Assembly (NCBI RefSeq): GCF_002007215.1
Contig: NZ_MUHX01000032.1
Span: 1 to 33,334, forward strand
From: Pyramidobacter sp. C12-8
GTDB lineage: Bacteria; Synergistota; Synergistia; Synergistales; Dethiosulfovibrionaceae
Length of the DNA stretch: 33,334 nucleotides
Direction: 5' to 3'
Within the stretch, counting starts at the first letter, position 1; each line of letters starts with the position of its first letter. Positions 1 to 33,334 of the stretch are shown here, one piece after another. The position numbers and the translations under genes were made by a program. Under the pieces are notes generated by a model. It did no database searches. It was not told where the DNA came from and saw only the letters and a program-made list of their open reading frames with translations.

Positions 1-544
1 AACAGGCGCCAGTCACGATCCCCGTCGCATCGTCAATATAAGCGTGCAGCGTCGCACGCCCGTTCCCCCTGCCAAACCATTCAAACGACGTGGCGTCAGT
101 CTGCCACAACATCCCCGCGGCCACCTTCCGCGGTCGGGAACGGTGAAGCTTCGGCCGCCGCCGCACACTCTTCTTGCTCCTGATCCCCTCGTCCTTCAGA
201 ATGCGGACGACACTCGAACGACTGATCCCGATCCCCTCCCGTTCGTTCAGGCATTCCGCAAAGTGAGAGAAGTTGAAATCGTAATAGACCTCCTCATACG
301 CCTTCAGCACCGACTCCCGAACCTCATCTCCGATCCTGCGCCGAGACGTTCTGCCGCGGTTGCCGTGAACAAGTCCCGCCGCCCCTTGAGCGACGAACCT
401 CTTCTTGATCCTGATGATTTGCCGTTGACAGAGCCCCAGCTTTTCCGCCGCCTCCCTGTTCGTCATGCGTCCCTCGACAAGCGCTCCGATAATCCTGATA
501 CGATCCAGTTCCTTTTGTGACAATGTCATTCGCTCCTGTTTCAT
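1..544 (-). CDS. Transposase, ISNCY/IS1202-like, N-terminal part
   Basis: About 181 codons of a DNA transposase are present; the rest lies beyond the left edge. The N-terminus carries a helix-turn-helix (MTNREAAEKLGLCQRQ, about residues 28-43), followed by the VHGNRGR motif, which I associate with ISNCY/IS1202-group transposases. A second DNA-binding stretch follows. Near the cut end, QTDATSFEW contains what is probably the first catalytic Asp of the DDE triad. ATG at 544 lacks a clear ribosome site. A second in-frame ATG at 529 is preceded by CAGGAGCG and may be the real start. The reading frame has no stop in the visible part, so the element may be active, but the catalytic core cannot be checked here. 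Confidence 0.8.
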   Translation of the reverse strand, partial: MKQERMTLSQKELDRIRIIGALVEGRMTNREAAEKLGLCQRQIIRIKKRFVAQGAAGLVHGNRGRTSRRRIGDEVRESVLKAYEEVYYDFNFSHFAECLNEREGIGISRSSVVRILKDEGIRSKKSVRRRPKLHRSRPRKVAAGMLWQTDATSFEWFGRGNGRATLHAYIDDATGIVTGAC

Positions 545-613
545 GAACGGTATTATCTCAGAGTGACATTTTCTTGGAACAGTTATGGGTGACTTTATCA
601 CTGAACAACGACA
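1..613 (-). mobile_element. Insertion sequence end, ISNCY/IS1202-like, truncated by window edge
   Basis: This is the 5' portion of an insertion sequence: a transposase reading leftwards off the window, preceded by about 70 non-coding bases (545-613) that end where a CRISPR repeat remnant begins. The putative tip on the minus strand starts TGTCGTTGTTCAGTG at 613. Inside it are two GTGAC-containing motifs (near 562 and 586), resembling the subterminal sites of ISNCY-type elements. The other end and any target duplication lie outside the window. The exact tip is inferred from where repeat identity stops. Confidence 0.7.
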
Positions 614-1440
614 CTCGCGGAGCGCGACCTTGACAGTCAATTTCCTGTATGCTAAGATTCATGTTTCAATTCACGCGCTCCTCGCGGAGCGCGACCGCCG
701 CTTTGAGGGTTATTCAGCGCGTAAGCGACGTTTCAATTCACGCGCTCCTCGCGGAGCGCGACCCTGTCCTGAAAGGCGTAGTCGCTGACGCCGCGCGTGT
801 TTCAATTCACGCGCTCCTCGCGGAGCGCGACCATTCTGTTGGACATGGTTATTTGTTCTCCTTTCTGTTTCAATTCACGCGCTCCTCGCGGAGCGCGACC
901 GAGCTGCTGCACGCGCCGCGTTGACGTAAAACCGTTTCAATTCACGCGCTCCTCGCGGAGCGCGACGTTAACGGTGAAATGATTATTCCATTCTGCAAAA
1001 TGTTTCAATTCACGCGCTCCTCGCGGAGCGCGACACGGGGATTCCCCGCAGCGTCGCGATTCCTGCCACGTTTCAATTCACGCGCTCCTCGCGGAGCGCG
1101 ACGCGCCCTCGTTCGCTTCTTCTTCGGCCGGCTCCGTGTTTCAATTCACGCGCTCCTCGCGGAGCGCGACGTCATGTTTCAGGCATATACATTCGTCCGC
1201 CCCACGGTTTCAATTCACGCGCTCCTCGCGGAGCGCGACTGGCAATGTAATTGACTTTTCCGACTGCCAGACGTTTCAATTCACGCGCTCCTCGCGGAGC
1301 GCGACAATGATCTCAACGGGGTTTTAAAAAAACGAAAGGAGTTTCAATTCACGCGCTCCTCGCGGAGCGCGACGAAGAAGGTCTCAATCTGCTCGGCGAG
1401 GCGTCCGGTTTCAATTCACGCGCTCCTCGCGGAGCGCGAC
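614..1440 (-). CRISPR. Type I-C CRISPR array, 12 full repeats plus one truncated repeat
   Basis: There are twelve identical 33-bp repeats starting at 663, 730, 799, 867, 934, 1002, 1070, 1138, 1207, 1273, 1341 and 1408. On the plus strand they begin GTTTCAATTC and end GAGCGCGAC, with a GCGCTCC-TCGC-GGAGCGC hairpin. Spacers are 33-36 nt. Read on the minus strand the repeat ends in ATTGAAAC, the usual I-C crRNA 5' handle. The array is therefore transcribed leftwards, in line with the cas operon, and the newest spacers are near 1440. At the old end only the last 15 bases of a repeat survive (614-628), followed by one more spacer (629-662). The remainder was removed or separated by the adjoining insertion sequence. 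Confidence 0.97.
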
Positions 1441-1665
1441 AGTGGTACTTTTGAGACGGGTATTTCCCCGCTTTCTCGAAGCGTTCCCGCGAAGTTCGTC
1501 GCAAGCTCTATTTCCTTGTGGCTTTCACAGTGTATCTTACAGGGATTTTCCGTGTTCCCATTAACCGCGACGGCCTAGGGAATAGTATGACGAATTTTCT
1601 TCACAGCTGAATGGTTGGGCGTGCGTTTGCCGGATCACCGATTTTTGCGCGCTTGGGGTTCGCGC
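1441..1665 (-). promoter_or_regulatory. Type I-C CRISPR leader region
   Basis: This 225-base non-coding stretch lies between the end of cas2 and the first repeat, on the side expected for the leader from repeat orientation. It should carry the array promoter and the signals for spacer integration. I see no convincing sigma-70 promoter in it, so the role rests on position. Confidence 0.65.
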
Positions 1666-1956
1666 TTACAGAATGAGTGCCGATTCCGGGTTGTAACTTT
1701 TCTTCGCGCCTATGTGTTCCACTCGTTTTTCCCAGTTGTTGCCGAGGAGGTAAAAACGCAGACTGTCCACTTCTGGATCGATTTGGGCGATCAGCTGGGC
1801 TTTCAGGGTAATCCACTGGGCCCAGTCGAGTTTGCATTCGAACACGGAGAACTGGACGCGGGCGCCGTGGTTCTCGCACAACCTGGCGACGCGGCGCAGG
1901 CGTTTGGCTCCGCCGGCGCTGTCGGTGCTGACGTCATACGCGATGACTACGAGCAT
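1666..1956 (-). CDS. cas2: Cas2 (type I-C), spacer-integration subunit
   Basis: The 96-residue protein has the Cas2 ferredoxin-like start, MLVVIAYDVST, with the conserved Asp after the first strand. RRVARLCENHGARVQFSVFE follows, matching the second strand and helix of I-C Cas2 proteins. Cas2 dimers bridge two Cas1 dimers in the integrase complex that inserts new spacers at the leader end. The gene is last in the I-C operon, 9 bases after cas1 and directly before the leader. Length and motifs are normal for the family. Assignment to I-C rests on both the sequence and the operon. Confidence 0.97.
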   Translation of the reverse strand: MLVVIAYDVSTDSAGGAKRLRRVARLCENHGARVQFSVFECKLDWAQWITLKAQLIAQIDPEVDSLRFYLLGNNWEKRVEHIGAKKSYNPESALIL

Positions 1957-1965
1957 GGCAAGCCC

Positions 1966-3021
1966 TCATTTGAGAAAGAACGGCGGATAACCGTCCAGAT
2001 CGCCGCGCAGAAAACGGGCAAGAAGCATCGCCTGGACGTAGGGGAGCAAGCCGAGGGGGATTTTTTCCTGCAAATAGGGGTGAGTAATTTCTTCTTGTTT
2101 GCGATTTTGCCAATTTTGCAGGAAGGTTTCTTTGCGGGGCGTTTCGTTGAGGAGAACGGCTCCGTTTTCCCGGACGGTAAAGTCGGCGGCAGCGATTTTT
2201 CTGAGGTTGACGAGGCTGAGGACAAAGCGGTCGACGAGGTAGGCGCGTAGTTCTTCCATGAGGTCGAGGGCCAGGCTGGGGCGACCGGGACGGTCGCGGT
2301 GGAGAAAGCCGACACAGGGGTCGAGGCCGACGGTTTCGAGGGCGCTGGTTATTTCCGAGGCGAGCAATGAATAACCGAAGGAGAGGAGGGCGTTGATTCG
2401 GTCCGTCGGAGGACGACGGTTTCGGCCGTGGAAGTAGAATTGTTCTTTTTCGCCGAGGATCATGTGGTCGAAACAGCTGAAGTATTCTCCGGCGCTGTCG
2501 CCTTCGATTCCGCGGATGGTGTCGAGATCCGGTTTTGCATGGACGCGGATTTTCTGGAGCTGGACGGCGAGGTTTCTGATCGGCTGTTCGTAGGGTTCTG
2601 ATTCTTTACCGTCGCGGGCGGCGCGCTGGAGAACGGTACGGCTGTTGGCGATTTTGGCGGCGATGATGGCTCGCGCGATTTGGGCCGACTGAATGGGATC
2701 GTCGGCCTTTCGATATTGCAAACGGCGCAGCAGGACGTTGCCATGTACGGGAGCAGTCAGTTTGGCGATGAAGCGGCCGTAGACGCTCATGAAGGAGACG
2801 GCGACGCCGTGATCGGCGCACAGTTGCATGGCTCCGGGGCTGAGGCTGACGCGGCCGAAGCAGACGATGTTTTCGAACAGGTGGATGGGGAATTTGCGCA
2901 GAGTCCGCCCTTCGCTACGGATGTCGACGGTTTCCCCGTCGCGGGCGACGTAGGCGCCATCAATGTTGAGGTAGAGGGTATTCAGCAGGTGTCTCATGCA
3001 GTGTCTCATGCAGTGTCTCAT
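1966..3021 (-). CDS. cas1: Cas1 (type I-C), CRISPR integrase
   Basis: Cas1 is the metal-dependent integrase that joins new spacers to the leader-proximal repeat. With the start chosen here it is 351 residues, slightly long. The active-site Glu is in the IEGDSAGEYF region, His in GFLHRDRPG and the acidic residue in ALDLMEELR, all in the expected order. I chose ATG at 3021 because GAGGAG lies 7 bases upstream. In-frame ATGs follow at 3009 and 2997, and the one at 2997 (MRHLLNTLYLN) matches the family's usual N-terminus. The extra MRHC units come from a 12-bp tandem repeat shared with the end of cas4, which overlaps this gene by 62 bases. A TTG at 3036 is also possible. Confidence 0.96.
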   Translation of the reverse strand: MRHCMRHCMRHLLNTLYLNIDGAYVARDGETVDIRSEGRTLRKFPIHLFENIVCFGRVSLSPGAMQLCADHGVAVSFMSVYGRFIAKLTAPVHGNVLLRRLQYRKADDPIQSAQIARAIIAAKIANSRTVLQRAARDGKESEPYEQPIRNLAVQLQKIRVHAKPDLDTIRGIEGDSAGEYFSCFDHMILGEKEQFYFHGRNRRPPTDRINALLSFGYSLLASEITSALETVGLDPCVGFLHRDRPGRPSLALDLMEELRAYLVDRFVLSLVNLRKIAAADFTVRENGAVLLNETPRKETFLQNWQNRKQEEITHPYLQEKIPLGLLPYVQAMLLARFLRGDLDGYPPFFLK

Positions 3022-3670
3022 GCAGTGTCTCCTCAATATGTTTTTTCAGGTAGTTTTCCACGGTGCGGCTCATTTTCGGCTGGCAGATGTCGCTGATGGA
3101 ACAGCTCTTGCAGTGGGGCAAAAGCACAGCCGGCGGGATGACGCCAGCGTCGAGGAGTTGATGAGCCTGGACGCAGGCGTTTTCCATCTCGGCGCGAAGC
3201 TGAGGCGTGAAGGCGACTTCTTCACGGCGGCGCGGGGTTCCGTAAAAGAGGGCGCCTGTTTCGATGCGGCAGCCGAGCATTTCTTCGAGGCAGGCGGCCT
3301 GAGCGCAGAGTTGGATGCGGTCGCAGTCTTTTGCCTTAGGGCGGCCGTGTTTGTACTCTACGGGGTAAGGGCGCCATGTTCCTTTCTGTCCCGGCAGAAG
3401 CACGCCGGCGTCGTCCTGATGGAACTCGACGACGTCGGCCACGCCGGAGATCTTCAGGCGCTCGCAGCGCAGGGGCAGGCCGCGGGCGACGTGCAGGCCG
3501 GGGCGGTTCTCGCTCTCGTCGGAATGGGCTTTTTCGTGAAGCAGGCGGCCCTGCGCCGTGAAGATGTTTTCCTGCCACTGCCGCTCGATGTGGATCAGCG
3601 CCCACTGGCGCGGACAGAACAACAGATGCTGAAGTCCGGAGATCAAAATGTACTCGTCGGAGAGAGGCAT
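2960..3670 (-). CDS. cas4: Cas4 (type I-C), prespacer-trimming Fe-S nuclease
   Basis: At 236 residues, this is a RecB-like nuclease with a 4Fe-4S cluster that works with Cas1-Cas2 to trim prespacers and select PAM-bearing ends. The first cluster cysteine is C19 in FCPRQW, and the other three are in HCKSCSISDICQP near the C-terminus. The nuclease core shows GVADVVEF and PVEYKHGRPK, giving the conserved Asp, Glu and Lys. The extreme C-terminus is unusual: a run of HETL units encoded by the tandem repeat, ending in PAEYPLPQH. It begins one base after the stop of cas7c and overlaps cas1 by 62 bases, which suggests tight translational coupling of the adaptation genes. Confidence 0.95.
   Translation of the reverse strand: MPLSDEYILISGLQHLLFCPRQWALIHIERQWQENIFTAQGRLLHEKAHSDESENRPGLHVARGLPLRCERLKISGVADVVEFHQDDAGVLLPGQKGTWRPYPVEYKHGRPKAKDCDRIQLCAQAACLEEMLGCRIETGALFYGTPRRREEVAFTPQLRAEMENACVQAHQLLDAGVIPPAVLLPHCKSCSISDICQPKMSRTVENYLKKHIEETLHETLHETLHETPAEYPLPQH
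2989..3031. repeat. 12-bp tandem repeat across the cas4/cas1 overlap
   Basis: Three full copies and one partial copy of GTGTCTCATGCA (plus strand) occupy the overlap of cas4 and cas1. In the cas4 frame each unit encodes ETLH. In the cas1 frame each encodes MRHC and so supplies an in-frame ATG, at 3021, 3009 and 2997. Because the unit length is a multiple of three, gain or loss of copies keeps both genes in frame. Confidence 0.97.
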
Positions 3671-3671
3671 G

Positions 3672-4538
3672 TCACTCCACCGCGCTGTATTCCTCTGGGT
3701 TCAAACCATCAAGCGGTTTCACTTCGACTCTGTACTCCTTCCAGCTCGTCGCATCCTCAGGAGCCGTGACCGACAGGCTTCTGTGCACCTGCGCGGAACT
3801 ATATTGCCCTGTCTTGCAGTTGTGCTTCCACCAATAGACGCGCTTCACTTCCATGCTGCCGTCCGGACGAGCTGACGACGCGTCGTTTTCAAAGAGCGTG
3901 ATCAGCGCTTTATGAAGCAGTTCCGCATCTTCCTCGGAAAAACCCGTCTTTTCGGCCAGCTGACAGTTGATGCTGCCGTAGAAAACATAGACACTGTGTG
4001 CGACACGGTGCTTCATACCCATGGTATCCGGCGATTTGGAACCGTCCTTGGTCGGCTCTCCATTGACGCTTTTCGTGATCTGCATGCTGTCGATATTAAC
4101 CGGCAAAACGGTCATGGCCGATTGAACGGTTACGGGCCCGCGCACGCCGACGGAAACGCCTTTGCTCTTTTCTTCGTCGCCGCTTTTGTTGCCGAAGGCG
4201 AACACCTGCCCGAAACTTCTTACATCGAGCCACTTCTTACAGGCCTCGCGCGCATAGCGCTCGCGATCTTTCCTGTCGTCTTCGCTCAACTCTTTCTCCG
4301 CGCGTTCTTTCAGACTGTTATAACCGTCGTCCGTGCGTTCAGCCGCCTGAACGAAAATTCTTTGTCCAAGGTCCTGCCAGCGGTTGCGGATTTTGCGTTT
4401 CAGACAGACGTCAGAAATCTCGCCATATCCGTCGTAATTCTCGCGGGGGCGATTGCCATTCAGCGGATCGCCATTGGGGTTGGCATTATTCACAGATAGT
4501 ATCACGGCAAAATCGATTTTGTTCTGCAAAACTGACAT
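3672..4538 (-). CDS. cas7c: Cas7c (Csd2), type I-C Cascade backbone
   Basis: The 288-residue protein has the Csd2/Csh2-family start (DFAVILSVNNANPNGDP), an RRM-fold Cas7. Several copies line up along the crRNA to form the helical backbone of the I-C effector. VRSFGQVFAF and GVRGPVTVQ, followed by TKSVNGEPTKDGSKSPDTMG, match conserved segments of this family. The start ATG has an excellent ribosome site, GGAGGAGATAACG, immediately upstream. The same 13 bases precede the internal cas11c start. It lies 21 bases after the end of cas8c and one base before cas4. Confidence 0.97.
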   Translation of the reverse strand: MSVLQNKIDFAVILSVNNANPNGDPLNGNRPRENYDGYGEISDVCLKRKIRNRWQDLGQRIFVQAAERTDDGYNSLKERAEKELSEDDRKDRERYAREACKKWLDVRSFGQVFAFGNKSGDEEKSKGVSVGVRGPVTVQSAMTVLPVNIDSMQITKSVNGEPTKDGSKSPDTMGMKHRVAHSVYVFYGSINCQLAEKTGFSEEDAELLHKALITLFENDASSARPDGSMEVKRVYWWKHNCKTGQYSSAQVHRSLSVTAPEDATSWKEYRVEVKPLDGLNPEEYSAVE

Positions 4539-4559
4539 CGTTATCTCCTCCGTTGTTAT

Positions 4560-4997
4560 TTATTCTCCAGAATCTTGCTGCTCAGCGGCTTTTTTCTCGC
4601 GTTCCTTTTGCGCTTTCGCTTCTGCGGCAGCTTTCATATCCTGCTGGAATTTTTCCAACTGGCAGCGGTACCCGAGGATAAAAAGTTCCGTCAGAGGTTT
4701 GTCCAAATCATCTGTCCATTCAGACAAGCCCGAAACGATCTCATTTATTTCCGCTATAAGTCTTGCTTTTAGTCCGAATCTTGAGCTCTGTAACTTTCCA
4801 GTGTACGGCTGCAGCTGCGATTCCAAAATCTGCCATGTTTTCATGGGACGCTTGGAGAACTGATGCATCAAACGCTCTGCATTGGTCTGCCTGTTCTCTC
4901 CGTCGAGCTTGTTCACATAACTTTCGATATTCTCAGCATACGCCAGCAAGCGGCCGAACTGATAACTGCGATCCGGATAATCGGGTTGAAGCGCCAC
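4560..4997 (-). CDS. cas11c: Cas11c small subunit from an internal start in cas8c
   Basis: An in-frame GTG at 4997 is preceded by AAAGGAGGAGATAACG, a near-perfect ribosome site whose last 13 bases are identical to those before the cas7c ATG. Translation from it gives 145 residues (starting V/M-ALQPDYPDRSYQFGR), which is the alpha-helical C-terminal region of Cas8c. It is established for I-C systems that this region is also made as an independent small subunit, Cas11c, lining the belly of Cascade next to the Cas7 backbone. The start is my reading from the sequence. Length and position agree with the known family. There is no other cas11 gene in this operon. Confidence 0.85.
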   Translation of the reverse strand: MALQPDYPDRSYQFGRLLAYAENIESYVNKLDGENRQTNAERLMHQFSKRPMKTWQILESQLQPYTGKLQSSRFGLKARLIAEINEIVSGLSEWTDDLDKPLTELFILGYRCQLEKFQQDMKAAAEAKAQKEREKKAAEQQDSGE

Positions 4998-6635
4998 CGT
5001 TATCTCCTCCTTTTGTCCTCGATCGTTATAGTATTTTCTTACAAGCGCGCAGGTGACCGTCATAATCATTTCTCGATCGGAGTCTTCCTTTACAGCCGCC
5101 GGATTTGAAGCACGCCTGAACAGCGTCTTGACAAGATCCCCCGGTAACGGCCGGCTTTCCAAAATGCAGGGGATCAGCCGGTCCATTGTGGCATGAAGCA
5201 GATGGTCGGGGACGGGGTGTTGGGGCTTAGGCCTGGGATCGGCCGGAGAAATCTGGTATGCCGCCTTGATGATATCCAGAGGAGCGGGGGCTCCGAAAAA
5301 GGCATGAGTTTTCTTTTCGTCTTTCTTGTCGTGCTTATACGCATGAAGCCATTGGCAGGTATTGTGCCAGTTTTCGATTCGACTCAAGAAATCAGAACCA
5401 GATATCTCCTGATAATAGGTTACGGCCAACCGACCGTCTGTAGCTGAATTCAGCCCCAGCACGACAACTTGCGAAGCCCCATCCAGCTCTTTTTTGTATC
5501 CCTGCATGACAAGAATCAGACGCTTCGCAAATCCCTCACGGGTATCAATATCGCCGTCAAAAGCCGAATTATCCGTTGGATCCTCTGTCAAAAGGTCTGC
5601 GCTGTCATCGTCAAAGGCCGGGATTCTCTGGTTTTTCGTTCCCCAGATGACATAAATCTGCCCTTTCTCATGCCAACTCTGTTTCTGTACCAACCATCGC
5701 AGAGCGTTAAAAGCTTTTTGCGAAGTCTCATACCCCACACACATAGCCTGCTTGGACGTAGCGAAGCGGCCTCGATAGGTAAAGTTTTCAGAATCATTTG
5801 AGGAGATCAGTTTCGACTTTGAGTTCGTAAATGGGATACGACAAAGATGTTTCAGCCCGGGGACAACTTCCCGCCCCTGTACATAACATAAGTCCGTACT
5901 GCGTTCAGCCTCCAATTTTTCCAGATAGTATTCTTTATAGGACTGCCAGAAATCCGGCACCTCCCAAATTTTGTCTCTCACTTCTCCCGGGTAATGAACG
6001 CAAATTCGGACAAAAGCCTCAGATACATCAGGGACGATTTTTCTATTGTAAAGAGGATATTTTACGATTTCTTTACGAGGAACCTGCACAGCCACAATAT
6101 GCTCCGGAATACTGCCACTGAGGATATTCCGTGCAATGAGGTCCGATACCAGAGTATTCCTTTTTAAATAAGCCACGATTACGTCAAGATGCTTTTTGAC
6201 AATTCCATTACATCGTGCCGCCAGCTCATTCAGGCGTTGCATATAAAGTGTACGGGCTTCATGGAATTCCTGGCGGCTTTCTTCATTCTTCTTACGAAGT
6301 TTATCTGATGGTTCCTCGCTGCTTTTGAGCCAAAGGTAATCATAGTAGTCACCAGCCATATACTTAAGCTTGTCGAAGAGCACATGCGCGCATGCACCGC
6401 TCGTTCGATTCTGAGAATCTTCCGTACATGGAATGAACGTGCTCTGTTCTTCGTGTCCTTCTATTACTCGTGCATTGATAATCTTTCCTCCGGCATCAAG
6501 CGTCAGTTCGACCTGAACGGATTGAATCATCTGCCCTACAGGTGCAAGCATTGGAGCATCGACAATCTCTCGATTCGATTTAAGTACCTCCGCACAGTTG
6601 TCGTAGGTATCATACAGTTTTTGCAACCAACTCAT
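4560..6635 (-). CDS. cas8c: Cas8c (Csd1), type I-C Cascade large subunit
   Basis: The large subunit of I-C Cascade recognises the PAM and helps recruit Cas3. The protein is 691 residues when started at MSWLQKLYDTYDNC, the typical Csd1 N-terminus. ATG at 6635 overlaps the cas5c stop in an ATGA, so the pair is translationally coupled. Csd1 landmarks include GLKHLCRIPF, NFTYRGRF and the C-terminal QFGRLLAYAE helix. The last 30 or so residues are an unusually Lys/Glu/Ala-rich tail. The final 145 codons also form a separately translated cas11c. A longer reading from further upstream is open but would run deep into cas5c and is rejected. Confidence 0.97.
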   Translation of the reverse strand: MSWLQKLYDTYDNCAEVLKSNREIVDAPMLAPVGQMIQSVQVELTLDAGGKIINARVIEGHEEQSTFIPCTEDSQNRTSGACAHVLFDKLKYMAGDYYDYLWLKSSEEPSDKLRKKNEESRQEFHEARTLYMQRLNELAARCNGIVKKHLDVIVAYLKRNTLVSDLIARNILSGSIPEHIVAVQVPRKEIVKYPLYNRKIVPDVSEAFVRICVHYPGEVRDKIWEVPDFWQSYKEYYLEKLEAERSTDLCYVQGREVVPGLKHLCRIPFTNSKSKLISSNDSENFTYRGRFATSKQAMCVGYETSQKAFNALRWLVQKQSWHEKGQIYVIWGTKNQRIPAFDDDSADLLTEDPTDNSAFDGDIDTREGFAKRLILVMQGYKKELDGASQVVVLGLNSATDGRLAVTYYQEISGSDFLSRIENWHNTCQWLHAYKHDKKDEKKTHAFFGAPAPLDIIKAAYQISPADPRPKPQHPVPDHLLHATMDRLIPCILESRPLPGDLVKTLFRRASNPAAVKEDSDREMIMTVTCALVRKYYNDRGQKEEITVALQPDYPDRSYQFGRLLAYAENIESYVNKLDGENRQTNAERLMHQFSKRPMKTWQILESQLQPYTGKLQSSRFGLKARLIAEINEIVSGLSEWTDDLDKPLTELFILGYRCQLEKFQQDMKAAAEAKAQKEREKKAAEQQDSGE
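5001..5013 (-). promoter_or_regulatory. Internal ribosome binding site for cas11c
   Basis: On the minus strand this reads AAAGGAGGAGATA, ending 3 bases before the GTG at 4997. It includes AGGAGG complementary to the 16S tail at good spacing. The 13 bases GGAGGAGATAACG are shared exactly with the cas7c translation start region (4539-4551). Confidence 0.85.
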
Positions 6636-7366
6636 GCTTGTATCACATCCCTGCACAGATCTTCCACAGGTTGGCAGTTGCGCCTCAACATAAAGGATTC
6701 TTTCTCCCAATCACACAGTTCTCTGACCTCGGTGCATTGATATGGCAACATAAAGTTAATAATTCCATACGCCATTGCAGGACGCCAAAGTCTCAGTTCC
6801 AGCTTTTCCCTGCCAGTATCAGAAGGATAATTGAATCCATGATACATCATGCCAAAGCCCAGTTCAGGCGTCTGATCGTAAGCCCCTCTTCCTTCTCCAA
6901 ACGTACACGGTTCGACATATCCCTGGCATTCACGCGTGCCGAGAAAGATATCCCGCCGTCCGCCTCGTTTGATCATTCGCTGCGCGATCTGAAAATGTTT
7001 GTCTTCGTTGCGATCCGGAGCAAGGTCGGGCATGTTCGGATTCCATTCGAAATGGGCTTCGACCTGATAACGGACTTTGTACAGATACGTGTAGTACGAA
7101 AGCGTGTTCGCAGCCGCATTCGGTCCATGCGCATACAATATCGGCTTAACTCCTTTCGTCTGCATTCTGATGGGATTCATCACGCGCACTCGGTCGATGT
7201 ACCAGATGAACGTCGGCTTCCAATAGATGCTCTCCGTAATGCCGACAAGCGCCTGATACGTCGGGATCGGGTAGGTGCTTTTCTCGCCTCCGACCCGCGT
7301 CAGGGGATCGCTGAACAGCGCATACTCCCCCCAGACTTGATAAGCAACCCTGTTGGCTTTTTGCAT
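6632..7366 (-). CDS. cas5c: Cas5c (Cas5d), pre-crRNA endonuclease and handle-binding subunit
   Basis: The 244-residue Cas5 carries the family start VWGEYALFSDPLTRVGGEKSTYPIPT. In I-C systems there is no Cas6; Cas5c cleaves the repeat hairpin and stays on the crRNA 5' handle. The helix after YQALVGITESIYWKPTF and the YLYKVRYQVEAHFEWN strand match the Cas5d fold, and the catalytic Tyr/Lys/His cluster is expected around these segments. The start ATG has AAGGAGG 7 bases upstream. It lies 30 bases after cas3, and its stop overlaps the cas8c start by 4 bases. Confidence 0.96.
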   Translation of the reverse strand: MQKANRVAYQVWGEYALFSDPLTRVGGEKSTYPIPTYQALVGITESIYWKPTFIWYIDRVRVMNPIRMQTKGVKPILYAHGPNAAANTLSYYTYLYKVRYQVEAHFEWNPNMPDLAPDRNEDKHFQIAQRMIKRGGRRDIFLGTRECQGYVEPCTFGEGRGAYDQTPELGFGMMYHGFNYPSDTGREKLELRLWRPAMAYGIINFMLPYQCTEVRELCDWEKESFMLRRNCQPVEDLCRDVIQA

Positions 7367-7396
7367 GCGTTCGCCTCCTTGTTCTTTTTTGCCGAT

Positions 7397-9874
7397 TCAG
7401 CAAATATACTTGGCCGGATCGACGCCGCCCTCAAAAACTATACCATATTCGTCATCATAAGACTCTTCGTCCAGCAAACAATAAATTCCCAAGTTCTCAA
7501 AGAAACGCAGTTTGTGGTCTTTTTCCAGTTTCCTCAGGCCGTCCGGATAGACACTGACCGAATACCGCTGCAACTCGCGAAAGAGCGTCTTTTTATCAAG
7601 ATAATCCGAAGCGGAAAGCAGCTGCCGCTGCAATTCGATCCCTTTGCCGTACGGGACAAGGATCCCCGTCGTGTTCTCGTCGATGACGCGAAACTCCCTG
7701 CCAGCTGTGCGAAACGCCTGGTGCAGGATTCCATGGTGCGCCCTTTCGTGCCTGCTTTCATATCCTACCAGCGCTTTTCTGTTCGCCGCGAGGTAATCGA
7801 AAAGCGTCCGTCCGGCGTCATGAGGCGCAGGATAGTCCATCGATCCGCGCTGCTCATGGTAATAGTAACGATAATACGCGCGAAGCGTTTCTTCAGAAAA
7901 GTAATCCTGCACGGGAAAAAACGACATATCGGAAAGAACGAGGGTCATCGCATCCTGCGCCCTGCGCAGATCGGGCAGCATGGCAAGACCGGTCTCTTGG
8001 TAACGGATAAAATAGACATAGCCGCGCTCCACAAACTTGTTCCGGTTGCAGCGGCCGGACGCCTGCGTCAAACTGTCCAGCCCTGTCTTGGAACGGATCA
8101 CCGCGTCGAAAGAAATATCGACGCCGGCCTCGATCAGATTGGTGCTGACGCAAATCACTGCTTTATGCTGAGCCAGGAGCGAATTCATCTCGGTGATCTT
8201 CGCCAGACGGTGAGCGCCGCACATGTTGGTGCTCAGATGGAAGAGAGCGACGCCGGCGCGGCCTTTCGCCTTCAGCTGCGCGTGAACTTCTTTCACCGCT
8301 TTCTTCGTATTGAGAACGATCAGGACGCTTTTGACCTCACGGGGAAGTTGAAGAACGAATTCGGAAAGAGTTTCTGCCGTATAAGGTTCTTCCTGTGTCT
8401 TATCAATGATCTGAATGCGATCAAAGACGGGGAAACGTTTTCTGACGTCCCGAACCAGATCGGCGGGTTCCGAAAGGCGCAGCGGACGGGCGATTTCTTC
8501 CAAAGCGGGCTGAGTCGCCGAACAGAGGACCGCCGTGCAGCCGCAAAAGCCGGCAAGGAAATTCATCGCCAGATTGAACATGCTGATACACTTGACGGGA
8601 ATGCTCTGCACTTCGTCGAAAATCAGCACCGAATTGCACAGCTGGTGCATGCGGCGCACGCACTGCCCGCGGCCGGAAAAAAGGGCGTCGAGGAACTGGA
8701 CCTGAGAGGTGAGAATGAGCGGGATATCCCAACGCTCCGCGAACGTGTCCAGCTGGTCTTCTTTTTCGCGCTGCTGTTTCTCGTTTTCGTTTTCATCCTT
8801 GCCGTAGCTGATAAGATTCGAGTGATGCTCAAGAAGGATGTCGCCGCGGCCGAACGTCTCGCGCAAAATCTGCGCTGTCTGATCGATAATCGTCGTGAAA
8901 GGCGCCACATAAAATACGTGATCTTTTCCAAACTTTCGTGCCAGATACAGAGCGCTTCTCATTACAGCTAACGTCTTGCCGCCGCCGGTGACGACATTGA
9001 GACGGTAAATGCCGGACGGTTCCCGCATCTTCTTCACCGATTCCAGGCATTCATCGGAGATCTGACGGCGCGCCGTGTTTATCGGAGAATCGGGAAAACC
9101 GTCAAGGCGTTTTTCAAGTTTTACCGCCAGTTCCCCCCAAAGCTTCGGATCCGTTGTGTACGTCGCCGCCTCAAGACGATTTTCCCAGCAGGCCGAAGCG
9201 TACCTGTCGCCGTCGCAAAGGCAGGAGAACGCCATTCGCGTCAGCAGACCCTTGAAAAATTCCCGTTTTTCCAAGCGGCGCTGCAATATTTTTCGTTTTT
9301 CTCCAGAGGAACGGTTTTCTTGTCTGACGTCTTCTGGATAAACGTCGGCATTGCAGCGTTCCGTAAAAACTTTCATTATCGTTCGCAGTTCTTCGGCAGC
9401 CGACTCGAGCAGTTTACGGATATCGTCTTGCGGAACAACCCCTTGCTGAAATCGCGCGAGCGCTTCCGCTTGAACCGCGTCGGGAGGCTCTTGAAGACGC
9501 TCTTCATAGGAAGCCGCCCCGTCGGGTTCGATCACGTCAGAAAGTCCGCTGTGGTGGCCCCAAACAACCAGCTCGGCAATCTCGGCCGCATATTGCTCAT
9601 ACGATGTTTCCGAAAATTCCTGCGCCGTCCGGCGGATCAGTTTTGCCCCCGTCGGCGCGTGAGGAATCATTTCATCCCGTTCATCATTCAGCAGATATCG
9701 CTGCCATTGTTCGGAACTCTTTCCCGCGTCATGAACGAGCCCCACCAGACGTCCCAAAGATGGTATGCCGATTTTTCGACAGTTTTGCTCGCATAAGTCT
9801 GCAACCAGCCGAACATGATCTGCAAGAGCTTCTCTCCGGTCTGATCCGTCACGGGCTTTTCGGGAATAAAGCAT
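7397..9874 (-). CDS. cas3: Cas3 (type I-C), HD nuclease-helicase
   Basis: The 825-residue Cas3 is recruited to Cascade R-loops, unwinds DNA and degrades the non-target strand. The N-terminal HD nuclease shows H20, HD at 48-49 in LVHDAGKSS, and a later GHHSG. The SF2 helicase follows, with Walker A TGGGKT (Lys about 300), DEVQ about residue 420 and motif III SATQPAL. The C-terminal RecA lobe has NLIEAGVDISFD and QASGRCNR. The start ATG has GAGGTG upstream. It is the first gene of the I-C operon. The 123 bases before it hold no clear promoter or terminator, so co-transcription with the upstream UPF0340 gene is possible. Confidence 0.97.
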   Translation of the reverse strand: MLYSRKARDGSDRREALADHVRLVADLCEQNCRKIGIPSLGRLVGLVHDAGKSSEQWQRYLLNDERDEMIPHAPTGAKLIRRTAQEFSETSYEQYAAEIAELVVWGHHSGLSDVIEPDGAASYEERLQEPPDAVQAEALARFQQGVVPQDDIRKLLESAAEELRTIMKVFTERCNADVYPEDVRQENRSSGEKRKILQRRLEKREFFKGLLTRMAFSCLCDGDRYASACWENRLEAATYTTDPKLWGELAVKLEKRLDGFPDSPINTARRQISDECLESVKKMREPSGIYRLNVVTGGGKTLAVMRSALYLARKFGKDHVFYVAPFTTIIDQTAQILRETFGRGDILLEHHSNLISYGKDENENEKQQREKEDQLDTFAERWDIPLILTSQVQFLDALFSGRGQCVRRMHQLCNSVLIFDEVQSIPVKCISMFNLAMNFLAGFCGCTAVLCSATQPALEEIARPLRLSEPADLVRDVRKRFPVFDRIQIIDKTQEEPYTAETLSEFVLQLPREVKSVLIVLNTKKAVKEVHAQLKAKGRAGVALFHLSTNMCGAHRLAKITEMNSLLAQHKAVICVSTNLIEAGVDISFDAVIRSKTGLDSLTQASGRCNRNKFVERGYVYFIRYQETGLAMLPDLRRAQDAMTLVLSDMSFFPVQDYFSEETLRAYYRYYYHEQRGSMDYPAPHDAGRTLFDYLAANRKALVGYESRHERAHHGILHQAFRTAGREFRVIDENTTGILVPYGKGIELQRQLLSASDYLDKKTLFRELQRYSVSVYPDGLRKLEKDHKLRFFENLGIYCLLDEESYDDEYGIVFEGGVDPAKYIC

Positions 9875-9997
9875 TTTTTCACCTCTTCATCCGCAGATTT
9901 GTGTGCTTTACAAGAACCACAAAAGCGAGGCCCACCAATAAGCCTTGGCGGTACACCCTTTGTTCTTTTCGCTTTCCATAGTGGTTTTTACTTGAGC

Positions 9998-10567
9998 TTA
10001 CCGCTTGATATCGCCGCCGGAGAGCGCGTCGTCGTAGACGGCCCGCGCGCCGCCGATGAACTTGGGGCGCGTGCGCGCGCAGACCAGGTTGGCCGCTCCG
10101 ATCTTCTTCACGGAGACGCGCACGGGCACGGCCACGTCGCGCAAGTGCATGCCGATCAGCGTATCGCCGATGTCCATGCCTGCGGCGGCGCGAAGGTGTT
10201 CGACGGCGGCGGGGCATTCGCAGTTTTCGTAGACGGTCGTCGCGAACGCACCGCCGGCGTGCAGCTGCGGCACGACGTTGCAGATTTCCGCGCCGGGCAG
10301 CAGCGCCGCCCTTTCCACGATCAGGGCGCGGTTGAGGTGCTCGCAGCACTGCGCCGCCAAAAAGAGCCCGCGCTCGCGCAACGCCGGCATCACGCCCTCG
10401 TAAACGGCCTTGGCGATCTCCGCGTTCGACCCTTTGCCGATGCGAAAACCGCCGATCTCGCTGGTGGAACAGCCGACCACGAAAATTTCGCCGGGTTCCG
10501 TGCGCGCGACGGCCAGCAGTTCGCCGACAGCCTGTGCCGATAGAACCCTGATTTCTTCATAGGACAT
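9998..10567 (-). CDS. UPF0340/TIGR01440 family protein (YwlG-like)
   Basis: At 189 residues this is a full-length member of the UPF0340 (DUF436, TIGR01440) family, typified by Bacillus YwlG, whose biochemical role is not settled. Conserved features are GEIFVVGCSTSEIGG, RIGKGSNAEIAKAVYEG, LAAQCCEHLNRALIVER and a C-terminal KFIGGARAVYDD. The fold is thought to be similar to nucleoside-binding proteins. There is no signal peptide or membrane segment. The start ATG has GGGAGG about 9 bases upstream, and a TAGAAT-type -10 lies at 10612-10617 without a good -35. It reads towards the I-C operon, 123 bases from cas3. Confidence 0.93.
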   Translation of the reverse strand: MSYEEIRVLSAQAVGELLAVARTEPGEIFVVGCSTSEIGGFRIGKGSNAEIAKAVYEGVMPALRERGLFLAAQCCEHLNRALIVERAALLPGAEICNVVPQLHAGGAFATTVYENCECPAAVEHLRAAAGMDIGDTLIGMHLRDVAVPVRVSVKKIGAANLVCARTRPKFIGGARAVYDDALSGGDIKR

Positions 10568-10629
10568 CGTTCAGGACCTCCCTTTTTTGGTTGGAGCGTT
10601 CACTGTTTCTCATTCTAGCACTTCGCGTT

Positions 10630-10663
10630 CCGCCGCGATGTTCCACGTGGAACATCGCGGCGG
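10630..10663. other. parS-like centromere site within a perfect 34-bp palindrome
   Basis: The central 16 bases (10639-10654) read TGTTCCACGTGGAACA. This fits the ParB/Spo0J binding site parS (consensus TGTTnCACGTGnAACA) and equals the variant known from pseudomonads. Symmetry extends to 34 bases with no mismatch through flanking CCGCCGCGA/TCGCGGCGG arms. It lies between two divergent genes and is not followed by a T-run in either direction, so a terminator reading is unlikely. Chromosomal parS sites cluster near the replication origin, which hints at an origin-proximal location. No parA or parB is present in the window. Confidence 0.85.
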
Positions 10664-10733
10664 CCAAACCGCCGCTGCGCCGCTGTGATACAATCAGTTC
10701 GGAGCGTTTTTGGGAAGGACGAGTCAGAAGACC

Positions 10734-11612
10734 ATGCTGAAAAAACTGTTGCTGCTCTGTGCCGCCGCGCTGACGTTGGCCGTCAACGAAGGTCCCTTCG
10801 CGGCAGACCGCGGTCTGGCGGCGTTGAAAGACGGCGGGCGGAATCCGCACGATCGTCCGCTCGAATCGTTGCGGGGCATGCCGACTGTATCCGAAAAAGA
10901 AGGCTCTGCCGAACCGCATGAGCGCCTGCGGGCCACCGATGTGCGCGGCGATTACGACAGCGACGCCGTTTTCGCCAACTTTCGCGAAGTTCGCGGCGGC
11001 CGCCTGAGGCGCGGTTCTCTGTACCGCTCCAGCATTCCCTCGAGCACGGAGCGCCCGCGCGCGCCCTACGCCGACCAGCTGGCGCGAGAAGCCGGCATCC
11101 GCACCGTGCTGAATCTGGCCAACTCGCCCGAGCGTCTGAAGAAGAACATGGAAAGCCCCGCCTGCCGGTCGCCGTATTATCGCATGCTCTGGCGCGGCGG
11201 CAACGTGATCGCCCGCGCCTTGCCCGCCGCGCCGGAGCACGCGACCTTTCGCGCCGGTCTGGCCGAAGAACTGCGCTTCATGACGAAGCGCCCCGCCCCG
11301 TATCTGGTCCACTGCGCCGAGGGCAAGGACCGCGCCGGCTTTGTCAGCTTTCTGCTGGCCGCGTTGCTGGACGCTTCCTTGGACGAATTGAAGGACGACT
11401 ACGGCCAAAGCTTCGTCAACTATTATCATTTGAAACGCGGCGAGCCCCGTTACGTCACGCACGTGGACGACGGCATCGAATCCTTTTGCCGTGCCATTGC
11501 CTGGACTCCGAAAGAGCCGCTTCGCCGGGGCGCTGAGCGTTATCTGCGCAGCATCGGCCTCACCGTCGCCGAGATCGAAACGCTGAAACGCCGCCTGGCG
11601 CACGACGGCTGA
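10734..11612 (+). CDS. Secreted tyrosine/dual-specificity phosphatase (Y_phosphatase3-like)
   Basis: The 292-residue protein has an N-terminal signal peptide (MLKKLLLLCAAALTLAV) and a cysteine-phosphatase domain of the Y_phosphatase3 type. The N-terminal core reads FREVRGGRLRRGSLYRSS and TVLNLANS, and the P-loop is HCAEGKDRAG with the nucleophilic Cys at about 194. Family members hydrolyse phosphotyrosine or phosphoinositides, and the true substrate is unknown here. The signal peptide suggests export. I chose ATG at 10734 because the signal peptide starts there. A TTG at 10710 would add 8 residues. It is divergent from the UPF0340 gene across the parS-like palindrome. Confidence 0.9.
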   Translation: MLKKLLLLCAAALTLAVNEGPFAADRGLAALKDGGRNPHDRPLESLRGMPTVSEKEGSAEPHERLRATDVRGDYDSDAVFANFREVRGGRLRRGSLYRSSIPSSTERPRAPYADQLAREAGIRTVLNLANSPERLKKNMESPACRSPYYRMLWRGGNVIARALPAAPEHATFRAGLAEELRFMTKRPAPYLVHCAEGKDRAGFVSFLLAALLDASLDELKDDYGQSFVNYYHLKRGEPRYVTHVDDGIESFCRAIAWTPKEPLRRGAERYLRSIGLTVAEIETLKRRLAHDG

Positions 11613-11694
11613 GAGCGAATTTCGTTTGCGGAACAGGGGGCGCTGTTTTACCCGTCGCGTACCATCGGCGCATCACACCGCAGGAGGTGTTGGC

Positions 11695-12216
11695 ATGAAT
11701 TCGAAGCACGCGCGCCTGCTTGCTGCGGCAATTCGTTATGACCGCGGCGACGCCCGGCGCATCCAGCATTTCGTCAAGGTCCACGATCTGGCCGCGGCGA
11801 TCGGCGCGCTGGAAGGGCTGGACGAGGAGACGCAGTTCATTCTCGAGACGGCGGCCATTCTCCACGACATCGGCATCCATCAGGCCGAAGCCAAGCACGG
11901 CAACGGCCACGGCACGTATCAGGAACGGGAGGGCCCCGGCGTCGCCGAGGCGATCTTGCGCGAACTGGGCGGCTACAGCGAAGCGCAGATCGAGCGCGTC
12001 AAATATCTGATCGCCCATCATCACACCTACAGCGACATCGATGGCGTCGATTACCAGATCCTCGTCGAGGCCGACTTTCTCGTCAACCTTTTCGAAAGCC
12101 CCGATCGCTACGGTCCCGCCGCAAAGGTCAGCGAACGCATCTTCAGGACGGCCGCCGGAAAGCGCCTTCTCGACGACATGTTCGTCGCCGGCGCTTACCA
12201 TCCCCTCACGTCCTGA
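11695..12216 (+). CDS. HD-domain phosphohydrolase-like protein
   Basis: The 173-residue cytoplasmic protein is built around one HD domain. The first metal His is in IQHFVKVH (25 or 30), the HD pair is at 57-58 in AAILHDIGIH, and AHHHTYSD supplies further ligands, with a later Asp in LVEADFLVN. The family hydrolyses phosphate esters of nucleotides or second messengers, and the substrate cannot be told from sequence. A strong ribosome site, AGGAGGTG, precedes ATG at 11695. It lies 82 bases after the phosphatase on the same strand and is followed by a clear terminator, so the two probably form a short unit. Confidence 0.9.
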   Translation: MNSKHARLLAAAIRYDRGDARRIQHFVKVHDLAAAIGALEGLDEETQFILETAAILHDIGIHQAEAKHGNGHGTYQEREGPGVAEAILRELGGYSEAQIERVKYLIAHHHTYSDIDGVDYQILVEADFLVNLFESPDRYGPAAKVSERIFRTAAGKRLLDDMFVAGAYHPLTS

Positions 12217-12227
12217 AAGATTTTCAT

Positions 12228-12282
12228 AAACGAATCGCGGCAGTCCGCCGGAAAAGATCCGACGGACTGCCGCGATTCGTTT
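12228..12282. terminator. Bidirectional terminator
   Basis: A perfect 20-bp inverted repeat (AAACGAATCGCGGCAGTCCG and its complement, 12228-12247 and 12263-12282) is flanked by A and T runs, with a 15-base loop. It lies between convergent genes, the HD protein (+) and the substrate-binding protein (-), and can end both transcripts. Confidence 0.92.
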
Positions 12283-12290
12283 TTCAACGG

Positions 12291-13358
12291 TTATTTCTGC
12301 AGAACCGAGGCGCTTCGTACCGTGTCCTGCGAGTCTTCCAGCCGATCGCTCCGCGCCACTTCGCTGGTCCAGCGGTCGATCAGGCGCAGGCGATTCTGGC
12401 TTTTCCACGGCACGCTGCACTGGAGCAGCCTGATCGAATTCAGATCGAGCAGCTTGTTGAGCTCCCGCAGCTCAGGGCGAGCGGGAAGGTAACACGGCTT
12501 CAGCTCCATACGGCTGCGTGCGAAATCCGGCGACGCCAGCCACTGCAGCAGATACTTCGCCTCCTCGGGGTACGCCGCGCCGTCGAGCAGCGCGCAGCCG
12601 TCCACCGCATACGTCACGCCCTCCTTGGGAAAAACGATTTCCACGGGATAACCTTCCAGCTTCAGGCTCATCGCGTCCACGTAATAGAACACGCCCGCCG
12701 CCGCCTGTCCCAAGGCGACGGGCGTGGCGCCGCCGACGCCGTTTCCGGCGTATGCGCGCACGTTTTCCGCCAGCTTCTTCTGGTACTCGAAAGCCTCTCT
12801 CTCGCCGTAGATGCGCACGAGCGAATAGATTTGTTCCGAGGCCGTCGCCGACGCGCGGGGGTCACCCATCTGCAGCGCCCCGCGATACGCAGGGTCAAGC
12901 AGATCCTGCCAGGAATCGGGCATCCTCAGCCCGTTTTTCTCGATAAAATTCCTGTTGACGAGAAAACACAACGGCGTCACGCCGATGCCGAACCAACGAT
13001 TGTCAGGATCGCGATATCCGACCGGCATCGCTTTGGCCGCTTCGGGAACGTACCGGGCCAGCGCGCCTTCGCGTTTGGCGGCATCGTAAATGTCGGCCGG
13101 GCCGCCAATGATCAGGTCGGCCTGCGGACACACCTTTTCGGCGATGACGCGCCGCAGCATCTCGCCCGACGAGAGCCGTGAAAAGTTGACCTGCAAACCG
13201 GTATAATCGGTAAAGCGTTGAAACAGGACCGCTGCATCCCTTTCCGGGATCGTCGTGTACACGCGGATCACCGGCGGCGCGGCAAACTTCCGATACAGCC
13301 ATAATCCCGCCGCCACGGTCAGCACGGCTGCAAGAGCAAACACACTTCTTCTGCGCAC
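12291..13358 (-). CDS. ABC transporter substrate-binding protein, Fe3+/thiamine type
   Basis: The 355-residue exported binding protein belongs to the SBP family that includes Fe3+ and thiamine/polyamine binders. An N-terminal hydrophobic segment (SVFALAAVLTVAAGLWLY) follows positive charges and looks more like an uncleaved anchor or signal. The mature part starts VIRVYTTIPERDAAVLFQRF, a typical first strand. ADLIIGGPADIYDAA and IGVTPLCFLVNRNF are conserved hinge regions, and SVPWKSQNRLRLIDRW is near the end. GTG at 13358 has AGGGGGGA upstream; GTG at 13376 is an alternative. No permease or ATPase lies beside it. A TATAAT-type -10 sits at 13445-13450 with a weak -35. Confidence 0.88.
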   Translation of the reverse strand: MRRRSVFALAAVLTVAAGLWLYRKFAAPPVIRVYTTIPERDAAVLFQRFTDYTGLQVNFSRLSSGEMLRRVIAEKVCPQADLIIGGPADIYDAAKREGALARYVPEAAKAMPVGYRDPDNRWFGIGVTPLCFLVNRNFIEKNGLRMPDSWQDLLDPAYRGALQMGDPRASATASEQIYSLVRIYGEREAFEYQKKLAENVRAYAGNGVGGATPVALGQAAAGVFYYVDAMSLKLEGYPVEIVFPKEGVTYAVDGCALLDGAAYPEEAKYLLQWLASPDFARSRMELKPCYLPARPELRELNKLLDLNSIRLLQCSVPWKSQNRLRLIDRWTSEVARSDRLEDSQDTVRSASVLQK

Positions 13359-13618
13359 GGAAAATCCCCCCTGCACTGGAACGTTCCTGAGATACTGTCA
13401 GCGCTTGTTCGTTCTTTTCGGAGCTTTCTCCAGGACTTTCAAATATTATACCCGCTCATTGCCTCTTTTTGCAGGAGACAACGTAGAAAAAAAGACGAAT
13501 TTGCTCTCTGCTTCAGAATACTTTCCAAACCGGCCGACAAAGCGCGCTGAACGGCGGCGCGTCGTCTTGAAAGTGGAACCGGAAAATAGCTTGACCGTTC
13601 GTTTCACCAGAGACGAAA
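13359..13618. other. Intergenic region upstream of the substrate-binding gene
   Basis: This non-coding stretch probably holds the promoter of the substrate-binding gene: a minus-strand TATAAT at 13445-13450 with only a weak -35 (TGCAAA at 13468-13473, 17-base spacing). No further gene or repeat is seen. Open frames here lack codon character and ribosome sites. Confidence 0.5.
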
Positions 13619-13671
13619 AAAGACGGAGCGAAACCGTTCGATCTGTTTCGAACCGGTTTCGCTCCGTCTTT
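13619..13671 (-). terminator. Terminator of the MBL-fold gene
   Basis: Arms of 18 bases (AAAGACGGAGCGAAACCG, 13619-13636, and its complement, 13654-13671) have an inner TTCGA/TCGAA extension. On the minus strand the stem is followed by a T-run. It lies 40 bases beyond the stop of the metallo-beta-lactamase-fold gene. Confidence 0.92.
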
Positions 13672-13711
13672 GCCGTATTTTTATCCGCCGCCCGTTTCCG
13701 TCGCGCCAGGC

Positions 13712-14509
13712 TCAAAGCACCAGTTCATCGCCCGCCGCCAGATAGCGCAGCTGCTCGCCCATCCTCTGCCGCAGGTAATCATACTGGGGCACCCCTGTGC
13801 AGTGGCAGGTGTAGTACGTCACGGGCCAGCGTTTCAGTTCGGCCGCGGCCGCATCCATACGGCGGAACCGATCTTCCGGCACGTCCTTGAAGTGAAAGCC
13901 GCCGACGACCGCCTGAGCCCCTTCTTTCGAAGCCCATTCCATGATGTTGAGAATACCGCGGTGACTGCAGCCGCTGATCAGGACCTTTTTCGCCCCTTCG
14001 CTGACCAACAGATACTGTTCGTGGCCGAACTGTTCCGGCACCAACACGCCGCCGGCCTCCATCATCATGCCGCAGGTATCGACGGGCCACTCGCAGGGCT
14101 TGCCCGCGTAGCTGGCGATGGTCAGCTCGTTGTCGAGGCGCAGACGATCCTCGCCGACGACCACGATCCGGGGATGACCGATCAGCCGCGGTTCCACGCC
14201 GATGTATTTGCCGTCGCGGTTGTAGCGCGGCCGGTCGTAAGTCGCGCGCGCGTAAAGTTTGGCGTGATCGTTCAGGCGGAAAAACGTCGTCATGCCGCCC
14301 GAATGGTCGCTGTGGCCGTGAGACAGCACGGCCGTATCCACGGCCGCGAGGTCGACGCCCAGCGCCAGCGCGTTTTTCGCGAACAGGCCGCTGGCGCCCG
14401 CGTCGAACAGCACTTTGTGGCGATCCGTCTCGATGTACAGACTCAAACCGTGCTCCGCGCGGCAGCATTCTCTCCCTGAGGTGTTCTCCATCAAGGTCAC
14501 AATCCGCAT
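13712..14509 (-). CDS. MBL-fold metallo-hydrolase, DHPPS-like
   Basis: The 265-residue cytoplasmic protein has the metallo-beta-lactamase motif SHGHSDHSGG (HxHxDH), an upstream VLFDAGASG strand, and later metal ligands in SGCSHRGILN and GGFHF. The overall pattern (KVLFDAG, the C-terminal TYYTCHCTG) matches the family annotated as 7,8-dihydropterin-6-yl-methyl-4-(beta-D-ribofuranosyl)aminobenzene-5'-phosphate synthase-like. Bacterial members are widespread and their substrate is mostly unknown. ATG at 14509 has AGGAGG 7 bases upstream; a TTG at 14515 is less likely. It is a single gene with its own promoter and terminator. Confidence 0.93.
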   Translation of the reverse strand: MRIVTLMENTSGRECCRAEHGLSLYIETDRHKVLFDAGASGLFAKNALALGVDLAAVDTAVLSHGHSDHSGGMTTFFRLNDHAKLYARATYDRPRYNRDGKYIGVEPRLIGHPRIVVVGEDRLRLDNELTIASYAGKPCEWPVDTCGMMMEAGGVLVPEQFGHEQYLLVSEGAKKVLISGCSHRGILNIMEWASKEGAQAVVGGFHFKDVPEDRFRRMDAAAAELKRWPVTYYTCHCTGVPQYDYLRQRMGEQLRYLAAGDELVL

Positions 14510-14555
14510 GAACAATCCTCCTTAATGTGTTGTTTTCCCCCTGATGAGCTTTTTC

Positions 14556-14583
14556 ATTATACCGTGATATGATTAAAATACAA
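14556..14583 (-). promoter_or_regulatory. Sigma-70 promoter of the MBL-fold gene
   Basis: On the minus strand, TTGTAT (14583-14578), a 16-base spacer and TATAAT (14561-14556) lie about 47 bases before the start codon. The -10 is a perfect match to consensus. Confidence 0.8.
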
Positions 14584-14861
14584 TTATCATGAATTCCGCT
14601 TCTCCATAGAAACCTATTTCTCCTTTGGTGCAAAGATCGCGAACGCAAAATTTTTAATATGACGGATGGGGATTTGCCGCGACACACGCCCCGCTTTCCC
14701 CGTTTGCCGGATTGCCGGCGCGGCGGCCGAATGAAGCTTCGAGAAACATAGTACTGTCACGACGTTTGTGTCATCTTGCGCGCCGGAAGAAAATGCTTTA
14801 AGCTGTATACGTCGGCCAACGGCCGCGAGACGATCCATGAACGCGAAGGGAGCCGGAAAAG
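14584..14861. other. Intergenic region between divergent genes
   Basis: There are 278 bases between the MBL promoter and the DUF2157 gene. It should hold the promoter of the DUF2157 operon, but I see no confident -35/-10 pair; a TATACG lies near 14807. A short minus-strand open frame (14614-14838) has no ribosome site or family resemblance. Nothing else is recognised. Confidence 0.5.
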
Positions 14862-16031
14862 ATGACTCGCTCTATTTCAAAACGGAAGCTGGACTTTCTG
14901 CGGGAAGAACTGCAGGTCTGGCAGCAGGAAGGTCTGATCGGCGCGGACTCGGCGGCGCGGATCGCGTCGCTCTACTCGGCGCGCTCGCGCAGTTTCGCGC
15001 AAACGCTGCTCTGCGCGGGCGCGGCGCTGGTCGGGCTGGGAACCATCAGCGCGGTGGCGGCCAACTGGTGGACGATCCCGCGCCTGCTGCGGACGGCGCT
15101 GGTCCTCGCGGCGTACGCGCTGTCGATGGGCGCGGCCTGCTTCTGCGAAAAAGATTCGCCGTCCGGCGCCCGGGCGCTGCGTCTGCTGGCCGGGCTGATC
15201 TTCGGCGGCGGCATCTTCCTGGTCGCGCAGATGTACCACCAGGACGGACACTGGTCCACGGCGTTCGGCTGGTGGGCACTGGGGCTGATCCCGGCGGTGC
15301 GGCTCTTCCGCGACGCCTGGCAGATGTACCTGCTGCAGGCCGTTTCGCTGTTTTACGTCGGCGGTCGGGGAATGTTTTTCTGGGGAAGAACGCCCGATCT
15401 CGCGCCGTTCCGCGGCGACGCCTTGCCTGGAGCGCTGCTGTTGGCGCTTTGGTGGCTGTGGCGGCAGACGCGCGGAAACCTGCGCGCGTTCAATTTCAAC
15501 GTGCAGCTGACGATTCTTTTCCTGTTCACGCGGCTGCTATGGTATTTCAGCCTGACGGAAGCGCTGCTGGCGTTCCTCGCCGCGGGGGTCGCATTGACGG
15601 CGTGGCCGCGCGCGGACGCCGCGGCCGGCTGGCGAACTTCGCTGTCGCGCTGGGGGATTCTGATAACGGGCGTCGCCGGAGTCGCGCTATCGGTCCCGGA
15701 GGTCTGGTACGACTTTCCTTACCTGCGCGTTTTGGACGGAACGGCGGCTCAGGAACTGAACGCGCTGCGCCTGGCGGCGAACGGCGCGGCCGCGCTGACG
15801 GCCGTCGTCATGGGCTGGCGTCTTTACCGGGGCTCGCGGCTGGGCGGCGTGTTCCTCGGCCTGCTGGTCCTGCGTTACTTTGTAGACCATTTCTTCGGCT
15901 TCATGTCCAAGGCGGCGGCGTTCTCGGGACTCGGTCTGCTGTGCCTGATCGCCGGATTCTGGTGGGAACGCTCGGCGCGCCGCAAAAAGGCGAAACGCGG
16001 CCAGGAGGGCGGCAGCCATGAAAACGTTTAA
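14862..16031 (+). CDS. DUF2157 multi-pass membrane protein
   Basis: The 389-residue protein has an N-terminal cytoplasmic segment (LREELQVWQQEGLIGADSAA) and then about ten hydrophobic helices. The signature LLCAGAALVGLGTISAVAANW and the RALRLLAGLIFGGGIFLVAQ region are typical of DUF2157 (PF09925), a bacterial membrane family of unknown function. The end is basic and cytoplasmic. It overlaps the next gene by 14 bases; that gene encodes a GDYXXLXY protein, and this pairing recurs in other bacteria, so the two probably act together in the membrane. A weak GGAG-like site precedes ATG at 14862. Confidence 0.9.
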   Translation: MTRSISKRKLDFLREELQVWQQEGLIGADSAARIASLYSARSRSFAQTLLCAGAALVGLGTISAVAANWWTIPRLLRTALVLAAYALSMGAACFCEKDSPSGARALRLLAGLIFGGGIFLVAQMYHQDGHWSTAFGWWALGLIPAVRLFRDAWQMYLLQAVSLFYVGGRGMFFWGRTPDLAPFRGDALPGALLLALWWLWRQTRGNLRAFNFNVQLTILFLFTRLLWYFSLTEALLAFLAAGVALTAWPRADAAAGWRTSLSRWGILITGVAGVALSVPEVWYDFPYLRVLDGTAAQELNALRLAANGAAALTAVVMGWRLYRGSRLGGVFLGLLVLRYFVDHFFGFMSKAAAFSGLGLLCLIAGFWWERSARRKKAKRGQEGGSHENV

Positions 16032-16581
16032 ATATCTGGCGGCATCGCTGCTGCCCGTGCTGATCCTGCTGGCGCTGCCGCTGCGCCCCGCCTGCGTGTC
16101 GCGCTTCGGCGCGGAGGTCGTGCTGGCGGGGCGCCCCGTGGACCCGCGCGACCTGTTCCGCGGTGATTACGTGGCGCTCAGCTTCGAAGCCGAATCGGTG
16201 CCGCTGGAGTTGTTTCCGGCTCCCGACGAAAAAAAATCGGAATACGCCGCACTGGACCTCAGCACATGGTTCGTGGCGCTGGCTCCGGACGAAAAGGGGC
16301 TGTGGGCTCCCAGCGGCGTTTTCGCGGAAGTTCCCGAAGGGCCGTACCTGAAGGGAACGGTAAAGTATCTGGCCGAGCGCGCCGACGGCTCGATGACGGC
16401 GGAGATGGACTACGGCGAGGGACTGAAACGTTTTTACGTCAAAGAGGACACCGGGCGCGAGCTCGAAGAATCGGCGCGGCAGTCCCGCCTGCGGGCGACC
16501 GTGAAAGTCTGGCGCGGCATGGCCGTGATCCAGTCGCTGGAAGTCGTTCCGGATGCGGCTCAGCCGCACGTTCTCCACTAA
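16018..16581 (+). CDS. GDYXXLXY-domain protein
   Basis: The 187-residue protein has an N-terminal signal anchor (LAASLLPVLILLALPL) and an extracytoplasmic GDYXXLXY domain. Its signature is here as RDLFRGDYVALSFE, following VDPRD. The C-terminal half (YGEGLKRFYVKEDTGRELE) is the usual second half of this family, where a glycine, a tyrosine or phenylalanine and a glutamate recur. Function is unknown. The start lies inside the end of the DUF2157 gene, implying translational coupling. It is followed by a terminator. Confidence 0.9.
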   Translation: MKTFKYLAASLLPVLILLALPLRPACVSRFGAEVVLAGRPVDPRDLFRGDYVALSFEAESVPLELFPAPDEKKSEYAALDLSTWFVALAPDEKGLWAPSGVFAEVPEGPYLKGTVKYLAERADGSMTAEMDYGEGLKRFYVKEDTGRELEESARQSRLRATVKVWRGMAVIQSLEVVPDAAQPHVLH

Positions 16582-16661
16582 GCGGAAGCGAACGTCGGTC
16601 CCGCGGCGAAAAAAACATAGGATTTGCGCTGATTTCATCGGAAGAGAAAAAGTCAGTTTGC

Positions 16662-16719
16662 AACAATGACGCGAAGGCCGCCTCGAGCAATTCTCGAGAC
16701 AGCCTTCGCGTCCGTTGTT
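16662..16719. terminator. Bidirectional terminator
   Basis: Long arms (AACAATGACGCGAAGGC at 16662-16678 and its near-complement at 16702-16719, one unpaired base) enclose an inner CTCGAG/CTCGAG pairing. A T-rich tract follows on the plus strand. It lies between the convergent GDYXXLXY and ATC-hydrolase-like genes. Confidence 0.85.
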
Positions 16720-16783
16720 ATTCGATTTTGTTTTTGCGGCCGCGGCAGCCCGTTTTTTTACGGCGTGCACGCTTGCTCTTTGC

Positions 16784-17476
16784 TCAGTCGCAGACGTTGA
16801 AGTTTGTGTTCTTCCACGCGCGCAAGGCGTCCGCCATTTCCTTTCCGTAGTCTTTCGCGAAATCTTCGAGGATTTTTGCGTTTATCGTCTCGCCTTCGTT
16901 TTTGAAGATCGCGGCGGTCACTTCGTTGTACGCCCAATAAGAATGCGCGCAGTGAAATTCGAAATCTCTCATGTTTTCGGGAGATTTCGCCAGCCGCTTC
17001 CCTGCGTAATCGGCGTCTTTCAGATAATGCTCGCAATGATCGCCCGTCTGCAAAGTTTCCGGCACCCTGTATTCGAGACAAGGATTGAATCCGTTTACGA
17101 TCGCAACGTCCAGATGCTTGCAATATTCGGCGCCGGCGGTCTTGTCGAGCCCCATCTCCTTAAACTGCTGGTTCCACGGACAGCGCGAAATGAATATGAC
17201 TGCGTCCGGGCCGAGCTGTTTCATTTCAGCTTTGACGTCACTGCCTTCGTCGATCATTTCCTGGCTGCTCGCCCACTCGCCGTAGCAAGCGTAGGTCGCA
17301 AAATCGAGTTCTTTCCCGTCCCGTATCGCGCGCTGCGCCATGCGCCGGCCGCGCTGCCCGGCGTAATACTGTGTGGCGTGGACGAAAGCCTTCCGCCCTC
17401 TTTCCCCGAAAGTCTGCGTGAGATACGCATAGTACTTCGCCGCGATATAAGCGTGGACTTTCTCGTTGAACGCCAT
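16784..17476 (-). CDS. L-2-amino-thiazoline-4-carboxylic acid hydrolase-like protein
   Basis: The 230-residue cytoplasmic protein resembles the ATC_hydrolase family (PF14196), named after a Pseudomonas enzyme of cysteine synthesis from thiazolines. Many anaerobe homologues have no proven substrate. Recognisable parts are GERGRKAFVHATQYYAGQRGRRMAQRA early, DAVIFISRCPWNQQFKEMGL in the middle, YCKHLDVAIVNGFNPCLEY, and DFEFHCAHSYWAY. Conserved cysteines occur in the RCPW, YCKH, NPCLEY and FHCAHS segments. ATG at 17476 is chosen because GGGGGAGG sits just upstream. The gene lies 123 bases downstream of a truncated uroporphyrinogen decarboxylase-like frame on the same strand. Confidence 0.85.
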   Translation of the reverse strand: MAFNEKVHAYIAAKYYAYLTQTFGERGRKAFVHATQYYAGQRGRRMAQRAIRDGKELDFATYACYGEWASSQEMIDEGSDVKAEMKQLGPDAVIFISRCPWNQQFKEMGLDKTAGAEYCKHLDVAIVNGFNPCLEYRVPETLQTGDHCEHYLKDADYAGKRLAKSPENMRDFEFHCAHSYWAYNEVTAAIFKNEGETINAKILEDFAKDYGKEMADALRAWKNTNFNVCD

Positions 17477-17599
17477 ATATCCTCCCCCCATTGTCAGGCG
17501 ATTTTTTTCATCGGGAGCCAGCATGATAGACAACGCGTCCGCGTCCGGGCTTCCTGCCTTGGTTCATCTCCGGCGAGCAAGACGCTTGCCTACCGGAAA

Positions 17600-18103
17600 T
17601 TATTTCCCCGCGTCGCGGATCGCGCAGAGCCGCGCGTAGTCGATATCGCTTGGTATCGTGCAATCGGCGCCGATGATCAGACCTTCCCTGCCCGCATCCT
17701 TGATGATGTCCTTTGTGTATTGTGTCAATTCCTCAATCGTTCCTTTGTCGATCAAGACCCCTTTGTTGTTGTCGAACCCTCCGCACACGCAGGCCGCGAA
17801 AATTTCCTTTCCTTGTTTCATCGTGATGTTGTCCGTATGTGTCGCCCAGTTATACGCCTTACAGGGATACTTCGCATAGAAGCACACATTGTTGTGGTAA
17901 TGCTCGTACCCGCAGATATGGAGCATGTTGTACTTCCAAAGCTGGTTGATATGGTTCAGGATCGCAAGGTCGCTGGGGACGATCCATTTGTCGTGGAAAG
18001 CTTCATCCGCTTCGGGATGCTGCAACATCTGAACGCTGTAGTAGACGCCGTCGATCCCCGTATTTGCCTTGAGTTCGTCGAGAAGCCTCTGAATGTCCTC
18101 TTC
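17600..18103 (-). pseudogene. Uroporphyrinogen decarboxylase-like gene, 5'-truncated remnant
   Basis: This open frame of 167 residues resembles the C-terminal half of URO-D superfamily proteins: LAILNHINQLWKYNMLHICGYEHYHNN, TMKQGKEIFAACVCGGFDNNKGVL and EGLIIGADCTIPSDIDYARL, the last matching the typical GADCT end. Family members are about 340-400 residues. Here the frame is closed upstream by a TAG at 18104-18106, and the first ATG is only at 18028. No N-terminal half is found upstream, where DUF2023 begins at 18179. The reading is a deletion remnant. In anaerobes such proteins often act with corrinoid methyltransferase systems, but no corrinoid protein is present. Confidence 0.75.
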
Positions 18104-18178
18104 CTAATCAAGAATTAGTATAACATCGAGGAGAGATTTTCTCTTTGTGCAACGCCGTATTTATCGTTCTATTCGGCG

Positions 18179-18523
18179 TCAATCGGCCGCGCAGCTTTCG
18201 GCGGCCCCTCGGGGGCTGAGGGAGATGAAGCGCCGGCATTCTTCGAGACGTCCGTAGCCGAGCATGATGCCGAGGATGAAATCTTCTTCTTTCGTGAAGT
18301 CGCAGAGGTTGTTTTTGCCGATGATCTCGAGCACGCGAATGCAGTCCGAGCTGCCGAAAAAAACGTTGACGTGGCCGTTTTTCAGGTAGGCCAGACGATA
18401 GGCGATGCCTTGCGCCTGAAGGGTGCGCTCGATCTCCGGCACGTCGCCGAGAGGCGCCGTATGGAGGATCAGATTTCTCAGTCCTTTTTTGAACTCGTAG
18501 ATATGGTGGCGAAAAACTTCCAT
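18179..18523 (-). CDS. DUF2023 family protein, flavodoxin-associated
   Basis: The 114-residue cytoplasmic protein begins MEVFRHHIYEFKKGLRNLILHT, the hallmark of DUF2023 (PF09633). It continues with GHVNVFFGSSDCIRVLEIIG and DFILGIMLGY. The function is unknown, but I recall homologues beside flavodoxin genes in other bacteria, as here. The start ATG at 18523 has GAAAGGAGCG upstream; longer readings are rejected. It is transcribed away from the flavodoxin gene. Its own promoter (TTGACA-17-TAGAAT) is followed by an operator of the same form as that of flavodoxin, so both are likely induced together. Confidence 0.88.
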   Translation of the reverse strand: MEVFRHHIYEFKKGLRNLILHTAPLGDVPEIERTLQAQGIAYRLAYLKNGHVNVFFGSSDCIRVLEIIGKNNLCDFTKEEDFILGIMLGYGRLEECRRFISLSPRGAAESCAAD

Positions 18524-18568
18524 ACGCCGTCGCTCCTTTCTCCCACAAACTGCCGCGGCACGCTTTTG

Positions 18569-18584
18569 ATTAGTTAAAGCTAAT
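18569..18584. promoter_or_regulatory. Operator ATTAG-N6-CTAAT, DUF2023 side
   Basis: The 16 bases ATTAGTTAAAGCTAAT have perfect 5-base arms. The site lies just downstream of the expected transcription start of the DUF2023 promoter (about 18590, minus strand). It shares the TTAG-N6-CTAA core with the flavodoxin site at 18783-18798. A DtxR-family repressor would bind here when iron is plentiful. Confidence 0.75.
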
Positions 18585-18596
18585 TCAGTCACGAAA

Positions 18597-18625
18597 ATTC
18601 TAAAGCAACTTGGATGCGATGTCAA
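18597..18625 (-). promoter_or_regulatory. Promoter of DUF2023
   Basis: On the minus strand, a perfect TTGACA at 18625-18620, a 17-base spacer and TAGAAT at 18602-18597. An operator follows within 15-30 bases downstream. Confidence 0.85.
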
Positions 18626-18753
18626 CGGGATTTGGCGGAGTTAATTTCAGCGGGAGGAAAATGATGAATCGTTTTTTTCGAGCGGCCGAAACCTCGAAAA
18701 TACTCTCTAAAATGTTGTTGTAACTGGCCTTGAAGAATTTTTAAAATAGCCTC

Positions 18754-18781
18754 TTGACAGAATGAAATTTCCGGCTAAAAT
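18754..18781 (+). promoter_or_regulatory. Promoter of the flavodoxin gene
   Basis: TTGACA at 18754-18759, a 16-base spacer and TAAAAT at 18776-18781. The operator at 18783-18798 overlaps the expected start site, an arrangement typical of repression. Confidence 0.85.
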
Positions 18782-18782
18782 A

Positions 18783-18798
18783 GTTAGCGTAATCTAAC
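18783..18798. promoter_or_regulatory. Operator GTTAG-N6-CTAAC, flavodoxin side
   Basis: The 16 bases GTTAGCGTAATCTAAC have perfect 5-base arms and begin one base after the -10. The core TTAG-N6-CTAA matches the site upstream of DUF2023 and the inner part of the known DtxR/IdeR operator. Confidence 0.78.
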
Positions 18799-18834
18799 AC
18801 AGTACGAAAGTTTCTCATGCAGGAGGTTATAGAA

Positions 18835-19329
18835 ATGTCCACAGCAGTTGTTTACGGCAGCACGACGGGTATGACGGAAGAAGCCGCGTCGAAGATCGCG
18901 TCGATCCTTCAGGCTGATTGTCTGAACGTTGCGGAAGTTTCTCCCGAGCAGCTGGCGGGGTACGACGCGCTGATCCTCGGTTCCTCCACATGGGGCGCCG
19001 GCGACCTTCAGGACGACTGGGACGCGTTCCTCCCCAAGCTGGAGGGCATGGATCTGAAGGGCAAGAAGGTCGCCGTGTTCGGCACGGGCGATCACGAAGG
19101 TTTCGCCGACACGTTCGGTCTCGCTCTCGTCAAGCTGCGCGAAGCGGCCGCGGGAGCCGGCGCGACCCTGATCGGCGAAGCTCCGGTGGAAGGCTACGAC
19201 AGCATCGACTCCGAGATCGTCACGGACGGAAAGTTCGTCGGCCTGGCGCTGGATTCGCAGAATCAGCCCGAACTGACCGACGCGCGCATCGAAGCGTGGT
19301 GCGGCGTTCTCAAGAGCGCGCTCGTCTAG
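18835..19329 (+). CDS. Flavodoxin
   Basis: This is a 164-residue FMN-binding electron carrier. The phosphate loop is YGSTTGMTEEAA (about residues 7-18). The first FMN-stacking loop is GSSTWGAGDLQDDWD with Trp, and GTGDHEGFADTFG forms the next loop. DGKFVGLALDSQNQPELT marks a long-chain flavodoxin. Flavodoxin replaces ferredoxin under iron limitation, which suits the iron-type operator in its promoter. ATG at 18835 has AGGAGG 8 bases upstream. It is a single gene, divergent from DUF2023 and followed 210 bases later by a DtxR-family regulator on the same strand. Confidence 0.97.
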   Translation: MSTAVVYGSTTGMTEEAASKIASILQADCLNVAEVSPEQLAGYDALILGSSTWGAGDLQDDWDAFLPKLEGMDLKGKKVAVFGTGDHEGFADTFGLALVKLREAAAGAGATLIGEAPVEGYDSIDSEIVTDGKFVGLALDSQNQPELTDARIEAWCGVLKSALV

Positions 19330-19502
19330 CGGTAAGATTCCTTTCCGGCGGCGCTGGAAGTTTTCCCTGAAGGCAGAAAGAGCGGTTTCTTTTCCCAAAA
19401 TCTGTTTTTACCTCTAACTGCAAATTTTTCAGGTGCCGCAAGGTTTTTGTATGTTCTTTCGCGGTGATGGTACTTGCAAAACTCGCCCTTTAATGGCATC
19501 AT

Positions 19503-19516
19503 ATAAGTTAGCTTAT
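19503..19516. promoter_or_regulatory. Palindrome upstream of the DtxR-family gene
   Basis: ATAAGTTAGCTTAT (arms ATAAG/CTTAT) contains a GTTAG half-site and overlaps a TATAAG that could be a -10, 24 bases before the start codon. It may be an autoregulatory site but does not match the full TTAG-N6-CTAA pattern. No good -35 is visible. Confidence 0.45.
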
Positions 19517-19539
19517 AAGAATGAAAGCGAGGGGTAGAC

Positions 19540-19908
19540 ATGCAAATACATCAGTCTGCGGAGGATTATCTGGAAAAGATCTTGATGCTCCACGAACGGC
19601 TGGGTTATGCCCGCTCGGTGGACATCGCTACGGAGCTGAACGTGACGAAACCGAGCGTAAGCGTCGCGATGAAACGCCTGCGTGAGAACAATTACATTCT
19701 CATGGACAAGGACGGTCTGATCACTCTGACCCCCGCGGGCAGGGAGATCGCCGATCGGATCTATGACCGTCACAAAGTGCTTTCGGCCTTTTTCAGGGAA
19801 CTTGGAGTGGACAGCAAAGTCGCGGCGGAAGACGCCTGTAAAGTGGAACACGTCATTTCCGACGAAAGCTTTGCGGCGGTGTGCCGTTTCGTTCATAAGT
19901 CGCTCTGA
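19540..19908 (+). CDS. DtxR-family metal-dependent repressor (iron-type ligands)
   Basis: The 122-residue regulator has a winged helix (SVDIATELNVTKPSVSVAMKRL, about 26-47) and a short metal-binding dimerisation domain. No C-terminal SH3-like domain is present. Residues fitting the metal sites are D9 and E12 in AEDYLEK, H78 in DRHKVL, and C100, E103, H104 in EDACKVEHVIS. The Cys at the C102 position of DtxR/IdeR, rather than the Glu of MntR, favours iron over manganese. GAGGGG lies about 7 bases before the ATG. It follows flavodoxin, and matching operators occur at the flavodoxin and DUF2023 promoters, so I infer it represses them with Fe2+. Confidence 0.92.
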   Translation: MQIHQSAEDYLEKILMLHERLGYARSVDIATELNVTKPSVSVAMKRLRENNYILMDKDGLITLTPAGREIADRIYDRHKVLSAFFRELGVDSKVAAEDACKVEHVISDESFAAVCRFVHKSL

Positions 19909-20136
19909 GCCTATTCTTTTCATTGGATGTTCGCCGCCTCCCCCCGGCGGCTTATGTCACGGATTTCCCTTTTCTCTTGCCTGCTCGGCAGCGGGCGCGA
20001 CGGGCCGCCACCCCCCTTAAAAAATTGGCTGTCCATGCAAAGCTTTCGTGCGTTTTCGCATCTCCCCCCAGATGCGCTGGAACGCCGTGGCATGCCGGCA
20101 GAAATGCAGTACAGCACTTCCAACACACAAACACCC
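19909..20136. repeat. Non-coding region with poly-C-loop hairpins
   Basis: There is no credible gene here. Two stem-loops have C-only or nearly C-only loops: GCCGCC/GGCGGC with a 7-base loop at 19933-19951, and CGCATCT/AGATGCG with six Cs at 20057-20076. A further C6 tract at 20011-20016 sits between GCCA and TGGC. Together with the terminator at 20137-20183 (C5 loop) this gives four C-runs in about 230 bases. Confidence 0.6.
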
Positions 20137-20183
20137 CATAAGAATGCCGCCGGCCTGCCCCCCAGGCCGGCGGCATTCTTATG
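20137..20183. terminator. Strong hairpin, probable terminator
   Basis: A perfect 21-bp stem (starting CATAAGAATGCCGCCGGCC; 20137-20157 with 20163-20183) closes a C5 loop. There is only a weak T-tract after it. It separates the DtxR-family gene from the secreted-protein genes. Confidence 0.7.
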
Positions 20184-20287
20184 TCTGCCGAGGATCGTCG
20201 CGGATGCGAAAGAGGCGGGGCTTCCAATTTCAACGTCCATGTTTTAAAATAACCTTAATTCAGTATAGAATGAAAGGAAGATTCTCT

Positions 20288-21424
20288 ATGAAAAAACTGT
20301 TGTTAGCGTTTCTTTTCTGCGCGTTCTGCGCCAGCGGCGTTTCGGCGAAAGTGCTCGACGAACCGGTCTTGCTTGTCACGGCGAAAAGCGGCACCGAGTT
20401 TTTTCTTGATGAATACGACTACAACGAGTCCAACTCCCGCATGACCGTCGTCATCAACGGGCATTACAGCGACGCCGAAAAGCTGAAGACGATTGAATGG
20501 CTGACGAAAAAGAAGGGCGTGCCGTTCGTCAAAGCCCGCAAGCTGAGCAACAACGTGTTCTGCTTCCGCTTCGACGAAAACGGCGACAAGTTCCAGCGCG
20601 TGTACGACCGCTATTTCGACGAAGACGGCGAACTGGTCGCCGACGTGCCCGTCAACAAAAAGAAATGGGAACCTGTCAAGCCTCAGCTCACTTCCGGGAA
20701 AGCCTACTCCGTCGCGCTGGAATTTCTGGAAGCCGGCACCGAACCCGACCCAGACGCGCCGCCGGAGAATCCCGCCGTCGGTGACTCCAACAAGGGAACC
20801 GCCGGCGACGATCAACCTTTGGACTGGGCGAAGAGTTCCTACGTCGCCGTCGCGGCCGCCATCAAAAAGGGCGCCGACGTCAACGCCTTTATCCCCTACA
20901 CTGACTCCGAAGGCAACGAGCTGGAAGGATACGCCGTCGCCGTCGTGGCTCTGCGCACCGACAAGGACGCGGCGCGCATCCTCGGGCTGATGCTCGATTC
21001 CGGCGCCGATCTCGAGAACGAGCCTCGAGCGCTGGCCAACTACATCCGCGCGCAGGGCAGCAAGCTCGACATGGCCGTAGTGGACCGCATGGCCAGGTTG
21101 AAAGCGCAGCTCAATCTGGCCCTGCTGGCCTGTTCCGTCAAACCCTATCCCGGCGACGCTCTAGCGCGGAAGCTGATCGAAGCGGGCGCAAGCGTGAACG
21201 ACATCGCCGATCAGAACAGCTCCATGCTGCTCGAAGCGCTGAACGCCAAGGCCGACCCGCGCCTGATCAAACTGCTGGTCGCCAACGGCGCCGACATCGA
21301 GCTCGAAGGCGAGATCTGGGAAGGCGACATGGAAAACGGCGAGACCGTCCGCGGCACGCCGCTGGATATCGCCAAACGCCGCGGCTACGGCCAGGATATC
21401 CTCGACCTGCTCGCGGGCAGATGA
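20288..21424 (+). CDS. Secreted protein with paralogous N-domain and ankyrin repeats
   Basis: This 378-residue protein starts with a signal peptide (MKKLLLAFLFCAFCASGVSA). About residues 20-150 form a domain shared with the next gene: EPVLLVTAKSGTEFFLDEY, NVFCFRFDENGDKFQRVYDRYF and a lysine-rich end. It may be related to surface-adhesin E-like domains, but that is uncertain. An acidic Pro/Asp linker follows, then ankyrin-like repeats (YVAVAAAIKKGADVNAF, RILGLMLDSGADLEN, ARKLIEAGASVND, LIKLLVANGADIE) to the C-terminus. Ankyrin repeats bind proteins, and the partner is unknown. ATG at 20288 follows GAAAGGAAG; an upstream extension to 20048 is rejected because the signal peptide would be buried. 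Confidence 0.88.
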   Translation: MKKLLLAFLFCAFCASGVSAKVLDEPVLLVTAKSGTEFFLDEYDYNESNSRMTVVINGHYSDAEKLKTIEWLTKKKGVPFVKARKLSNNVFCFRFDENGDKFQRVYDRYFDEDGELVADVPVNKKKWEPVKPQLTSGKAYSVALEFLEAGTEPDPDAPPENPAVGDSNKGTAGDDQPLDWAKSSYVAVAAAIKKGADVNAFIPYTDSEGNELEGYAVAVVALRTDKDAARILGLMLDSGADLENEPRALANYIRAQGSKLDMAVVDRMARLKAQLNLALLACSVKPYPGDALARKLIEAGASVNDIADQNSSMLLEALNAKADPRLIKLLVANGADIELEGEIWEGDMENGETVRGTPLDIAKRRGYGQDILDLLAGR

Positions 21425-21434
21425 AAGACATTTG

Positions 21435-21463
21435 GAGCTCCGGTTTCGACCGGGGCTCTTTTT
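21435..21463 (+). terminator. Rho-independent terminator
   Basis: GAGCTCCGGT-TTCG-ACCGGGGCTC with one mismatch, followed by TTTTT, 11 bases after the stop of the ankyrin-domain gene. Confidence 0.9.
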
Positions 21464-21490
21464 GTCCCTTAGTTCGCGTCATGCTATAAT
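21462..21490 (+). promoter_or_regulatory. Promoter of the OB-fold paralogue
   Basis: TTGTCC at 21462-21467, a 17-base spacer and TATAAT at 21485-21490 with a TG two bases before (extended -10). It begins at the T-run of the preceding terminator. Confidence 0.8.
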
Positions 21491-21528
21491 TGACCACGTC
21501 ACAAATCCATTTGAAAGGACCGTGAGCT

Positions 21529-22395
21529 ATGAAGAAACTGATCTTTACGCTTCTGTTCATTATGAGCTGCACCGCGGCTTTCGCCGCCGTGCCCGCCGAG
21601 CCGGTTTTGCTCGATACGACCCGCACGGGAAATAATTTCTACCTCAACGAATACTCCAAAGACGCCGAAAGCGGCATGATCTCCGTCGTGATCCGCTGCG
21701 TCCTCTCGGAGAGCGAGATCCAGCGGCTCTCCGCGCTGATGGTGAAGCAGGATATTCCCGCCGACCAGGCAGCCGGCGTGAAGTACAACGACTTCTGCCT
21801 GCGCTATTCCAACGATGGCGCCCGATACCAGCGCCGCTACGACCGCTACGCCGACGTCAACGGCGCTATCATCCGCCGCCTGCGCGTCAATCCCGACGAT
21901 TGGTTCGATACGACCAACCCCGCGGCGCTGCTGCCTGCAAAAGCGCTGGCCGAAGCCAGCCGCTTGCTGGATCAACCGGATCCGTTGCCCAAGTCCGCGC
22001 TCGAACTGACGCCCGTCGAACCGGCGGACGCCAATTCGCCGCAGTCTTCCTCGCCCAAGAAAGCCGAGAAAGTCGACGCGATGATAGAAGCCTACCGTGC
22101 CAACGTGGCCCGCTTCGAGGCCCAGTACGAAAACGCGCTTACGCAAGTGCAGGGACGCATGGGCGACATGGGCGTGTCCGGCGACCTGTACACCGTGCTC
22201 CTGCAGTCCGAGAAAGAGGGCGGCGAATCGATCCTCTGCTACTTCGACGCGGACGATCGCGGCGACCTGGCCAAATGCAGCAAAGGCGACCTGCTGATCA
22301 TCGAGGGCGCCTACCGCCGCACCAAAGTCCGCAACGCCGTCTTCGCGCTGGACCGCTGCAGCGTGATCAAAAACATCACGGCCGGCGGGAAGTGA
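21529..22395 (+). CDS. Secreted protein with shared N-domain and OB-fold-like C-domain
   Basis: This 288-residue protein starts with a signal peptide (MKKLIFTLLFIMSCTAAFA). The N-domain is plainly paralogous to that of the previous gene: AEPVLLDTTRTGNNFYLNEY, NDFCLRYSNDGARYQRRYDRY. The C-terminal part is different: after a short coiled stretch (KVDAMIEAYRANVARFEAQY) it has SGDLYTVLLQ, ILCYFDADDRGDLAKCSKGDLLIIEGAYRR and a final ALDRCSVIK. This order is typical of tRNA_anti-like OB-fold domains found in exported proteins. Function is unknown. It has its own promoter and GAAAGGA ribosome site, and is followed by a hairpin. Confidence 0.87.
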   Translation: MKKLIFTLLFIMSCTAAFAAVPAEPVLLDTTRTGNNFYLNEYSKDAESGMISVVIRCVLSESEIQRLSALMVKQDIPADQAAGVKYNDFCLRYSNDGARYQRRYDRYADVNGAIIRRLRVNPDDWFDTTNPAALLPAKALAEASRLLDQPDPLPKSALELTPVEPADANSPQSSSPKKAEKVDAMIEAYRANVARFEAQYENALTQVQGRMGDMGVSGDLYTVLLQSEKEGGESILCYFDADDRGDLAKCSKGDLLIIEGAYRRTKVRNAVFALDRCSVIKNITAGGK

Positions 22396-22416
22396 GTTTT
22401 TCTCTTGCTAAAAATA

Positions 22417-22453
22417 AAGCCCAGGGAGAGATACAGTCCTCTTCCCTGGGCTT
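22417..22453 (+). terminator. Probable terminator
   Basis: Arms AAGCCCAGGGA (22417-22427) and TCCCTGGGCTT (22443-22453) lie 22 bases after the stop. The T-tract after it is poor, so efficiency is uncertain. Confidence 0.7.
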
Positions 22454-22500
22454 CATTGTTCGCCGGCGTCGTTGCCGAGCTCCTTGTCTTTTCTATGCGG

Positions 22501-22529
22501 TTGTCTCTTCTAAAAATAAGATTTATAAT
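22501..22529 (+). promoter_or_regulatory. Promoter of type I-E cas3
   Basis: TTGTCT at 22501-22506, a 17-base spacer and TATAAT at 22524-22529, about 44 bases before the cas3 start codon. Confidence 0.85.
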
Positions 22530-22572
22530 TTAAAGCGTATTTGAATTCCTGCCTATTGAGGAGCCGATCTCT

Positions 22573-25305
22573 ATGAGCCAGAATGAACTGAGTAAAGTTT
22601 GGGGCAAGTTTGACGTAGAAAGCGGTAAAAAGCAGCCTCTGATCGCCCACTTGACTGACGTTGCCGCGGTATTCGAGCAGATCATGAACGGCCCCCTTTT
22701 CCAGCGTCACTTCCAGCGTGTCCTCGGGCAGCCGCTGTCGGAGACGCTGCGTGAACGTCTCTGCGTTCTGGCGCTTTGGCACGATTACGGGAAAATATCG
22801 CCGAAATTTCAGCTGAAATATCGCGAAAAAATCGAAAAACTGAAAAAGAAGACTTCGATCAACCATATCGACACGGCGTTCAATCTCTCTTCGATCCGCT
22901 ACAAGGGAAAGATCTGGAATGAGCTGCTGAACGCGATGCATTTCTGGGAAAACGAGGAACAGAAAAAGATCCTGCACGATTACCTCACGTGGGTGCTCCT
23001 CGCCCATCACGGAGCGGTCCCCACGCAGAAACGCTGCGACATGGCCCAGGACAACTCGTCGAAGAAATGCTGGGAGTGCAGCGTTGACTTCGACCCCCAC
23101 AAAGCGCTCAGTGAGCTGGCCGATCTTTCGAAACGCTGGTATCCGGCGGCTTTTGTCGCCGGCGGAGGGCTGCCGGAGGAGCCCTGCTTCCAGCATCTTT
23201 TTGCGGGGACGCTGATGCTCGCAGACTGGATCGCTTCCGACCGCAGTCTGTTTCCCTACTGCGGAGAATGCGACGCCCGGGACGAGCGGCGTCCGGCGCC
23301 GGAAGAGGAAGATTCGCTTTCGTATTCGCGCCGTCAGGCGGAAAAAGTCCTCGCTTCTCTTGTCTGGAAGCTCGGCGACAAACGCCCCGACCGAGCGCCC
23401 GATTTTGCGGAACAATTCGGTTTCTCTCCCAACGGGATCCAGCGGGCGGTCGACAAGCTCGTCCTGCATCCCGACGGCGGCCTGTATATCCTCGAAGCGG
23501 AGACCGGCAGCGGCAAGACCGAAGCGGCGCTGCGCCTCTACACCCGCCTCCTGGCGGCCGGGTATGTGGACGGCCTGTATTTTGCCAATCCGCTCCGGTT
23601 CGCCGCCACGCAGCTTTTTGAGCGCATGGTGAAATTTTCCGCCTCGTCCTTCGGACAAGGACAGATCCCCGTGACGCTGGCCGTGCCTGGATATCTGCGG
23701 GTCAATGACCGAGAAGGGCTTCGCGTCGGGCGTTTCGAAGTGGACTGGCGGGAAGTGAACGACCGGGCCGTCGGCTGGTACGCCGAACAGCCCAAGCGCT
23801 TCCTCGCATCTCCGATCGCTTCCGGCACCATCGATCAGGCGCTGCTGGCAGGGCTGCGCGTGCCCCATGCCCACATGCGGGCGGCGGCTCTTCAGCGCTC
23901 GCTGCTGGTCGTCGACGAGGTCCACTCCAGCGACGCCTACATGAGCGCCCTGATCTGCGGACTCATCGAACTGTTTCGCCGCGTCGGCGGCCATGTGCTG
24001 CTGATGTCGGCAACGCTGGGTTCCGAGAGCGCCGAGCGCTATCTCAAGGTGTGGAACGAGAATGGGCCGCAACGGTCGAAACAGACGGAAACGAAGCGTC
24101 TATCGCTGACGGAGGCTGTGAAAGTCCCCTATCCGCTGCTGACGCCTTCTGCGGAACCGCCGTTGACGGTGCCTTCCCCGCCGCGGGGCAAACGCGTGTC
24201 CATGCAATGCGAGAGAATCCAGCAGGATCCGTGGGCCGTCGCGCAGCTGGCGGCACAGTGCGCCGCTCCCTTCGGAGAAAAAGGGCCCTGCATCCTTATC
24301 CTGCGCAACAGCGTCCGCCAGGCGCGGAGGACCTTCCGCGAACTGCGGAAGATCCTGCCGGCGGAAAAGATTTTCAGCGTCAACGATATTCCGACGCTTC
24401 ATCACAGCCGTTATTCTCCCGAAGACCGACGGCTCCTTGATCGCGAAGTCGAGCGCCGTTTCGGTAAAGAGTTCGTGCCTTTGGATCAGCTGCGCGACTG
24501 CTGCGTTCTGGTGGCGACGCAGACGCTGGAGCAGTCGCTGGACGTAGATTTCGACCTGATCATCACCGATCTGTGCCCCGCTGACGTGATGCTGCAGCGG
24601 ATCGGGCGTCTTTTTCGGCATCAGCGCCGGCGCCCCGTGGGCTTTGAGCGGCCGCGCTGTGTCGTTTTGCTGCCGAATACAGACTGCAACTGGCTGCTCG
24701 GCGCAGAAGCGCGCTCGTATGGCTACGGGGCCGAGCGAGCTTATGTCGATCTGCTTTCGCTGGCGGCGACCTGGCGTCTGCTCGAAGAAAACGAGGTGTG
24801 GAACCTTCCGGAGCAAAACCGATTTCTCGTGGAGCAGAGCACTCATGCAGAAGCGCTGCGGCGTCTAGCGAACGAGTTAGGCGCCGAAAAATGGCAGAAC
24901 GCGCTGAACGAAGTCGAGGGGCTCAAACTGGCTCAGGGCTGGATCGCCAGGACGGCCCGGCTGAGATGGGGGGAGGCGTTCAAGGACGTCAAGATCGCCT
25001 GGGGCAAAGAGATGGAACGCATTGCAACCCGTTTGGGCGCGATGGATCTCTCCGTCGAATGCGACAAGCCGGTTGCCAGCCCGCTGAAAGGGGAAAAACT
25101 GAAAAGCTTTTCGATCCCCGCCTGGCTCCTAGGAACCGACGCTGCCGCACTGGAAATGCAGAAGAAAAAAGAAGACGGAACGTATCTGGTAGAACCACGG
25201 CCGGAGAGCGGTCTGCTGTCTTTCGCGCTTGGCAGCCGCAAGTACTTTTATGATTCCGAGGGACTGCTTTCGCAGTTCGATCTCAATGAAAGAGATAAAG
25301 AATGA
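22573..25305 (+). CDS. cas3: Cas3 (type I-E), HD nuclease-helicase
   Basis: The 910-residue Cas3 of the I-E branch is similar in length to the E. coli protein (888). The HD nuclease shows H26 in IAHLTD, HD at 70-71 in LWHDYGK and LAHHGA. The helicase follows, with Walker A ETGSGKT (Lys about 315), DEVH at 448-451, MSATLGS, and in the second lobe ATQTLEQSLDVDFDL and QRIGRLFRHQR. It is recruited by Cas8e to degrade target DNA. GAGGAG lies about 9 bases before the ATG. It has its own promoter and a strong hairpin directly at its stop, so it is probably transcribed apart from the Cascade genes. Confidence 0.97.
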   Translation: MSQNELSKVWGKFDVESGKKQPLIAHLTDVAAVFEQIMNGPLFQRHFQRVLGQPLSETLRERLCVLALWHDYGKISPKFQLKYREKIEKLKKKTSINHIDTAFNLSSIRYKGKIWNELLNAMHFWENEEQKKILHDYLTWVLLAHHGAVPTQKRCDMAQDNSSKKCWECSVDFDPHKALSELADLSKRWYPAAFVAGGGLPEEPCFQHLFAGTLMLADWIASDRSLFPYCGECDARDERRPAPEEEDSLSYSRRQAEKVLASLVWKLGDKRPDRAPDFAEQFGFSPNGIQRAVDKLVLHPDGGLYILEAETGSGKTEAALRLYTRLLAAGYVDGLYFANPLRFAATQLFERMVKFSASSFGQGQIPVTLAVPGYLRVNDREGLRVGRFEVDWREVNDRAVGWYAEQPKRFLASPIASGTIDQALLAGLRVPHAHMRAAALQRSLLVVDEVHSSDAYMSALICGLIELFRRVGGHVLLMSATLGSESAERYLKVWNENGPQRSKQTETKRLSLTEAVKVPYPLLTPSAEPPLTVPSPPRGKRVSMQCERIQQDPWAVAQLAAQCAAPFGEKGPCILILRNSVRQARRTFRELRKILPAEKIFSVNDIPTLHHSRYSPEDRRLLDREVERRFGKEFVPLDQLRDCCVLVATQTLEQSLDVDFDLIITDLCPADVMLQRIGRLFRHQRRRPVGFERPRCVVLLPNTDCNWLLGAEARSYGYGAERAYVDLLSLAATWRLLEENEVWNLPEQNRFLVEQSTHAEALRRLANELGAEKWQNALNEVEGLKLAQGWIARTARLRWGEAFKDVKIAWGKEMERIATRLGAMDLSVECDKPVASPLKGEKLKSFSIPAWLLGTDAAALEMQKKKEDGTYLVEPRPESGLLSFALGSRKYFYDSEGLLSQFDLNERDKE

Positions 25306-25360
25306 CGACGCCGCAGGGGACTGAAAACGCGTAAAAGTTTTCAGTCCCCTGCGGCGTCGT
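25305..25360 (+). terminator. Terminator hairpin after type I-E cas3
   Basis: A perfect 24-bp inverted repeat starts at the last base of the cas3 stop codon (25305-25328 with 25337-25360) with an 8-base loop. There is no T-run on the plus strand, so it may act as an mRNA 3' end protector or a factor-aided terminator. Confidence 0.75.
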
Positions 25361-25401
25361 TGCCTCGAAACGATCCTTCGCTGCGGAAGGAGAGCGTTCA
25401 G

Positions 25402-25502
25402 CCAGCGCTTCGCGCGGGGATTTGTTTTTGGGCGATTAACGCACTGGGTACATCCCCGCGTGGCGAAGCTGGATCCATTATAAATGATCCCACGCGTTTT
25501 TT
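25402..25502 (+). promoter_or_regulatory. Overlapping hairpins upstream of Cascade operon, attenuator-like
   Basis: Three segments can pair in two ways. Segment 25402-25421 is nearly complementary to 25452-25472, with exact arms CGCGGGGAT/ATCCCCGCG. The overlapping CGCGTGG at 25457-25463 can instead pair with CCACGCG at 25490-25496, directly followed by T6. The second fold looks like an intrinsic terminator and the first would block it. The Cascade promoter at 25523 lies downstream, so this would act on read-through from cas3. Confidence 0.55.
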
Positions 25503-25522
25503 GTAAAAGCGAAAAAAAGCGC

Positions 25523-25551
25523 TTGACAAATTTTTAATTGCCATATAAACT
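25523..25551 (+). promoter_or_regulatory. Promoter of the type I-E Cascade operon
   Basis: A perfect TTGACA at 25523-25528 is followed by the AT-rich CATATAAACT. The -10 is TATAAA (15-base spacer) or TAAACT (17-base spacer). It lies about 45 bases before cas8e. Confidence 0.8.
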
Positions 25552-25595
25552 TTGTGTTGGATAGAAAAAAATAAACAGTGCATTAATAAGGTGGT

Positions 25596-27212
25596 GTGAA
25601 TGTGGAGAACAACCTTTTGACAGAACGATGGCTGAGCGTCGAAAACCCGCAGGGCGCCGTGCGGCGGCTTTCCTTGCCGGAACTTTTCTCCGCGCTCGAA
25701 CGGAACGAGGTCGCCGCGTTCCCGGCGCTGCTGCCGCATCAGGCAGGTCCATGGCATGTGTTTCTCGTTCAGTTGGCATGTCATTGTCTTGAGACAGCGG
25801 GACAGATTGAAAACCTGCCCCCCCCCGACCCCAAAAGCTCGTGGGCGATGCTGGGGCGTCATTCTCCCGACGAATGGCGGGAGATGATCCGCGGCGTCGT
25901 GCCGGACTATTCGCGAAAATTTCCGCTCGACGAACCGTGGTGCCTTGTCACGGACGATCTGAACAAACCCGCGTTTATGCAGGTCCCCGCGCCGGACGGA
26001 GACTTTGCCGATTACAGGGGCGAGGCGCCGCTCCCCGACGATCTGGATCTGCTGATATCCGCCAAGAACTTTGACGTCAAATCCGGCGTTATGAAGCGCC
26101 CCTCCGCGGAAGAGTGGATCTTCGCGCTGATCTCGCTGCAGACGAACAGCGGTTTTTTGGGAAGAGGGAATTACGGCGTGGCTCGCCAGAACGGCGGATG
26201 GTCCATTCGCCCGATTCTGACGCTGCAGAGCAGTTCTTCGCCTGGAGCGAGATGGGGGCGGGACGCCCGCGTCATTCTGAACTGCCCCCCCGACTGGGAA
26301 CTTTACGCCTTTTGCCGCAGCGAAAAAGAAACGCGGCTCTTGTGGCTGGAGCCGTGGAATGGGAAAACGTCCTCCGCGCTGCGCGACCTTCATCCGCTCT
26401 TCATCGAAATCTGCCGCCGCGTCCGCGCAGTACGTTCCGGAAATTCGGTGAGCGTGAAAAAAGCGGCTTCGGCGTGCGCCCGCGTGAACATCGAGAAAAC
26501 GGGCGGCAACCTCCGCGACCCGTGGGAACCGGTCGTTTTCGACAAACAAGGCAGCCATGTTTTCGGTTCGAACCTCAACTACGCCAACCTCGCCAGGATC
26601 CTTGCCGAGGCCGAGGGAATGCAGAAACCGCTGCTGTTGCGCTATCACAAAGGAATCGACGATCCCGAGGCGACGCAGGCATGGTGCAGCGCTCTCAGGA
26701 AGGGACAGGGAAAAACGGAGGGTTACGAGGAACGGCTGATTCCGGTAAGCGTCGCCGGCGTGAGCGATAAATTTACCCTGTGGCGCGCTGCCGGCGCCAT
26801 GATCACCCTGGTGAAAACGGCTAAAAACACCGTCCTGGGAGTAGCTCTGGCGCGATTCATGCAGTGCGGAAAAAGCGCCGATGGCAACGGGACGATCGAC
26901 TGGAACTCGTCTGCCGTAAAAAACTGGATCCCTGTCGTCAAGAACAAAATGGAAGACAAGGTCGAGACGCTGTTTTTCCGGTACCTCTGGGATACGTGTT
27001 CCCGCATGACAGACGGCGAGATCACCGACGAGAGCTGGCTCGTTCCATGGAAAACGTGCCTGCGGCGGCTGGTTCGAAAATACTATGAAATCGGCGTCTC
27101 GTCGCTGCCCGGCAGCGTCAGTCAATCCGTAAAAGCTCGGGCGCTCAGCGAGCTTACGTTAGGCCGTCTGCTCGCGATTTACCTGAAAATCGCTGAAGAG
27201 GAGGAAGGATAA
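25596..27212 (+). CDS. cas8e: Cas8e (Cse1/CasA), type I-E Cascade large subunit
   Basis: The 538-residue large subunit recognises the PAM and recruits Cas3. The family start LLTERWLSVENPQGAVRRLSLPELFSA (near the N-terminus), HQAGPWHVFLVQLACHCLE, and the LQTNSGFLGRGNYGVARQNGG loop region identify Cse1. The C-terminal four-helix bundle is predicted from SAVKNWIPVVKNKMED onwards. The start is a GTG, at 25596 or 25602; AAGGTGG upstream fits 25602 slightly better. The coding sequence holds a C9 run (25818-25826) and a C7 run (26285-26291), unusual homopolymers for a coding region. The stop abuts the cas11e start. Confidence 0.95.
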   Translation: MNVENNLLTERWLSVENPQGAVRRLSLPELFSALERNEVAAFPALLPHQAGPWHVFLVQLACHCLETAGQIENLPPPDPKSSWAMLGRHSPDEWREMIRGVVPDYSRKFPLDEPWCLVTDDLNKPAFMQVPAPDGDFADYRGEAPLPDDLDLLISAKNFDVKSGVMKRPSAEEWIFALISLQTNSGFLGRGNYGVARQNGGWSIRPILTLQSSSSPGARWGRDARVILNCPPDWELYAFCRSEKETRLLWLEPWNGKTSSALRDLHPLFIEICRRVRAVRSGNSVSVKKAASACARVNIEKTGGNLRDPWEPVVFDKQGSHVFGSNLNYANLARILAEAEGMQKPLLLRYHKGIDDPEATQAWCSALRKGQGKTEGYEERLIPVSVAGVSDKFTLWRAAGAMITLVKTAKNTVLGVALARFMQCGKSADGNGTIDWNSSAVKNWIPVVKNKMEDKVETLFFRYLWDTCSRMTDGEITDESWLVPWKTCLRRLVRKYYEIGVSSLPGSVSQSVKARALSELTLGRLLAIYLKIAEEEEG

Positions 27213-27848
27213 ATGCCCGCGGAGAAAAACGCGCTTCATGTGATGTCGCGGTACGAGAAATTCTTTGAAAGAACCGGCGAGCTCCTTATGCGCATGGCGC
27301 CGACAGCCGAGGAAGAACAGAAGAAAGGTTACACGCTGACTCGAGGCGAGCGAGCCGAACTTCGCCGCATGAACCCGACGAAGAACGACATCCGTCCCCC
27401 CGTCTTCTGGAGGCTGCTCTGCGAGTACGGGATCCTCGGCGATGCGGAAAACTCCCTGAGCGAAGGCGCGGAGAAAGCCTGGGCCGCTGTCCTTCAGGGC
27501 ATGGCCATGACGGCGCAAAATTGCCGCGGCGCGCAAGACGACTTCGGCGCAGCCCTGGGCAGCCTGGAAGACGCCGGCGACGCGCTGGCACGGCGATTCG
27601 ACCTGCTGATGCGGACGGACGGCGACCGTTTTTTCGACCTGCTCCGTCACCAGCTGAAACTGGCGTGTTCGAAGGATTGTGCCTTTTCGTGGACGGCTCT
27701 GGCGTGCCTCTGCGTAGCACCGGAAGAAAACGAACGCTCGAAAGTGCGTTCGGCATTGACCAAATCCTTTTACCTTGCGCTGTGGAAGTCTCAAAACACC
27801 GCCGGAGAAAACGGCGAATCGATCGTGAAGGAGAATGAATCAGAATGA
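27213..27848 (+). CDS. cas11e: Cas11e (Cse2/CasB), type I-E small subunit
   Basis: The 211-residue, mostly helical Cse2 forms the belly dimer of I-E Cascade and stabilises the R-loop. Family features are LTRGERAELRRM (the basic helix that contacts DNA), PVFWRLLCEYG and the C-terminal DLLRHQLKLACSK segment. The ribosome site GAGGAGGA lies within the end of cas8e. The final codons overlap cas7e in an ATGA, so translation is coupled. Confidence 0.95.
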   Translation: MPAEKNALHVMSRYEKFFERTGELLMRMAPTAEEEQKKGYTLTRGERAELRRMNPTKNDIRPPVFWRLLCEYGILGDAENSLSEGAEKAWAAVLQGMAMTAQNCRGAQDDFGAALGSLEDAGDALARRFDLLMRTDGDRFFDLLRHQLKLACSKDCAFSWTALACLCVAPEENERSKVRSALTKSFYLALWKSQNTAGENGESIVKENESE

Positions 27849-29071
27849 CAATGCTGCCCCGCTTCATCCAGATCTCGACGCTGACGACCTACCCCGCTTC
27901 GCTGCTGAACCGCGACGATTCCGGCCTTTCCAAGAGGATCCCCTTTGGCGGCGTCAGCCGGACCCGAGTGAGTTCTCAGTGCCTGAAACGTCACTGGCGC
28001 ATGGCCGACGGGCTGTGGAGCCTGCAGAACGTGGACAAGGATATCGCCACATCGATCCGTTCCCGCAGGATTTTCCCCGAGAAAATCGAGAAACCGTTGA
28101 TCGAAAAGGAAGGCCTTGACGCAGAAAGAGTCGTCGCCGCGTCTCAGGCGCTGCAGAGCGAGCTTTACGGCGAGAAGGGAACCGCAGCGGCCGCCAAAAA
28201 CAAAAAAACTGCCAAAGACGATGCCGACGCCCTGAATCCGAGCATCGATGCCCAGTTGAGCCCGGAACGGAGCGAGCTGGTCGTGCTGGGACACCCGGAG
28301 ATCCAGTTTTTGTCCAAGATCGTTCGTGAAATGGCCTCCGCCGACGGCAGTGCCGCGGATGTCAGCAAAAAAACGGGCGAGTGGTTCAAAAAACACAAAA
28401 AAGATTTTCAGGCGTTGAAATGCGGCGCCGGCCTTGACGCCGCCATGTTCGGACGCTTTATTTCCGGCGATACCGACGCCCGCGTTTCCGCGGCCGTTCA
28501 TGTGGCGCATGCCTTTACCGTCCACGCCGAGGAGTCCGAGACGGATTATTTCACGGCCGTCGACGACCTGAACAATTCCGGTTCCGCCCACATCAACGCG
28601 GCCGAACTGACCAGCGGGATCTTTTACAATTATGTCGTCGTCGACGTTCCTCAGCTGGTTTCGAATATCGAAGGCTGTCCGTCCAAACAATGGCAGACAG
28701 CACCGCGGGATGTGGCGGGACGCCTGGTCAAACATCTGCTGCATTTGATCGCCACCGTAACGCCCGGCGCCAAGCTGGGGGCGACCGCGCCCTATGCCCG
28801 TCCCTGGTTTGTCATGGCCGAAGCCGGCGAGAGCCAGCCCCGCACGCTGGCCGACGCTTTTTATCTGCCGGTTCCGCTCCGCGGCGACATGCGCGCTCAG
28901 GCGCTGCGTCAGCTGGAGGACTACGTCGGGAAGAGCGATGAAATGTACGGAAGCGACGAGCGGCGCTGGATCGCTTCCATGTACGACGTCAGCATCCCGC
29001 GGGGCGAGAACTCTTCTCTCGATCAAATGGGCGAGAGCCTGGAGCGCGCGGTCGTCTCTCTGGAGCTTTAA
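27845..29071 (+). CDS. cas7e: Cas7e (Cse4/CasC), type I-E Cascade backbone
   Basis: The 408-residue RRM-fold protein is present in six copies along the crRNA in I-E complexes. The N-terminus shows FIQISTLTTYPASLLNRDDSG and PFGGVSRTRVSSQCLKRHWR, the family signature. SAAVHVAHAFTVHAEESETDYFTAVDDL, SAHINAAELTSGIFYNYVVVDV and PYARPWFVMAEAGESQPRTLADAF follow in the usual order. A long Ala/Lys-rich insertion (AAAAKNKKTAKDDADA, about residues 113-128) makes it longer than the E. coli protein (363 residues). It overlaps cas11e by 4 bases and lies one base before cas5e. Confidence 0.96.
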   Translation: MTMLPRFIQISTLTTYPASLLNRDDSGLSKRIPFGGVSRTRVSSQCLKRHWRMADGLWSLQNVDKDIATSIRSRRIFPEKIEKPLIEKEGLDAERVVAASQALQSELYGEKGTAAAAKNKKTAKDDADALNPSIDAQLSPERSELVVLGHPEIQFLSKIVREMASADGSAADVSKKTGEWFKKHKKDFQALKCGAGLDAAMFGRFISGDTDARVSAAVHVAHAFTVHAEESETDYFTAVDDLNNSGSAHINAAELTSGIFYNYVVVDVPQLVSNIEGCPSKQWQTAPRDVAGRLVKHLLHLIATVTPGAKLGATAPYARPWFVMAEAGESQPRTLADAFYLPVPLRGDMRAQALRQLEDYVGKSDEMYGSDERRWIASMYDVSIPRGENSSLDQMGESLERAVVSLEL

Positions 29072-29072
29072 A

Positions 29073-29882
29073 ATGGACGCGCTGATCCTGCGCCTGCGGG
29101 GTCCGCTGATGGCTTTCGGCGACGTCGCCGTCGACGAGATCAGGCCGACGGATCTCCTGCCCGGCCTGTCGGAGATGACGGGCTTGATCGCCAATGCCCT
29201 GGGGTGGACTTTTCAGGATGTCGAAAAACTCCAGCGCCTTCAGGAGCGTCTGCGTCTTGCCTCGCGCGAAGATCGGGCAGGTGCTCCTTTGCGGGATTAC
29301 CAGACGGCGCGTCTGAGCAGTGAAGACGCGCTCTGGCGTACGGACGGCATCGTGGCCGAACGCGGCGGCGGTTCCAAAGGAGAATTTACGGTCCAGCGCT
29401 ACCGTCATTACCGGGCCGACGCCGCCGTCACCGCTTTGATCGCCCTCGAGCCCGCGGACGAAGCCCCTGCGCTGGAAGAGATTCGCGACGCCCTGCGTCA
29501 TCCGGCCCGTCCCCTGTTCATCGGGCGCATTGGCTGTCCGCCCTCACAGCCGCTCTGTTTCGAACCGGAAGGGCGCGAAATCATCCATACCGACAGTTTA
29601 AAAGAGGCTATCATGCATATTCCGCCGCGCCCGCCTCTTGGCGCGCGGACAAAAAGGGAGCCTGCCTCTTGGAACAAGGCGCTCGTCGAATGGCCGCTCA
29701 CGCCTGCCGAAGCCCTCAGTGTACACGGAGACGACAGCGTTCACGTGATCGAACGCTGCGACTGCCGGAATTGGGTTGCCAACACTCACGGCGGACGGCG
29801 CTATGTGTGGCGCGACACGACAGCGCAACACTCGGCGATGCCCGTTGACAGCGGAAAGGAGGGGACTCCCGTTGAGCCTTAA
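29073..29882 (+). CDS. cas5e: Cas5e (CasD), type I-E crRNA 5'-handle binding subunit
   Basis: The 269-residue Cas5e caps the crRNA 5' handle and contacts Cas8e and Cas7e. The start MDALILRLRGPLMAFGDVAVDE is the family signature, followed by LPGLSEMTGLIANALGW, DYQTARLS and the strand FTVQRYRHYRADAAVTALIAL. LIGRIGCP-type sequence is present as FIGRIGCPPSQP. The C-terminal 60 or so residues after the conserved part extend beyond typical E. coli length (224). ATG at 29073 lies one base after the cas7e stop region, and its end overlaps the start of cas6e. Confidence 0.94.
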   Translation: MDALILRLRGPLMAFGDVAVDEIRPTDLLPGLSEMTGLIANALGWTFQDVEKLQRLQERLRLASREDRAGAPLRDYQTARLSSEDALWRTDGIVAERGGGSKGEFTVQRYRHYRADAAVTALIALEPADEAPALEEIRDALRHPARPLFIGRIGCPPSQPLCFEPEGREIIHTDSLKEAIMHIPPRPPLGARTKREPASWNKALVEWPLTPAEALSVHGDDSVHVIERCDCRNWVANTHGGRRYVWRDTTAQHSAMPVDSGKEGTPVEP

Positions 29883-30636
29883 TATGATCTGCCTCGATCT
29901 GAATCTGCGGGCACTTTCGATTTGGGGACATCAGCGTCGTCTGGGCGATGATCCCGGTTACCTAGTGCATGCGGCGACTCGCAAGATTTTTGGAGAACTG
30001 GGACCGCAGCCCTTCTTCGTTCAGAGCGAACGGTCGCAGGTGCTCGGCTATACGTCGGCCGACGAAACTTTTCTGCTCCGGAGTCTTGAAAATTTCCGCT
30101 CCGATGAAGGTCCCGATTCGTTGCTGTCCACGGTCTTCAATCTGCCGGAAATTTGTTCCCGCGTCATGCCTGAACAGTGGAGCAAAGGCAGCCGCTATCA
30201 TTTCAGCGTCTATTGCCGTCCTACTATAAGGCGCGGCAAAGTGGAGAGCGACGTGTGGCTGATGAAAAATTACTTTGCCTGTGAAGAAGCCAGGAAAAAT
30301 GGCACATTTGACGGAACGATCCATGAGTTTCGCCAACTCCACAAAGGCGAGATCGAGGAAACGTACCGTCAGTGGCTCCAACGCCGCTTCGCTCCCGCGG
30401 CGGAACTACGGAATGTCGTCATCGCCGGCAGCCGCAGTTCCTATCTGACCACGCGGAGCGCGAAGGACCACCGCGGCGCGCCGACTCATTCCGAACGGCG
30501 CAGCTATCCCGAGACAACATTTGTCGGCGAACTCTGCGTGACCGAGCCGCAGGCCTTTGAACGCCTTGTCCGTCACGGCGTAGGGCGCCACTGTGCTTTT
30601 GGCTTCGGTATGCTGCTTTTGAAGGCAGTTCAATAA
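29872..30636 (+). CDS. cas6e: Cas6e (Cse3/CasE), pre-crRNA endonuclease
   Basis: Cas6e cuts the repeat hairpin and stays on the 3' stem-loop. With the start used here it is 254 residues. The catalytic His is H33 in GYLVHAATRKIF, the position known from Cse3. VGELCVTEPQAFERLVRHGVGRHCAFGFGMLLL contains the glycine-rich loop of Cas6 proteins. TTG at 29872 is chosen because AAAGGAGGGG ends 7 bases upstream. The next ATG, at 29884, is too far from that site. The start lies inside the end of cas5e (11-base overlap). It ends one base before cas1. Confidence 0.92.
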   Translation: MSLNMICLDLNLRALSIWGHQRRLGDDPGYLVHAATRKIFGELGPQPFFVQSERSQVLGYTSADETFLLRSLENFRSDEGPDSLLSTVFNLPEICSRVMPEQWSKGSRYHFSVYCRPTIRRGKVESDVWLMKNYFACEEARKNGTFDGTIHEFRQLHKGEIEETYRQWLQRRFAPAAELRNVVIAGSRSSYLTTRSAKDHRGAPTHSERRSYPETTFVGELCVTEPQAFERLVRHGVGRHCAFGFGMLLLKAVQ

Positions 30637-30637
30637 C

Positions 30638-31513
30638 ATGGCATTCGTAAGATTGGGACTGGAAAGCGCCAACGTTCCTCACGCGGATCGTTACGGACTG
30701 CTCTGGCTTGAGCGGGGCAACCTGTTCGTCGAGAAAGGAACGCTTCGCTTTCTTTCAGCCGGCAGCGTCAATCTCGAAGCCGGGGCCTATGACATCCCCT
30801 ATCAAACCCTGTCAATGCTTCTGCTCGGACCGGGGACGACCGTCAGCCATGACGTATTTCGTCTCGCCGGCAGCCACGGCGTGGGACTTGTCGCCGTAGG
30901 ACAGGGCGGCGTGCGCATGTACACCGCCCCTCCGCTCAGTCCCGACCGCAGCACACTCGCCCGCCGGCAAGTCACACTCTGGTCGTCGCCGAAAGAACGG
31001 CTAAGAACCGTTCTTAAAATGTACGAACTGCGCTTTGGCGAACAGTTGCCCACCACAAACGTGGAAGAGTTGCGGGGCATTGAAGGGGTACGAGTGCGTT
31101 CCAGCTACAAACTGCTGGCGCAAAGATACGGCATTCCCTGGCAGCAGCGGAAATTCGACCGCGCTCATCCCGAAAAGAACGACGACATAAACAACGCCGT
31201 CAACCATGCGGCGACCGCAGTTTATGCGGCTGCAAGCATTGCCGTCGCCGCGACGGCAACGATCCCGCAGCTTGGTTTTATTCATGAAGCGGCTTATGAC
31301 GCGTTTGGTCTTGACATCGCCGATATTTTTCGTATGAAGATCACCATTCCCATCGCTTTTCAAGGGCTGAGACGCAATCTGGAAGAACCGCAAACGGGTA
31401 TCGAACGGCACGTAAGAAAAATGGCAGGTTCCGTTTTTGCCAGGGAACACTTCATCCATCAGATGATCGAAACGATCAAGACGCTCTTGGCTGACGAAGA
31501 CGAGGAATCTTAA
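30638..31513 (+). CDS. cas1: Cas1 (type I-E), CRISPR integrase
   Basis: The 291-residue integrase of the I-E branch is clearly different from the I-C Cas1 in the same window. N-terminal RYGLLWLERGNLFVEKGTLRF precedes IPYQTLSMLLLGPGTTVSHDVFRLAG. The catalytic Glu is in IEGVRVRSSYKLLAQRYGI, the His in GFIHEAAYDAFGLDIADIF and the Asp in the same helix. The C-terminus is acidic. The gene begins one base after cas6e and ends 3 bases before cas2, so adaptation genes are part of the Cascade operon. Confidence 0.97.
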   Translation: MAFVRLGLESANVPHADRYGLLWLERGNLFVEKGTLRFLSAGSVNLEAGAYDIPYQTLSMLLLGPGTTVSHDVFRLAGSHGVGLVAVGQGGVRMYTAPPLSPDRSTLARRQVTLWSSPKERLRTVLKMYELRFGEQLPTTNVEELRGIEGVRVRSSYKLLAQRYGIPWQQRKFDRAHPEKNDDINNAVNHAATAVYAAASIAVAATATIPQLGFIHEAAYDAFGLDIADIFRMKITIPIAFQGLRRNLEEPQTGIERHVRKMAGSVFAREHFIHQMIETIKTLLADEDEES

Positions 31514-31516
31514 GAC

Positions 31517-31888
31517 ATGCCGATGACCGTTGTGATAACTAACAATGTCCCCATGAAGTATCGGGGATTCCTCGCCTCTTGCATGCTAGAGCTGGCTCCG
31601 GGCGTCTACAGTCATCCTAAGATGTCCGCCGGAATTCGCCAGCGGATGTGGAGTGTTATGGAAAAGTGGTACAATGAACAAGAGATCGGAAACAGTTCTA
31701 TTATGCTGATTTGGAGTGATTCCTCCCGATCTGGCGGACAAGGAGTAGAATGTCTTGGAATACCAGTTCGGACTGTTCTCGACTGCGACGGGATCCTGCT
31801 GAGTCGCCTCGGCGATCAAGAAACGGAGCAGCAGAAACAACAGCTTCGAAAGATCGTGGATAAAAAATATGAATATTCTGATAAATAG
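31517..31888 (+). CDS. cas2: Cas2 (type I-E)
   Basis: The 123-residue I-E Cas2 carries the family start MPMTVVITNNVPMKYRGFLASCM and VYSHPKMSAGIRQRMWSVM. ECLGIPVRTVLDCDGILLSRL gives the swapped C-terminal strand. E. coli Cas2 is 94 residues; here a charged tail of about 25 residues (QETEQQKQQLRKIVDKKYEY) follows. Two Cas1 dimers and one Cas2 dimer form the integrase. The gene ends the operon directly before the leader. Confidence 0.95.
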   Translation: MPMTVVITNNVPMKYRGFLASCMLELAPGVYSHPKMSAGIRQRMWSVMEKWYNEQEIGNSSIMLIWSDSSRSGGQGVECLGIPVRTVLDCDGILLSRLGDQETEQQKQQLRKIVDKKYEYSDK

Positions 31889-32025
31889 GCGATGCGTCTT
31901 TTATGAATAACTCATAGAAATCAATCATATCTATTCTCCTTAACACTTTATATATCAATTAAATGCTGATAAATTACGTTTTAGGAAGATATTAAGACTT
32001 GTCCTAATAATGTACAACAGGAAGA
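31889..32025 (+). promoter_or_regulatory. Type I-E CRISPR leader
   Basis: These 137 AT-rich bases lie between cas2 and the first repeat. TATCAATTAAATG at 31953-31965 differs by one position from the IHF consensus WATCAAnnnnTTR; IHF bends the leader in I-E spacer acquisition in E. coli. A TTAGGA (31981) plus TAATAA (32005) pair could be the array promoter but is weak. Confidence 0.7.
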
Positions 32026-33269
32026 CAAAACCCCGCACATGCGGGGATGAACCTAAAGCAGAAATAGATGTTTATCTGGAACTCTCCAAAACCCCGCACA
32101 TGCGGGGATGAACCCCTAATATTTTGCTTTTTGCCCTCACCTTCGTTCAAAACCCCGCACATGCGGGGATGAACCTTTCCACTTTGATTTTTCCGCTGTA
32201 ATCCAAATCAAAACCCCGCACATGCGGGGATGAACCCCCGACGCATTGCAAGAACCGATTTATTGCTCTCAAAACCCCGCACATGCGGGGATGAACCCTG
32301 GCGCGGCGACTTGTCGGTGGCGTGGCACGCCAAAACCCCGCACATGCGGGGATGAACCTGAAGCCCGATCGTGCCGCCGTCGTTCAAACCGCAAAACCCC
32401 GCACATGCGGGGATGAACCTACGGACAAGGCAAAGCTCGACGGCGTGGCTGCCAAAACCCCGCACATGCGGGGATGAACCCGTCAAAGACGGCGTCATCG
32501 ACTACGCGAGCGCCAAAACCCCGCACATGCGGGGATGAACCGATAAGTCAAGCATGTTTAATCCAAATCGGATACAAAACCCCGCACATGCGGGGATGAA
32601 CCGCCGCGCCACGTGCGCGCCGTCAACGAGGCGTTCAAAACCCCGCACATGCGGGGATGAACCCAGTTCCAGCTGGCCGGTGACTTCGCCGCCGCCCAAA
32701 ACCCCGCACATGCGGGGATGAACCTTTATATTTGCACGTCTCGAACATCGGCAAAAACAAAACCCCGCACATGCGGGGATGAACCTTATGTACAACGGCA
32801 TCAGGCGCGCGGGATATACAAAACCCCGCACATGCGGGGATGAACCTCAAAAAAGGCTTGTCTCACAGAGCCGCTTTAGCAAAACCCCGCACATGCGGGG
32901 ATGAACCGTCGCCGAGGAATGGCTTGAGCGCTACTGCCGGCAAAACCCCGCACATGCGGGGATGAACCTCTTCAACATCAGCGATTCAACGCTGAACACC
33001 GCAAAACCCCGCACATGCGGGGATGAACCTTCTTCGCGCTTCTTGACGGGCTTCGTCAATGACAAAACCCCGCACATGCGGGGATGAACCTATAGGAGAG
33101 GGGACGGGGCATGTTGAGCATATCAAAACCCCGCACATGCGGGGATGAACCTCTGTTGGATTGACGCGCGAACAGCTTGCGGAACAAAACCCCGCACATG
33201 CGGGGATGAACCTCGCTGTCGGCGAGCCCGTTCCAGCGATGCCCGCAAAACCCCGCACATGCGATGAAA
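32026..33269 (+). CRISPR. Type I-E CRISPR array, 20 perfect repeats plus one degenerate repeat
   Basis: Twenty identical 28-bp repeats start at 32026 and recur every 61 bases to 33185. All spacers are 33 nt. The repeat begins CAAAACCCCGC and ends GCGGGGATGAACC, with a CCCCGC-ACAT-GCGGGG hairpin; this matches the I-E repeat class. The cas2-proximal end is the leader end, so spacer 1 (32054-32086) is newest. The last repeat (33246-33269) has lost GGG from the stem and changed its end, as expected for the oldest repeat. The next full spacing beyond it is absent. Confidence 0.98.
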
Positions 33270-33285
33270 GGCAAAATTTAATCAT

Positions 33286-33334
33286 AACCACCGGCCGTGC
33301 CGGTGGTTTGCACAAGCCCCCTTGGGGCATCTTC
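33286..33334. other. Twin hairpins beyond the type I-E array
   Basis: AACCACCGGC-CGT-GCCGGTGGTT (33286-33308) is followed closely by GCCCC/GGGGC (33316-33328). The first could be the array terminator. Such a stem followed by GCACAAGCCCC also resembles the end hairpins of IS200/IS605 elements, but the window ends before this can be checked. Confidence 0.55.

What the first reader, a model, noticed from the sequence alone, without database searches (positions are those of the whole stretch)
4560..5013. Hidden cas11c gene inside cas8c, with a ribosome site copied from cas7c
The I-C operon has no separate small-subunit gene. Inside cas8c, an in-frame GTG at 4997 is preceded by AAAGGAGGAGATAACG. 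The 13 bases GGAGGAGATAACG are identical to those before the cas7c ATG, which would set similar translation of backbone and small subunit. The 145-residue product is the helical Cas8c C-terminus, which is known in other I-C systems to be made separately as Cas11c. Standard annotation would miss it.
Basis: partly seen in the sequence, partly recalled or inferred. Interest (0 to 1): 0.72.

Follow-up and report, generated by a model that had tools for sequence, protein, structure and literature searches.

The report
Internal Cas11c start inside cas8c
A bacterial CRISPR operon very probably makes a second, shorter protein (the small subunit Cas11c) from a start site inside its cas8c gene, as is already known for this CRISPR subtype, and the site is kept in all 122 related genes compared here.

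Summary
On the minus strand, GTG at 4997-4995 is in frame with cas8c and preceded by AAAGGAGGAGATAACG (4998-5013). It opens a 145-residue C-terminal product. The 13-mer GGAGGAGATAACG recurs before the cas7c ATG (4538) and nowhere else in the genome.

The main interpretation is strongly supported. The GTG aligns exactly with the Desulfovibrio vulgaris residue that begins the 124-aa Cas11c seen in type I-C Cascade structures. In 122 Cas8c homologues, the homologous codon is ATG, GTG or TTG in 116; the other six have a start within -6..+2 codons. Where the residue is valine, the codon is GTG in 51 of 52, against about 30% elsewhere in the same genes. Only two alignment columns show >90% start codons with strong ribosome sites: the true cas8c start and this one. 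The AlphaFold model (pLDDT 93) matches solved Cas11c chains.

"Copied from cas7c" is not supported: the identity is confined to one genus, and elsewhere the two leaders are no more alike than unrelated pairs. Internal translation of Cas11c has been published since 2020, so this is a new member of a known kind. Translation in this organism is inferred, not shown.

The parts
4560..4997 (-). cas11c: internal in-frame ORF, GTG start, 145 aa, shares the cas8c stop
4998..5013 (-). AAAGGAGGAGATAACG: internal Shine-Dalgarno and spacer of cas11c; the 13-mer is 4998-5010
   Evidence: dG -11.6, strongest in the gene
4560..6635 (-). cas8c, 691 aa, ATG overlapping the cas5c stop
   Evidence: TIGR01863, 300.6 bits; PF09709
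4539..4551 (-). GGAGGAGATAACG: identical 13-mer in the cas7c leader
3672..4538 (-). cas7c, 288 aa
   Evidence: TIGR02589
6632..7366 (-). cas5c, 244 aa
   Evidence: TIGR01876
7397..9874 (-). cas3, 825 aa
   Evidence: TIGR01587 and TIGR01596
2960..3670 (-). cas4, 236 aa
   Evidence: TIGR00372
1966..2997 (-). cas1c; the true start may be one of several in-frame ATGs in the 12-bp tandem repeat
   Evidence: TIGR03640
1666..1956 (-). cas2, 96 aa
   Evidence: TIGR01573
663..1440 (.). CRISPR array, 12 full repeats GTTTCAATTCACGCGCTCCTCGCGGAGCGCGAC

Best explanation
Ribosomes start twice on the cas8c message. They start at ATG 6635, next to the cas5c stop, to make Cas8c. They start again at the internal GTG 4997, behind a strong Shine-Dalgarno site, to make the 145-residue helical Cas11c small subunit. 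By analogy with D. vulgaris, extra Cas11c copies stack beside the Cas8c C-terminal domain along the Cas7 backbone and support the displaced DNA strand during target recognition. Shown here: the site, its homology to the proven start, its conservation at the codon level, and the predicted fold. Inferred: actual translation, assembly and role in this organism.
For: Strongest ribosome site in the gene. Position equals the D. vulgaris Cas11c start: 124 aa to the stop in L124, and PDB 7kha_K is 124 aa. Start codon at the homologous column in 116 of 122 homologues; the other six have a start within -6..+2 codons. GTG for Val in 51 of 52, against 29.7% elsewhere in the same genes. Mean dG -10.9, against a median of -2.5 for the 15 columns rich in start codons. 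SD stronger than synonymous recodings (-10.9 vs -6.2, Wilcoxon 1.6e-20). The codon switches among ATG/GTG/TTG repeatedly on the tree while remaining a start. Profile hits solved Cas11c at 1e-28; model pLDDT 93.4; best Foldseek hits are I-C Cas11c and Cas8c chains. No other cas11c-like sequence in the genome apart from the two cas8c genes. Published precedent: PMC7684278, PMC11899642.
Against: No direct evidence of translation in this organism. GTG is usually a weaker start than ATG. The synonymous test is weak for any single gene (window P 0.17); its force comes from the set, whose members are related (74 clusters at 70% identity).
Confidence: 0.95

Rival explanations
1. The C-terminal domain is only part of Cas8c. 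The GGAGG-like stretch and start codon are by-products of a conserved protein motif, and no separate small subunit is made.
For: KEE and KEG type residues recur just before the site, and such codons easily contain AAGGAGG. For the window alone synonymous recoding gives an equal or stronger SD in 17% of draws.
Against: Val at the site is GTG in 51 of 52 genes. 115 of 116 Met/Val/Leu residues at the site are start codons, against at most 65% (median 23%) at other Met/Val/Leu columns. The peptide before the site varies in sequence and length while the SD stays. D. vulgaris Cas11c is seen as a separate chain (PMC7684278).
Confidence: 0.03
2. The cas11c ribosome site is a recent copy of the cas7c leader (or the reverse), kept to match the supply of the two proteins.
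For: 13 of 13 identity at identical spacing, unique in the genome, kept in G116 in both places. At most one of about 12,000 cross-operon leader pairs outside the genus reaches 12 of 13, and none 13.
Against: Noticed after the fact; absent from all other operons; no excess similarity of the two leaders elsewhere. The flanks outside the 13-mer differ. SD strengths and start codons differ.
Confidence: 0.08
3. The internal site mainly keeps ribosomes loaded on the message so that cas7c, about 20 bases after the shared stop, is translated; the small protein itself is incidental.
For: Ribosomes from both starts end at 4560, 21 bases before the cas7c ATG, so coupling is possible.
Against: Cas11c is a structural subunit in D. 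vulgaris (PMC7684278), and type I-C Cascade is reported not to form without it (Tan 2022, cited in PMC11899642). cas7c has its own strong SD here.
Confidence: 0.02

Closest known systems
[quoted passage not shown] PMC7684278)
   Same: In-frame internal GTG at the same alignment column, SD upstream, shared cas8c stop, helical C-terminal domain.
   Different: About 24% identity. The window product is 21 residues longer (145 vs 124) with a charged helical tail.
Cas11 of the I-C Cascade in PDB 8g9s_H (Neisseria lactamica by my recollection; internal cas11 in that species stated in PMC10865793)
   Same: Same domain and fold (profile 1.7e-25; Foldseek probability 1.00).
   Different: Distant sequence (about 22% identity in the structural alignment).
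Cas11b and Cas11d made inside cas8b and cas10d (PMC11899642, citing McBride 2020)
   Same: Small subunit made by internal initiation in the large-subunit gene.
   Different: Other CRISPR subtypes and other large subunits.

Membership tests
Cas11c (type I-C internal small subunit) | In-frame internal start at the position homologous to the proven D. vulgaris start | tested here: met
   exact column match; 124 aa to the stop in L124, as in 7kha_K
Cas11c (type I-C internal small subunit) | Ribosome-binding site directly upstream | tested here: met
   dG -11.6, strongest in the gene; conserved
Cas11c (type I-C internal small subunit) | Helical bundle fold of known Cas11c | tested here: met
   Model pLDDT 93.4; Foldseek 8dex_J TMt 0.80, 7kha_K TMt 0.70
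Cas11c (type I-C internal small subunit) | No separate small-subunit gene | tested here: met
   Operon read; genome profile search finds only the two cas8c genes
Cas11c (type I-C internal small subunit) | Made as a separate protein and present in Cascade | not testable with these tools
   Needs ribosome profiling or mass spectrometry
CRISPR-Cas type I-C | cas3, cas5c, cas8c, cas7c, cas4, cas1c, cas2 next to an array | tested here: met
   All seven genes matched NCBIfam; array

The most novel reading that the evidence does not exclude
In this genus the ribosome sites of cas11c and cas7c became identical by a local copying event and are kept so, fixing the relative supply of small subunit and backbone.
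Probability: 0.08. Interest if true: 0.35.

Novelty: new member of a known kind. Interest (0 to 1): 0.2.

Why it matters
It indicates that this I-C system, from a divergent branch of Cas8c, makes its small subunit by internal initiation, so anyone cloning or recoding the operon must keep the internal site or add cas11c separately. The comparison also shows that the internal start is nearly as conserved as the gene's own start, so cas11c could be annotated automatically from cas8c.

Tried and rejected
A single-sequence scan of genome contigs found nothing; an alignment query then gave 80 loci. Viral contigs gave no relatives with A3 and three distant loci with A2; no phage record matched. The McBride 2020 paper is not held, so it is cited only through PMC7684278 and PMC11899642. 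My first automatic choice of the cas7c start picked a wrong codon in the window and was redone. General leader-sharing between cas11c and cas7c was tested and rejected.

Full report
Observation. The minus strand of the window carries a complete type I-C operon: cas3, cas5c, cas8c, cas7c, cas4, cas1, cas2 and a 12-repeat array. cas8c runs from ATG 6635 to the TAA at 4562-4560 (691 aa). The GTG at 4997 is in frame and is preceded by AAAGGAGGAGATAACG. It gives 145 aa to the common stop. Of 35 in-frame start codons inside cas8c it has by far the best anti-Shine-Dalgarno pairing (-11.6 kcal/mol, next -5.8), and it is the best of 98 start codons in all three frames of that strand. The 13-mer GGAGGAGATAACG before it and before cas7c is real and occurs only these two times in the genome.

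Homology to a proven Cas11c. The 145-aa product matches the D. vulgaris Cas11c chain of PDB 7kha from the second residue on. In the D. vulgaris DP4 gene (L124) the homologous codon is also GTG, with GGAGGTG upstream, and lies exactly 124 codons before the stop, the length of chain 7kha_K. PMC7684278 describes that subunit as residues 489-612 of Cas8c made from an internal ribosome site, with two copies per complex beside seven Cas7. A profile of 71 C-terminal domains hits the solved Cas11c chains at 1e-28. The AlphaFold model has mean pLDDT 93.4 and is all helical; its 13 best Foldseek matches are all I-C Cas11c chains or Cas8c chains that contain the domain.

Conservation. I collected 122 Cas8c sequences from the same phylum, from other bacteria and one archaeal MAG, and from plasmids and viral contigs. 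At the homologous column 116 have ATG (61), GTG (51) or TTG (4). Five of the rest have a start one or two codons away with dG -9.5 to -12.3. The last, L033, has AAGGAGG and an ATG six codons upstream. All 115 measurable sites at the column have dG of -5.3 or lower, median -11.6. Among alignment columns filled in at least 100 sequences only two exceed 90% start codons, the true cas8c start (99%) and this one (95%), with mean dG -10.4 and -10.9; the median of the 15 columns rich in start codons is -2.5.

The protein sequence alone does not explain this. Valine at the site is coded GTG in 51 of 52 genes, against 29.7% elsewhere in those genes. In full-length genes 115 of 116 Met/Val/Leu residues at the site are start codons, while other Met/Val/Leu columns reach at most 65%, median 23%. 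The observed SD is stronger than the mean of synonymous recodings in 98% of genes (mean -10.9 vs -6.2, Wilcoxon 1.6e-20), although for one gene alone the test is weak (window P 0.17). The set collapses to 74 clusters at 70% identity, 68 of which have a start codon at the exact column. By parsimony the codon class changes about 13 times on the tree, while start versus non-start changes about twice.

The shared 13-mer. It is present in the same two places in the same-genus genome G116, and the same-species G118 stretch (L032) reads the same at both. In the 48%-identical L034 the two leaders differ (AAGGAGAAGGTATCA and AAGGAGGAACATAA). Over 108 other operons the cas11c and cas7c leaders agree at 5.05 of 13 positions, and leaders from different operons at 4.98. 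So there is no general link. The exact match is rare by chance (outside the genus none of about 12,000 cross pairs reaches 13) but was picked after the fact. The internal copy is constrained coding sequence, so the direction 'copied from cas7c' is not supported. Equal output is not expected either: pairing energies and start codons differ, and the known stoichiometry is 7 Cas7 to 2 Cas11c.

Expression logic (inference). In the window's species cas8c overlaps the cas5c stop (ATGA) and has a weak site (-5.8), while cas11c (-11.6) and cas7c (-9.5) have strong ones. This would favour more Cas11c and Cas7 than Cas8c. The weak cas8c site is not general: in G116 it is GGGAGG (-11.1), and across the set the cas8c median is -11.2.

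Verdict. This is very probably a genuine cas11c made by internal initiation, a known arrangement for type I-C (PMC7684278, PMC11899642, and PMC10865793 for Neisseria lactamica). It is a new member of a known kind; translation in this organism remains to be shown by experiment.

Noticed in passing
window 2996-3036 (minus strand), cas4/cas1 junction: A 12-bp tandem repeat GAGACACTGCAT, in frame for both the cas4 tail and the cas1 start, with 3 copies here, 2 in a same-species genome (L032) and no such tandem in a same-genus genome (L040). Each copy adds an extra in-frame ATG for cas1, so strains differ in the Cas1 N-terminus or in the distance to its ribosome site.
   Followed up: partly
L039 (G000:C174:80000-98000), 3150-12319: The same genome has a second, diverged type I-C effector operon (cas8c by family match, with neighbours sized like cas3, cas5 and cas7) and a 42-repeat array. 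The only cas1c in the genome is in the window. Both arrays are followed by a similar stretch (CGACAGTGGTAC), so one adaptation module may serve both. Its cas8c also has the internal Cas11c start (ATG behind AAAGGAG).
   Followed up: partly
window 6636-6653: The cas8c ribosome site is weakened (GGGATG, -5.8) relative to the same-genus G116 (GGGAGG, -11.1), which would lower Cas8c relative to Cas11c.
   Followed up: partly
window 1-540: Minus-strand ORF that looks like an IS-type transposase or integrase end beside the CRISPR array; read by eye only.
   Followed up: no
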